From an uncultured Clostridia bacterium (GTDB taxonomy: Bacteria; Bacillota; Clostridia; Oscillospirales; Acutalibacteraceae): 64,000 nucleotides of DNA. Under the pieces are notes generated by a model. It worked only from the letters and a program-made list of their open reading frames with translations. It did no database searches and was not told the DNA's origin. The position numbers were made by a program, and so were the translations under genes. Shown here in pieces: positions 1 to 64,000 of the stretch. The stretch covers positions 1-64,000 of the forward strand of contig CANRNI010000013.1 in the NCBI GenBank assembly GCA_947631945.1, in the 5' to 3' direction. How positions within the stretch are numbered: the stretch's first letter is position 1; each line of letters starts with the position of its first letter.

Positions 1-132
1 CAGGAATGGCTTGGACACAGCGATTTCTCTACCACGGCAAATGTATATGCCCATTTGGATTACAATTCCAAGTTGTCGTCTGCTGACGCTATGGTGAACG
101 GTTTGAAAGGAGCGTTAGGCGTGATCTCATAA
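1..132 (+). CDS. Tyrosine recombinase/phage integrase, C-terminal end (truncated by window start)
   Basis: Frame 1 reads QEWLGHSDFSTTANVYAHLDYNSKLSSADAMVNGLKGALGVIS*, with the LGHxxxxTTxxxYxH motif containing the catalytic Tyr. Confidence 0.9.
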   Translation, partial: QEWLGHSDFSTTANVYAHLDYNSKLSSADAMVNGLKGALGVIS

Positions 133-274
133 GGAAATGGCGTATCTCAGCCAAAAGGTACGCCAAGTACATAACGGTTTAGGGTCGAATAGCTCCCAAA
201 TCGTCCGTTTTTAGGAGAGAACAGCCCCATTTTAGGAGAGAACTCGACTTGATAAAGGCTTTCCGAGGGAAGAA

Positions 275-313
275 ATAAGAAAGCCCCCAAGCGGAAAAAC
301 CGCTTGAGGACTG
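275..313 (-). terminator. Intrinsic terminator downstream of tRNA-Ser
   Basis: Minus strand CTCAAGCGG-TTTTT-CCGCTTGGGGG followed by a T-rich tract. Confidence 0.6.
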
Positions 314-320
314 GATTTTC

Positions 321-410
321 TGGCGGAGAGTGTGGGATTCGAACCCACGTGCCCAGAATGGACAACCGCATTTCGAGTGCGGCTCGTTATGACCACTTCG
401 ATAACTCTCC
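321..410 (-). tRNA. tRNA-Ser(CGA)
   Basis: RC GGAGAGTTATCGAAGTGGTCATAACGAGCCGCACTCGAAATGCGG...GGTTCGAATCCCACACTCTCCGCCA: paired acceptor, CTCGAAA anticodon loop, long variable arm, encoded CCA. Confidence 0.95.
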
Positions 411-756
411 GTGTGTTTATCTTCAACATCGGCTCTCAAAAGTGCTTTGGAAAAGCGAGAGAACTGATGGAGAGAACTACAACATATTTACTTTTCAAGG
501 ATAGCCGAAAACCCTTGTAAAATCAAGACTTTTCGGAGGGAGCTGTCCAAAGTGGTGCTTCGTTTTCGAGTGCGGCTCGTTATGACCACTTCGATAACTC
601 TCCGTGTGTTTATCTTCAACATCGGCTCTCAAAAGTGCTTTGGAAAAGCGAGAGAACTGATGGAGAGAACTACAACATATTTACTTTTCAAGGATAGCCG
701 AAAACCCTTGTAAAATCAAGACTTTTCGGAGGGAGCTGTCCAAAGTGGTGTTTCGT
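371..756. repeat. Two tandem 193-bp units (371-563 and 564-756), each carrying a half tRNA-Ser plus leader
   Basis: Read by eye as near-identical (one c/t difference seen near the unit end); a third unit head starts in phase at 757. Confidence 0.9.
564..603 (-). pseudogene. 5' half of tRNA-Ser (acceptor 5' strand, D-arm, anticodon loop), copy 2
   Basis: Same sequence as 371-410 of the intact tRNA, with no 3' half. Confidence 0.85.
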
Positions 757-796
757 TTTCGAGTCAGGCCCGTTATGACCACTTCGATACACCTCC
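757..796 (-). pseudogene. 5' half of a divergent tRNA-Ser, copy 3
   Basis: RC GGAGGTGTATCGAAGTGGTCATAACGGGCCTGACTCGAAA. Confidence 0.8.
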
Positions 797-836
797 ATAT
801 TCAATTTTCAAGCCGGAGCGTACCGAAAAAATGTGA

Positions 837-875
837 TTTCAAGACAGCTCCGTTATGACTGCTTGATACTTCTCC
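837..875 (-). pseudogene. 5' half tRNA-Ser-like (TGA anticodon loop), copy 4
   Basis: RC GGAGAAGTATCAAGCAGTCATAACGGAGCTGTCTTGAAA. Confidence 0.7.
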
Positions 876-1014
876 GTTTACCGAAAATAACTATCACAGA
901 ATTTTTCTGCTTTGTTATTTTATCAAAGTAAATATATTTTGTCAAGTGTTTATCATTTATTATTCTGTAATTTTTCAATATTTATCATATATGTTTTTAT
1001 ATCCTTAAAAATCC

Positions 1015-1980
1015 TTACAAATTATCCGTTGTAATTTTAAAAGCTATTCTTTTAAGCTCGTCCATAGATGATACCGTTGACAGCTTGCGTCTGTATTCCG
1101 CCGCGTCTTTCAGACCTTTTGTGTACCACAGAGCGTGTTTTCTCGCTTCCGTTATTCCGATTCTGTCGCCGCGCTCTTTGCATAGCGTTTCTATATGCCT
1201 TAGCATTATTGTCATTCTTTGTGAAACAGGCGGTTCGGGCAGAATATTTCCGGTTTTTATATAAGCCGATATTTGCTGAAATACCCACGGTCTTCCGAGA
1301 GCGCCCCTGCCGACCATTATAAGGTCACAGCCTGTGTCCTCGTACATCTTTGCGGCAGAGTAAGCCGAGTCAATGTCTCCGTTGCCTATAACGGGTATCG
1401 AAACCGCCTCTTTTACTTTTCTTATCATGCCGATATCAACCGGCGGAGCATACATCTGCGCCTTGGTTCTTCCGTGAACGGTTATTGCGGACGCGCCGTT
1501 ATATTCCGCGATTTTTGCTGTTTCGATCGCGTTCAGACTATCCGAGTCCCACCCGGTGCGTATTTTTACCGTTACGGGTATTTTTACGGCGTCCTTTACG
1601 GCCCTTATAATTTCGCCCGCGAGCTTGGGATTTTTCATAAGACAGGCTCCCGAACCGCTTTTAACTATTTTCGGCGCTGGACATCCCATGTTGATATCTA
1701 TTATATCCGCTCCCGATTTCACAGCGGAAAGCGCGGCGTTTTTCATGATTTCAGGGTCGCTGCCGAAAATCTGTACGGCGGACGGATGCTCCGTATCCGA
1801 TATTTTCATAAGCTCGCTTGATTTTCTGTCGCCCATTGTAACACCTTTTGAGCTGACCATCTCGCTGACTGTATAAGCCGCCCCGAAGCTTCTGCAAAGC
1901 TCTCTGAACGTTTTATCCGCTACTCCCGCCATAGGAGCGAGAGCGGCGGTTTTTTCAATTTCGACGTTTCCTATTTTCAT
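1015..1980 (-). CDS. dusB: tRNA-dihydrouridine synthase (DusB-like)
   Basis: MKIGNVEIEKTAALAPMAGVADKTFRELC..., NMGCPAPKIVKSGSGACLM; internal Met preferred over the 2103 ORF start. Confidence 0.9.
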   Translation of the reverse strand: MKIGNVEIEKTAALAPMAGVADKTFRELCRSFGAAYTVSEMVSSKGVTMGDRKSSELMKISDTEHPSAVQIFGSDPEIMKNAALSAVKSGADIIDINMGCPAPKIVKSGSGACLMKNPKLAGEIIRAVKDAVKIPVTVKIRTGWDSDSLNAIETAKIAEYNGASAITVHGRTKAQMYAPPVDIGMIRKVKEAVSIPVIGNGDIDSAYSAAKMYEDTGCDLIMVGRGALGRPWVFQQISAYIKTGNILPEPPVSQRMTIMLRHIETLCKERGDRIGITEARKHALWYTKGLKDAAEYRRKLSTVSSMDELKRIAFKITTDNL

Positions 1981-2335
1981 ATTAACCGACATACGATATA
2001 TAAATCGCACAAAATCAAGTCTTTTGTGCCGATTATCGTTCCTTTCTTCTGATTGGCCTTTGAATATGTTATAACTATTATGGCGTATCTGAAATGACCG
2101 CATATCTGTATTCTATCATATTTATTCATGAATTAACAGTCCTGAATTTTTTTCAAAAGCTTTGACTTGTATCGTTTGAATATTATTTTCGGCAACAATA
2201 ATTTTTAGTGCCTACATAGGTCCGTCAAGCGTGATTTTTTCAGTATTGCCTTAAAATCTATAAAAGAATATTGTATTTTTCTTTGTTTTATGTTAATATA
2301 TTCATGCATCATTTTTACGGATAGGATGGTAGGCT

Positions 2336-3676
2336 ATGGCAATTATTGTTCAGAAAGTATTGAGCGTTATCATGGCGGTTCTTGTTTCTGTGTTCGGTTC
2401 CGCCGCCGTTCCCGATTTATCGCCCTTTGTTGAAAACGGCGAGGTGCTTTCGTCGAACGGATTCATATCAAACAAATCAAAAAGCCGTGAAATTACAAGC
2501 TCAAGCCCCGTTACGGTCAATAACCTTGTTATGACGGAGCTTGGAAAAAACATAACGGGCTTCAAGCTTGAAGCTAAGGTCAACGGCGAGTACACTCTTG
2601 TAACGGCGGGAGATACTGTAGGTATTTACAGATATTGTAAATTTGATGAGGTAACGTCGGATTCTTTCCGAGTAACCGTAACAGATAATACTTCAACATA
2701 TGCCGTAGACAAAATATCGCTCGGATATAAAAAGACTTCAAATCCCGACTTTAAGGTTTCGTCATACATAAGAGCAGCATTTTTGGGTGATAATTACAAG
2801 CCCGATGCGGGACGCTTTAAAACCACAACCGATTTGATTGTTATAGAAGCCTGCACATTCGATGAAACGGGAACGCTTCATTTCAGCTATATGGACAGAG
2901 TTCTCAAGCTTATGAAGGAAGTAAGAGAAATAAATCCCGATATCCGCATACATCTTAATATAATCGGAACGATCGAAAAATCGGGCGAAACATGGGAAGA
3001 AACTCTAAGCCTGCTTGAGGATATGCATTATAAGGCGATGCGCGAAAACGGCGGATATTTTATCGGCAATATAGTTTCCGCGCTCGAAAAATACGGTTTT
3101 GACGGTGTGAATTTCGATTGGGAATATCCGGTAACGAGTTACGGCAGAAAGACTTTTTCGGATTTCGTACTCGACCTTGATAAAGCTCTCGGCAGCAAAT
3201 ATTATCTCGGCGCGGCAATATCCGCTTGGTACGGCAATTTCGAGCGCAAAGCGATAAAGGCAATTGATAACGTCGAGGTAATGTGTTACGACGAGTTTGA
3301 CAACAACGGTTATCATTCAACTTTTTCATCGGCATATACAAACGTGCAGCGACTTCTTGTCCTCGGCTACGATAAAAAGCAGATACATATAGGTCTGCCT
3401 TTCTACGCAAGACCCACCGATGCGGGCGCGTACTGGATAGGCTACGGTGATTACGCCGATAAGCTTGGCAGATACGGCAATACGGCAATCGGAAACTATG
3501 ACGGAAAGGATATGACGCTGTACTTCAACGGCGCTCAGCTCATTGCTGATAAAACCGCGTACGCGCTCGACTGCGGTCTTGGCGGGGTAATGGTATGGCA
3601 CCTCGACTGCGATTCGTCATATGATAACGAGCTGTCGCTTTACAGAACGATTAATAGTGTAATAAACGCCGAATAA
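2336..3676 (+). CDS. Secreted glycoside hydrolase family 18 protein
   Basis: FDGVNFDWEYP (DxxDxDxE-type motif), N-terminal hydrophobic segment. Confidence 0.85.
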   Translation: MAIIVQKVLSVIMAVLVSVFGSAAVPDLSPFVENGEVLSSNGFISNKSKSREITSSSPVTVNNLVMTELGKNITGFKLEAKVNGEYTLVTAGDTVGIYRYCKFDEVTSDSFRVTVTDNTSTYAVDKISLGYKKTSNPDFKVSSYIRAAFLGDNYKPDAGRFKTTTDLIVIEACTFDETGTLHFSYMDRVLKLMKEVREINPDIRIHLNIIGTIEKSGETWEETLSLLEDMHYKAMRENGGYFIGNIVSALEKYGFDGVNFDWEYPVTSYGRKTFSDFVLDLDKALGSKYYLGAAISAWYGNFERKAIKAIDNVEVMCYDEFDNNGYHSTFSSAYTNVQRLLVLGYDKKQIHIGLPFYARPTDAGAYWIGYGDYADKLGRYGNTAIGNYDGKDMTLYFNGAQLIADKTAYALDCGLGGVMVWHLDCDSSYDNELSLYRTINSVINAE

Positions 3677-3773
3677 GGAAAAATAAAAAGCAAATCGGTG
3701 ATTCTTTAAGCCGCAATCGGATTTTTCCTTTTGCGGCAGTTCTATTGCTTTTTTATAGCCGTTCACTATAAAT

Positions 3774-5012
3774 TTATCTCGCGGAAAGCACGTCTTTTTC
3801 GTACTTTTCAATTTCATCGAGATAGTTTACGGGAACGCCCGAAGTCTTGAGATACTGTTCCCACACGTCGCCGAACGGCGCTGTTTTCATTTCCTCGCGC
3901 AAAACCATAAGACGTGTCATATTGCCCGTTTCCTGTAGCTTTTTCATTTCACCGTCAGGTTGAAGCAGAGCGAAAAGCAGAGCCTTGCGTACGCTGCGAA
4001 CGCCCGTTACCCAAGCCGATATCCTGTTTATCGAAGCATCGAAATAGTCGGTCGCGATAAAAACTCTGTCAAGAGCGTCGTTTCTTACTATTTCTCTTGC
4101 AATTTCTCTTGTTTCGTCATCAAAAAGAACAACATGGTCGGAATCCCAGCGCATCGGGCGCGTAATATGAAGCGCTATTTTCTCATTGAAAAGAAGAAGC
4201 GACGGTATTTTGTCCGATACCGTTTCCGTCGGGTGATAATGTCCGTTGTCCATAAGGGGAGTGATGTTATTACGGCTCGAGTAAGAAAGACAAAATTCAG
4301 CCGAACCCACGGTATACGCTTCAAGACCTATTCCGAAAACCTTTGATTCAAGCGTAACATACACCTTTGACTTGTCATAGGGAACGGAAAGAATTTCGTC
4401 AAGCGATTTTTTGAATCTTGCTCTTGGCGACAGCCTGTCCGCGGGAATATCCTTATAACCGTCGGGTATCCATATGTTCATAACGCAAGGCTCGCCCGTT
4501 TCCTCGGCGAAATACTCCGAAATTTTAAGGCACGCCTTGCAGTGATTTATCCAGTAAGTCCTGACCTTTTCATCGGGAGATGAAAGAGTCAGGTTGTCTT
4601 TTACCATCGGGTGAGAAAAAAGCGTAGGATTAAAATCAAGTCCCATATTTCTTTCTTTCGCGAATTTTACCCATTTTTCAAAGTGACGTGGCTCGATTTT
4701 ATCACGTCCGACCTTTTCCCCGTTTTCAAAAACCGCGTAGCTCGCGTGGAGATTAAGCTTCTTTTTGCCGGGAATAAGCGAAAACGCCTTGTCGATATCA
4801 GCCATAAGCTCATCGGGCGTCGCCGCTTTGCCGGGATAATTTCCCGTCGCCTGTATTCCGCCCGAAAGACTTTCGCCGCAGTCGAAGCCCGTAACGTCGT
4901 CTCCCTGCCAGCAATGTACGGAAATCGGAACGCTTTTAAGAGTTTCTATAGCTTTGTCGGTATTGACACCGAATTTCTCATAGATTTTTTTTGCTTCATC
5001 GTATCTTGACAT
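3774..5012 (-). CDS. rhaA: L-rhamnose isomerase
   Basis: SVHCWQGDDVTGFD..., MDNGHYHPTE, full-length 412 aa. Confidence 0.95.
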   Translation of the reverse strand: MSRYDEAKKIYEKFGVNTDKAIETLKSVPISVHCWQGDDVTGFDCGESLSGGIQATGNYPGKAATPDELMADIDKAFSLIPGKKKLNLHASYAVFENGEKVGRDKIEPRHFEKWVKFAKERNMGLDFNPTLFSHPMVKDNLTLSSPDEKVRTYWINHCKACLKISEYFAEETGEPCVMNIWIPDGYKDIPADRLSPRARFKKSLDEILSVPYDKSKVYVTLESKVFGIGLEAYTVGSAEFCLSYSSRNNITPLMDNGHYHPTETVSDKIPSLLLFNEKIALHITRPMRWDSDHVVLFDDETREIAREIVRNDALDRVFIATDYFDASINRISAWVTGVRSVRKALLFALLQPDGEMKKLQETGNMTRLMVLREEMKTAPFGDVWEQYLKTSGVPVNYLDEIEKYEKDVLSAR

Positions 5013-5158
5013 GATTTTTCTCCTTAAACAGAACTGATAATAGTATATAGTAATAAGAGTGTGAACACTCTCAAATAAGGCTTTTTAAAACATAATATTG
5101 ACAAGGTTCCCGCGCGGTGATATACTGTTTACGGTTTTATGAAGAAAAGGTGATTTTT

Positions 5159-5734
5159 ATGGAGCTTTCAATTTCAAGAGCGGACGCGCTCGAACTGCTT
5201 AAAAAACATAATAAAGAACCGTTTCATATCGTTCACGGTCTAACGGTCGAAGGCGTTATGAAGTGGTACGCCAATGAACTGGGTTACGGCGACAACGCCG
5301 AATATTGGGGCATAGTGGGGCTTCTTCACGACGTGGATTTTGAGGAATACCCCGACGAACACTGCTTAAAAGCTCCCGAAATTTTAAGAGAAGCCGGAGT
5401 GGGCGAGGATATTATTCATGCCGTATGCTCTCACGGCTACGGTCTTACCGTTGACGTAAAGCCCGAGCATACTATGGAAAAGGTGCTTTTCGCAACCGAC
5501 GAGCTTACGGGGCTTATAGGCGCGGCGGCTAAAATGCGTCCGTCAAAAAGCGTTTCCGATATGGAGCTTAAAAGTCTTAAAAAGAAATATAAGGATAAGA
5601 GGTTTGCCGCCGGCTGTTCGAGAGACGTTATAGAACAGGGAGCGGAGATGCTCGGCTGGGAGCTTGACGAACTGCTGGAAAAAACCATCCTCGCAATGAG
5701 ATCATGCGAGGACAGCATTAAAAGCGAGTGTTAA
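5159..5734 (+). CDS. HD-domain protein
   Basis: HIVHGLTVEGVM...GLLHDVDFEEYPDEHCLKAPEIL...HAVCSHGYG. Confidence 0.8.
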   Translation: MELSISRADALELLKKHNKEPFHIVHGLTVEGVMKWYANELGYGDNAEYWGIVGLLHDVDFEEYPDEHCLKAPEILREAGVGEDIIHAVCSHGYGLTVDVKPEHTMEKVLFATDELTGLIGAAAKMRPSKSVSDMELKSLKKKYKDKRFAAGCSRDVIEQGAEMLGWELDELLEKTILAMRSCEDSIKSEC

Positions 5735-5795
5735 CATACGGATTCCGGGATTGCCGTTTCAATAATTCAATAATTAAGCGGCTTTTCCCGTGGCA

Positions 5796-7301
5796 TTATT
5801 CCGACTGCCGGGCATTAATTTGCCCGGTTTTGTCTTGCGTCACCGTCTGTTTTGTCCCTTCAGCTCGTTTTTCCATCAGCTCTTCGTGAAGCTTGACGAG
5901 GTTCTTTTTGTTTAAGGGGTAAATGAGGAACATAATAAACGTTATCGCGTATGCGATAGTCATACCTCTCGTTATCATCTTATATATGCGGTCTCCAACA
6001 CCCGGAATATAGCCTATAACTTTTGTTTCGGGATCGTATCCCGCATATTTATATAATAGCTGAAGTCCGACGGAATCGGCAATAGTCTGACCCGCTTTTC
6101 TTGCGAATGTATATACGGCGTAAATTGCGCTTTCGTTCTTTATTCCCGTTACGTTTTCCTGATAGTCTATAACGTCTGTAACGATGGCCCATGTGAGTAT
6201 TGATAGGAAGCAGTAGCCCGCGCCTACGCCGAAATTGATTATAAAGAACGGCGCCGGATGTGTTCTCAGTTGCTCGTTCGGGCCTATTAAACAGAGCGAT
6301 ACGCTCGATAAGGTTGCGAGAGCAAGACCCGAAACGCTGAGCTCCTTTTTGCCGAATTTTGCCGCGAGCTTGGGTACGAACAATATCATAAGCACCATAG
6401 GCGCGTATGTGGATATTGTAAGAAGAATTGATAAATCGGAGTTTTCAAAATAGTTTTTCGTAAGGTACTGATTAAATGAGTTGTACTGGAGCAAGCCGCT
6501 CATAAGAAGTCCCGAAATCGTTACGGTAAGGAAAGGTCTGCTCTTTAAAAGTGTGCCGTAGGTGAGTTTTACGTTGATTTTCTTCTTTTCGGGTGAGTAG
6601 TGAACGCGCTCTTTTGTTGTTTTGTAGCAAGTCATGTAAGCCGCTATGGAAAGAGCGGAGAGAACGCACGCCGCGACAAAGGTTTTTTGAGGAATTCAGC
6701 TTCGTGCCGTCGTCATAAATAAGCTTCTGGGCAACGAGCGTTACAGCGGCTCCGCCTACTCCCGAGCCTATAGAACGGAAAGTCGAAAGCAAAGTTCTGC
6801 CGTTCGGGTCGTCTGTGATAGCCGAGGCAAGAGCGCCGTAAGGTATGTTCATCGCCGTATACATCATTCCGAATATACAGTATGTAACATATGCGAACGC
6901 GAGAAGAAGCGCGTAAGACGAAATCATATTCTGAAGATTCAGAAAGCACAGAACCGTTGAAAGCGCAAGAGGCACTGTTACCGCTTTGAGATAAGGTCTG
7001 AATTTTCCGTTTTTTGTCGGCTTCCTTGTATCGACTATTATTCCCCATAACGGGTCGTTAACGGCGTCCCAAAGACGTATTATAAGGAAAAGCAGCGTAA
7101 GGTCCGTGCTGATTTTTGTCGCCGACGCTCCGTGACCGGGCAACAGGCAGTCTGTGTAAAATACTTTAAGATATGTTAAACGAAAGTCAGGACAAACAAG
7201 TTGCCCATATCTCCGAAAAGATAACCGAAGGCTTCTTTTACGCTTATGGCGTTCGGGTGTTTCGCCGCGTGAGGAGCGGCAGGTTTTGCATTGTTTTTCA
7301 T
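5796..7301 (-). pseudogene. GPH/MFS-type sugar transporter, interrupted by two compensating frameshifts
   Basis: MKNNAKPAAPHAAKHPNAISVKEAFGYLFGDMGNLFVLTFV / LTYLKVFYTDCLLPGHGASATK...KLNSSK / KTFVAACVLSALSIAAYMTCYKTTKERVHY...; frame switches near 7174-7180 and 6690-6700. Confidence 0.8.
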
Positions 7302-7566
7302 GCAGTCCTCCGTATATAAACTGTAGTCGGCTATTATTACCGAAAATAATTCCGATAAAATTATTTTTCTAATCCGATAATTTAATTTTACAGCATTTGT
7401 TAGTTAAAGTCAATAAAATACTTGATAATTTTTTAAATTTATTGTAAAATATTTTTATCGTCTGAATGACGTACAAATCAGTCTGCCTTAATCGAATTAG
7501 GAATTAGGAATGATGAATTAGGAATTATCGGATTAATTATATGTTGTATATTATAAGACGGAACAT

Positions 7567-7745
7567 TTAAGGCAACACCGCACAATTAGCGGCTGCCGCC
7601 TTTGCCGCGCATCTGTACCGAGATTTTCCGTCATTTTTACCAAAAGTTCCTTGAAATACGGCAGTATTCCTGCGTCACTTTTGGCAATCTGACGAAAAAT
7701 CTCTTGGCACATCTGCACGACAATAATTATGCGGTATTGCCTTAA
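7567..7745. repeat. 179-bp palindromic element, family A
   Basis: TTAAGGCAACACCGCACAATTAGCGG...CAATAATTATGCGGTATTGCCTTAA. Confidence 0.9.
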
Positions 7746-7776
7746 ATTTCTATATATTATTTTTGGGAGAATAAAT

Positions 7777-8649
7777 ATGAACGATATGCCGATTTTTGCG
7801 ATAATGTATGATTTTGACAGGACATTAAGTCCTAAGGATATGCAGGAGTATCAGTTTATACCGAGTCTCGGAATGGAAGCCGCAGAATTTTGGAGCGCGG
7901 CTAATTCTTTCGGAGACAGAATGGGTATGGATAAAATTCTTTCTTATATGTATATGATGATAAGAAAATCGGAAGAATCGGGAATAAAGCTTACCCGTGA
8001 AAGGGTAGTCAAGTGCGGAGAGAACGTGGAATTTTTTAAGGGCGTTGAAAGCTGGTTCGAGCGAATTAATATGTTTGGCTTCGCGAACGGCGTTGCCGTT
8101 GAGCATTATGTTCTTTCGTCGGGGCTTGTTGAAATTATAGAAGGAACCTCGATAGGAAAATTTTTTAAAAAGATATACGCGAGTGAGTTCCTTTACGATG
8201 AAAACGGCGTAGCCGTATTCCCGAAATCCGCCGTTAATTATACGTCGAAAACGCAGTTTGTTTACAGAATAAATAAGGGCGTTCTGGACGTTTCAAACGA
8301 CCGCGATTTAAACGGCTCAATGCCCGATAACGATAAGCGCGTGCGTTTCCGCAATATGCTTTACATAGGCGACGGGCTTTCTGACGTGCCGTGCATGAAA
8401 ATGGTAAAAGCTTACGGCGGCAGCTCCATAGCCGTTTACAGGGATATATCCAACAGAATGCTTGTAGAGGATTTGCTGAACCACGGCAGAGTTGATTTTA
8501 TCTTCCCAGCGGATTATTCCGAAAACACCGATTTTGATATTACGGTAAAGAATCTTATAAAAAAAGCCGCGATAGAAGAAAGTCTTATAGCAGAGCATAA
8601 CAGTCAGCTTGCGGACGTTGCCGATAAGCAGTATTCTATATTTTATTAA
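7777..8649 (+). CDS. HAD-superfamily phosphatase
   Basis: FAIMYDFDRTLSPKD and YIGDGLSDVPCMKMVK motifs. Confidence 0.85.
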   Translation: MNDMPIFAIMYDFDRTLSPKDMQEYQFIPSLGMEAAEFWSAANSFGDRMGMDKILSYMYMMIRKSEESGIKLTRERVVKCGENVEFFKGVESWFERINMFGFANGVAVEHYVLSSGLVEIIEGTSIGKFFKKIYASEFLYDENGVAVFPKSAVNYTSKTQFVYRINKGVLDVSNDRDLNGSMPDNDKRVRFRNMLYIGDGLSDVPCMKMVKAYGGSSIAVYRDISNRMLVEDLLNHGRVDFIFPADYSENTDFDITVKNLIKKAAIEESLIAEHNSQLADVADKQYSIFY

Positions 8650-8719
8650 TGGAGCAATTAGAGTGTATTTATTCGGCTCGTAGGAGTGATTTGTTCGGTT
8701 TTTCCTTAACAACAAAAAA

Positions 8720-8748
8720 TGAGGGACGGTTTTTCGCCGTCCCTTTAG
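8720..8748. terminator. Bidirectional intrinsic terminator
   Basis: aaaaaatgAGGGACGGtttttcgCCGTCCCTttagtttttt. Confidence 0.75.
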
Positions 8749-8760
8749 TTTTTTAATATA

Positions 8761-9039
8761 TCAATTTTCGTATACGCTGACTTTTTTGCGGTCCTTGCCC
8801 ATGCGCTCAAATTTAACAGTACCGTTTACAAGAGCGAAAAGCGTATCGTCCGAACCCTTGCCGACGTTGTTGCCGGGATGAATGTGAGTTCCTCTCTGAC
8901 GTACAAGAATCGTTCCCGCGTTGACAGTCTGACCGTCGGCGCGTTTTGTACCGAGTCTCTTTGATTCGGAATCGCGTCCGTTACGGGTAGAACCCATACC
9001 TTTTTTATGAGCGAAGAGCTGAATGTTTATCTTGAGCAT
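8761..9039 (-). CDS. rpmA: 50S ribosomal protein L27 (with cleavable N-terminal extension)
   Basis: [56 protein letters not shown]. Confidence 0.97.
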
Positions 9040-9042
9040 TAA

Positions 9043-9354
9043 TTACACCTCCGTGATGATTCTGATAAAATCGGGATATTCCTTTGAAAGCTCCGTTAAA
9101 TGGAGCATAAGTCCCGAAAACACGTCTTTTGCGGCTTCCGATTCGCTTCTGAGCGAAGCCCTCATATATCCGTCATCGACTTCCGCATCAAGGGCGCAGC
9201 CGAGAATTTCCGTAACGGTATTTACCGCCATATATGCCGCCGACGATACCGCCGCGCAGACCGTATCGCGTCCGCTTTCGGCATAACCCGAATGTCCCTT
9301 TAATGTAAAACCTACCGGCTTTGAATTACGGATATTAAAAACCGCGCTAATCAT
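9043..9354 (-). CDS. prp: Ribosomal-processing cysteine protease Prp
   Basis: GHSGYAESGRDTVCAAVSSAAYMAVNTV; located between rplU and rpmA. Confidence 0.93.
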   Translation of the reverse strand: MISAVFNIRNSKPVGFTLKGHSGYAESGRDTVCAAVSSAAYMAVNTVTEILGCALDAEVDDGYMRASLRSESEAAKDVFSGLMLHLTELSKEYPDFIRIITEV

Positions 9355-9356
9355 AA

Positions 9357-9668
9357 TTAAGCGTTGATTGAAGCAACTTCAATCTTTGTATAGGGCTGTC
9401 TGTGACCCATTTTACGCTTTTCGTTTTTCTTTGCCTTATAGGTCGCAACGGTGATTTTTTTGCCCTTGCCGTTCTTTACGGCTTTTGCCGTAACGGTAGC
9501 GCCTTCAACATAGGGAGTTCCTACCTTGATGCCGTCGTCCGTTCCCACGGCGATAACCTTATCAAAAACTACTTCGCTGTCAGCCTCAACGTCAAGTTTT
9601 TCGATAAAGACAACGGAACCTGCCTCTACTTTGTACTGCTTGCCGCCTGTTTCGATAATTGCGTACAT
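9357..9668 (-). CDS. rplU: 50S ribosomal protein L21
   Basis: [28 protein letters not shown]...[12 protein letters not shown]. Confidence 0.97.
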
Positions 9669-9671
9669 TGG

Positions 9672-9765
9672 TTTTCTCCTTAAATAAGACTCGCTGCGAC
9701 GGGCGGTATCAACGCTTATAAGGGCATAATACACCCTTGCCTGCCACATGCGGCTTTTAGATTAT
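9672..9765 (-). ncRNA. Ribosomal protein L21 leader
   Basis: Conserved-looking leader upstream of rplU (GGGTGTATTATGCCCTTATAAGCGTTGATACCGCCCGTCGCAGCGAG); recognised from memory of the L21 leader family. Confidence 0.65.
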
Positions 9766-9826
9766 ATCACCGTGAAAACGGTAAGTCAAGAGCTTTTTTG
9801 TAAAAAAATCCAAGCAGCCGATTAAT

Positions 9827-10813
9827 TTACATTATTTCGGACAGTATTGAAATTATTTTAGCGGTGCTTTCCGTATATCCTCTTGTCGTAAGCATATTCG
9901 GAGGAATTTTTTCACTCAGCGTTATAACCGTCATTTGTGTATTGTTCGTAGGGTCGGGCATTATGTTGTATATTTCCTTTATCTCGCCGTTAACCGCGTA
10001 AAAAGCTATTTTTTTCTCACCGACGGTAAACGTGTAAACATCATACACGGTTGAGCCGCTCTTTTCCTTTGTGAGAACAGGCTTGCCGTAATCCTCTACT
10101 ATACCGAACGTTATGCCGTCGAGCAGGTAATCGAAATCAAGGTCAACGTTGAAAGCCTTCATAAGGTCGGAGAGGTTCGCGTAATACTTTTTGTTGCTGC
10201 TGTCTACAAGCTTCATATAAGTTACTCCGCCATTCATAAAAATGGAAACCTCTATTCCTTCTATAGGCATAACGATTTCAACGTTATTGTTTTTCGTCGC
10301 GAATTTTACCGGAGTTTCCAAATTGCCGTCCTGCGCTATTGCTTCCATGTAGAATTTTCCCGCGAAAAACGCGTCGATAGCCGCAGGATATTCGTCAACC
10401 ACTTTGCTCGGCTCTTCCGTGGTCGTTTCGGTTGTCGTAGCGGTGGTCGGTTCGGCAACATTGTTCGTTGTAGGCTCATCGGACGGAACTGTCGTTTCGC
10501 CGGCAGATGATTCCGTGGTCACTTCAAACGTTACCTCTGGAATCGGGTCAAGCTTTGCCGAGTATCTCAGTATCGTTCTCGCGTCGGCCGCCGTAACGTT
10601 TCCGTCAAAATTGGTATCGGCTATTTTTTTATCTTCCTCCGACGCAGGGTCAAGCTGCGCCGCCATACGCAGAACCTGGCGCGCGTCGGAAGCCGTGTGC
10701 TGACCGTCTTTGTTTATATCTCCGAGAGTGACGCTTTGCGCGAACGACAGAACCGCCGCCGAGGAGCAAACGATAGCTATTGTAAGAATGGCTGCAATTA
10801 TTTTGTTTTTCAT
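9827..10813 (-). CDS. Secreted protein with N-terminal dockerin type I domain
   Basis: Signal peptide MKNKIIAAILTIAIVCSSAAVLSFA; duplicated LGDINKDGQHTASDARQVLR / IADTNFDGNVTAADARTILR; T/E-rich linker. Confidence 0.85.
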   Translation of the reverse strand: MKNKIIAAILTIAIVCSSAAVLSFAQSVTLGDINKDGQHTASDARQVLRMAAQLDPASEEDKKIADTNFDGNVTAADARTILRYSAKLDPIPEVTFEVTTESSAGETTVPSDEPTTNNVAEPTTATTTETTTEEPSKVVDEYPAAIDAFFAGKFYMEAIAQDGNLETPVKFATKNNNVEIVMPIEGIEVSIFMNGGVTYMKLVDSSNKKYYANLSDLMKAFNVDLDFDYLLDGITFGIVEDYGKPVLTKEKSGSTVYDVYTFTVGEKKIAFYAVNGEIKEIYNIMPDPTNNTQMTVITLSEKIPPNMLTTRGYTESTAKIISILSEIM

Positions 10814-10977
10814 TAATATCAATCCTTTCCCGCCTATTCTTTTAATATATTATATCATATGGTTTTTATTTTTACAACACCTAAAAATTTAATATTGTTC
10901 ATAATATTGCTTGAAAAAACTTGTGTATTGTGCTATCATAGAATAGATTTGTTATATTTACGGAGGATATTTGTTTT

Positions 10978-12195
10978 ATGGATACCTGCCCTGTGGTAAT
11001 TATTCCCGGAATATCGCGGTTAAAATTATTTACTGCCGACGAAACGGGAAATAGAATAAAAAGCGCTTGGCCGCCCGAGCTTGACGAAAAATCCGTTATG
11101 AATGAAATAAAAAGCTCGCTTATGAAAATGATGATTTTCAGAAAGGACGGAGGCTTTTCCGATAAGATTGCGGAAATAATAAGCGGTATCGCCGAACCGC
11201 TCTCGGTAAACTCCGACGGCTCAAAGAAGTATAACGTACAGCCTGTTTTTTATAATAAATCTCTTGCCGAATGCTCCGAGGAAGAAAAGAACGAGATATA
11301 TAAAGATTTTCCTCTTAAAGAACACGGAGAAACAATCGGTGAAGAAAATATTTTTTACTTTACATACGACCCGTTCGGGGATATTTTCGATATCGCTGAA
11401 AAATTTGACGAATTTATAAGCTTTGTAAAATCAAAGACGGGAAAAGATAAGATAAACGTTATAGCCGTGAGCGTCGGCGGAGCGGTGCTTAAAGCATATT
11501 TGCATAAATACGGCGAAAAAAACGATACGGGTAAGATTGTAAATATCGTTTCCGCCCTCGGAGGTATTTCGCTTATTGCGGATTTGTTCGAGGATAAGCT
11601 TAACCTTGACGACCCCGTAAAGCTTCTTTCAGGGTTGGGAGGAAAAGCCGCGTCGCTATCCTCTGCAATAGCAATGTTTCCGCCGGAAGTTATCGCAAGC
11701 ACGATAAAAAAATCGCTTGACGTTATAAAAAGCAAGCTGATTTTTAACTGCACCTTTATGTGGGCTCTTATACCATGTAACCGTTTTGACGGTATATACA
11801 ACAATTTAAAGGACTGTACGGATTCTGTTCTTAAAGAAAAAATAACGGCGCTGCGCGAATGTTCCTCCGGCCTTGCGGAGGCAGTAAAAAACAGGGAATT
11901 TTATATCCTCTGCGGTTACGGCTCGGAGCTTATTCCGATAGCTTCCCGCAGCGGAATATCGTCCGACGGCATAATTGATATTAGTTCTTCTTCCCTCGGA
12001 GCAGTATGCGCCGATATTAATTCAAAGCCCGATATAAGCGAATGTGTTTTCCCCGATACCACGTGGTTCTTTAAAAATCAGGGACACGTTTCGGCGTCTT
12101 GCAATGATGATCTTATTTCTCTCGCCGTTAAAATAATGACGGGTGATATAGAAAACGTATACTCGGATCCGTCGTATCCGCAGTTAAAATACTGA
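10978..12195 (+). CDS. Alpha/beta hydrolase (LCAT/lipase-like)
   Basis: VVIIPGI, KINVIAVSVGGAVLKAYLHKYG nucleophile-elbow-like motif, NQGHVSA. Confidence 0.65.
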   Translation: MDTCPVVIIPGISRLKLFTADETGNRIKSAWPPELDEKSVMNEIKSSLMKMMIFRKDGGFSDKIAEIISGIAEPLSVNSDGSKKYNVQPVFYNKSLAECSEEEKNEIYKDFPLKEHGETIGEENIFYFTYDPFGDIFDIAEKFDEFISFVKSKTGKDKINVIAVSVGGAVLKAYLHKYGEKNDTGKIVNIVSALGGISLIADLFEDKLNLDDPVKLLSGLGGKAASLSSAIAMFPPEVIASTIKKSLDVIKSKLIFNCTFMWALIPCNRFDGIYNNLKDCTDSVLKEKITALRECSSGLAEAVKNREFYILCGYGSELIPIASRSGISSDGIIDISSSSLGAVCADINSKPDISECVFPDTTWFFKNQGHVSASCNDDLISLAVKIMTGDIENVYSDPSYPQLKY

Positions 12196-12269
12196 ACTGT
12201 AATTGAAAAATGATAACGGCTTAATCAGTGCTTTCTTAGGTAACAATTAAAATCGGAGGAAAATACAGG

Positions 12270-12992
12270 ATGCCTGATGTTGAATATGCTATAAAAGTCA
12301 GAAATCTTAATAAATCTTATGTAAAGGGGCGGCCGGTGCTTTCAGACGTGTCGTTTGATATACCTGCGGGCAAAATCGTAGGACTTCTCGGTCCAAACGG
12401 CTGCGGAAAAACGACGCTTCTGAAAATTCTTTCGGGCTGTATACACGATTACAGCGGAAAAATCATAATAGGCGGCCATCAGCCGGGAGTCATAACAAAA
12501 GCCAACACCGCTTTTCTGCCCGATACGACTTATCTTGCCGATTATTTCAGAACAATAGACGCGATAGATTATTTTAACGACTTCTTCTATGATTTTGACA
12601 GAAACAAGGCTCTTGAATTTACAAAGCGCTTTAATCTTGACCTTAAACAGAAAATAAAAACCATGTCGAAGGGTATGCAGGAAAAGGTGCAGCTTCTGCT
12701 GATAATGTCGAGAGCCGCGAAGCTCTATTTGCTCGACGAGCCTTTGGGCGGCGTTGACCCTGCGGCGCGGGAAAATATTCTCGACATGATAATGTCAAAC
12801 TATGCGGAGAAATCCACGCTTATACTTTCGACGCATATGGTAAACGACCTCGAAGCGAGCTTCAATCATATCCTGATTCTCGGACACGGCAGAGTTCTCG
12901 TCAACACGTCGGTCGATAACGTAAGAAAGAGCGGAAAATCACTTGAGGAAGTATTTAAGGAGGTAATCGGAAATGATTGGGAAGTTGATTAA
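12270..12992 (+). CDS. ABC transporter ATP-binding protein
   Basis: GLLGPNGCGKTTLLK Walker A, MSKGMQEKVQ signature, LYLLDEPLGGVD. Confidence 0.95.
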   Translation: MPDVEYAIKVRNLNKSYVKGRPVLSDVSFDIPAGKIVGLLGPNGCGKTTLLKILSGCIHDYSGKIIIGGHQPGVITKANTAFLPDTTYLADYFRTIDAIDYFNDFFYDFDRNKALEFTKRFNLDLKQKIKTMSKGMQEKVQLLLIMSRAAKLYLLDEPLGGVDPAARENILDMIMSNYAEKSTLILSTHMVNDLEASFNHILILGHGRVLVNTSVDNVRKSGKSLEEVFKEVIGNDWEVD

Positions 12993-13800
12993 GCACGATT
13001 TGATTGCAGGCGCGAGAAGAATGGGCAATATATATCTTGCCGCGGTCATCGCCTGCGCGGCCATGCTTTTTTCGGCGTTTTTGAAAAGCGGCTTTTTAAG
13101 GTTTCTGACCTCCTCGGCAGTTGTTGTAATAGCGTTTATCGCCGTAATCGTGACCTTTGTTTCTGTAGTGTTCGGCGCGAATAAAAGTCTTTTCGGCAGG
13201 GAAGGGTATCTTACTCAAACGCTGCCCGTAAGAACAAGCTCTCTGATTTTTTCAAAATGGCTTACTTCGTCTGTCTGGGTTATAATAAGCTACTCTCTCG
13301 CGGCTGTAACGTTTGTGGGAGTTGCGATATACTGGACAAGCGAAAATCAGGACGGAGCGGAAGTTTACGATATGATTTATTCGCTTTTGCAGAGCTTCGG
13401 CATAGGCGCGGAATCGGTTTATACGACTTATCTTATAATAAGCGCGGTTATAGGTCTTTTCAACGCTTGTATATTCGTAATGTTCGTGCTTTTTGCGATT
13501 ACTCTTTCAAATATAAGACCTTTTCATAAGCTCGGCTCGTTCGGAGTTATACTGTATCTTGCCCTTACCGTGTTTATTATTCAGGGAATATCTTACGGTC
13601 TTGAGAGCCTTTGCGATATTACGCTTATAATACGGGAGTCGGGCGTTTCGATGTCGGTCGATGCGGCGGCGATAGACGAGGCGTCAAGAACGGGAGCCTT
13701 GCTTATAGGCTTTACCGGAGTTTATTTCAAGGCGCTTGTAACGGTGTTTATCTATATTTTGACCGTTCAGCTTACGGAGCTTAAAATCAATCTGAAATAA
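12973..13800 (+). CDS. ABC-2 type permease
   Basis: Overlaps the ATPase gene 3' end; multiple hydrophobic segments. Confidence 0.8.
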   Translation: MIGKLIKHDLIAGARRMGNIYLAAVIACAAMLFSAFLKSGFLRFLTSSAVVVIAFIAVIVTFVSVVFGANKSLFGREGYLTQTLPVRTSSLIFSKWLTSSVWVIISYSLAAVTFVGVAIYWTSENQDGAEVYDMIYSLLQSFGIGAESVYTTYLIISAVIGLFNACIFVMFVLFAITLSNIRPFHKLGSFGVILYLALTVFIIQGISYGLESLCDITLIIRESGVSMSVDAAAIDEASRTGALLIGFTGVYFKALVTVFIYILTVQLTELKINLK

Positions 13801-13839
13801 GTTATGAAAAAAGATATCGGCGGCAACAAAATGAAATAG

Positions 13840-14460
13840 GTGAATGAAAAAATGCAGATAATTGATATTTCAAAGGATATAACCTCCTGCGAGATTTACC
13901 CGGGAGATCCCGAGGTGAAACTAAGCTCTGTAGATACGTTGGAAAGCGGCGGAAGCTGCAATCTTTCCGCAATATATACGGGACTTCATAACGGTACTCA
14001 CGCTGACGCGCCTTTGCATTTTATCGCGGACGGAGACTCGATAGAAAAAGCCGATCTCGGAGTTTTTATAGGAGAATGTCATGTTTTGGAAGCGCCCGGA
14101 AGAGCGCTTACCGGCGAGGATATTGATAATTTGCTCCCTAAGGACGCAAAAAGGGTGCTTTTGAAAAGCGGCGGCAGGGCGTGGCTTACAAAAAGCGCGG
14201 CTGAGGAAATCGCGTTCGCGGGAGTAAAATTGATAGGAACCGACGCGCTGTCCGTCGGGACACATGGCGCACAGACGGAACCTCATGTTGCCCTTTTGAG
14301 AGAAAAAGTCGCGGTAATAGAAAATCTTGAACTTAAAAGCGTAAAGCCCGGAAGATATTTTATGCTTGCGCAGCCGCTTAAAATAGGCGGCGCGGAAGCG
14401 GCGCCTTTAAGAGCGGTGCTTCTCGCGGATTACGTTTTCTGGAGCGGCAGTAAGGCGTAA
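13840..14460 (+). CDS. Cyclase family protein (kynurenine formamidase-like)
   Basis: HNGTHADAPLHFI motif. Confidence 0.85.
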   Translation: MNEKMQIIDISKDITSCEIYPGDPEVKLSSVDTLESGGSCNLSAIYTGLHNGTHADAPLHFIADGDSIEKADLGVFIGECHVLEAPGRALTGEDIDNLLPKDAKRVLLKSGGRAWLTKSAAEEIAFAGVKLIGTDALSVGTHGAQTEPHVALLREKVAVIENLELKSVKPGRYFMLAQPLKIGGAEAAPLRAVLLADYVFWSGSKA

Positions 14461-14474
14461 ACATAAATACGTAA

Positions 14475-14529
14475 TCAATTGACAATTGACAATGTACAAT
14501 TGACAATTGTCAATTAATTGAAAATTGAT
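14475..14529. repeat. Short AT-rich repeat of AATTGACAATTGACAATGTACAATTGACAATT type
   Basis: Same motif recurs at 42080-42140 and 52424-52457. Confidence 0.85.
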
Positions 14530-14569
14530 GTAATGTGCGGTTGAATTGTTGAAAAGGAAGTTTTAATTT

Positions 14570-15031
14570 ATGAAAAGAATCGCAAGCTTTGAGGTTGACC
14601 ACATAAAGCTTCAAAGGGGAATGTACATATCGAGAATCGACGGCGATATAACCACTTATGATATCCGCACGCGAAAACCCAATACCGGCGATGTAATGGA
14701 TAACGCGGCGATACATACGCTGGAGCATCTTTTTGCGACTTATGTGAGAAATTCACGTTTTGCCGACAAAATAATTTATTTCGGTCCTATGGGCTGCCGT
14801 ACCGGATTTTATTTTCTTGTCAGAGATATGTCCGATGAGGACGCGATTGGACTTACAAAAGACGCGTTTAAATTTATTTCTTCATACGAGGGAGATATAC
14901 CCGGAGCGACCGAGGCCGAATGCGGCAACTTTCGGGAACATTCGCTTGAGGGAGCAAAGACCGAAGCGCTGAATTATCTTCCTGTGATTGAAAATATCGG
15001 TACTGCGGATTTAAAATATACAAGTAAGTAA
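14570..15031 (+). CDS. luxS: S-ribosylhomocysteine lyase
   Basis: FEVDHIKLQRGMYISR...HTLEHLFATYVRN...GPMGCRTGFY. Confidence 0.95.
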   Translation: MKRIASFEVDHIKLQRGMYISRIDGDITTYDIRTRKPNTGDVMDNAAIHTLEHLFATYVRNSRFADKIIYFGPMGCRTGFYFLVRDMSDEDAIGLTKDAFKFISSYEGDIPGATEAECGNFREHSLEGAKTEALNYLPVIENIGTADLKYTSK

Positions 15032-15162
15032 CTCAATTTAAGGCAACTTAATGCAACGCCGCAAAATTAGCGGCTAACGCTTTATTCGCTAAAATTTTAT
15101 CATATCGCACAAGATTTATTGACAGTTGACAATTCTACGATGAACTTTAGTACTTAATAAAA

Positions 15163-15198
15163 AAGCCGAACGTGTGCTGTCACGCTCGGCTTTTTTTG
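15163..15198. terminator. Intrinsic terminator after luxS
   Basis: AGCCGAACGTGtgctgtCACGCTCGGCTttttttt. Confidence 0.85.
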
Positions 15199-15249
15199 TT
15201 TCCTTAAGATTGTGCGCAAATGTGTAGGACGGTTTTTGGCAGAGCCGCC

Positions 15250-15576
15250 TTAAACTATTCTCACATGGTTTTTTTTCATAAATTTATCGTCGGACTGGAT
15301 AAGATAAAACAGTCCTCTGAATACCGTGACCGCGACGGGAACAAGAATTAGCGGCGGAGTAAACAGGTAATCAAGAACAAAGAAAATCAGAGTAAAAACA
15401 ATGGTAAGCAATCCTCTTATTACGTTCCTGAGATAAAACTGGTGTATTCCGAATATCCCCAGAATCATGGAAAGCGCCGCCGCTGTATATTTGCTTCTTA
15501 TTGGATGGTTGCTTCTTGCTTCGGCCGAAATAAGCTCTGTGCCGTAAGCCGTGTTCGGATTTTTTTTCTTTGCCAT
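15250..15576 (-). CDS. TM2-domain-like small membrane protein
   Basis: SKYTAAALSMILGIFGIHQFYLRNVIRGLLTIVFTLIFFVLDYLF. Confidence 0.75.
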   Translation of the reverse strand: MAKKKNPNTAYGTELISAEARSNHPIRSKYTAAALSMILGIFGIHQFYLRNVIRGLLTIVFTLIFFVLDYLFTPPLILVPVAVTVFRGLFYLIQSDDKFMKKNHVRIV

Positions 15577-15641
15577 AATATCGCCTCAATCATAACTTTA
15601 TTGTGATTCTTATTTATCACGGTTTTAACCGTATTTTTATT

Positions 15642-15815
15642 TAGGCAATACCGCATAATTATTGTCGTGCAGATGTGCCAAGAGATTTTTCGTCAGATTG
15701 ACAAAAATGACGCAGGAATACTGACGTATTTCAAGGAGTTTTTGGCAAAAATGACGGGAAATCTCGGTGCAGATGCGCGGCAAAGGCGGTAGCCGTTAAT
15801 TGTGCGGTATTGCCT
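15642..15815. repeat. Palindromic element, family A (opposite orientation)
   Basis: GGCAATACCGCATAATTATTGTCGTGCAG...TTAATTGTGCGGTATTGCC; abuts guaB stop. Confidence 0.9.
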
Positions 15816-17318
<1,503 letters not shown>

Positions 17319-17327
17319 TCATATATA

Positions 17328-17506
17328 TTAAGGCAATACCGCACAATTAGCGGCTGCCGCCTTTGCCGTGCATCTGTACTGATATTTTCCGTCATTTTTG
17401 CCAAAAGCTCCTTGAAATACGTCAGTATTCCTGCGTCACTTTTGTCAATCTGACGAAAAATCTCATTGCACATCTGCACGACAATAATTATGCGGTATTG
17501 CCTTAA
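17328..17506. repeat. 179-bp palindromic element, family A
   Basis: TTAAGGCAATACCGCACAATTAGCGG...ATTATGCGGTATTGCCTTAA. Confidence 0.92.
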
Positions 17507-17644
17507 AAGTTATTATACCTCATTTTAATGGCTTGTTCAATCATTTTTTCAAAAAATAAAGCTTCGTTTTCACCGAAAAAAGGCGTGTAAATATTCTGAA
17601 TAATATAAAAAACGATAAAAATACAAAAAAATAAAATTTTTCTC

Positions 17645-17676
17645 TTGACATCTTGAGAAAAACAGTGTAATATAAT
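17645..17676 (+). promoter_or_regulatory. Candidate rpoB promoter
   Basis: TTGACA followed by TAATAT/TATAAT about 17-20 nt downstream. Confidence 0.5.
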
Positions 17677-17837
17677 AAGCTGTATTATAATGGATAGCTA
17701 TACGATTAACGAAATCGAGCTGTATACATTATATCACGGATTCCCAAAAAATCAATAAGGTTTTTTGAGGATTCAAGCAGTTTTTCTCAGGGAATTATTC
17801 CGAAAACGGGAGCAAAAAAGAACGGAGTGATTGATTC

Positions 17838-20800
17838 ATGGTCAATGTGAAACCTGTAAAGCAGGGAAACAGGACAAGAATGAGCTTTGCGCACATCAAC
17901 GATGTTATGGAAATGCCGAATCTCATCGAAGTGCAGAAGAATTCTTATCAGTGGTTCCTTGACAAAGGCCTCAGGGAGGTGTTCAGGGATATCGACGAAA
18001 TTACGGATTACTCGGGTAATCTGTCGCTTATGTTTGTCGATTACCGTATGGACGACAAGCCCAAGTACACCGTGAAGGAGTGCAAGGAGCGCGATACCAC
18101 GTACGCTGTACCCCTCAGAGTTACGGCGAGGCTTATTAACAGAGAAACGGGCGAGATTAAGGATAACGAGGTATACATGGGTGATTTCCCCAAAATGACC
18201 GACAGCGGCACTTTTGTAATTAACGGCGCCGAACGCGTTATCATCTCGCAGCTTGTACGTTCTCCGGGCGTATACTTCGATATGTCCAGAGATAAAACGG
18301 GTAAAAAGATGTTTGCGACAACCGTTATACCCAACAGAGGCGCATGGCTTGAATATGAAACGGATCAGAACGACGTTTTTTACGTAAGAATAGATAAAAC
18401 AAGAAAAATATGCATTACAACGTTTGTAAGAGCGCTGGGCAGCTTCCTTGATGATAATATACTTAATTCAAACAGTCAGATAGACGAATTTTTCGGTTAC
18501 GACGAAAGGATCCGCGCGACGCTTGAAAAGGATAGCACCAAAAATACGGCCGAGGCTCTCCTTGAAGTATACAAGAAGCTGCGTCCCGGCGAGCCGCCTA
18601 CGCTCGATACCGCAAAATCATATCTCGCGGGTCTTTTCTTCGATGAACACCGCTATGATATTTCAAGAGTAGGCAGATATAAATACAATAAAAAGCTCGG
18701 CATTGCCGACAGACTTAAATACCATATTCTCGCCGAAGCGATAGCGGACCCCTCTACAGGCGAAATACTTGCGGACGCGGGCGAAAAAATCACAAAGGCC
18801 AAAGCTCACGAAATCGAACAGGCGGGCGTTGACACCGCTTTTATAGACGTTGACGGAAAAATTGTAAAAATCATATCTACGGGTATGGTAGATATTCTTC
18901 CGTATCTCCCCGATGGCATTACAGCCGAAATGCTTGACAGTATCGGCATTAATGAAAAGGTCAGCTATAAGGCTCTTATGTCGGTTCTCGGCGAATGCGG
19001 CGGAGATATTGACAGTATCATGGAAGCTCTTTCCAAAAACGGCGATATTCTTATTCCTAAGCACATTGTAATTGAAGATATTCTCGCTTCGGTAAACTAC
19101 CTCAATTGTCTTGGCAGCGAAGTAGGCTCTCTTGACGATATCGACCACCTCGGCAATAGAAGAATACGCTCCGTGGGCGAGCTGCTTCAAAACCAGGTAA
19201 GGATTGGCTTTACGAGAATGGAAAGAGTCGTAAAGGAGAGAATGTCCCTCCAGACGCAGGACGGCGACAAGGTTACGCCGCAGGCTCTTATAAATATACG
19301 TCCCGTGGTAGCGGCAATAAAAGAGTTTTTCGGTTCGTCGCCGCTTTCACAGTTCATGGATCAGAATAACCCGCTCGCGGAGCTTACTCACAAGAGAAGG
19401 CTTTCCGCGCTCGGTCCCGGAGGACTTTCGCGTGACCGCGCCGGATTCGAGGTCCGCGACGTACACTATTCGCATTACGGACGTATGTGTCCGATAGAAA
19501 CTCCCGAAGGACCGAATATCGGACTTATATCATCTCTCGCCACGTTTGCGAGAATAAATAAATACGGCTTTGTTGAAGCTCCGTTCCGCCGCGTTGATAA
19601 GGAAACGGGCAGAGTGCTTGACGAGGTCGAATACATGACGGCAGACGTCGAGGACGAATTTATGGTCGCTCAGGCGAACGAACCTCTCGATGAATACGGT
19701 CATTTCATGAACGAAAGGGTAACGGTTAGATACCGCGATGAGTTCCGCGAAATTCCGGCTTCCGAAGCCGATTATATGGACGTTTCTCCGAAAATGGTAG
19801 TTTCGGTGGCGACGGCGATGATTCCTTTCCTTGAAAACGACGACGCGAACCGAGCCTTGATGGGTTCAAATATGCAGAAGCAGGCGGTTCCTCTGCTTAA
19901 AACGGATTCGCCTATAGTCGGCACGGGTATGGAGTATAAGGCGGCCGTTGACTCGGGCGTTACGGTCCTTGCCAAACGCTCCGGAACAGTTACCAAGGTA
20001 TCGGCCGATACGATAGTCGTTTCGTCTGACGAAGGCGGCATAGACGTTTATGAGCTGATAAAATTCATGCGCTCCAACAACGGCACCTGTCTTAATCAGA
20101 AACCGATTGTAGAGGCCGGTCAGCACGTTGAAAAAGACGAGGTTATAGCGGACGGCCCCGCAACGGACGGCGGAGAAATATCGCTCGGCAAAAACGCTCT
20201 CATAGGTTTTATGACTTGGGAAGGCTATAACTACGAGGACGCTGTTCTGCTTAACGAAAAGCTGGTAAGAGACGACGTTTATACGTCGATTCATATAGAA
20301 GAATACGAAATTGAGGCGCGCGACACAAAACTCGGCGCTGAGGAAATCACAAGGGATATACCGAACGTAGGCGAGGACGCTCTCAAGGATTTGAACGAGG
20401 AGGGTATTATCCGTATAGGAGCGGAGGTACAATCGGGAGATATACTTGTAGGTAAGGTAACGCCAAAGGGTGAAACGGAGCTTACAAGCGAGGAAAGGCT
20501 GTTGAGAGCTATTTTCGGCGAAAAGGCGCGCGAAGTAAGAGATACTTCTCTTAAAGTTCCTCACGGCGAATACGGAATAGTAGTAGATGTTGAGGTATTT
20601 ACAAGGGAAAACAGCGACGAGTTAAGCCCGGGCGTTAATAAGGTAGTGCGCTGTTATATAGCTCAGAAGAGAAAGATAAGCGTAGGCGACAAAATGGCGG
20701 GACGCCACGGAAACAAGGGCGTTGTTTCAAGGATACTTCCTCAGGAGGATATGCCGTTCCTGCCGGACGGCACGCCGCTCGATATAGTTCTTAACCCCCT

Positions 20801-21656
20801 CGGCGTTCCCTCCCGAATGAATATAGGTCAGGTTCTCGAGGTAACTTTAGGTTACGCCTGCAAAAAGCTCGGCTGGAAAATCATGACTCCCGTATTCGAC
20901 GGCGCTCATGAGGCCGATATAGTAGAGTGTCTCAAAATGGCAGGGCTGAGCGAGGACGGAAAAACAGTTCTTTACGACGGGCGTACAGGCCAGCCGTTTG
21001 ACAACAGGGTAACGGTCGGAATTATGTACTTCCTTAAACTGCATCACCTTGTTGATGATAAGATACACGCGCGTTCCACAGGTCCGTACTCCATGGTTAC
21101 TCAGCAGCCGCTCGGCGGTAAGGCGCAGTTCGGCGGTCAGCGTTTCGGTGAAATGGAAGTTTGGGCGCTCGAAGCTTACGGCGCGGCTTACACGCTTCAG
21201 GAAATCCTTACAATCAAATCCGACGATGTAGTCGGCAGAGTAAAGACGTATGAATCAATCGTAAAGGGTCAGAACGTACCCAAGCCCGGTATTCCCGAGT
21301 CCTTTAAGGTTCTTATAAAAGAGCTTCAGTCGCTTTGTCTTGATGTAAGAGTGCTCGACGAAAACGACGAGGAAATCGACCTTAAACAGGATTTCGATGA
21401 CGACGGCGTTGATTTCGCTCCGTCGGAGCGGGGTGAAATCGTCAATGACGCGGAGGGAGCGGAAGGCTTCGGCATTGAAGAAATTCCCGACAGCGATGAA
21501 GACGACGATGAATTTGGTCTTTTTGATGAAAACGACGAGGACGAAGAGGATTACGGCTCGGAAACGCTCGATTCCGATGACGAAGACGAGAGTTTTGACG
21601 ATATCGCCTCGCAGATAAATCAGTTCCTTGAAAACGATGAGGACGATGAATATTAA
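17838..21656 (+). CDS. rpoB: DNA-directed RNA polymerase subunit beta
   Basis: 1272 aa, canonical RpoB motifs ([43 protein letters not shown]), acidic C-terminal tail. Confidence 0.99.
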
Positions 21657-21676
21657 TTAATGAATATTAATCGGAG

Positions 21677-21781
21677 TTAAGGCAATACCGCTTGAATTTC
21701 GTTTGCAGCCGCGCCGCCGGATTTTTCGCAGAGGCGATGCGCTGCAAATGAGTCAGCCGCCGGCTGCGCGGCGTTGTTAAC
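21677..21781. repeat. Short element with family A-like ends inside the rpoB-rpoC gap
   Basis: TTAAGGCAATACCGC...GCGGCGTTGTTAAC, GC-rich interior. Confidence 0.6.
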
Positions 21782-21814
21782 AGGTTAGATAATAAAAGGA
21801 AGAAGGAATCCTGT

Positions 21815-24800
21815 ATGCTTAACGAAAGCAATTATAACGAACTGAATTTTGAATCTATTCAGATAGGGCTTGCTTCACCCGATACTATAAGAGAGTGGTC
21901 GTACGGAGAGGTTAAAAAGCCCGAAACAATAAATTACAGAACTCTGAAACCTGAGAGAGACGGTCTTTACTGCGAGCGCATTTTCGGACCGCAGAAGGAC
22001 TGGGAATGTCACTGCGGCAGATATAAGAGAATCAGATATAAGGGTAAGGTCTGCGAGCGCTGCGGCGTTAAAATCACAAAGGCTAAGGTAAGACGCGAGA
22101 GAATGGGGCATATAGAGCTTGCCTGTCCAGTTTCGCATATCTGGTATTTTAAGGGAATCCCCTCAAGAATGGGACTTATACTTGATATTTCACCTCGCGA
22201 GCTTGAAAACGTGCTTTATTTCGCCAAATATCTTGTGCTCGAGGTAATGGACGACAGTGTGCCTCTTTCAAAAGGTCAGGTAATTACCGATAAGGAATAT
22301 GACGATATCGCCGAAAAATACGGCGAGGATTCATTCCGCGCGGCAATGGGCGCGGAGGCCGTTCAGGAGCTTCTGAAGCAGATAGACGTTGATGAAATGG
22401 CTGCCGAGCTTAAAGACGAGATTGCCGACGCGACAGGTCAGAAGAAGGCTAAAATCCTCAAAAGACTTGAAGTCGTCGAATCGTTCCGCCAGTCGGGCAA
22501 CCGTCCCGAATGGATGATTCTCAACGTTCTTCCCGTAATTCCTCCCGATATCAGACCTATGGTTCAGCTTGACGGCGGACGTTTCGCTACAAGCGACCTC
22601 AACGACCTGTACAGGAGAGTTATAAACAGAAATAACCGTCTTGCTAAGCTGCTTGAGCTCAGCGCTCCGGAAATAATCGTAAGAAATGAAAAGAGAATGC
22701 TTCAGGAGGCCGTTGACGCTCTTATTGACAACGGCAGACGCGGCAGACCCGTTACGGGCGCGAACAACCGTCCTTTAAAATCGCTTTCCGATATGCTCAA
22801 AGGCAAGCAGGGACGTTTCCGTCAGAACCTTCTCGGCAAGCGTGTCGATTATTCGGGACGTTCGGTTATCGTTGTAGGTCCCGAGCTTAAAATATATCAG
22901 TGCGGTCTTCCCAAGGAGATGGCGCTCGAACTGTTTAAGCCGTTTGTAATGAAAAGACTTGTTGAGCAGGATATAGCCAAAAACATTAAAAGTGCGAGAA
23001 AAATGGTTGACAGAGCAGGCACCGAGGTTTGGGACGCTCTTGAAGTCGCGATAAAAGACCACCCCGTAATGCTTAACCGCGCTCCCACGCTTCACAGACT
23101 CGGTATTCAGGCGTTTGAGCCTGTCCTTGTTGAAGGCAGAGCGATAAAGCTTCACCCGCTCGCGTGTACCGCTTTCAACGCGGACTTCGACGGCGACCAA
23201 ATGGCCGTTCACGTTCCTCTTTCCGCGGAAGCTCAGGCGGAGGCGAGATTCCTTATGCTCGCGGCAAATAACCTGCTTAAGCCGTCGGACGGCAAGCCCG
23301 TTACCGTTCCCACTCAGGATATGGTTCTCGGCTCGTATTACCTCACTCTCATAAAAAACGGCGCGAAGGGCGAGGGCAAGGTTTTCCGCGACGTTAACGA
23401 GGCCGTCATGGCATATGAGGCCGGCGACCTTGATCTTCACGCGCTGTGCAAAATAAGAATGACAAAGGAAATCGGCGACGAAAAGAAATCAAAGCTTATA
23501 GAGACAACTCTCGGACGCGTCATCTTCAACGACCCCATTCCGCAGGATCTCGGACTTGTTGACAGAAGCGACCCCGAAAACGCTTTCTCTCTCGAGGTCG
23601 ATTACCTTGTAAATAAAAAGCAGTTAGGTAAAATCATTGATAAAGCAATTAAGGTAAAGGGAATCCACGAGGCCTCCGAAATGCTTGATAAAATCAAGGC
23701 TCAGGGCTACAAATATTCAACAAAGAGCGGTATTACGGTATCCGTTTTCGACGCTATAATTCCCGAAAACAAGAAAAGATATCTTGCCGAAGCGCAGGAG
23801 CAGGTCGATAAAATCAACGCTCTCCACCGCAGAGGTCTTGCGTCCGATAAGGACCGCTCAAAGTTTACTATAGGCGCGTGGGAAAAATGTACGGCTAAGG
23901 TTCAGAATGAAATCACGGTCGGTCTTTCGCAGGATAACCCCATTTTCATGATGGTTGATTCGGGCGCCCGAGGCAGTACCAACCAGCTCGGTCAGCTCGC
24001 CGGTATGCGCGGACTAATCGCCAATACCGCCGGTAAGACGATTGAAATTCCCATCAGAGCCAATTACCGCGAAGGACTTAACGTTCTCGAATATTTCATT
24101 TCATCGCGCGGCGCGCGTAAAGGTCTTGCAGACACGGCTCTGAGAACAGCCGACTCGGGATATCTTACAAGACGTCTTGTCGACGTTTCGCAGGACGTTA
24201 TTATCCGTGAGGAGGACTGCGGCTGCAAGGAAGGTCTTACCGTTTCCGCAATAAGAAGCGAGGACAACGGCATAATCGAGCCTCTTGAGGAAAGACTTGT
24301 CGGAAGATTCCTGCTCCATTCGTTATGCGACCCCGATACGGGCGAGGTAATAGTGGATAACAATCATATGCTCACCGACGAGGACGCTAAGATTATCGCG
24401 TCAAGGGGCATAGAGAACGTTACTATAAGGTCCCTTCTTACCTGCCGCTCGAAAGAGGGCGTATGTATCAAGTGCTACGGCAAAAACCTCGCTACGGGCA
24501 ATACCGTTCAGATAGGCGAAGCAGTCGGAATTATCGCGGCGCAGTCGATAGGCGAGCCCGGCACACAGCTTACAATGAGAACGTTCCACACAGGCGGCGT
24601 TACTTCGTCGTCCGATATCACTCAGGGCCTTCCCAGAGTTGAGGAATTGTTCGAGGCGAGAAAGCCGAAGATTCTCGCAATGCTTTCCGAAATCGACGGT
24701 CTTGTTTCGTTTGAGGAAATTAAGAAGAACCAGAGTACCGTAACCAACGTTGTCGTTACAAACAAAGAGGATCAGAAAAAATACCTTATACCGTATGATT

Positions 24801-25396
24801 CGCGTATATGCGTCAAGGAAGGTCAAATGATAGAAAAGGGCGCTCCGATTACCGACGGTTCGATAAATCCTCACGACGTTCTCGCCATACTCGGCGTTGA
24901 CGCAGTACACAATTACCTTATAAGAGAGGTTCAGCTTGTTTACAGACTTCAGGGCGTTGAAATCAACGATAAGCATATCGAGGTTATTGTACGTCAGATG
25001 ATGCGCAAGATAAGAGTTCTCGATCCGGGCGACACAAAGCTTCTTACAGGTGCTGTCGTTGAAAAATCCGATTTTATCGCTGCGAACGAACAGCTTGAGG
25101 AAAGAGCGAAGGAAACGGGCGAGGAGCTTCACGAGGCTGTAGGAGAAGCGGTTCTCTTAGGTATCACAAAGGCTTCTCTCGCTACCGATTCGTTCCTGTC
25201 GGCGGCCTCGTTCCAGGAGACTACGAGAGTTCTTACCGACGCCGCGATAAAGGGTAAAAAGGATCCGCTTCACGGTCTTAAAGAGAACGTCATTATAGGC
25301 AAGCTTCTTCCCTCCGGTACGGGAATGAAATGCTACAATGACGTTGACATAGATGTTTACGTTGAGGAAGAACCTGCGTACCGTTCGTTATTTTAA
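21815..25396 (+). CDS. rpoC: DNA-directed RNA polymerase subunit beta'
   Basis: [38 protein letters not shown]-type zinc site, 1193 aa. Confidence 0.99.
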
Positions 25397-25428
25397 CCTA
25401 ATTTTATACAAAAAATTTGTAAAAAGTG

Positions 25429-25457
25429 TTGACACAAGGACATTTTTGAGTTAAAAT
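25429..25457 (+). promoter_or_regulatory. Promoter of rpsL operon
   Basis: TTGACA-17 nt-TAAAAT. Confidence 0.75.
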
Positions 25458-25593
25458 ATAAACTTGTGTGATATAATTTACATTATTATATCAGCATTTT
25501 TTGCGAAATAAACAATTGCCGACGTTAAGGAGGAGATAATATTGTTTATTTTCTCCTCTTTAATATAAAATATAAAAACAGGAGGTGTACAGC

Positions 25594-26016
25594 TTGCCAA
25601 CCTTTAATCAGCTTGTTCGCAACGGCAGAAAGACTCTTGAAAAAAAGTCAAAGGCCCCCGCGCTCGGCAAAGGTCTTAACTCAAAAAAGAACGTTATGAC
25701 CGACCATAATTCTCCGCAGAAGAGAGGCGTTTGCACTGTTGTTAAAACAGATACTCCCAAAAAGCCCAATTCCGCTTTGAGAAAACTTGCCAGAGTACGT
25801 CTGACTAACGGAATCGAAGTTTCGGCTTATATTCCCGGCGTCGGCCACAATCTTCAGGAGCACAGCGTCGTTCTTATCCGCGGCGGCCGTGTTAAGGATC
25901 TTCCCGGTGTGCGTTACCACATCATAAGAGGAGTTCTCGATACACAGGGCGTAAACGGCAGAATGCAGGCTCGTTCCAAGTACGGAGCAAAAGTTCCGAA
26001 AGCTTCAAAGAAGTAA
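25594..26016 (+). CDS. rpsL: 30S ribosomal protein S12 (TTG start)
   Basis: (M)[21 protein letters not shown]...; GGAGGTG SD precedes TTG. Confidence 0.97.
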
Positions 26017-26259
26017 TACGGTAACAAAAGTTCCGTAAACGGTGAAGAAGTAATTAAAAAATACTTCGGAGCGTTTGAAGAAATTGTTTTTAAGAAAACA
26101 ATACTTCAAAATTTTGTATTTAGGACAAATCTTCTTGCAGGCGAAAGAATTCTTTCACCAATGCGAGTTTATATATATTTTATAACCTCGTTATTGGCGC
26201 CACGGGAATTTTGTCACTCGAGTACCTATGATATCATCATTATGAAGGAGGGAAGCGAA

Positions 26260-26730
26260 GTGCCAAGAAGAGGCAATGTAGCAAAACGCGATGTTTTGCC
26301 GGATCCGCTTTACAACTCAAAACTTGTAACACGTCTTATTAACAATGTTATGTACGACGGAAAAAAAGGTGTTGCTCAGAAGATAGTTTACGACGCTTTT
26401 GACATCATCAGAACAAAAACGGGAGAGGAACCCCTTGAGGTATTCCAGGCAGCAATGGAAAATGTTATGCCCTTGCTCGAGGTTAAAGCACGCCGTGTCG
26501 GCGGTTCTACCTATCAGGTACCCATGGACGTCCGTCCCGAAAGAAGACAGACCTTAGGTCTGAGATGGATTACACTCTATGCTCGTCAGCGTTCCGAAAA
26601 GACAATGAAGGAAAGACTTGCAGGCGAGATTATGGATGCGAAGAATGAGCAGGGTTCAGCATTCAAAAAGCGCGAGGATACGCACAAGATGGCGGAAGCC
26701 AACAAGGCTTTCTCACATTTCCGCTGGTAA
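26260..26730 (+). CDS. rpsG: 30S ribosomal protein S7 (GTG start)
   Basis: (M)[36 protein letters not shown]. Confidence 0.97.
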
Positions 26731-26769
26731 TTCCATCGTTAAATCGCATTTATATTTTTGGAGGTTAAT

Positions 26770-28869
26770 ATGCCCAGGCAGGTCTCACTTGAATTAACAA
26801 GAAATATCGGTATAATGGCACACATAGACGCTGGAAAAACAACAACTACGGAACGTATTTTATATTACACCGGCGTAAATCATAAAATCGGTGAAACACA
26901 CGAAGGAACAGCCACAATGGACTGGATGGCGCAGGAGCAGGAGAGAGGTATTACGATAACCTCCGCCGCAACAACGTGCTTCTGGACTAAAAAAGACGAT
27001 CCCGAACAGAATAAATACAGAATCAATATCATCGACACTCCCGGTCACGTTGACTTTACTGTTGAAGTTGAGCGTTCTCTGCGTGTCCTTGACGGTTCCG
27101 TTACGGTTCTGTGCGCAAAGGGAGGCGTTGAGCCTCAGTCCGAAACTGTCTGGAGACAGGCGGACGAATATCATGTACCGAGAATGGTATATGTAAATAA
27201 AATGGATATAATGGGCGCTAATTTCTTCAACGTTCTCGATATGATGAAAGACAGGCTTAAATGCAACGCCGTTCCGATTCAGCTTCCCATAGGCGCGGAA
27301 GCGGACTTTAAAGGCATAATAGACCTCGTTGAAATGAACGCGGACGTCTATTATGACGACATGGGACTTGATATGCGCGTTGAGGAAATCCCCGAGGATA
27401 TGAAGGAAATCGCGCAGAAATACCATGACGCCCTCATTGAAAGCGTGGCTGAACAGGACGAGGAACTCATGGAAAAGTATTTTGGCGGGGAAGAACTCAC
27501 AAAAGAGGAAATAAAGAGCTGTATAAGAAAAGCTACGATAGCGAATGAAATGGTTCCCGTCGTATGCGGTACTTCTTACCGCAACAAGGGCGTTCAGAAG
27601 CTGCTTGACGCTGTTGTGGACTATATGCCGGCTCCGACGGATATTCCTCCCATTACGGGTATCAATCCCGATACGGGCGAAGAGGATGTGCGTCATTCTT
27701 CCGATGACGAGCCGTTTTCCGCTCTTGCGTTCAAAATCGCAACAGACCCGTTTGTAGGCAGGCTTTGTTATTTCCGCGTATATTCCGGAACGGCTGTGGC
27801 GGGAACCGCTGTTTACAATTCTACAAAAGACAAGCATGAGCGTCTCGGCCGTATACTCCAGATGCATTCAAATCACAGGCAGGAGATAGACACCTGCTAT
27901 GCGGGCGATATCGCGGCTGTAGTCGGCGTTAAGTACACCACTACGGGCGACACGTTCTGTGACGAGAATCATCCGATAATCCTTGAATCAATGGAATTCC
28001 CCGACCCCGTTATAAGAGTCGCTATAGAGCCCAAGACCAGAGCAGGTCAGGAAAAAATGGGCATAGCCCTCCAGAAACTCGCCGAGGAGGATCCGACTTT
28101 CAAGGTATATACGGATAAAGAAACCGGTCAGACTATCATTGCCGGAATGGGAGAGCTTCATCTTGACATCATGGTAGACAGAATGCTGCGTGAGTTCAAG
28201 GTCGAGGCGAATGTTGGCAATCCTCAGGTTGCTTACCGCGAAACCATAACAAAGGAAGCTTCGGTTGATACAAAGTATGCCAAGCAGTCAGGTGGTCATG
28301 GTCAGTACGGTCATGTAAAAATGCGCATAGAGCCGAATCCCGGCAAGGGCTTTGAATTTGTAAACGAAGTAGTCGGCGGCGCGATTCCAAAGGAATATAT
28401 TCCCGCTATACAGGCCGGTATTGAAGGTGCAATGCAGAGCGGCGTGCTCGCAGGCTACAACGTAGTTGACGTTAAATGCACTGTATTCGACGGTTCGTAC
28501 CATGAGGTCGATTCGTCCGAAATGGCGTTTAAAATGGTCGGTTCCATGGCGTTTAAGGAGGCTATGCTGAAAGCCGGTCCCGTTCTTATGGAGCCTATCA
28601 TGAAGATTTCGGTTATAACTCCCGACGATTACCTCGGAGACGTTATAGGCGATATCACCGCAAGACGCGGCATGATGAAGGAAATGGAACACCGCACCGG
28701 CGCGGTTCAGGTCAACGCTACCGTTCCGCTTTCATCTATGTTCGGTTACGCAACCGACCTGCGTTCAAAGACGCAGGGACGCGGTCAGTACGTTATGGAG
28801 CCGAGCCACTATGAGCAGGTTCCCAAGTCGATTGCCGATACTGTTATAGGCAGCAGAGCCAAAAACTAA
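26770..28869 (+). CDS. fusA: Elongation factor G
   Basis: [35 protein letters not shown]. Confidence 0.98.
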
Positions 28870-28932
28870 TATTAAAGCGTCAAAAATTAATTTTGAAACG
28901 CTGAAAACCAGTATTAAATTTTATAAAAACAC

Positions 28933-28960
28933 TTGAAATTTATTGTATTTGTGTTACAAT
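28933..28960 (+). promoter_or_regulatory. Candidate tuf promoter
   Basis: TTGAAA-16 nt-TACAAT. Confidence 0.5.
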
Positions 28961-29020
28961 AATAAAGTAAACTTTTATATCAAAATCAAATAATATCAAA
29001 AATTAAAGGAGGACCTTCAA

Positions 29021-30223
29021 ATGGCAAAAGCTAAATTTGAAAGAACCAAACCCCATGTTAACATTGGTACCATCGGTCACGTTGACCATGGTAAAACAAC
29101 CCTCACCGCAGCTATTACTAAGACACTCGCTATGAAGGGCGAGGCGGAGTTCGTTGATTACGCTAACATTGATAAGGCTCCCGAAGAGAGAGAGCGCGGA
29201 ATCACAATCAATACGGCTCACGTTGAATATCAGACTGAAACCCGCCATTATGCGCACGTTGACTGCCCCGGTCACGCCGACTATATCAAGAACATGATTA
29301 CGGGCGCGGCTCAGATGGACGGCGCTATCCTCGTTATCGCGGCTACCGACGGCCCGATGGCTCAGACAAAAGAGCATCTTCTTCTTGCCCGTCAGGTTGG
29401 CGTTCCCTATATCATCGTTTTCCTTAATAAAGTTGACCAGGTTGACGACGAAGAGCTTCTTGAACTCGTTGAAATGGAAGTCCGCGAGACTCTTGACGAG
29501 TACGAATTCCCCGGCGATGAAACTCCCATCATCAAGGGCTCGGCTCTTAAAGCTCTCGAATATTCGGGCAACGACGTAAACGCTCCCGAGCTTGCCTGCA
29601 TCTGGGAACTTATGGAGGCTGTTGACACCTATATTCCCACTCCCGACCGTAAATCCGACCAGCCGTTCCTTATGCCTGTTGAGGACGTTTTCACCATTAC
29701 CGGACGCGGCACAGTTGCTACGGGCAGAGTTGAACGCGGACATCTTAATGTCAATGAAGAAGTTGAAATCGTCGGTCTTAAAGATGAAAAGAGAAAAACT
29801 GTCTGCACAGGTCTTGAAATGTTCAGAAAACAGCTTGATTACGCTGAGGCAGGCGACAACGTAGGCGCTCTTCTCCGCGGTGTTCAGAGAACGGAAATCG
29901 AACGCGGACAGGTTATCTCCAAGCCCGGTTCAATCCACCCCCACACAAAGTTCAAAGGTCAGGTTTACGTTCTGACTAAAGATGAAGGCGGACGTCATAC
30001 TCCTTTCTTCAACAACTACAGACCTCAGTTCTATTTCAGAACCACAGACGTTACGGGCGTTATCAATCTTCCCGAAGGCACAGAGATGTGCATGCCCGGC
30101 GATAACGTTGTTATGTCTGTTGAGCTTATCACTCCTATCGCTATTGAGCAGGGACTTCGTTTCGCTATCCGTGAAGGCGGACGTACAGTCGGTTCGGGCG
30201 TTGTTACCGAGATTGACGAATAA
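29021..30223 (+). CDS. tuf: Elongation factor Tu
   Basis: [33 protein letters not shown]. Confidence 0.99.
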
Positions 30224-30282
30224 TCTGATAATTCATCGTTTGATTATCAGCGATTTAGTAATTCAATAATTCTGTAAAAAAT

Positions 30283-30311
30283 GAGAACGTCGGGCAACCG
30301 ACGTTCTTTTC
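30283..30311 (+). terminator. tuf terminator
   Basis: AGAACGTCGGgcaaCCGACGTTCTTTT. Confidence 0.85.
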
Positions 30312-30326
30312 GTGTCGAAAAAGTAG

Positions 30327-30433
30327 TTTTCGCGCTCTGCGGAGCGCGACACGTGACGCTGTCCCCGTGACCCCTGCAAGCCTTTGTAAAGGATTGACCG
30401 AAACTTTTATACTTTTTGCAAAAAGTTTTGCGA
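30327..30433. repeat. ~110-bp intergenic repeat, family C, copy 1 (reverse orientation)
   Basis: GCGCTCTGCGGAGCGC...GTGACGCTGTCCCCGTGACCCCTGCAAGCCTTTGTAAAGG. Confidence 0.85.
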
Positions 30434-30455
30434 CAGCCTGAGAACTTTAGAAATG

Positions 30456-31553
30456 TTATTCGGCTGTCGTTTCGCTTATCGTGCCGCCTCCCACAACGTA
30501 GTCGCCGTCGTAAAGAACTGCGGCCTGTCCTTTCGCTACGGCTTTGCGCGGCTCGTCAAAAACCACCCTTACAGCATCTTCCGAAATCACATAAGCGGTC
30601 GCTTCCGTTTCCCTCGTGTGATAACGCGTCCTTACAGATACACGAATGCTTTTTTCGGGACGCTCGTAAATCCAGTTAAAATCCGTTACCGTTATTTCTT
30701 TTGAATAAAGCCCGCAGCCCGTTGTAAGAGTTACTTCGTTGCTTTTTATATCCTTTTTGCATACGTACATCGGCGCAGGGAGAGCAAGCCCCAGTCCCTT
30801 CCTCTGACCTATTGTATATCTTATGAATCCTTTATGTACTCCCAGTATTTTTCCGTTTTCATCTACAAAATTTCCCTCCGGATACGTTTTTCCTGTATAG
30901 CGCTCAATGAAAGACGCGTAATCGTTATCCGGCACAAAGCAAATATCCTGACTGTCGGGCTTGCCGGCGTTTGAAAAACCGTATTTTTCGGCGATTTTTC
31001 TGACGCTTTCCTTGTTGTCAAACTCGCCGAGAGGAAATTTTGTATGTTTAAGCTGCTCCTGAGTAAGAAAGTAAAGAACATAGCTCTGGTCCTTTTCGCT
31101 GTTGACGGCTTTTTTTAATAAATATCTGTCCTTTGTCTCGTCATATTCGATAACGGCATAATGCCCGGTAACTATAGTGTCGCAGCCGAGCATTTCCGCT
31201 CTTTTATAAAGCTTGCTGAACTTCATAAATCTGTTGCAGTCTATGCACGGATTCGGCGTTCCGCCGTTTTCGTAAACGGAAACAAATTTATCAATGACAT
31301 TTTGCTTAAAGCCGTCCTTAAAATTAAATACATAGTGATTCATTCCGAGAGAGTATGAAACAGCCTTTGCGTCCTCAACGTCGGACAGAGAACAGCAGGA
31401 GTGTTCATTGGAAATATCTCCGTCATTATTACCGCCGTCATCATGCAGCTTCATGGTGACGCCTATACATTCATATCCGTTCTGAACCATAATTGCGGCG
31501 GCAACCGAGGAATCGACGCCGCCGCTCATAGCAATAAGAGCCTTTTTATTCAT
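30456..31553 (-). CDS. mnmA: tRNA-specific 2-thiouridylase
   Basis: MNKKALIAMSGGVDSSVAAAIM...GGTPNPCIDCNRFMKFS. Confidence 0.96.
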   Translation of the reverse strand: MNKKALIAMSGGVDSSVAAAIMVQNGYECIGVTMKLHDDGGNNDGDISNEHSCCSLSDVEDAKAVSYSLGMNHYVFNFKDGFKQNVIDKFVSVYENGGTPNPCIDCNRFMKFSKLYKRAEMLGCDTIVTGHYAVIEYDETKDRYLLKKAVNSEKDQSYVLYFLTQEQLKHTKFPLGEFDNKESVRKIAEKYGFSNAGKPDSQDICFVPDNDYASFIERYTGKTYPEGNFVDENGKILGVHKGFIRYTIGQRKGLGLALPAPMYVCKKDIKSNEVTLTTGCGLYSKEITVTDFNWIYERPEKSIRVSVRTRYHTRETEATAYVISEDAVRVVFDEPRKAVAKGQAAVLYDGDYVVGGGTISETTAE

Positions 31554-31575
31554 AATTATTCACCGTTATCCGTGC

Positions 31576-32493
31576 TTAACCGCCGTATTCAATCATTTTG
31601 TCAATACACCTTTTTGCTTTAATCCTTATATCCTCCGGCAATGTGATTTCCTCTCCGCCGCAGCCCTCGCAACATTCAAGAACGTCGCGCAGAGTTGTAA
31701 TTTTCATATTATGACAAACCATATCCTTTGAAAGCGGATAAAATTTCTTATCGGGACATTCATATTCGAGATGTTCGGTAATGCTGTTTTCTGTCCCTAT
31801 GATAAATTCTTTGGCGTCGCTGTTTTTGGCGTAGTCCATAATACCGCTTGTTGAGCCGATATAGTCGGCTTCCTGCTGAACGGCGGGTATACACTCGGGG
31901 TGAACCAAAAGCAGAGCGTTCGGATGGAGGGACTTTGCCTTTTTTACGTCGTTAAGACCTATTTTCGCGTGAGTCGGACAGCCGCCGCTGACAAGCATAA
32001 TATTTTTTTCGGGCAGCTTGTTTTTGATATAAGTGCCGAGATTTATATCGGGAATAAAAATTATATCATTTTCGGGCATTGCCGAAATAATTTTTCCGGC
32101 GGAGGACGATGTTACGCAGACGTCGCAAACGGTTTTTAATTCCGACGTTGTGTTAATATACGCGACTACCTTGTATCCCTTGTTCATTTCCGTGAGCTGC
32201 TCTATAAGTTCTTTGTCCATCTGCTCGGCCATCGGACAGCCCGCAGAGGAATTTGATAAAATGACCGTCTTTTCGGGCGAGAGAATTTTAACGGTTTCAG
32301 CCATAAAACGTACTCCGCACATAATAACCGTTTTGTTATCCACAGCCGCCGCTTTTTTTGCGAGAGCGTATGAATCGCCCGTAAAATCTGCGATTTCTAT
32401 TATCTCCCTGCGCTGATATGAATGTGCGAGAATACATATGTCCTTTTCTTTTTTCAGTTCGAGAATTTTATTCTGCATTTCGAGAATTGTCAT
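31576..32493 (-). CDS. nadA: Quinolinate synthase
   Basis: AHSYQRREIIEIADFTGDS..., VHPECIPAVQQEADYIGSTSGI. Confidence 0.93.
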   Translation of the reverse strand: MTILEMQNKILELKKEKDICILAHSYQRREIIEIADFTGDSYALAKKAAAVDNKTVIMCGVRFMAETVKILSPEKTVILSNSSAGCPMAEQMDKELIEQLTEMNKGYKVVAYINTTSELKTVCDVCVTSSSAGKIISAMPENDIIFIPDINLGTYIKNKLPEKNIMLVSGGCPTHAKIGLNDVKKAKSLHPNALLLVHPECIPAVQQEADYIGSTSGIMDYAKNSDAKEFIIGTENSITEHLEYECPDKKFYPLSKDMVCHNMKITTLRDVLECCEGCGGEEITLPEDIRIKAKRCIDKMIEYGG

Positions 32494-32688
32494 TATATCA
32501 CCCCGAATTTCAAGTATAATTGGATTTTATCACTGTATAAGGGCTTTGTCAACAGTGACATTATGAGAAAAACTGCAAAGTATTTCAATATTGTAAAAAG
32601 TATATCAATATTGTAATAAAATTTTTGTTTACATAAGGAAAAATCTGTGTTATACTATCTATGAATTTGCATACTAAGGAGGAAAACC

Positions 32689-34101
32689 ATGTCTGCAAAG
32701 GATAAAATATCAAAAGCCGCCGTAAGCGCGGTTCTCGATTATGCGATTAAGTATATAAAAAAAGACCCCGATAAAAATCTGCCCAAGTTTGCCGGCAGAA
32801 TACTCGGTTTATTCAGCGGTCTGTTTCCGGGCAAAAACCTTGAAGGAATAAAAAGGGGAGCCGCAGACCCCAATAATACCTATACAAAGCTCGTTAAAAA
32901 TTTATTTGACGATGTTGATACAAATATTATTAAAACAATGGCGATGGCGTTCGGCTATGAAGCCGGTCTTAAAGGCACAAAGGCCGTGAGAGCGAACCGC
33001 GAGAAACTCGGCTGTAACATTCCGTGGCTGATTCTTATGGACCCGACAAGCGCCTGCAATCTTCATTGCAAAGGCTGCTGGGCGGCGGAGTACGGTCATA
33101 AATTGAATTTAAGTCTTGACGATATGCAGAGTGTGGTAACTCAGGGCAAGGAGATGGGTACGCACGTATATATGTATACCGGCGGCGAGCCGCTAATAAA
33201 AAAGAAAGAAATAATAAAGATATGCGAGGATAATCAGGACTGCGTTTTTCTTGCCTATACAAACGCTACTCTTATTGATAAACAATTTTGCGAGGATATG
33301 AAGCGCGTTGGCAATCTCTCTCTTGCTCTTAGCATCGAGGGAACAGAGGAAAGCAACGACAGCCGCAGAGGCGAAGGCTCATATGAGAGAACCATAAAAG
33401 CAATGGATTTGCTTAAAGAAAATAAGTGCATTTTCGGGATTTCCGTTTGCTATACAAGGGCTAACGTCGATTACGTTACAAGCGATGAATTTCTTGATTT
33501 AATGGTGGAAAAGGGCGTAAAATTCGGCTTTTACTTCAACTATATGCCCGTCGGCCATGATGCTGACAAGGAACTTATACCTACTCCCGCTCAGCGAAAA
33601 TATATGTATTACTGGATAAGACGCGTAAGAAACGGCAAAACGGGCAAGCCCATGTTTATTTTTGATTTCCAGGACGACGGAGAATTTGTGGGCGGCTGTA
33701 TCGCAGGAGGAAGAAACTATTTCCATATAAACTCAAGAGGGGATATGGAGCCGTGTGTATTTATTCATTTTTCTGATTCAAACATTCGTACTCATACGCT
33801 GCTCGAGGGACTTAAAAATCCGCTGTTTACCGAATACAGAAAGGGACAGCCGTTTAACGATAATCACCTGCGTCCGTGTCCGATGCTTGAGAATCCCGAT
33901 AAATTGAGGGCGATAATCAAAAAGACAGGAGCAAAGTCAACAGACCTTATAGTTGAGGAGGACGTTGACACTCTATGCGGAAAATGCGATGATTTCGCAT
34001 ATGAATGGGAAGGCGTGGCAAAAGAAATATGGGAGAGTAATCCTCACCCGAAAACGCATACGCAGTATTACCGCGACGGCGGAAAGGCTAAAATGCAGTA
34101 G
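32689..34101 (+). CDS. Radical SAM protein
   Basis: PTSACNLHCKGCWAAEYG (CxxxCxxC), YTGGEPL, additional C-terminal cysteines. Confidence 0.9.
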   Translation: MSAKDKISKAAVSAVLDYAIKYIKKDPDKNLPKFAGRILGLFSGLFPGKNLEGIKRGAADPNNTYTKLVKNLFDDVDTNIIKTMAMAFGYEAGLKGTKAVRANREKLGCNIPWLILMDPTSACNLHCKGCWAAEYGHKLNLSLDDMQSVVTQGKEMGTHVYMYTGGEPLIKKKEIIKICEDNQDCVFLAYTNATLIDKQFCEDMKRVGNLSLALSIEGTEESNDSRRGEGSYERTIKAMDLLKENKCIFGISVCYTRANVDYVTSDEFLDLMVEKGVKFGFYFNYMPVGHDADKELIPTPAQRKYMYYWIRRVRNGKTGKPMFIFDFQDDGEFVGGCIAGGRNYFHINSRGDMEPCVFIHFSDSNIRTHTLLEGLKNPLFTEYRKGQPFNDNHLRPCPMLENPDKLRAIIKKTGAKSTDLIVEEDVDTLCGKCDDFAYEWEGVAKEIWESNPHPKTHTQYYRDGGKAKMQ

Positions 34102-34175
34102 GGCGTTATCCGTTAATTGCGCGGTATTGCCGAAATAGTTTTTTGCGGCGGATATTCGTAAACGAGGTGAAGCAT

Positions 34176-35300
34176 ATGAATAGCTTTTTCAGCGAGGTAA
34201 ATAAAAATTTCGGCTTTGGGTGCATGCGACTTCCTATGAAACTCGCCGTGGTCGATAGCAAAGAATTTTCCGAAATGATTGATACGTTTATTTCTTCGGG
34301 CTTTAACTATTTTGATACCGCACACGGTTATCTTGCCGGACAGAGCGAAACGGCGATACGGGAATGTCTCGCAAAGCGTTATCCGAGGGATAAATTTATT
34401 CTGACCGATAAACTGACCTCAAGCTTTTTTAAGAGTGAAGAAGATATTCGCCCGTTTTTTGAAAAGCAGTTGAAGGCGTGCGGCGTTGATTACTTCGATT
34501 TTTATCTTCTTCATTCGGTTACGGCCAATAATTATAAAAAATTTGAACGGTGCCACGCTTTTAAGGTTCTGCGCGAGCTGCGCGACGAAGGAAAAATCAA
34601 GCACATAGGCTTTTCATTCCATGATAAACCGCAGTTGCTCGATAGAATCCTTGCGGAGCATCCCGAAACAGAGGTCGTTCAGATTCAGTTCAATTATGCG
34701 GATTACGACAATCCCGGCATAGAAAGCTACGGCTGTTACCAAGTATGCGAAAAGTACGGCAAGCCCGTTATAGTAATGGAGCCGGTTAAAGGCGGCGGAC
34801 TTGTCAATCTGCCCGATGAAGCTAAAAAAACGCTCGATTCGCTCGGCGGATACAGTTACGCCGGCTATGCGATACGCTTCGCGGCATCATTTCCGAATAT
34901 TTTTATGGTAATTTCGGGAATGGGCAATATGGATATGATGAACGACAATATCTCGGCAATGAAGGATTTCAAGCCATTGTCAAATGAGGAATTAAAAGCG
35001 ATAGACAAGGTTCGCGATATCCTTAAAAAACAGAATACGATTCAATGCACAGAGTGTCGGTATTGCGTTGACGGCTGTCCGAAAAACATAAGGATTCCCG
35101 ATTTGTTTTCATGCTATAATACGAAAAAACAGTTTAAGGGCTGGAACAGCCATATGTATTATAAGTCGCTTACGGCTTCATCGGGTAAGGCTAAGGACTG
35201 CGTAAAATGCGGTAAATGCGAGCAGATTTGTCCTCAGCATCTGCCGGTAAGAAAGCTTCTTAAAAAGGTATCTAGGAGATTTGACATATTGCCTATTTAA
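34176..35300 (+). CDS. Aldo/keto reductase with C-terminal 4Fe-4S motifs
   Basis: NYFDTAHGYLAGQSE; CTECRYCVDGCPKNI; CVKCGKCEQICPQHL. Confidence 0.92.
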   Translation: MNSFFSEVNKNFGFGCMRLPMKLAVVDSKEFSEMIDTFISSGFNYFDTAHGYLAGQSETAIRECLAKRYPRDKFILTDKLTSSFFKSEEDIRPFFEKQLKACGVDYFDFYLLHSVTANNYKKFERCHAFKVLRELRDEGKIKHIGFSFHDKPQLLDRILAEHPETEVVQIQFNYADYDNPGIESYGCYQVCEKYGKPVIVMEPVKGGGLVNLPDEAKKTLDSLGGYSYAGYAIRFAASFPNIFMVISGMGNMDMMNDNISAMKDFKPLSNEELKAIDKVRDILKKQNTIQCTECRYCVDGCPKNIRIPDLFSCYNTKKQFKGWNSHMYYKSLTASSGKAKDCVKCGKCEQICPQHLPVRKLLKKVSRRFDILPI

Positions 35301-35365
35301 TCATAATTTTAACTCTACATAAACACTCATAAATAAAATAAGCCGCCTTTTAAGGCGGCTTCGGC

Positions 35366-35477
35366 GTGTCGAAAACTTGTTGCAAAGGATATAAAAGTTT
35401 CGGTCAAGCCTTTACAAAGGCTTGCAGGGGTCACGGGGACAGCGTCACCGTGTCGCGCTCCGCAGAGCGCGAAATCT
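35366..35477. repeat. Family C intergenic repeat, copy 2
   Basis: GTGTCGAAAACTTGTTGCAAAGGATATAAAAGTTTCGGTCAAGCCTTTACAAAGGCTTGCAGGGGTCACGGGGACAGCGTCACCGTGTCGCGCTCCGCAGAGCGCGAAA. Confidence 0.9.
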
Positions 35478-35502
35478 CCTAGCCGCCTTTTAAGGCGTCA
35501 AT

Positions 35503-36186
35503 TTAATTTGAACCTGTGGCGACATACGGCTTAATACTTCCGGCAACCGCCGACGCGGGCATTGTCTGAAGATAAACCTTGCCGGGACCCGTCACTACTG
35601 TATTAAACAGTCCCTCTCCGCCGAAAAGGACGTTTTTAACGCCCGGAACCTTTACAATATCTACATTGCAGGTAGCTTCCATCGCGGCGAGATATCCGGT
35701 GCTTATCACTATGGACTGTCCGGGACCGAGATTGTATTCGCAGCAGTGTCCGTCGATTTCTATAAACGCGGTTCCGTATCCGGAAAGCTTCTGCATGATA
35801 AAACCCTCGCCGCCGAATAACCCGGAGCCGAATTTTCTCTGTAAGAATACCGACAGCTCTACGTTTTCCTCACTCGCAAGGAAGCCGCTTTTTTGGACTA
35901 TTATAGATTTTTCGGGAGTAATGTCGAATACCTTTATTGTGCCGGGAAAGCTCGACGCGAAAGCGATTTGACCGGCTCCGCTCTGAGCTGTGTACCTATT
36001 AAGGAAAAGGCTTTCGCCGGAAAACATTCTGCCGAACGCTTTGCCTATGCCACCCTTGCTTGTTGTTTCCATTTTCATATTCGGAGACATCCAGCTCATG
36101 CTCCCGCTTTCAGTTATAAGAGCTTCTCCCGCGTTAACGTCGCATATAACAACAGGCAGCGGTTCTCCAACAATATTATACCTCAT
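35503..36186 (-). CDS. AIM24/TIGR00266-like protein
   Basis: ESGSMSWMSPNMKMETTSKGGIGKAFGRMFSGESLFLNRYTA. Confidence 0.85.
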   Translation of the reverse strand: MRYNIVGEPLPVVICDVNAGEALITESGSMSWMSPNMKMETTSKGGIGKAFGRMFSGESLFLNRYTAQSGAGQIAFASSFPGTIKVFDITPEKSIIVQKSGFLASEENVELSVFLQRKFGSGLFGGEGFIMQKLSGYGTAFIEIDGHCCEYNLGPGQSIVISTGYLAAMEATCNVDIVKVPGVKNVLFGGEGLFNTVVTGPGKVYLQTMPASAVAGSIKPYVATGSN

Positions 36187-36225
36187 TTAATCAATCTCCT
36201 TTTTGTTTTATTTGCAAATGATAGA

Positions 36226-36293
36226 TTTACGGCAACGCCGCACAAATATCGGCTTTTTCTATTGAACGCAATATTTGTTTGGTATGCCTTACA
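36226..36293. repeat. Short (~67 bp) derivative with family A-like ends
   Basis: TTACGGCAACGCCGCACAAATATC...AATATTTGTTTGGTATGCCTTAC. Confidence 0.6.
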
Positions 36294-36780
36294 AATCCAT
36301 TTTCATTTTTGAAAACTTTTGTCCCCATGCGTTCGCCCATTTTTCGCAGTAGAGTTTATAGTATGATACGTTGTTCTTTTTTCTGTAGCCCTCAAAGCAG
36401 TTGCACCATATCGCGGAGGGAACGGCTACTGCTATATAGTAGAGCGGTCCCAGAATAAGACATTGCCAAGTGTGTCCGTATTCGTGTATTCTCGTGTTAT
36501 AGGTCCACTTTTTATGTTTATGCCCGTCTTTTATAAATATGAAAAGTCCCATCGAAAGTCCGCCGGCGTTCCACGGCAGATAAACTATATAAGAATATCC
36601 GAACCTCTGCCAACGCCTGTGCTTGATTTTGGTGCATATCAGAAAAGCTATTCCGCCCACAAGATTTACGGGCAGTCCCCACGTCCATTGAATAAGGTAA
36701 AAAAGGAAATCATTAACAGATGTTTTCCATGTTTTTTCCGGCTTGTCCGGAGCTTTTTTTGTTATGTCGATTAATGCCAT
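36289..36780 (-). CDS. Uncharacterised membrane protein with HEYGH motif
   Basis: RIHEYGHTWQCLILGPLYYIAVAVPSAIW...YCEKWANAWG. Confidence 0.7.
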   Translation of the reverse strand: MALIDITKKAPDKPEKTWKTSVNDFLFYLIQWTWGLPVNLVGGIAFLICTKIKHRRWQRFGYSYIVYLPWNAGGLSMGLFIFIKDGHKHKKWTYNTRIHEYGHTWQCLILGPLYYIAVAVPSAIWCNCFEGYRKKNNVSYYKLYCEKWANAWGQKFSKMKMDL

Positions 36781-36823
36781 TTTAATCTCTCCTTAATCTT
36801 TATTTACTTTGCGTTCTCCGCGT

Positions 36824-37001
36824 TTAGGGAAATACTGATTAAATCAAACGTGCAGATTGCACCATGAGATTTTTCGTCAGATTGTCAAAAGCGACGCGGG
36901 AATACTGACGTATTTCAAGGAGCTTTTGGCAAAAATGACGGAAAATATCGGGGCAAGATGTGCGTTTAGCCGTTAGGCGTGATTTATTCAGTATTTCCTT
37001 A
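36824..37001. repeat. ~179-bp palindromic element, family B
   Basis: TTAGGGAAATACTGATTAAATCAAACGTGCAG...GTGATTTATTCAGTATTTCCTTAG; interior similar to family A. Confidence 0.88.
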
Positions 37002-38646
37002 GTTTTTGTTTCATTTCTTTTTCTGTGAGAATAATATATTTGCCGTTTTCGTCTGTTTCGAGCGTGTGGTTTTCGCTTTCGTCGTTATTGCTTCCGAGCC
37101 ATGTTTTTTTAAATTTCTGTCCCGATATCAGCTCGCAGCGCTTTTTCTGTTCGTCCGTCAGAGTTACGCTGCCGTATTTATGCTTTACGGCTATCGCGGC
37201 CCGTATCATAGTGTGATCCTCTTTAGTCATTTTGAAATTTTTAAGAAGAATCAAGGCAATTATCGCGGCAAATATGGGAATAACGGCTACACATATGCGC
37301 ACGCCGAGTATTGCGCTGCCGCTCTGTGCGAAAAGCTGTCCCGTAGCTTTTTCGTATTCCGAAACCGTGTCGCCTGTCACAAGACCGAAGCCTTGGAGAG
37401 TAAAACCGACCATCGCCGCCATAACGCCGCTTATGCTCTTCTTGATAAGCGTGCTGAACGTCGCTATAACACCTTCCCTGCGTCGGCCCGTTATAAGCTC
37501 GTCAACGTCTGTGAGGTCGGGGAAAATATTGGTGGATACGAAGCCCAGACCCGACATTCCGAACGGATAAAGTATCATGCTAAGCATCATAATCATAACC
37601 CAGAATATTGACGAGCCGCCGTTGCCCGACCGCATAAACAGACCTATCGCAAGTCCCGCCACCATTAAAGGAGTTACTATATTTCCGCACTTTTTCTTGC
37701 CGTATTTTATTGTAAGAGCGTAGTTCAGCGGGAAAGCCGCCGATTCCGCTATACCCGCGACAGTATTGATAACAGCGTACATACTGTATTGGTTAGCGAG
37801 GTATTTTATGTAATATACCTTTGAATTTGCGTAAAATCCGGTAGAAAACTGATACGCAAGGCTCATAAAGAAATACTGTCTGAATGACCTGTTTTTAAAT
37901 ACAAGAGCGTATTCTCTGAAAACATATTTTGCGTCGAACGGCTCCACTTTATTATTAAGAGAGCTCGGCTCGCGCGTTTTTGAATACGTAAGGAAAACGG
38001 CGAATGAATAGAACAGCGATAAAATCAAGCCTACTGTTATAAAAGGCTTTTTTGAGGCGGAGGTAAGGTCGTCGTTTGAGCCGAACAGCCAGAGAATACC
38101 GACTGTAATTATAAACGAAGGAACCATACCTGCCGAGTTGAAAAGATATCCTACGGAGTTATATTGAGTTCTTAGGTTATATTCGGGCGCAAGCTCGGGA
38201 AGCATTGCGGTGTGGGGTACGCCGATAATCGTGTAAGCCGTTTTGTAAAGCATATATACTATAATAAAATATGCCATAGCTTTTGCCGGATTTGCCTGAC
38301 CGTCCAGCCCGAAGGAATTCCAAAGCAGAGTATAAGAAACGAATAAAACGGGTATTCCCCAAAGCAGGTACCGCCTGTGCTTGCCTGTTTTTGAGCGTGT
38401 TCTGTCGGTAATAATCCCCATTACGGGGTCGGTAACGGCGTCCCAAACGGTGGCGAGCATTACGACTATGCCTGCCTGACTTAAAGTAAGGTTTACAACG
38501 TCCGTCAGAAATACGGTAAAATACATACTTATTATGTATCCCGCGCCGCCCATAAACATATTGGCGTAGCTGTAATTTATCATGGGCACGATAGTCGTTT
38601 TAAAATCGCCCTCGACTCCTATGGCTCGTTTTATTTTTTCACCCAT
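36988..38646 (-). CDS. GPH/MFS-type sugar transporter (intact)
   Basis: MGEKIKRAIGVEGDFKTTIVPMINYSYANMFMGGAGYIISMYFTVFLTDVV...WDAVTDPVMGIITDRTRSKTGKHRRYLLWG. Confidence 0.9.
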   Translation of the reverse strand: MGEKIKRAIGVEGDFKTTIVPMINYSYANMFMGGAGYIISMYFTVFLTDVVNLTLSQAGIVVMLATVWDAVTDPVMGIITDRTRSKTGKHRRYLLWGIPVLFVSYTLLWNSFGLDGQANPAKAMAYFIIVYMLYKTAYTIIGVPHTAMLPELAPEYNLRTQYNSVGYLFNSAGMVPSFIITVGILWLFGSNDDLTSASKKPFITVGLILSLFYSFAVFLTYSKTREPSSLNNKVEPFDAKYVFREYALVFKNRSFRQYFFMSLAYQFSTGFYANSKVYYIKYLANQYSMYAVINTVAGIAESAAFPLNYALTIKYGKKKCGNIVTPLMVAGLAIGLFMRSGNGGSSIFWVMIMMLSMILYPFGMSGLGFVSTNIFPDLTDVDELITGRRREGVIATFSTLIKKSISGVMAAMVGFTLQGFGLVTGDTVSEYEKATGQLFAQSGSAILGVRICVAVIPIFAAIIALILLKNFKMTKEDHTMIRAAIAVKHKYGSVTLTDEQKKRCELISGQKFKKTWLGSNNDESENHTLETDENGKYIILTEKEMKQKLRKY

Positions 38647-38887
38647 ACGACCGCTCCGATATATTTTTTTATATTGTATCACTATATTACAAAAAAAGCA
38701 ATAATTATATATAAAATATTGTGATTATTGATAAAACAATCGAAAGCTATTGACAAACAAGATAAAGAAAGATAACATAAAAAATATCATGCGATAAAAT
38801 GTGATTGGAAAAATAATATAAAAGAAAGGAACGGCATTAGCAAATGGCTTTGCTTACGGCATTTTGCCGGTCTGATGTACCTATTTT

Positions 38888-39256
38888 ATGCAAAAAGAAG
38901 TAATTTTAGGCAATGTAATGGTTGATTGCGATGATGAAAAAAAACTTCAAAAGTTTTATGCGGATTTATTGGGCTGGGAGGTTTGCCGACTTTTTGATAG
39001 ACCTGCCGTAAGAAGCTCGTCGGGGATTGTTTTTCTTTTCATTGAAGAAGATGATTATGTTCCTCCCGTATGGCCGGAGCAAAACGGAAAACAGCAAAAA
39101 CAGATGCATTTTGATTTTCAGGTTGACAACGTTGCCGATACGGTAAAAAGAGCGGAAGCTCTCGGCGCAGTCAAAGCAAAAGCGCAGTTTGGCGGCGAGC
39201 ATTTTGTGACGATGATAGACCCTGCGGGACATCCGTTCTGCCTTTGTAAAAAATAA
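38888..39256 (+). CDS. VOC/glyoxalase-like protein
   Basis: DDEKKLQKFYADLLGWEV...HFVTMIDPAGHPFCLC. Confidence 0.85.
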   Translation: MQKEVILGNVMVDCDDEKKLQKFYADLLGWEVCRLFDRPAVRSSSGIVFLFIEEDDYVPPVWPEQNGKQQKQMHFDFQVDNVADTVKRAEALGAVKAKAQFGGEHFVTMIDPAGHPFCLCKK

Positions 39257-39257
39257 T

Positions 39258-39701
39258 ATGATTCGGTTAAGCATAATAAAAGCCTATAACGAGGATATAA
39301 TAAGACGCTGCCTTGATATACGAAAAGCCGTTTTTATTGAGGAAAAAAACGTGCCGCATGAAATCGAGGTTGACAGATACGACTGCATAAACGGCGAATG
39401 CTGTCATTTTCTGATTCAATATAAAGAAAATGACGTCGGAGCTTTCAGATGCCTTGACGTATCCGAAAATACCGTGCGTCTCCAGAGACTGTGCGTTTTA
39501 AAGGAATACAGAAGCATGGGAATAGGAAAAGCCGCGATAAATTATATGGAAAACTATTTTAAGATGAACGGTAAAACGAAAATAGTGCTTGACGCAAAAT
39601 TTTCGGTGCGCGGTTTTTACGAAAAGTGCGGATATAAAAAGATATCGGACATCTTTATCGAAGCGGGAATCGAACATATTAAAATGGCTAAAAATATATA
39701 A
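39258..39701 (+). CDS. GNAT family N-acetyltransferase
   Basis: RLQRLCVLKEYRSMGIGKAAINYMENY. Confidence 0.9.
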   Translation: MIRLSIIKAYNEDIIRRCLDIRKAVFIEEKNVPHEIEVDRYDCINGECCHFLIQYKENDVGAFRCLDVSENTVRLQRLCVLKEYRSMGIGKAAINYMENYFKMNGKTKIVLDAKFSVRGFYEKCGYKKISDIFIEAGIEHIKMAKNI

Positions 39702-39721
39702 TAATTTTTATATTCTATGAT

Positions 39722-39752
39722 GAGCACACCTGCCGTGTGTGCTTTTTTTCTT
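39722..39752 (+). terminator. Intrinsic terminator after GNAT gene
   Basis: GAGCACACctgccGTGTGTGCttttttt. Confidence 0.75.
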
Positions 39753-39778
39753 TTTTATATAAGAATGTTGAAATTTTA

Positions 39779-39807
39779 TTGACTTAACGGTTTGAATTTG
39801 TTATTAT
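39779..39807 (+). promoter_or_regulatory. Candidate promoter of the SCP2/aminotransferase operon
   Basis: TTGACT-17 nt-TATTAT immediately upstream of a family B element. Confidence 0.5.
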
Positions 39808-39811
39808 TTAT

Positions 39812-39990
39812 ATATGGAAACACTGAATAAATCACGCCTGACGGCTGAACGCACATCTTGCCCCGATATTTTCCGTCATTTTTGCCAAAAGCTCTTTGAA
39901 ATACGTCAGTATTCCTGCATCGCTTTTGACAATCTGACGAAAAATCTCATGGCACAATCTGCACGTTCGATTTAATCAGTTTTTCCATAT
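39812..39990. repeat. 179-bp palindromic element, family B
   Basis: ATATGGAAACACTGAATAAATCACGCC...TTCGATTTAATCAGTTTTTCCATAT. Confidence 0.88.
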
Positions 39991-40036
39991 AAATCGGCAA
40001 GGAACCATATTTTTGCCGGCAGAGGAGGAATTTGTT

Positions 40037-40795
40037 TTGACAGACTCAAAAACAATGGCGTACATAAATCTGTATGCCGTACTCGGCACACTTGAAAATC
40101 TGTGCGCTCTCGACGAGGACGCAAGAGCTTTGCTTACCAATAAGAAACCTGTTACGATAGGAATAGACGTAAAAAACGGTCCAGCGGCGACCATTACATT
40201 TAAAAACGGCAGATGCAGAATGGAGGACGGTCTCGGTCCGTGCGATATAAAGCTCCCGTTTTCCTCATGCGAAAAATTTAACGGTATGATTGACGGCACC
40301 GTAACTCCTATCCCGTCAAAGGGCTTTACTCATATAGGTTTTCTTTTAAAGGACTTTACGAAGCTCACCGATTTGCTTACCAAATATATGCGTCCCGACC
40401 CCGAGGACCTTAAAGACAAGAGATTTTTTGATATAAGCACGTCGCTTATGTTCTACACGATTGCAGTCGCCATCGCTCAAATAGGCAATAATGATGAAAT
40501 AGGAAAATTTACGGCGCACCAAATGGTTGACGGCGATATTCTTATGTCAATAAAGAACGGTCCCAAGGCTGCTATACGCGTAAAAAATCACCGTCTGCTT
40601 ACTGTTAAAAAAGCTCCCGAAAATCCGAGAGCGCTTATGGAATTTGGCAGCATAGAGCTCGCGAGAGATTTGTTTGACGGAAAAATTAACGCGGTAGCCT
40701 GTATCGGCGAGGGCAAAATCACTATGGGCGGCATGGTTTCAATGGTGGATAATATGAACAGAATACTCGACCTTGTCGGTCTGTATCTCGCGTAA
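40037..40795 (+). CDS. SCP2-like (sterol carrier protein-like) protein 1, TTG start
   Basis: AGAGGAGGAA SD then TTG; TITFKNGRCRMEDGLGPCDIKLPFSSCEKFNGMIDGTVTPIPSKG pattern. Confidence 0.6.
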   Translation: MTDSKTMAYINLYAVLGTLENLCALDEDARALLTNKKPVTIGIDVKNGPAATITFKNGRCRMEDGLGPCDIKLPFSSCEKFNGMIDGTVTPIPSKGFTHIGFLLKDFTKLTDLLTKYMRPDPEDLKDKRFFDISTSLMFYTIAVAIAQIGNNDEIGKFTAHQMVDGDILMSIKNGPKAAIRVKNHRLLTVKKAPENPRALMEFGSIELARDLFDGKINAVACIGEGKITMGGMVSMVDNMNRILDLVGLYLA

Positions 40796-40815
40796 AGCAT
40801 AAGGAGGATTTTAAA

Positions 40816-42078
40816 ATGGCTTCAAAATATTGTGAACATACAAAAAGTCAGGAGTGGTATAAAAGAGCCGTAAACGTTATACCCTCCGGCATTTACGGAC
40901 ATTTGGGACCTGCCGAGGGGCTTTGGATACCCACAACTTCATGGCCGTTTTTCAGTGAAAAAGCGAAAGGCTCATATTTTTGGGACGTAGACGGCAATAA
41001 GTATCTTGATTATATGTGCGCTTACGGTCCGAATGTGCTCGGTTACAATGACCCCGATGTTGACGCGGCGGCGATGGAACAGGCAAAAAAAGAAAACTGC
41101 ACCACGTCGCCCTCATACAAAATGGTTGAGCTTGCAGAGCTTATGGTCGATACAATAGCGATGGCGGATTGGGCTTTCTTTGCCAAAAACGGCAACGACG
41201 TAACTCAGGCGGCTATAATGTGCGCCCGTTACCATACGCATAAGAAAAAAATCATATTCGTAAACGGTTTCTATCACGGCGTTTCTCCGTGGACACAGAA
41301 AATAGATTATCCCGGCGTTATACCGGAGGACGTAGCGAACAATCTTTACGTTGACTGGAACGACATTCCTGCTCTCGAAAAGCTCATAGCCGAAAACGAG
41401 GGCGAAATAGCCGCGTTTATCGCGACTCCGTATCTCCACGGCAACTTCTTTGACAACGAGCTTCCCGCCGACGGTTATTGGCAGAAGGTAAGACAAATTT
41501 GTACCGAAAAGGGCATTGTTCTTATAATAGACGACGTCCGCGCCGGTTTCAGGCTTGATATCGCCGGCTCCGACCATTATTACGGTTTTGAGGCGGATCT
41601 CACCTGCTTCTGTAAAGCTATCGCTAACGGCTGGAACGTATCCTGTCTTTGCGGCAAGGATTTCCTCAAGAGCTCGATGAGCGGACTTTCCTATACGGGC
41701 AGCTACTGGATGAGCGCAGTTCCGTTCGCGGCGGGTCTTGCATGTATAGACAAGATGAAAAAGCTCGATACTCCGAAGATGTTCAAAGAAATGGGTACAA
41801 AGCTGTGCGACGGTCTTAAAGCGGCGGCGGCAAACAACGGCTTTGACCTTGTAGTTTCGGGCGAACCCGCGCTGTTCTACCTGAGAATCGCAAATGACGA
41901 CAGTTTGTTCCTGCATCAGGACTGGATTCAGGAAATGGTTCACAGAGGAATATTCATGGCAAGCCATCATAACCATTTCATGAATGCGTCGCTTACGGAC
42001 GAGGACATAAAGTACACCTGTGAAGTGGCGGATGACGCTTTCAAAGAGGTAAGGAAACGCCACCCCGAAGCGATATAA
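40816..42078 (+). CDS. Class III PLP-dependent aminotransferase (glutamate-1-semialdehyde aminotransferase-like fold)
   Basis: GSYFWDVDGNKYLDYMCAYGPNVLGYNDPDV; LIIDDVRAGFR; FCKAIANGW. Confidence 0.9.
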   Translation: MASKYCEHTKSQEWYKRAVNVIPSGIYGHLGPAEGLWIPTTSWPFFSEKAKGSYFWDVDGNKYLDYMCAYGPNVLGYNDPDVDAAAMEQAKKENCTTSPSYKMVELAELMVDTIAMADWAFFAKNGNDVTQAAIMCARYHTHKKKIIFVNGFYHGVSPWTQKIDYPGVIPEDVANNLYVDWNDIPALEKLIAENEGEIAAFIATPYLHGNFFDNELPADGYWQKVRQICTEKGIVLIIDDVRAGFRLDIAGSDHYYGFEADLTCFCKAIANGWNVSCLCGKDFLKSSMSGLSYTGSYWMSAVPFAAGLACIDKMKKLDTPKMFKEMGTKLCDGLKAAAANNGFDLVVSGEPALFYLRIANDDSLFLHQDWIQEMVHRGIFMASHHNHFMNASLTDEDIKYTCEVADDAFKEVRKRHPEAI

Positions 42079-42079
42079 T

Positions 42080-42140
42080 CAATTGACAATGTACAATGTA
42101 TAATTGACAATTGACAATGTACAATTGACAATCTACAATG
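42080..42140. repeat. AATTGACAATGTACAATT-type short repeat
   Basis: caattgacaatgtacaatgtataattgacaattgacaatgtacaattgacaatctacaatg. Confidence 0.85.
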
Positions 42141-42249
42141 ACGGTTGCCGCCTTTGGCGCGCATAGTCAGTATTGCTTCGTCATTTTTGGCGATTTGACG
42201 AAAAATTTTACTGCGTTTCGCATGTCGATAATTGTGCGGTATTGACTTA
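42141..42249. repeat. Degenerate/truncated family A element
   Basis: CGGTTGCCGCCTTTGGCGCGCAT...GTCAGTATTGCTTCGTCATTTTTGGC...TAATTGTGCGGTATTGACTTAA. Confidence 0.7.
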
Positions 42250-42274
42250 AATTTATAAAAAATATATGTTTCTA

Positions 42275-42302
42275 TTGACATTTTTTACAAAAATGTTATA
42301 AT
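42275..42302 (+). promoter_or_regulatory. Candidate promoter upstream of split transketolase
   Basis: TTGACA-16 nt-TATAAT. Confidence 0.6.
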
Positions 42303-42311
42303 GAAATTATC

Positions 42312-42347
42312 AAAGCCGTTCGGGCGTTGCGTCAGAACGGCTTTTTG
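42312..42347 (+). terminator. Hairpin plus T-run between candidate promoter and transketolase start
   Basis: AAGCCGTTCgggcgttgcgtcaGAACGGCTTTTT. Confidence 0.75.
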
Positions 42348-42384
42348 TCTGAAAAAATAAAAAAAAGAAAACGGAGGAATTATT

Positions 42385-43257
42385 ATGCCACTTTCAAAAA
42401 CCGAATGGCTTGCCCTTGAAAAAAAGGCGCATGAGCTCCGTATGCTTACCCTTGATACAACTCATTGGGCGGGCAGCGGACACATCGGCGGCGGTATGAG
42501 CGCTCTTGATGTAATGACGGTTCTCTACCATAAGTACATGAAAATCGACTTGAAAAACCCAAAATGGGAGGACAGGGACAGATTTATCCTCTCAAAAGGT
42601 CATGTCGGTATCGCCTATGCTCCGCTTCTTTGCGATTTGGGCTATAACGACAAGGAAATGCTCAAAACCTTTAACCTCTCCAATTCCATGATGGGTATGC
42701 ACCTTGATTCCAACAAAATCGCGGGCGTTGACGCTTCCACAGGCTCTCTCGGTCACGGTCTTTCAATAGCCGTAGGCACTGCTCTCGCGGCGAGAGTTCT
42801 CGGCAAGGATTATAAAACGTACGTCCTCCTCGGGGACGGCGAATGCGACGAAGGCTCCAACTGGGAAGCCGCCATGTCCGCCGCTCATTACAAGGTAACA
42901 AACATGATTTCCTTCGTTGACCGCAACAAATGCATGATAGACGGCAAAACCGAGGACGTTATGCGCCTTGAGCCTCTCGCGGACAAGTGGGAATCGTTCG
43001 GATTTATCGTTAAGACGATTGACGGCAACAACATAAAAGAAATCTGTGAAGCGATAGACTTCGCGCTCGCGAACGAAACCGACAAGCCCGTAATGATAAT
43101 TCTCGATACGGTTAAGGGCTGCGGAATCGACTTTATGGAGGGCGATTACACATGGCATTACGGCTCCCTTGACGATGAAAAATATGAAAAAGCGAAAATC
43201 GCGCTTCAGGAGTCATATGAAAAGAGAATCGCAAGAGTTGAAAAGGAGGGCAAATAA
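42385..43257 (+). CDS. Transketolase, N-terminal subunit
   Basis: TTHWAGSGHIGGGMSALDVM; LGDGECDEGSNWEA thiamine-diphosphate motif. Confidence 0.95.
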   Translation: MPLSKTEWLALEKKAHELRMLTLDTTHWAGSGHIGGGMSALDVMTVLYHKYMKIDLKNPKWEDRDRFILSKGHVGIAYAPLLCDLGYNDKEMLKTFNLSNSMMGMHLDSNKIAGVDASTGSLGHGLSIAVGTALAARVLGKDYKTYVLLGDGECDEGSNWEAAMSAAHYKVTNMISFVDRNKCMIDGKTEDVMRLEPLADKWESFGFIVKTIDGNNIKEICEAIDFALANETDKPVMIILDTVKGCGIDFMEGDYTWHYGSLDDEKYEKAKIALQESYEKRIARVEKEGK

Positions 43258-44268
43258 ATGGCAGGCGGATTAACTTATACTGCGATTGATTCAACATCGC
43301 TTTCGACGGCTGAAATTTACGGTCAGGCTCTTGTAGAGCTCGGCGAAAAGCACCCCGAGGTTGTCGCGCTTACAGCCGACCTCGCTAAATCGACCAAAAT
43401 CGGCGATTTCATGAAAAAATTCCCCGACAGGTTCTTTAACGTCGGTATTGCCGAACAGAATATGTTCGGTATCGCGGCAGGTATGGCGAGAGCGGGTCTT
43501 GTACCTTTCCTTTCCACTTTCTCTCAGTTCGCGTCGTTCCGTTCCGCGGACCAGCTTCACACAGACCTCTGCTATCAGAACGTAAACGCAAAGGTTATAG
43601 CTACTCATTCGGGAACGTCGTTCGGTCAGGCAGGCTCAACGCATCACGCGATATGCGACCTCGCGCTTGTCCGCTCAATACCGAATCTTACCGTTATATG
43701 TCCCGCCGACGGCGTTGAGACGTATAATGCCGTAATGGCGGCTTACAACACTCCCGGGCCGTTCTATATCAGAATCAACAGAGGATTCGACAGAGTTCTT
43801 TATAAAGACACAAACTACGGTTTTGAGCTTGGCAAGGCCGTTACGGTTCACGAGGGCTCCGATATTACAATCATCGCTACGGGTTCATGCGTGTTCCAGG
43901 CGTGGGAGGCCGCTCAGTTCCTCGATACAAACGACGGTCTTAAAGTCCGCGTTCTTGATATGCACACAATTAAGCCCATCGACAAAGAAGCAATAGTCAA
44001 AGCAGTTATGGATACGCGCCGCATTATCACGGTTGAGGACCATAACGTAATAGGAGGTCTCGGTTCGGCTGTAGCGGAGGTTATGGCTGAAGCGGGCAAG
44101 GGCTGCGCCTTTAAGAAGCTCGGACATCAGGACTGTTTTGCTCCGATAGGTCTGCATGAGGATATTATGAACGCGGTCGGCATCGACAGCAACGGAATAA
44201 TCAGCGCCGTAAGAGAAACGATGAAGATGGACTTTGAAGAAGACGACAACTGGGACGATGAAGTTTAA
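43258..44268 (+). CDS. Transketolase, C-terminal subunit
   Basis: VALTADLAKSTKIGDFMKKFPDRFFNVGIAEQNMFGIAAGMARAG. Confidence 0.95.
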   Translation: MAGGLTYTAIDSTSLSTAEIYGQALVELGEKHPEVVALTADLAKSTKIGDFMKKFPDRFFNVGIAEQNMFGIAAGMARAGLVPFLSTFSQFASFRSADQLHTDLCYQNVNAKVIATHSGTSFGQAGSTHHAICDLALVRSIPNLTVICPADGVETYNAVMAAYNTPGPFYIRINRGFDRVLYKDTNYGFELGKAVTVHEGSDITIIATGSCVFQAWEAAQFLDTNDGLKVRVLDMHTIKPIDKEAIVKAVMDTRRIITVEDHNVIGGLGSAVAEVMAEAGKGCAFKKLGHQDCFAPIGLHEDIMNAVGIDSNGIISAVRETMKMDFEEDDNWDDEV

Positions 44269-44289
44269 TCTTTAAGGGAGGATTTTAGA

Positions 44290-45099
44290 ATGGCTTCAAA
44301 GGAAGAATTTTTAACCAATAAAATATTCATGAACGCCGCATTGCCGCTTTTAAAGGTTATCGTAGCAGACACGCCGTCGCTCGGCAAGAAATTCAGAGCC
44401 GTTCACTGCGTTTATCAGGTAAGCGCGTGCGACCCCGAGGCTCCGGGCGGAAAATACGCCACTCATTTCCAGGTCAACAGCGACGAGTGGGTAATACATA
44501 TGAATAAAATTGACCCGAAGCCCATGGTGGAGCTTGAGTTTAAAAGCGTTGAGGCGATGAACCTGTTCTTTAAGGGCAAAATCGCTCCTGCAACGCTTCC
44601 GAAAATGAAAGGCGTTTTGAAATATCCCGGATATTTTATGGCGTTCCTTATGGCGCTTCTTAAAATGTCGTCGCTTCTGAACGCGAAAGAACCGCCCAAA
44701 GATGAGGAAACAAAGCGTCTCCTTGTAAAATGCTACTTCTATCTGCTTTCAAGCGGCATAAGCCAGCTCAATAAAAACGGTCACGAGGCTATTCACGACT
44801 GGGCTGTGAAAAGTCCAGACCGCGTTTACGCGTGGGCTGTCAACGACGAACCTACGGTTTCGGCATATATCCGCGTAAAAGCCGGAAAAACAAGAGCCGG
44901 CAGAGGAACGTATAAAAGGGCTTTGCCCTTCTTCACCATGAGATTCGACAGTCTTGACAGTGCGCTCGGTATCCTTATGAGCATAGACGATATGCTTGAA
45001 TCAACAAGAAAGGGCAAGCTTATAATGGACGGTGCGCCCGAGTTCGGCGCGCAGATAGGCGATTTCATGATGCAGGTGGGCGCGATGGCGCAAGGATAA
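44290..45099 (+). CDS. SCP2-like protein 2
   Basis: THFQVNSDEWVIHMNKIDPKPMVELEFKSVEAMNLFFKGKIAPATLPKMKG. Confidence 0.6.
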   Translation: MASKEEFLTNKIFMNAALPLLKVIVADTPSLGKKFRAVHCVYQVSACDPEAPGGKYATHFQVNSDEWVIHMNKIDPKPMVELEFKSVEAMNLFFKGKIAPATLPKMKGVLKYPGYFMAFLMALLKMSSLLNAKEPPKDEETKRLLVKCYFYLLSSGISQLNKNGHEAIHDWAVKSPDRVYAWAVNDEPTVSAYIRVKAGKTRAGRGTYKRALPFFTMRFDSLDSALGILMSIDDMLESTRKGKLIMDGAPEFGAQIGDFMMQVGAMAQG

Positions 45100-45108
45100 G
45101 ACTAAAGA

Positions 45109-45152
45109 AGCAGAGCGTGTCATCATTATTTTTGATACGCTCTGTATTTTCT
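45109..45152 (+). terminator. Terminator ending the SCP2/aminotransferase/transketolase operon
   Basis: CAGAGCGTGTCAtcattatttTTGATACGCTCTGtatttt. Confidence 0.75.
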
Positions 45153-45171
45153 TATTAAAGGATTGATTTTT

Positions 45172-46260
45172 ATGAGTAAAAAAATTATTTCATTGTTTCT
45201 TTCCGTATTGATGCTTTTCGGCTGCGCAGGTTTTTCAGCCTGCGCCGAGGAATCGGTAGGAGTGCCGTTGTCGGCGGGACGGGAAGCATTGCAGGCTCGG
45301 TTTGAAAAGGGGATAGGTCCTGAAACAAACGGTTACAGTATTGACTACCGTTATTTTTCGCCGGTTTCCGACAGCGATACGGTTACTGCGAAAAAATATC
45401 CGCTTGTCGTGTGGCTTCACGGTATGGGCGAAGGCTCTTACGAGGGTGAACAGATAATAGGCAACGATATAGCGTTTTGGTCGTCGTCCGATTATCAATC
45501 GCGTTTTAAAGGAAGCGGCGGCGCATTCCTGTTCGTTCCCCGTTCAATCGAGGAAAAGATGATTTACTGGGACGATTCGATGATTGAACCGCTTCGAGCG
45601 GCGCTTGATGATTTCATTGCCAAAAATATTGAAAATATCGACCTCAGCCGTATTTATATAGGCGGATTCTCGATGGGCGGCAAAATGACGCTGAAAATGG
45701 CTGTTGCATATCCCGAAACGTTTGCGGCGGCATTCCCGATTTGTCCGGCGTGGGCTCTTCCCGACGAATACGCGCCTTACCTCGCGGATATGCCTGTTTG
45801 GCTGACTTCCGGCAAACAGGACCCTCTTGTAAATTACGCGTCGTCTGTAGCTCCCACATGGGAAAAAATCATCAACGCAAGCAATGACCCCGACAACTGC
45901 CGTTTTTCCACGCTTTCAAAAACGTTGCGGCCCGACGGCTCAAACGCTCCGAGCGGCCATCATGCATGGATAGCGGTAACCAACGATATGTTCTCATCGG
46001 ATAACGAAAATTATCCATCCATGTCTACCGTTGACGGCAACGGCAAAGATGTAACGCTTACTTATCCCGACGGCATGATTTCGTGGCTTTCGTCGTTCAA
46101 GTCGGATTACGACGGAACGCCCGGAAACGGCAGCGGCAATATAAAGGTTGAAGAAAAAAACGCCAACCTGTTTTCACTTGAAACCGTTGAAAAAATCATT
46201 ATCACGATAATAGAGCTTGTTCAGAAGATTATAGAAATTTTTGTTTTCAGAGTTCGGTAA
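45172..46260 (+). CDS. Secreted esterase/alpha-beta hydrolase
   Basis: Signal peptide; PLVVWLHGMGEGSYEG; IYIGGFSMGGKMTLKMA; C-terminal amphipathic segment. Confidence 0.85.
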   Translation: MSKKIISLFLSVLMLFGCAGFSACAEESVGVPLSAGREALQARFEKGIGPETNGYSIDYRYFSPVSDSDTVTAKKYPLVVWLHGMGEGSYEGEQIIGNDIAFWSSSDYQSRFKGSGGAFLFVPRSIEEKMIYWDDSMIEPLRAALDDFIAKNIENIDLSRIYIGGFSMGGKMTLKMAVAYPETFAAAFPICPAWALPDEYAPYLADMPVWLTSGKQDPLVNYASSVAPTWEKIINASNDPDNCRFSTLSKTLRPDGSNAPSGHHAWIAVTNDMFSSDNENYPSMSTVDGNGKDVTLTYPDGMISWLSSFKSDYDGTPGNGSGNIKVEEKNANLFSLETVEKIIITIIELVQKIIEIFVFRVR

Positions 46261-46295
46261 TTTTCCGTTCGGCTTAAAATAACAAAAATAACAAA

Positions 46296-46333
46296 AAACA
46301 GTCGGTTCCTTTGCGGAGACCGATTGTTTTTAT
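46296..46333. terminator. Intrinsic terminator
   Basis: AACAGTCGGTTCctttgcggaGACCGATTGTTTTT. Confidence 0.65.
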
Positions 46334-46379
46334 TGCGTTTGTAATTGTGCGGTATTGCCCTAACGTTTTTGCCTTTATT

Positions 46380-48050
46380 TTACATTGAAATAAGACTTTT
46401 CTTTTCTCCGACGGGAGGAGTATAAACAGGCTCGTCCGGGCTGTTTTGAGTTAGTTTCATAAAATCTATCTTCATTAAAGGCGTTTCGGGAAGCTTGTCG
46501 ATTTCGATTATCTCGCGGGGAACGGAGAATTTCGAGAAATTGTTCTTTATGCAGTCGAGCATTGTTTTCTTGTATTCCTCGCGGTCGCCGTTCTTATCGT
46601 TATATGAAACGAAAAGTCTGATAATCGGTTTACCGTCTTTTGAAAAGCCTTTGACACAGCACGCCTCGTGTACAAAGTCAAACTCGGTAAGACGTTTTTC
46701 AATATCGCTCGGATATACGTTATAGCCCGATATAATTATTACTCTCTTTTTTCTTCCCGAAAAATAATAGAAGCCGTCGTCATCGCGGTAACCGAGGTCG
46801 CCGCTGCGCACCCATTTAACTCCGTCCTTTTCGGTAAGACCTTCGCCGTCGTGTCCGTCGTCGGTATAATAACCCGACATAAGCGTGGGGCCTGCTATGA
46901 CAATCTCTCCGATTTCACCGTTCGGAAGAGGATTGCAGTCGTCGTCCCATATATCCATCATTACGCCCTCGAACGGCTTGCCGATTGAATTTGGCTTGTA
47001 GCTGTCGTTTGTGCAGGTACAGCACGCCGAACCTACCTCCGTCAGACCATATCCTTGGTGCAGACGTCCCGTTGCTCCCCATTTTTCAAGATATGAATTA
47101 AATTCGTCAATGAGCGACTGCGGCGCGTCGTCGCCTCCGCAGAACGCAAGGCGCAGATTTTTAAGGCATTTATTGTCAAAATGCTTTTCTTCCATCAGCT
47201 TTTTAAACATTACGGGGATTCCGCCGATACCTATAACGTTATTGTGGCGCATAAGGCGGTTACAGAGCCTTGCGTTAAATAACATTACGGGGATAAGCCT
47301 CGCGCCGTTGCACATCGCCATATGCATTGCAAGCGAAAGACCGAAGCAATGGAAAAACGGCAGTACGATTATTTCGGCTTCAAGTCCCGGCTGATGTATT
47401 CTGTCAAGCTTCGATATTCTGAACGCAAGTTCGTTTATCGCCCTTGAGGAGAGCTTGATTGTTTTGCTCTTTCCCGTGGTGCCGCCGCCGTTGAGATACA
47501 CGGCAGGTTTATCGCAGTCGCAGTGGTCCTTGACGTTGGCTCTGCGGAAACGTTTTATCGCCTTCATATAGTCCTCGCGGTTCTTCAGTTTCGGAAAAAC
47601 CTTTTTAATGAGAACCTCGCCCGCGCCGATTCCCGCCTGAGCGAAGATGTTGGCGTAATCCGACGTATGGCATACAAGACAGGGTATTCCGAGCCTGTTA
47701 ATCATATCGGTGTGCTCCTTCGCGAGAAGGTCGAGTACCATAATTCCTTTTGAATGAAGCTGGGTTATTGATTCCTCGACAGCGTCGGTAGGCAGCAGCG
47801 GATGTATGAAATTTACTATAACTCCGATTTTGTTAAGAGCGTAAAACGCCGCTATGCTTTGAACGGTGTTAGGCATAAAGACGGAATATACGTCTCCCGG
47901 CTGAAGCCCCAGTTCTATGCGCATATACGCGGCGAGAGCGTCGATATCGCTCACTATCCTTGTATTAAGATACCATTTTCCCAAGTGCTGCTGGCAATAA
48001 TATACGCCGTACTCGTCGGTACACGCTTTATAATACTCATAACAGCTCAT
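46380..48050 (-). CDS. AMP-dependent acyl-CoA synthetase/ligase
   Basis: YLNGGGTTGKSKTIKLS, GYGLTEVGSACC, WVRSGDLGYRDDDGFYYFSGRKKRVII. Confidence 0.92.
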   Translation of the reverse strand: MSCYEYYKACTDEYGVYYCQQHLGKWYLNTRIVSDIDALAAYMRIELGLQPGDVYSVFMPNTVQSIAAFYALNKIGVIVNFIHPLLPTDAVEESITQLHSKGIMVLDLLAKEHTDMINRLGIPCLVCHTSDYANIFAQAGIGAGEVLIKKVFPKLKNREDYMKAIKRFRRANVKDHCDCDKPAVYLNGGGTTGKSKTIKLSSRAINELAFRISKLDRIHQPGLEAEIIVLPFFHCFGLSLAMHMAMCNGARLIPVMLFNARLCNRLMRHNNVIGIGGIPVMFKKLMEEKHFDNKCLKNLRLAFCGGDDAPQSLIDEFNSYLEKWGATGRLHQGYGLTEVGSACCTCTNDSYKPNSIGKPFEGVMMDIWDDDCNPLPNGEIGEIVIAGPTLMSGYYTDDGHDGEGLTEKDGVKWVRSGDLGYRDDDGFYYFSGRKKRVIIISGYNVYPSDIEKRLTEFDFVHEACCVKGFSKDGKPIIRLFVSYNDKNGDREEYKKTMLDCIKNNFSKFSVPREIIEIDKLPETPLMKIDFMKLTQNSPDEPVYTPPVGEKKSLISM

Positions 48051-48412
48051 GTTTCCGGGTTCTACCACAAAAAGACACCTCTTTGATACAATTTTTGTAT
48101 TTTTGAATTATTTGTGTACATTGTTAACATTTTTTTAACATAAACGCAACATTCTTTACTTAATCTTACCAAAGAATTATAATTATTACATCGTCTTGTT
48201 TATTCTTTTTTAGGACTATAATAAAGTAGTCTGTAAATGATATGATTCGGACTATTGATATTGACGCGGTTATGTGCTAAAGTAATAAAGAACCGCTCTG
48301 TATGAACGGCGTTATTTGGCATATTGTGTAAATATGACGGAATGTACAATTATTAAAAAAATTATAAAATAATGCTTATAATGCGTATATATTATTTCTT
48401 GTTCGGAAAATT

Positions 48413-49468
48413 ATGGCAATCAGCTCAAGGGGGCTGAAAATGGATTATTCGAGAATCGGCAATTCCGGCGTTTTAGAGCTTACCCACGACCCATTCGCTC
48501 TTACGACGGGACATTTTGAGCCGGGACGCGCGGAGGAGTTTTGTTGTTCTGTCGCGGATAAATCAAAACGGGCGCTTTCTTTGGCGGAGCTTACATATTT
48601 TAAAGGGAACACAGACAAAGCGCTGAAATTGTTTTCCGATATTTGTTCGGACGATTCCAACCGCGCTATAATTTCCTCGTTATTCTTTGTTCCCGTATGT
48701 TCTCTGTTCTGCGGCAGCTCGTGGGATTTTATAAGGACGTATAACAGCGTCGAAGTGAACGTCTCAAAATCGGCTAAGGGAACTCCTTTGGAGAAAATAG
48801 GCTATATTTTTATGACAAGCATGAATATACTTATGCATAATAATTCCGAGGTGCGTTTTCCCAAGGCGAATCTCGATGAAATTCCGATGTCTCAAACTCT
48901 GCGACCAATGGCGTTTTATGTTTACTGCCGTCATCTTATAGAAACGGGCGACGTGGGCAGAGCGATAGGAATTGCCGAAGCCACGCTGATTTATACGGAA
49001 AATTCATTTCCGATAACGGAAATATATCTTAATCTTATTATAGCGAGGGGCTATGCGGTAAGATGCGCGTGGGACAAGGCGGAATATTATTTCAGACAGG
49101 CATGGAGCATAGCGAAGCCCGACGCGCTGATTCTGCCGTTCGCGGAGCACAGAGCTGTTTTGTTCGGTGTGCTTGATAAATGTCTCCGCTATGAGGAGCC
49201 GGAGCTTTACAAAAAGATTCTGAAGCTTTCAAGCAAATATACAAAAAGCTGGGTAAGAGTCCATAACGAGCTTACGGGCGATAATATTTCGGATAATCTC
49301 GCGCCTATAGAATATAACGTGGCGGCGCTCGCGGCGAACGGATTATTAAATACGGAAATTGCCGATTTTTTGGGAATATCGGTAAACAGCGTACGCTCGC
49401 ATTTAAGAAACGTATTCAATAAATTGAATATAAAAAGCAGAAAAGAACTGGGTAACTACGTTATCTGA
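48413..49468 (+). CDS. LuxR-family transcriptional regulator (C-terminal HTH)
   Basis: AALAANGLLNTEIADFLGISVNSVRSHLRNVFNKLNIKSRKEL. Confidence 0.88.
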   Translation: MAISSRGLKMDYSRIGNSGVLELTHDPFALTTGHFEPGRAEEFCCSVADKSKRALSLAELTYFKGNTDKALKLFSDICSDDSNRAIISSLFFVPVCSLFCGSSWDFIRTYNSVEVNVSKSAKGTPLEKIGYIFMTSMNILMHNNSEVRFPKANLDEIPMSQTLRPMAFYVYCRHLIETGDVGRAIGIAEATLIYTENSFPITEIYLNLIIARGYAVRCAWDKAEYYFRQAWSIAKPDALILPFAEHRAVLFGVLDKCLRYEEPELYKKILKLSSKYTKSWVRVHNELTGDNISDNLAPIEYNVAALAANGLLNTEIADFLGISVNSVRSHLRNVFNKLNIKSRKELGNYVI

Positions 49469-49489
49469 ATCATGAAAGGAGAAAAAACA

Positions 49490-49810
49490 ATGATAGGAAT
49501 AGGAAAATGGAAAGCGGAGCTTTCGTCAAAATACGTAAACGGCGAAGTAAGCTTCACGATAGCCGACAAGGACGGAGAATATGATATCGACATAAATCTG
49601 CCCGAACAGTTCAAGGGCTTTAAGCTGAAAATACTCAACGTCAACGAGGTCGGGGACAACGTGCTTACGGGGCAGGCGAAGGTTACCGTCCTTGTTAAAA
49701 CTATTGACATTGACGCTTCCTTTACGTTCGGCGACGATACTGTCGAGGGACTTCTTTCTTTCGGCAAGCTCGGCAGTGTAAAGGTAATCAACGGTCAGAA
49801 AATAGGATAG
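49490..49810 (+). CDS. Uncharacterised small protein
   Basis: 106 aa ORF with upstream AAAGGAGA; between luxR-type and ferredoxin genes. Confidence 0.7.
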   Translation: MIGIGKWKAELSSKYVNGEVSFTIADKDGEYDIDINLPEQFKGFKLKILNVNEVGDNVLTGQAKVTVLVKTIDIDASFTFGDDTVEGLLSFGKLGSVKVINGQKIG

Positions 49811-49823
49811 GAAGTCTGCTGTT

Positions 49824-50033
49824 ATGATAAAATTAAACGAAATTATGTGCAAGGGCTGTTCTTTCTGCGTAAAATACTGCCCGCAGCATATACTTGAGCT
49901 CGGCAAGGAAAGAAACAGGAAAGGTCATTTTTTCCCGCACCTGACGGACGGCGATAAATGCGTTTCCTGCGCGATTTGTGCCGTAATTTGTCCCGAGGGC
50001 GCGATTGAGATTGAGTCCGGGGAGGAGGAATGA
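49824..50033 (+). CDS. 4Fe-4S ferredoxin-type subunit (KorD-like)
   Basis: CKGCSFCVKYCPQHILEL...CVSCAICAVICPEGAIEI. Confidence 0.9.
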   Translation: MIKLNEIMCKGCSFCVKYCPQHILELGKERNRKGHFFPHLTDGDKCVSCAICAVICPEGAIEIESGEEE

Positions 50034-50037
50034 ATCC

Positions 50038-51111
50038 ATGGCAAAGATACTTATGAAAGGCTGTGAAGCTGTCGCGGAAGCCGCGGTCAGAGGAGGATGC
50101 CGTTTCTTTGCGGGTTATCCGATAACTCCGCAGAATGAAATCCCCGAATATTTATCATGGAGATTGCCCGAGGTCGGCGGCGCTTTCGTCCAGGGCGAGA
50201 GCGAGGTCGCGTCGATTAGTATGGTATACGGCGCGTCCGCCGGCGGAACAAGAGCTATGACAAGCTCGTCCGGTCCCGGAATAAGCCTTAAAGCGGAGGG
50301 TATATCATATCTTTCGTCAACAAAACTGCCCGCTTTTATTGTAAATGTCAGCAGAGGCGGTCCGGGTCTCGGCTCGATACAGCCGGCGCAGCAGGATTAT
50401 CTCCAAGCTACAAAAGCGATGGGACACGGCGGTTTCAGACTTATGGTGTTCGCTCCCGCGACTGTTCAGGAGGCCGTTGACATAGCTTATGACGCGTTTG
50501 AATACGCCGAGCGTGACAGGAATCCCGTCCTTATGCTTATGGACGGCTGTCTCGGCGCGATAATGGAAACAGTCGAGCTTCCCCCGATGAAGGATATAAC
50601 GGGTAAGGAAACGGCGGCGTGGAACGTAAAAAGATATCCGGGTGAAAAACGTTCTCCGAGAGCGCTGACTCCCGTATATCCCGAAATGTTCCTCGAATAT
50701 GAAAACAAACAGAGAGCCAAAATGTATGAAGCGTGGCAGAAAAACGACGTTAAGGTCGAGGAATTTATGCTCGGCGACGCCGAATACGTTGTTGCCGCTT
50801 ACGGCATAACCGCGAGGCTTGCAAAAGAAGCTATATTAAGGCTTCGCGCCGAGGGCTTCAGGGTCGGTATGATAAGACCGATAACTCTTTATCCTTTCCC
50901 GAAAAAGAGCTTTGACGGTCTTGATTATTCGCTTGTAAAGGGTATCATCGACATAGAACTCGCGATTCCGGCGCAAATGCGCGACGACATTGCGCTTGAG
51001 GTCAAGGACAGAGCGCCGATATATGAATTTGGACATTCGGGCGGAATACTTATGAACGACGAGGATACATACGCCCAAATCAAAAAAATAGTGACGGGAG
51101 GGGACAAATAA
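50038..51111 (+). CDS. 2-oxoacid:ferredoxin oxidoreductase alpha subunit
   Basis: MAKILMKGCEAVAEAAVRGGCRFFAGYPITPQNEIPEYLS. Confidence 0.93.
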   Translation: MAKILMKGCEAVAEAAVRGGCRFFAGYPITPQNEIPEYLSWRLPEVGGAFVQGESEVASISMVYGASAGGTRAMTSSSGPGISLKAEGISYLSSTKLPAFIVNVSRGGPGLGSIQPAQQDYLQATKAMGHGGFRLMVFAPATVQEAVDIAYDAFEYAERDRNPVLMLMDGCLGAIMETVELPPMKDITGKETAAWNVKRYPGEKRSPRALTPVYPEMFLEYENKQRAKMYEAWQKNDVKVEEFMLGDAEYVVAAYGITARLAKEAILRLRAEGFRVGMIRPITLYPFPKKSFDGLDYSLVKGIIDIELAIPAQMRDDIALEVKDRAPIYEFGHSGGILMNDEDTYAQIKKIVTGGDK

Positions 51112-51854
51112 TGGCTGAATACAAACGCGCGAGCAGTATATTGTCAACTCCGAGCGGCTTCTGCCCCGGCTGTATGCACTCCACCGCGATAAAGATAATC
51201 GCCGAAGCCGTTGACGCTGTAGGACAAAGCGAAACGGCGATGCATATTCTTCCAGTAGGCTGTTCTACTCTCAACCTCGCTTACTGGAAAGGCGATATGA
51301 TAGGCGCGGCTCACGGCAGAGCGTCGGCGGTCGCGACAGGCTTTAAGAGATGCGCTCCCGACAGGCTCGTTTTTGCGTATCAGGGAGACGGCGACCTTGC
51401 CGCGATAGGTCTTGCGGAAATCATGAGCGCGGCGAACAGAGGCGAGAATTTCACAGTAATTTTTGCTAACAATCAGACGTACGGAATGACGGGCGGTCAG
51501 ATGGCTCCGACAACTCTTGTGGGGCAGAAAACAACGACCTGTCGGGAAGGCAGAAATCCCGAATCAATGGGCTATCCGCTCAAAATGTGCGAGCTTATCT
51601 CGAATCTTGAAGCGCCTTATTTCGTCGCGAGGTACGCGCTGAACACTCCCAAGGGCGTAATCGACGCGCGTAAGGGCATTACAAAGGCTTTTAAATATCA
51701 GCTTGAGGGCAAAGGCTTCACCTTTATAGAACTGCTGACAAATTGTCCCACGAACTGGAAGCTTTCTCCGCTTGCCACAATTGATTATATGAATTCAAAC
51801 ACAATCCCGTATTTCGTACCGGGCGTATACAAGGACAAGGGGGCGCAGTTATAA
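51111..51854 (+). CDS. 2-oxoacid:ferredoxin oxidoreductase beta subunit
   Basis: FCPGCMHSTAIKIIAEAVD; YQGDGDLAAIGLAEIMSAANRGENFTVIFANNQTYGMTGGQMAPTTL. Confidence 0.95.
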   Translation: MAEYKRASSILSTPSGFCPGCMHSTAIKIIAEAVDAVGQSETAMHILPVGCSTLNLAYWKGDMIGAAHGRASAVATGFKRCAPDRLVFAYQGDGDLAAIGLAEIMSAANRGENFTVIFANNQTYGMTGGQMAPTTLVGQKTTTCREGRNPESMGYPLKMCELISNLEAPYFVARYALNTPKGVIDARKGITKAFKYQLEGKGFTFIELLTNCPTNWKLSPLATIDYMNSNTIPYFVPGVYKDKGAQL

Positions 51855-52402
51855 TGAAAACAACCGTTGTGGTATCAGGTTCGGGCGGTCAGGGTATTAT
51901 GAGTATAGGCACAATGCTGGCTCAGACTGCCGTTTCAGACGGACGCGAAGCCACTTTTCTGCCCGAATACGGTCCCGAACAGCGCGGAGGCAGCGCGAAA
52001 TGTACAGTCGTTATCGACGACAGGGAAATTATATCTCCGCTTGCGAAAAAATGCGACGTTTTTATCGCTATGAACGAGCAGGGCTATAAAAAATTTATCG
52101 CCGACCTGAAAGCGGACGGCATACTTGTTTACAATTCGAGCCGCGTTACGTCGGAAATCAAGCGTACCGATATAACCGCCGTTCCCGTGCCTGCGGACGA
52201 TATATGCACCGAACTCGGCAGCATGAAATGCGCCAATATAGTTATGATAGGCGCTCTGACAGCCGTTTCGGATATAGTTACTAAAGACGGTTTTGCTTCT
52301 CATATAGAAGAAAAATTTGCCGCGAAAAATCCCGGGCTGTTCAAAACGGATATAGAGGCCCTTGAAAAAGGCGCGGAATACGGTAAAAAAATCAATTCGT
52401 AA
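51854..52402 (+). CDS. 2-oxoacid:ferredoxin oxidoreductase gamma subunit
   Basis: VVVSGSGGQGIMSIGTMLAQTAV...YGPEQRGGSAKCTVVI. Confidence 0.93.
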   Translation: MKTTVVVSGSGGQGIMSIGTMLAQTAVSDGREATFLPEYGPEQRGGSAKCTVVIDDREIISPLAKKCDVFIAMNEQGYKKFIADLKADGILVYNSSRVTSEIKRTDITAVPVPADDICTELGSMKCANIVMIGALTAVSDIVTKDGFASHIEEKFAAKNPGLFKTDIEALEKGAEYGKKINS

Positions 52403-52423
52403 TTATCTGCGCAGTATTATTTT

Positions 52424-52457
52424 TAATTGACAATTGACAATGTACAATTGACAATTA
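52424..52457. repeat. AATTGACAATTGACAATGTACAATTGACAATT short repeat
   Basis: Direct match to the 14475 and 42080 copies. Confidence 0.85.
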
Positions 52458-52531
52458 TATTACCTTATGCCGGATTTTGCAAAAACAATCAATATAACAG
52501 AGCGTTGCTCTTAAAACAGGAGGATAAACCA

Positions 52532-52747
52532 ATGTCAAAATATTCATTCGATTCACTTATCGGCGACCTTATGGAAGATCCCAAGGTCATGGAGCTTGTA
52601 AACGAAATGGCTCCGGAGCTTCTCGACCACCCGATGAAAGACATCGCGAAGCCCTTCCCCGCAAAAATGGCGCTGCCCTTTGTTGAGGGAATGTTTACGG
52701 AAGAACAGATTGAAGAGTTCAAAAGAAGACTTGAAGCCATAGAGTAA
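52532..52747 (+). CDS. Uncharacterised small acidic protein
   Basis: MSKYSFDSLIGDLMEDPKVMELVNEMAPELLDHPMKDIAKPF...; AGGAGG SD. Confidence 0.75.
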   Translation: MSKYSFDSLIGDLMEDPKVMELVNEMAPELLDHPMKDIAKPFPAKMALPFVEGMFTEEQIEEFKRRLEAIE

Positions 52748-52752
52748 AAAAC

Positions 52753-53037
52753 TTAAGGCAATACCGCACAATTAACGGCTACCGCCTTTGCCGCGCATCT
52801 GCACCGAGATTTCCCGTCATTTTTGCCAAAAATTCCTTGAAATACGTCAGTATTCCTGCGTCCTCGTTCTCGCAAGCTCTGTATCGTTCGTTTCTGCGCG
52901 AGCGCGAAAACATCACTCACGTCGCTGCTCGTCCTCTCCCCAAAAAGTCTGTCGGCTTTTCGGGGCCCCCTCCATGGCAATCTGACGAAAAATCTCTTGG
53001 CACATCTGCACGACAATAATTATGCGGTATTGCCTTA
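52753..53037. repeat. Family A palindromic element carrying a ~106-nt internal insertion
   Basis: Both family A ends present; foreign segment near 52863-52976. Confidence 0.85.
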
Positions 53038-53102
53038 GACGGACTCGTTACACGGCGTCCGTCTTTATGTTTATGGAGTCTTTATGTTTATGGAGTGATA
53101 TA

Positions 53103-54119
53103 ATGGATAATGTAAAAACGCTTATAGTAGGCGCGGGCGCAATAGGAGGGACTCTTGCCGTCCTTATGAACGATGCGGGGTACAGAGTTGACGTACTTGA
53201 AATCGCTCCGGGAGCCGCAGAGAAAATCCGCAGAAACGGTATATCTCTGAAAGGCGCGAGGGGGGACAAAAAATCGTTTCCCGACGTTTACGGAAGCATT
53301 GGCGAAATTAAAAATACGTACGATATAGCGATAATCGCCGTAAAGTATATGCACCTTACAGCCGCTGCCGAAAGCATACTGCCGCTTATTCATGAAAAAT
53401 CAATTGTCATAGGTATGCAGAACGGTATCTGTACAGAAGAGCTTGCTTCTGTGGTCGGCAGAGAGCGTACAGCAGGGTGTATGATAGGCTTTGGAGCTAC
53501 GAAAATCAGCGATACCGAAATTGATATGACAAGCGGCGGCGAAATGTATATCGGTATGCTCGACGGTTCTAAACCTGAACTGCTCGTCAAATTATGCAAA
53601 ATGTATAAAAGCGTCGTCCCGACAAAAATCACCGAGCAGCTCTTGCCGAGACAGTTTTCAAAACTCATAATCAATTGCTGTATAAACGCTACCGCGGCGA
53701 TTACGGGCAAAACGCTCGGTGAAATACTTGACGACAAGAGGGCGCAGGATTTATTCCTCGCCATAGCGAGAGAGGGTATGGACATTGCCGACGCTATGGG
53801 TATAAAAGTCCCGAAATACGGACTTTTGCTCGATTATCGTTTCCTACGTCTTTCCGACGCGCCGTCATACAATAATTTGTGCAAAAAGGTTGTAAAAATA
53901 GTCGGTAAGGGTAAATATTCCGCAGTAAAACCCTCCACGCTTCAATCGCTTTTAAGAAATGAAAAGACCGAGGTCGATATTTTCAACGGTTATCTCGCGA
54001 AAAAAGCAGGGGAGTATAACGTAAAAGCGCCCGTAAACACAAGGCTTACCGAAATGATAAGGGAAATCGAAAACGGACAGAGAACTATGTCGCCCGACAA
54101 TCTTGATGAATTTAAATAA
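53103..54119 (+). CDS. panE: 2-dehydropantoate 2-reductase
   Basis: TLIVGAGAIGGTLAVLMNDAGYRVDVLE... Confidence 0.88.
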   Translation: MDNVKTLIVGAGAIGGTLAVLMNDAGYRVDVLEIAPGAAEKIRRNGISLKGARGDKKSFPDVYGSIGEIKNTYDIAIIAVKYMHLTAAAESILPLIHEKSIVIGMQNGICTEELASVVGRERTAGCMIGFGATKISDTEIDMTSGGEMYIGMLDGSKPELLVKLCKMYKSVVPTKITEQLLPRQFSKLIINCCINATAAITGKTLGEILDDKRAQDLFLAIAREGMDIADAMGIKVPKYGLLLDYRFLRLSDAPSYNNLCKKVVKIVGKGKYSAVKPSTLQSLLRNEKTEVDIFNGYLAKKAGEYNVKAPVNTRLTEMIREIENGQRTMSPDNLDEFK

Positions 54120-54156
54120 AACAAAAAAAGCATCTGCCTTTTACCAATGCTTCGGC

Positions 54157-54268
54157 GTGTCGATAAACTTGTTGCAAAGCGCATAAAAGTTTCGGTCAAG
54201 CCTTTACAAAGGCTTGCAGGGGTCACGGGGACAGCGTCACCGTGTCGCGCTTCGCAGAGCGCGAAATC
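54157..54268. repeat. Family C intergenic repeat, copy 3
   Basis: GTGTCGATAAACTTGTTGCAAAGCGCATAAAAGTTTCGGTCAAGCC...GTGTCGCGCTTCGCAGAGCGCGAAA. Confidence 0.9.
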
Positions 54269-54272
54269 TCTT

Positions 54273-54451
54273 TTAAGGCAATATCGCACAATTAGCGGCT
54301 AACGCCTTTGCCGCGCATCTGCGCCGAGATTTCCCGTCATTTTTGCCAAAAGCTCATTGAAATACGTCAGTATTCCTTCTTCGCTTTTGTCAATCTGACG
54401 AAAAATCTTTCGGCACATATGCACGACAATAATTATGCGGTATTGCCTTAA
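54273..54451. repeat. 179-bp palindromic element, family A
   Basis: TTAAGGCAATATCGCACAATTAGC...ATTATGCGGTATTGCCTTAA. Confidence 0.92.
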
Positions 54452-54460
54452 ATAAAACAA

Positions 54461-54490
54461 AAAAGGGGCGTTTTTTACGGCCCCTTTAAT
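54461..54490 (-). terminator. typA terminator
   Basis: AAAGGGGCcgtaaaaaacGCCCCTTTTTT on minus strand. Confidence 0.75.
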
Positions 54491-54507
54491 TTGTGCGTTC
54501 GTTGTCT

Positions 54508-56334
54508 TTATTTCTTGTTTTTGTGTTCCTGCTTCATGCGCAGTTCCTTTGAAAGTATCTTTTTCCTAAGGCGAAGGCTCTTTGGAGTTACCTCTAAAAG
54601 CTCGTCCTCGCTTAAAAATTCCATACATTGTTCAAGGCTCAGAACGGAATGGGGAACAAGTCTTAACGCTTCGTCCGAGCCTGCCGCTCTGGTGTTGGTC
54701 ATCTGTTTTTTCTTGCAGACATTGCAGACTATATCCTCGTTTTTCGCACATTCGCCGCAAATCATTCCCTCGTATACCTGTACGCCGGGACCTATGAAAA
54801 GTCTGCCCCTGTCCTGAGTATTGAAAAGACCGTAGGCCGTGCTTTCGCCCGTTTCGTGAACGACTATGGAACCTCTGTCACGCGTCTGAATATCGCCCTT
54901 TAACGGCTCGTAACCTGCGAAAAGGTTGTTCATAACGCCGTAGCCGTTAGTATCTGTCAGAAATTCGCTTCTGTAGCCTATAAGACCTCTCGCGGGGATT
55001 TTAAACTCAAGGTGAGTCGTGCCGCCGTCGCGTATGCTCATATTTTCAAGCTCGCCTTTGCGCGAACCGATTTTTTCCATAACCGCGCCGACATACGCTT
55101 CGGGAACCTCGACTATAAGCAGCTCCATAGGCTCGAGCGTTTCACCGTTTTCGCCCTTTTTAAGTATTACCTTCGGACGGGAAACGGCAAATTCATAACC
55201 TTGGCGGCGCATTGTTTCAATCAGTATGGAAAGATGAAGCTCACCTCTGCCCGACACCTTGAATGCGTCCGTTGTTTCCGTTTCCTCAACTCTCATGCTG
55301 ACGTTCGTTTCAACTTCTTTGAAAAGTCTCGCTCTGAGATTCCTTGAGGTAACGAATTTGCCCTCCTGCCCCGCGAACGGGCTGTCGTTTACAATAAAAT
55401 TCATTGAAATTGTCGGCTCGTCAATCTTAACGAACGGAAGCGGTTCTATACATTCGGGGTCGCACAGAGTTTCGCCTATATTAAGTCCGTCTATTCCCGA
55501 TACCGCGACGATATCTCCGGCTTTTGCGCCGGCGACTTCGACTCTTTTAAGCCCCTCAAACTGATAGAGCCTTGAAACCTTTACATTCTGGGTCGTTCCG
55601 TCCTGTTTGCATATAACGACGTTCTGACCGTTTCTGATTTTACCTCTTTCAACCTTTCCTATTCCGATTCTGCCTACGTAATCGTCGTAGTCAAGGCTGG
55701 AAAACAGAAGCTGTAACGGCTTGTCCTCATCGCCCGCCGGAGGGTCGATATTATCGAGAATCGCGCCGAGCAGCGGCTTCATATCGCCCTCTCTCGCATC
55801 GGGGTCAAAGGAGGAATAGCCCTCTCTTGCCGACGCGTAAACAACGGGAAATTCTATCTGATCTTCGTCCGCTCCAAGCTCTATGAAAAGGTCTAAAACC
55901 TCGTCCACGACCTCCGCGGGACGCGCTCCGGGGCGGTCTATTTTATTTATAACGACAAGCGGTTTTTTCTTTAACGCGAGAGCCTTTGAAAGCACAAAGC
56001 GCGTCTGCGGCATACAGCCCTCGAACGCGTCTACAAGGAGAAGAACGCCGTCAACCATCATCATTATCCGCTCGACTTCTCCGCCGAAATCCGCGTGTCC
56101 GGGAGTGTCGATAATATTTATTTTAACGCCGTTATAATGAACCGACGTGTTTTTTGAAAGAATCGTTATTCCTCTTTCTCTTTCAAGGTCGTTTGAGTCC
56201 ATAACACGCTCCGCGACCTGTTCGTTCGCCCTGAACGTACCGCTCTGACGCAGCATCTGGTCAACAAGCGTTGTTTTACCGTGGTCAACGTGGGCAATAA
56301 TCGCAATATTTCTTATATTTTGCGCTGTATTCAA
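54508..56334 (-). CDS. typA: GTP-binding protein TypA/BipA
   Basis: [34 protein letters not shown]..., 608 aa. Confidence 0.97.
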
Positions 56335-56445
56335 TCTAACACCTTCTGCGACAACAATTTTTCATCTATACATAATACCACTTTATTGACTTGCTGACAA
56401 TAGGTAAAACCTCCAAAAATATTTACGGGATAAAAGGACGTTTAT

Positions 56446-57675
56446 TTAATTTGTTGATTTATTCAGCGATTCCTTATTATCCAACGATTTTGCGTCGATT
56501 ATCGCCACGGCCTGACAGCCGAGAGAAATGTAACTCTCCTCAACGACGCTTCTTTCGTATTTTACCTTTTCATCTTCGCTGATAGGGTCGTTAAAATAAC
56601 AGTATTTCTCATCATATCCCGTAAGTACAACGCAGTGTTCGTGGACGGGGTAAAGAAACGTTTCGCTTTTGTCATATGACTGCCATTGGTAGAATTTGTC
56701 TATTTCCTCCATATCGCGGGTACACCAAAACGCTACGGGTATATCGTTCTTTATATATATCTGCATGATTTCGCTTAACGTTAGCCCCGTAAGGTTTTTG
56801 GCAAAGGCTTTTCCGCCGAGATATTTATTCAGGGCCTTGCAAATTACCGGCGCGAAGCAGCCCCAGCCGCCTTTTTCGTCTTTAGGGTCGCCCGCATACT
56901 TCAATTTGGGATTCGGACCGTACCGACAGCCTAATTTTATATATACCTCGCCCTTATCAAGATATTTATCTACAAATTCGACAGGGTCAATATCATAACC
57001 GTTATACTTTAAAAGCATAGCCGCGGAAACAGCTTCGCAGCCGTTCGGCAGTATGCCTACCTGTGAAATATAAGGCACGTCTATTTTTTTGCCGAATTTA
57101 AAAATATTCTCAAGCATACTGACGTGATAATCGTCGGCTGCGTTGATATCCATTGCAAGTTCGGCCGCTGTAAAGACGTCTTTATTTACAGCCGTTTCCG
57201 CGAGTTCCGAAAAAACGTCGGGCGAAATACCTTCCTTAGCGAACATCTCCAAGAGCGCTTGATAAAATATATTGACGCTTTCCGAATATGAATTGACTGC
57301 ATACCAATCATCAAGCATTTCATAGGTTTCAATAGCTGATTTTTGGTCGTTTGCGTTTTCAAGCTCGTATATGCGCCGAAATACCATCTGCCGCAGTACC
57401 GAATGGTAATCTTCATACGAAATGACAGCGTCGGCGTATTCATTAGATACTGCTTCGTATTCCGCAAATACGTTATCGCCGCCGAAATTACTGTAATCGT
57501 TCATAAAATAATTGTTTGCCAGCACAATATTTTTTGAGTACATATTCATTCTCGTTGCTTTGAAGAGAGCATACCCCAATACGCAAATTACGGCGAACAT
57601 CATAGCCGTAACGACCGAAAACAGTATTACAAGATGTTTTTTTCTTATCTCCCTTATTTTTCTCAATTTCCTCAC
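56446..57675 (-). CDS. C39-like peptidase-domain protein with N-terminal membrane anchor
   Basis: DVPYISQVGILPNGCEAVSAAMLLKYNGYDI; HEHCVVLTGYDEKYCYFNDP. Confidence 0.85.
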   Translation of the reverse strand: MRKLRKIREIRKKHLVILFSVVTAMMFAVICVLGYALFKATRMNMYSKNIVLANNYFMNDYSNFGGDNVFAEYEAVSNEYADAVISYEDYHSVLRQMVFRRIYELENANDQKSAIETYEMLDDWYAVNSYSESVNIFYQALLEMFAKEGISPDVFSELAETAVNKDVFTAAELAMDINAADDYHVSMLENIFKFGKKIDVPYISQVGILPNGCEAVSAAMLLKYNGYDIDPVEFVDKYLDKGEVYIKLGCRYGPNPKLKYAGDPKDEKGGWGCFAPVICKALNKYLGGKAFAKNLTGLTLSEIMQIYIKNDIPVAFWCTRDMEEIDKFYQWQSYDKSETFLYPVHEHCVVLTGYDEKYCYFNDPISEDEKVKYERSVVEESYISLGCQAVAIIDAKSLDNKESLNKSTN

Positions 57676-57837
57676 CTCAACAGCCTATATATCTATGATA
57701 CCGTAAAAGTCTTAACGTAAACTTAAATTTATCAGGGCGTGTCCGCACAAATCGGTATGTGAGGACACACCCTGTAATACAATAAAAATTTCCACATTGA
57801 CGTTGACAAAATATGAATGGGGCGTTATAATTAAAAA

Positions 57838-57921
57838 AACCGATTAAATTGAATGTGCAGATTGCGCCGACGCGGACGCAGTAATATCGGATTATTTCAA
57901 GGAGTTTTTGGCGAATTTGTA
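57838..57921. repeat. Truncated family B-like element
   Basis: GATTAAATTGAATGTGCAGATTGCGCC...ATTTCAAGGAGTTTTTGGC. Confidence 0.6.
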
Positions 57922-57936
57922 GGGAGGCTTTAAGCT

Positions 57937-58044
57937 GTGAGTAATTTTTTAAATTCGTTTGTCGCCTTTTTTCTGCTGATTTTTAAATACATATTCGGTT
58001 CAATGCTTGTCATACCGCCGTTTGAACTGCCGTCTGAATTTTAG
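57937..58044 (+). CDS. Candidate 35-aa hydrophobic small protein (GTG start)
   Basis: GGGAGG SD; (M)SNFLNSFVAFFLLIFKYIFGSMLVIPPFELPSEF*; followed by GGAAGCT...AGCTTCC hairpin. Confidence 0.5.
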   Translation: MSNFLNSFVAFFLLIFKYIFGSMLVIPPFELPSEF

Positions 58045-58238
58045 GAAGCTTTGATTTAAATCGGAGCTTCCTTAAAATTTTCATTTTTCTCACAGTAACG
58101 GTATAGAAAATTTATCGTAAAAACCTTGAAAAACTATTGAAAAACGCATCTTGATATGGTATTATAAACGCGGTGAAAAGGCGATTGCTTATCGTCCGTT
58201 TATATCACCACTATAATAACGCGAACAGGAGTTTTTTT

Positions 58239-61200
58239 ATGGCAAAAAGAAGCGATTTATTCAAACGTTCATTGTCTTGTATCCTAAGTATGATTATGTT
58301 GCTTTCATGCTGTTTACCGGCGTTTGCATCGGCTGAGGATAAAACCGATTATGTGGACGAAAACAAAGTTCTGCATATTTACGGCGATTACAGCCAAGAA
58401 TACGCGGGCGAAGAGGAGTACACGTCCATCATTGTCGAGGACGGCGGAATACTCTCCGGCGAGGACATCGTGTACGACGTTCCCGTTATGCTTGTAGGCA
58501 CGGTATATATACTTTCGGGTACTTCGAAACACAACGGCACTATAAAAGCCGGAACGTTCAACAAGCCCGTCACAAATAACGGCGACATCGCCGGCGGTAC
58601 GTTTACCGCATCGGTAAACAACAAGAACGGTCTTATCACCGACGGCACGTTCAATTCTATAAGCATCGACAATACGTCGGGCGCGATGTGCGGCGGCGAG
58701 TTTAACGATTGCAATATCACGGTCGCGCGTATAGGCATTTACGACGGCAAATTCAACGGCTGCACTCTTTCGCTCGGAGCTATCGGCGCTCTTTACGGCG
58801 GCGAATATGACAAGAATTGCAATATCGTTCCAAACGAAGGAACCGTCGGTCTGCTCGGCGGCACGTACGAATGTGACATTTCGGGCATTAATTTTATCCG
58901 CGACGGCATTTATAACGGCACGGTAACGAACAATAACAAATGCATTATTGGCGGCGGCACGTTTAACGGCAAGGTCATAAACAACGGCGAAATCAGAGTG
59001 TATGAGCAATCCAATTGGGTGGAAATTAACGGTGAAGTCGAGAACAACGGCAGCATTTCCGGCTCTGTGTTCGGCGACGAAGCGACGGTTACGGGCAACG
59101 GCGGCGTATACGCGATTGTAACGATACTCGATCCCACGGGCGCGGAAGTCGAAACGGTCGTTTACGACAAATCGTTCAAGGTCGGAACGAACGTTGCGGA
59201 AGGCTTGAAACAATGGGAAAAGGAAAATAAATCGGCGAACGAATGGAAAGCCGGAGCAAATCCCGAACTTGAGAGCGGCGCACCGTCCGTAACGGAAATC
59301 TCCCCCGACGCGACTTTCCAAATGAGAGGCGGAAATTACTACGTCCGTATCCCGATTTGGCAGGTAAAAGATAACGTTCTTGAAATCAAACAGGATTGGG
59401 ACGGCGCGACACCTTCTGTTCCGGCAGTATCGGATTACACGTCAATCGTTGTCGAGCAGGGTAAAACTCTTTCCGGCGGAACGTGGACAAAGCCCGTAGT
59501 TAATAACGGCGTTATTTCCGGCGGTTCGTATTCCTCGGACGTAAGAAACGCCGTGGGAAGCGAGATACAGCAGGGAACGTTTACGGGTTCTGTCACGAAT
59601 GAAGCCGAAGCGACGATAAGCGGCGGCGACTTCAGCGGCAGCGAAGCAACGTTGTCCAACGAAGGCGCGATAACGGGCGGTACGATAAAAACAGGTTATC
59701 TTGTAAATACAGGTTCCGTAACGGGCGCGGCGATTGGCGGCGGCGAATCAACGACCGTTACAAATAACGGCAAGGGTACAATTAAAGAATGTACGTTCGG
59801 CGCGAACACAAAGCTCGACCCGGAAAGCGATGCGGCGGCAAATATCGCCGTTCCCGTCAACGTTTACAAGAACAAAGCGGACGGCTCTCCGACGCTTTAC
59901 AATAACGAATTTAATTATAATCAAAATATTCACAATTGGCTCGCCGAAAAATATCCCGAAGATGTATTTTCACACAAGGACGGCGTGGAAATTGACGAAA
60001 CGGAGATATTCAGCGACCTGAAAACGTATAATGTCGTAATGGGTTATACATACAGATTCGAGTGGACAGCTAACGACGACGGCTCGTATTCCGCAAAATT
60101 CTATGTAAATCAGAGCGGCAGAGAGACCGAACAGGCCGGAGTAAAAGTAACGTCTCAGACAAATGAGCCGAGCTGCGTGGAAAACGGCGTTACGATTTAC
60201 ACCGCGTCCATCGAATACGGCGGCGAGACTTACACGGACGAACACCGCATCGAGGGCGGACTCGCGACGGGACATAAGTACAGCGCTGATAAAATCGAGT
60301 GGTCATGGAGCGAAGGTAATTTGACCGCGACGGCAAATCTTTCCTGCACAAAGTGCGGTACGGTCAGAGCCGAAACAGCGGAAGTATCGAACGTTGTCGA
60401 CGAACCGACCTGTAAGAATACAGGAAAGACGACTTACACCGCAAAGGTCAATGTGGACGGTCAAGAGTATACCGACGTCAGGGAAGTTGAAATTGCCAAA
60501 CTCAACCATACCTATTCCGAGGATTATGAACCCGTATGGAGCTGGACGGACGATTATTCATCCGCAACAGCTGAGTTCACTTGCGAGGTCTGCTCAGAGC
60601 AAACGACGGAAACCGCCGAGATTGAAAAGGAAACGGTCGATGCGTCCTGCACCGTCGCAGGTGAAAATATCTATACCGCGACTGTAACGGTATACGATAT
60701 ACCGTATAAAAACGAAGTTGTTGAAGAGATACCCATGGTTCCTCACACATACACCGCCGAACCCGAATGGAATTGGGAGGGTAACACCGCCGCTACGGCG
60801 ACGTTCACCTGCGCGGTCTGTGAGAATACTCATGAAGAATCGGCTAAGGTCGAGGAGAGCGTAAAAGCTCCGACCTGCACCGCAGAGGGCGTAAAAACCT
60901 ATACGGCGACTGTTACCGTGAACGGTAAATCATATAAAAACGAAAAAACGGAATCAATAGACAAGATTGCTCATAAATACGGCGAGCCGACTTGGAAATG
61001 GAACGGTTATAAATCGGCGACCGCGACATTTACCTGTTCCGAATGTTCCGATAAACAGACCGTAACGGCCGACGGCAGCGCAATCACAAAGATTGTTAAA
61101 AAGACCGTAAGCTGCACCGAGGACGGCGTAAACGTCTACACCGCAAAGGTTGATTTCGGCGGCAAATCGTATACAAACGACACTACGGAAACAATTGCAA

Positions 61201-61526
61201 AGCATCACGTAGACAACGGTTCAAACGTTGTAAAGAAGCCCGAACAGAAAGCAACCTGCACCGAGGACGGATACACAGCAGGCGAATACTGCAACGACTG
61301 CAAAAAGTGGGTGTCGGGTCATGAAATAATCAAAGCGCCGGGTCATACCGATAAGGATAACAACGGTATCTGCGACGTTTGCGAAGAAAATTTCGACCCC
61401 GCGAAAAACTGCTCGCATATTTGCCATAAGGACGGATTCCTCGGCTTCATATGGAGGATTTTGCGCGTATTCTTAAAACTCTTCGGAAAATCCCCCGTAT
61501 GCGAATGCGGCTTGCCTCATTATTGA
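58239..61526 (+). CDS. Large secreted repeat protein (beta-solenoid-like GGTF repeats plus Cys-containing repeats)
   Basis: Signal peptide; repeated GGTFxxxVxNNGxIxGGTF; ~75-aa repeats CTxxGxxTYTATVxVxGxxYxNE...FTCxxC; conserved-looking C-terminal tail. Confidence 0.8.
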   Translation: MAKRSDLFKRSLSCILSMIMLLSCCLPAFASAEDKTDYVDENKVLHIYGDYSQEYAGEEEYTSIIVEDGGILSGEDIVYDVPVMLVGTVYILSGTSKHNGTIKAGTFNKPVTNNGDIAGGTFTASVNNKNGLITDGTFNSISIDNTSGAMCGGEFNDCNITVARIGIYDGKFNGCTLSLGAIGALYGGEYDKNCNIVPNEGTVGLLGGTYECDISGINFIRDGIYNGTVTNNNKCIIGGGTFNGKVINNGEIRVYEQSNWVEINGEVENNGSISGSVFGDEATVTGNGGVYAIVTILDPTGAEVETVVYDKSFKVGTNVAEGLKQWEKENKSANEWKAGANPELESGAPSVTEISPDATFQMRGGNYYVRIPIWQVKDNVLEIKQDWDGATPSVPAVSDYTSIVVEQGKTLSGGTWTKPVVNNGVISGGSYSSDVRNAVGSEIQQGTFTGSVTNEAEATISGGDFSGSEATLSNEGAITGGTIKTGYLVNTGSVTGAAIGGGESTTVTNNGKGTIKECTFGANTKLDPESDAAANIAVPVNVYKNKADGSPTLYNNEFNYNQNIHNWLAEKYPEDVFSHKDGVEIDETEIFSDLKTYNVVMGYTYRFEWTANDDGSYSAKFYVNQSGRETEQAGVKVTSQTNEPSCVENGVTIYTASIEYGGETYTDEHRIEGGLATGHKYSADKIEWSWSEGNLTATANLSCTKCGTVRAETAEVSNVVDEPTCKNTGKTTYTAKVNVDGQEYTDVREVEIAKLNHTYSEDYEPVWSWTDDYSSATAEFTCEVCSEQTTETAEIEKETVDASCTVAGENIYTATVTVYDIPYKNEVVEEIPMVPHTYTAEPEWNWEGNTAATATFTCAVCENTHEESAKVEESVKAPTCTAEGVKTYTATVTVNGKSYKNEKTESIDKIAHKYGEPTWKWNGYKSATATFTCSECSDKQTVTADGSAITKIVKKTVSCTEDGVNVYTAKVDFGGKSYTNDTTETIAKHHVDNGSNVVKKPEQKATCTEDGYTAGEYCNDCKKWVSGHEIIKAPGHTDKDNNGICDVCEENFDPAKNCSHICHKDGFLGFIWRILRVFLKLFGKSPVCECGLPHY

Positions 61527-61571
61527 TTATCAAACGGCGGTTGATGATTTATAGCGTTTAGGAAAATATAA

Positions 61572-61613
61572 CAACAGCCGGACGGACATGATATTGTTCG
61601 TCCGGCTGTTGTT
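61572..61613. terminator. Intrinsic terminator after large secreted protein
   Basis: ACAGCCGGACGgacatgatattgttCGTCCGGCTGTTGTTT. Confidence 0.75.
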
Positions 61614-61670
61614 TGTCCTAAAATTCGGAGCCGACGCAATTGGATTTTTCCTTTGCGGCGGCCCCTGTTA

Positions 61671-63200
61671 TTATTTCATTATTTGTTTTTTCTTTTGACT
61701 TGTATAGCTAAAGCCATCTCCGGCAAATTTAACCTTTACGGTATGCTTTCCCTTGTCGGTCTTTATTTTTATTACGGACGAGCAGCCGTCAATTTCCGCA
61801 ACCTCATATTCGCCGTCCGTTTCTATGTTTTCTATCGGCTTATGAGCGAAAATTTCGGTAGGCACGTCAAAATCTTTATCCTGCTCATATGTAAGCGTAA
61901 ACGTGTTTTCGTCCCTGTCATGCTTATAGCATTCTATTTTACCCGTTACGGCTCTTGGATAGGGTCTTTTAAGCACGTCCCAGAGAGGAGAGCCAAAAAG
62001 CCCGTCAAAATAAGCCCAGTATGTGTTGCTCCATTTATAAGAATCGAAAAGGTCAAGAAGAAACTCTATATGGTCGAGCCACTCGGTTCCCTCCGAAAAG
62101 CCTCCCCACTCTCCCACAAGCAGAGGCATATCGAGATTTTCAAGCTGTTCCTGTCTCCTGCGGTCGAATATTGATTTTACTCTGCCGTTGTGAGCGTATT
62201 TATATGCCGGAGTATCAACCATAAGGTCGTATGCATGAGGAGCGAACAGTTGATTTTTATCGCGCTCGCCGTCCACCTCGATAGGCCTGCCGGCAAATTT
62301 TATACCGAGATTTGAATAATAGCTGTTTTCAATAAACAGAATCGGCTCCTGCGAAATTTTTCTTATCTCTTTCGCGGCCGAATCAAGGAACGGCATATAT
62401 CTGCCCAAATCGAATTTATTTACAATCGGAGCCGCTTTGTTGACTATCTTGCCGAATATGTCCGCCGTATAAAGGTCAAGCACATGAACAGCCTGTCCCT
62501 TTGTAAGAGCGCGCTTTATAAGCTCTTTCTTGCTTATTCTTTTATCCGTAAGGGTCGTTGCAATAAGCGAACCTATAAGGGTGAAAAATACCTTGCCGCC
62601 GTCCTTTCCCAAAAACGGCTCGTTCATTATATCATAACCGAAAATCGCGGGATGGTTTCCGAGCTTTTTTACAAGGTAAGCCCACATTTTCTTATAAGCG
62701 TCCTGCACGCCGTATTTGTTATCCCAAAAATTATCAAACGCCCTGTGAACGGCTCTGCTTATAAAATAGCTTTCCGCCCAGACAAGTCGCGGATTTTTAT
62801 ATTTATATTTATCGGTATGGCAGGCCCATGCCGGCGCGCCGTCTCCGGGACCGTTTCCCCAGCCGGAATATAAGTCCTGATGCATATCTATATAAGCGTA
62901 GATACCGGCTTTTTCAAATTTATCGAGCGTGCGTTTTATTGATTCTATATAAACGTCGTTATATTTCCCTTTTTCGGGTTCTACAGCGTCCCACGTTATA
63001 CCGAGCCTTACAATATTAACGCCCTGCTTCTTAAACTCCTCGATTATTGAATCGTTCCAATCGTAGCAATACTGTCGCGCTTTTTTATCGGCGTCATAAG
63101 AGCCTTTGTCGCACAGGTTCACTCCGTTAAAAATTCTTTCTCTGCCGTATTCGTCGACAAGTATTCTTCCCGAAACAGATATCTTTTCCATTAAATTCAC
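61671..63200 (-). CDS. GH5-like glycosidase, endoglycoceramidase-like
   Basis: IFNGVNLCDKG, VNIVRLGITWDAVEPEKGKYN, YAYIDMHQDLYSGWG...GDGAPAWA, GYDIMNEPF, LLVGEWGGF. Confidence 0.8.
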   Translation of the reverse strand: MNLMEKISVSGRILVDEYGRERIFNGVNLCDKGSYDADKKARQYCYDWNDSIIEEFKKQGVNIVRLGITWDAVEPEKGKYNDVYIESIKRTLDKFEKAGIYAYIDMHQDLYSGWGNGPGDGAPAWACHTDKYKYKNPRLVWAESYFISRAVHRAFDNFWDNKYGVQDAYKKMWAYLVKKLGNHPAIFGYDIMNEPFLGKDGGKVFFTLIGSLIATTLTDKRISKKELIKRALTKGQAVHVLDLYTADIFGKIVNKAAPIVNKFDLGRYMPFLDSAAKEIRKISQEPILFIENSYYSNLGIKFAGRPIEVDGERDKNQLFAPHAYDLMVDTPAYKYAHNGRVKSIFDRRRQEQLENLDMPLLVGEWGGFSEGTEWLDHIEFLLDLFDSYKWSNTYWAYFDGLFGSPLWDVLKRPYPRAVTGKIECYKHDRDENTFTLTYEQDKDFDVPTEIFAHKPIENIETDGEYEVAEIDGCSSVIKIKTDKGKHTVKVKFAGDGFSYTSQKKKQIMK

Positions 63201-63237
63201 CTCGGGAATATTTTAGCATATCACTTATACATTTTTC

Positions 63238-63413
63238 AAGGGTAATACCGCATAATTATTGTCGTGCAGATGTGTCGAAAGATTTTTCGTCAGATTGACA
63301 AAAGTGACGCAGGAATACTGACGTATTTTAAGGAATTTTTTGGCAAAAATGACGGAAAATCTCGGTGCAGATGCGCGACAAAGGCGTTAGCCGCTAATTG
63401 TGCGGTATTGCCC
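63238..63413. repeat. Palindromic element, family A (opposite orientation)
   Basis: AAGGGTAATACCGCATAATTATTGTCGTGCAG...TAATTGTGCGGTATTGCCC. Confidence 0.9.
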
Positions 63414-63505
63414 AAAATTTTTTAAACATATATTTGGTTATTTTATAAATTCTTTAAATTGACAAACGATTATATTCTTGCTATTATATATACGGTGATG
63501 TCCTT

Positions 63506-64000
63506 ATGAAGAGAAAAGCGCCGTTAATACTAACGTTTATTTTATTATTATCCGCCGTATTTAATTTTAACGCGTTCGGTGATTACAGAGAGCCTGTAGA
63601 CGGTATGCCGTTAAAGCCCGGACTTAACCCTGTTATAATGATTAAAGATGAAAATACGTTAGTGTACGCCGTATATGCCCGTGATATGTCGGGACTTGAA
63701 AACGGCGACCTTACGGTTTCTTTTGACGCGTCAAAGCTTCGTATGGTTTCATTTGACAAAACGGGAAATTACGATATGATATACTGTAATGAGAAAAACG
63801 GAAATTTGTATATTTCGTTTGTTTATAATGACAGCAACAAGCTTGACGCCGTAAAGCTTTTTGTCATCACGTTTGAAAAGACAGACGGAGCCGATTATCC
63901 CAAGCTTACCGCAGAAAATATCGCGGGTACGTTTATAAGGAGCGTTGCTCAGGATTATATAACCGAATATAAAGACGATAACAGCCAAGGCGGCGTAATT
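63506..64000 (+). CDS. Secreted protein with cohesin-like domain (truncated by window end)
   Basis: MKRKAPLILTFILLLSAVFNFNAFGDYREP...GLENGDLTVSFDASKLRMVSFDKTG...; open through 64000, absent from the supplied ORF track. Confidence 0.65.
   Translation, partial: MKRKAPLILTFILLLSAVFNFNAFGDYREPVDGMPLKPGLNPVIMIKDENTLVYAVYARDMSGLENGDLTVSFDASKLRMVSFDKTGNYDMIYCNEKNGNLYISFVYNDSNKLDAVKLFVITFEKTDGADYPKLTAENIAGTFIRSVAQDYITEYKDDNSQGGVI

Follow-up and report, generated by a model that had tools for sequence, protein, structure and literature searches.

Genomic islands with a displaced 5' fragment of the target tRNA gene were reportedly described by Zhao and Williams in 2002. In the Islander collection an island is defined by a tRNA gene and a fragment of that tRNA which restores the gene, and 159 of the 3919 islands have a 5' fragment (PMC4383910). 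CIMEs and accretion mobilisation have been reviewed elsewhere (PMC5704250). The window analysed here, a stretch of 64,000 nucleotides from an uncultured Clostridia bacterium, contains a tandem array of tRNA-Ser 5' halves next to an intact tRNA-Ser gene. This array is very probably the accumulated 5' side of nested (Russian-doll) insertions, each element bringing a complete tRNA-Ser with it.

The initial annotation had described an intact tRNA-Ser(CGA) with three orphan 5' halves ending at the anticodon loop, two near-identical 193-bp units and an origin of the last two halves from different tRNA-Ser sequences, and the analysis with ARAGORN, Rfam and a repeat search of the window confirmed this description. 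The intact gene is located on the minus strand at 321-410 (acceptor stem GGAGAGT/ACTCTCC, anticodon stem CCGCA/TGCGG) and was called by both ARAGORN and Rfam (57 bits). It is probably the newest, element-borne copy, and its anticodon loop CTCGAAA (core 2) lies at 371-377 on the same strand. The three orphan 5' halves, also on the minus strand and all cut at the anticodon loop, precede it. Using the repeat search, 40-nt copies of the half were located at 371-410, 564-603 (100% identity) and 757-796 (85%). The orphan half at 564-603 is identical to the 5' half of the intact tRNA, and its loop CTCGAAA (564-570, minus strand) presumably served as the core at which the newest element crossed over. 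The half at 757-796 has the acceptor GGAGGTG and derives from a different tRNA-Ser(CGA). The fourth and outermost half (837-875), presumably the oldest, is weaker, with a one-base deletion in the D-arm and the UGA-type loop CTTGAAA, and is recognisable along its full length.

The 193-bp direct repeat comprises 371-563 and 564-756 (99% identity). Each unit includes a spacer of 153 bp, which is located at 411-563 in the newest unit, with a pair of arm repeats (469-477 and 456-464) 93 bp from the upstream core, and at 604-756 in the second, near-identical one (arm pair 662-670 and 649-657; both spacers on the minus strand). The two units may have arisen by the successive insertion of two near-identical elements, or one unit may have been duplicated from core to core. 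The third spacer (797-836, minus strand) is only 40 bp long and is probably a shortened older unit. A sigma-70-type promoter (TTGACA-17-TAAAAT, 917-945, minus strand) was detected by a consensus scan 40 bp before the outermost half and is presumed to be the host promoter serving the entire array. On the other side of the intact gene a G+C-rich, probably terminator-like hairpin (284-309, minus strand) is followed by two copies of TTTTAGGAGAGAAC at 209-243 (direct repeat D6), which read GTTCTCTCC in the sense of the tRNA. These putative integrase arm sites adjoin the integrase gene and contain a 9-mer identical to that in the spacers. In the direction of the tRNA, from high to low coordinates, the order is promoter, three spaced orphan halves, intact tRNA, hairpin, GTTCTCTCC repeats and the end of a convergent integrase gene.

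Only the C-terminal end of this tyrosine integrase gene is present (1-132, plus strand); the gene is cut off because contig C13 of the 103-contig draft genome starts at base 1 of the window. The initial annotation had pointed to this nearby integrase gene, which is indeed relevant. The remnant shows 86% identity over 36 residues to the integrase of the related genome G331. The integrases of G331 and of Lachnoanaerobaculum belong to PF00589, to which the C-terminal end in the window can be linked by similarity. Relatives with solved structures include the "Int protein" entries 6emy, 6emz and 6en0, which are those of the Tn1549 integrase. A second copy of the integrase end is located in the window's own genome (G000, contig C99, about 2421-2708; L402). 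It has arm repeats and a hairpin as in the window, but the integrase is truncated and there is no tRNA; this is consistent with a decayed sister element, although it is not proof of one.

A comparison of the locus in related genomes had been proposed as a check, and the layout of the array does recur. When the genome collection was searched for pairs of 5' halves separated by 170-200 bp, at least 118 contigs from across the Clostridia matched the pattern. Among the isolates with an array are Oscillibacter ruminantium GH1, Marasmitruncus massiliensis, Lachnoanaerobaculum sp. OBRC5-5, Lacrimispora defluvii, Caproiciproducens galactitolivorans BS-1, Sinanaerobacter chloroacetimidivorans and Clostridium sporosphaeroides DSM 1294. 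Among 60 relatives searched, tandem copies of the third half were present in several genera, often with a spacing of about 193 bp. We collected 117 distinct arrays with an intact tRNA, and their unit lengths cluster at 78 and at 168-204 bp. The gene for tRNA-Ser(UGA) (loop CTTGAAA) also bears arrays, with five 5' halves in G312. Since the half-tRNA layout recurs across genomes, it is neither due to chance nor an artefact of one assembly. A misassembled repeat at a contig end might be suspected from the position of the window at the end of a contig in a fragmented draft and from further contigs that also break within such arrays, but the identical structure is found inside long contigs of isolates and in the single-contig genome G044, which leaves this explanation with a practically negligible chance. 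Assembly collapse, which had been named as a possible refutation, is excluded for the class by these isolates.

Besides the common units, several genomes (L043, L197, L205, L196) contain units of a second, shorter type, which measure 78 bp and have different repeats. The lengths of 130 distinct units between 160 and 210 bp peak near 170, 181, 192 and 200 bp; these steps of about 10-11 bp possibly reflect helical phasing, with the proviso that related units are not independent. Among the viral contigs eight loci carry the 5'-half pattern and none is a complete free circle of this type. On one of them (IMGVR_UViG_3300031998_000941, about 2140-2300; L124) a tRNA-Ser 5' half ends at CTCGAAA and is flanked by GGTCGGTAAC repeats, and a small gene before the half resembles a DNA-binding protein. 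This locus is possibly the free attachment site of a 5'-restoring element.

The spacers of most units share a common layout, in which a hairpin about 30 nt past the core is followed by a pair of short direct repeats. Of the 126 units of 160-210 bp with a detected pair, 108 have its start 91-94 bp from the upstream core, and its distance to the downstream core is variable (about 87-91, 98-101 or 107-109 bp). The sequence of the pair varies by unit (GTTCTCTC, GTTCTCCC, GTTCTTTC, GTTCTAAT, TTTCTACG), and in many loci the spacer repeats reappear downstream of the intact tRNA, beside the integrase gene, or at the distal end of the element. Judged from this arrangement, the pair would look like a putative integrase arm anchored on the upstream core. 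A hairpin of the CCCTTGATTTATAAGGG type is located about 35 nt past the core in both 153-bp spacers of the window and in most spacers of the relatives. The spacer hairpins fold stably, with only one of five clearly beyond shuffled sequence, and possibly have a role in attenuation or protein binding.

If an element delivers a whole tRNA and splits the resident one, the intact tRNA is predicted to be self-consistent and the neighbouring orphan half is free to differ from it, and the missing 3' half is expected at the far end of the element, where it should pair with the orphan 5' half. In the window stem pairing cannot discriminate, because the nearest orphan does not differ from the 5' half of the intact tRNA. 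Informative were 72 of the 117 arrays, in which the nearest orphan has a different acceptor stem. The acceptor stem of the intact tRNA pairs with itself at 7/7 positions in 69 of these arrays and at 6/7 in three, and in none of the 72 does the orphan 5' half pair as well with the intact 3' half. These numbers bear on a different route to the array, in which core, spacer and 5' half (193 bp) form a gene-less circle that is inserted repeatedly by an integrase in trans and each time swaps only the 5' half. The near-identity of the two units in the window and a lone 191-bp unit between two cores at a non-tRNA hairpin site in G216 would fit such mini-units, but half-only swaps predict mismatched acceptor stems in the intact tRNAs, and these were observed in none of the informative arrays. 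Orphan 3' halves at distant element ends would also be unexpected, and excision of a full element through the inner core could likewise leave a lone unit. We regard this route as unlikely; as the main route the half-only swap is rejected by the stem pairing.

The lone unit itself (minus strand of L207, contig C13 of G216; also L109) has CTCGAAA cores at 13060 and 13251. Its site is a hairpin with a 9-bp stem and an anticodon-like loop, upstream of an integrase gene. It is either a secondary insertion or an excision remnant and leaves room for the movement of units without an element.

For the 3' halves the initial annotation holds locally, as no 3' half adjoins any of the three orphan 5' halves of the window, and a search of the window's own genome, in which the element of the window is itself unassembled, detected no orphan 3' half. 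It does not hold for the relatives, where such halves occupy the distal end of the element or are present on separate contigs. Seven genomes contain an orphan 3' half whose pairing partner is an orphan 5' half instead of the intact tRNA. The orphan half of G331 (GGAGGGC/AACGA) matches a 3' half (GCCCTCC/TCGTT) 27 kb downstream, with 7/7 pairs in the acceptor and 5/5 in the anticodon stem. In the isolate Lachnoanaerobaculum the partner is located 39,975 bp away on the same 2.9-Mb contig (7/7, including one G-U). Matching partners are present on other contigs in Lacrimispora, Sinanaerobacter and RUG13650 and, for tRNA-Ser(UGA), in G176 and G207, where the G207 half matches the outer of two orphans. 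The distance is measurable only on a shared contig, and five of the seven partners (two isolates, two drafts and RUG13650) are located elsewhere. Among random pairs from the same pool 4.7% match as well as the observed partners. One orphan 3' half of G207 and that of C. sporosphaeroides match no orphan 5' half, and in L374 the anticodon stem matches with only 6/7 pairs in the acceptor.

Next after the orphan 3' half of G331 comes a second integrase gene, which is that of the older element. When the flanks of the newer element are joined, they align unbroken to G528 (1827 bp, 83%), and from this alignment G528 appears to carry a natural uninserted state.

Classical islands, in which a 3' part of the tRNA on attP would restore the gene, with the 5' halves arising by separate duplications, were also considered. 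Such elements do exist at the same tRNA: in G021 (L038, 5518-11776) and G439 (L239, 1664-16753) the displaced orphan 3' half is identical to the intact one. These two are classical 3'-restoring elements, and two integration modes coexist at one target. As a general explanation of the arrays, classical restoration is very unlikely, for it accounts neither for upstream 5' halves whose cores have an arm region at a constant spacing nor for displaced 3' halves that differ from the intact tRNA yet match an orphan 5' half. It fits G021 and G439 and fails in the seven genomes with matching partner halves.

The gene content of two elements was inspected. The element of G331 encodes the tyrosine integrase, a conjugative coupling protein, an NlpC/P60 protein and antirestriction proteins, with no relaxase identified; that of Lachnoanaerobaculum encodes an integrase, a relaxase, a TraG-type ATPase and a coupling protein. 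Both look like ICEs, and in Lachnoanaerobaculum the integrase, relaxase and conjugation genes expected of an ICE are all located within the element.

Nested insertion would proceed as follows. A tyrosine-integrase element, an ICE in both cases examined, would undergo recombination between its core and the anticodon loop of a resident tRNA-Ser, the crossover loop being CTCGAAA or, in some lineages, CTTGAAA. The left end of the element would consist of the core, an arm region of about 150 bp, a complete tRNA-Ser, a terminator, often more arm repeats, and the convergent integrase gene. Splitting of the resident tRNA would leave its 5' half as an orphan upstream, on the side of the promoter, and displace its 3' half, also orphaned, to the distal end of the element; the new complete tRNA would then be located about 190 bp downstream of the orphaned 5' half. 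The next element would target the newest tRNA and add one further 5' half and spacer, and the elements may later decay or depart. In the relatives the halves match across the element, the stems of the carried tRNA match each other and the arm geometry is fixed. From these features we infer the recombination itself, and an equal origin for the array in the window, which shares the order of parts and a related integrase end with the elements of the relatives. Serial integration scars of a tRNA-targeting tyrosine integrase at the anticodon loop, as initially proposed, are supported; missing from that proposal were the delivery of a complete tRNA, the orphaning of both old halves and the arm-like nature of the spacers. 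The dedicated attachment array suggested beside it is unneeded.

The promoter signals were compared by a consensus scan, which is not a map of transcription starts. The mean best sigma-70-like score was 10.0 upstream of the outermost halves (n=144) and 11.2 upstream of array-free tRNA genes (n=89). In the spacers it was 6.2 (n=170), compared with 6.4-6.7 in shuffled sequence, and the same scan detected no promoter-like site in the window spacer 411-563. Because the spacer scores are no higher than those of shuffled sequence, the carried tRNA-Ser appears to be promoterless and would presumably depend on read-through from the host promoter. In G103, G290 and G402 the array-borne tRNA-Ser(UGA) is the sole tRNA-Ser(UGA) found with a permissive pattern, which suggests that array-borne copies work. 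On balance we lean towards a widespread ICE-type class in Clostridia that replaces its target instead of repairing it, by means of a complete promoterless tRNA-Ser expressed only behind the host tRNA promoter.

The halves are located downstream of a promoter and are probably transcribed, and their D-arm shows no significant excess of divergence over that of intact copies in a sample biased by the search pattern, so an independent function, either as decoy transcripts or as tRNA fragments, had to be weighed. The decay of the halves with rank likewise shows no significant trend in this biased sample. However, the insertion geometry fully accounts for the halves, every half is accompanied by integrase arm repeats, and the outermost half of the window carries a deletion. 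No processing signal was found. We consider such a function extremely unlikely, and the corresponding suggestion of the initial annotation is left without evidence.

Island finders presume that a fragment restores the target tRNA. Here the whole gene is replaced, and therefore such programs would miss or misplace these elements and leave the halves unexplained. The ordered 5' halves represent the insertion history of one site, and as the acceptor stems reveal which halves belong together, the two ends of an element can be assigned to each other in draft genomes as well. If the carried complete tRNA is indeed promoterless, integration would act as a promoter trap, the loss of an element could cost the cell a needed tRNA, which is a simple route to dependence of the cell on a mobile element, and the stacked 5' halves would be an ordered record of past insertions.

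Compared with the islands of the Islander class (PMC4383910), the arrays have much in common: the integrase gene is adjacent to the tRNA gene at the junction, crossover is in the anticodon loop, a functional tRNA is kept, islands accrete in tandem, and in relatives an intact tRNA at one end is accompanied by a displaced fragment at the other. The defining feature of Islander is absent, because a complete gene is carried. There a tDNA fragment of attP restores the gene, whereas here the gene is replaced by a complete tRNA located about 190 bp within the element; the intact copy has stems that fit one another but not the split gene, the old gene is left as two orphan halves, and the 5' halves are stacked upstream. 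In islands with a displaced 5' fragment (PMC4383910) this fragment also remains on the upstream side, but the element gives only the 5' part of the gene, whereas matched stems and separate 3' halves indicate a whole gene here. The array units are bounded by cores much as CIMEs are by att sites; like CIMEs (PMC5704250) they are short gene-less stretches stacked at one site and possibly carried by a neighbour, but they are read as leftovers of nesting. The Dehalococcoides ssrA islands (PMC3146451) are also numerous tandem islands at one RNA gene bounded by a short gene repeat, but they involve a serine recombinase and 20-bp 3' repeats over up to 100 kb, and no complete replacement gene. An integron cassette array does not apply, as the integrase scores 69.5 bits, far below the integron-integrase cut-off of 265, and no ORF of at least 80 aa is confined to a unit. 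A search of the open literature gave no matching report of a complete tRNA carried at the integration site. In the features tested these elements otherwise behave as tRNA-targeting islands, and the replacement of the target by a complete gene is, as far as the open literature goes, the new part.
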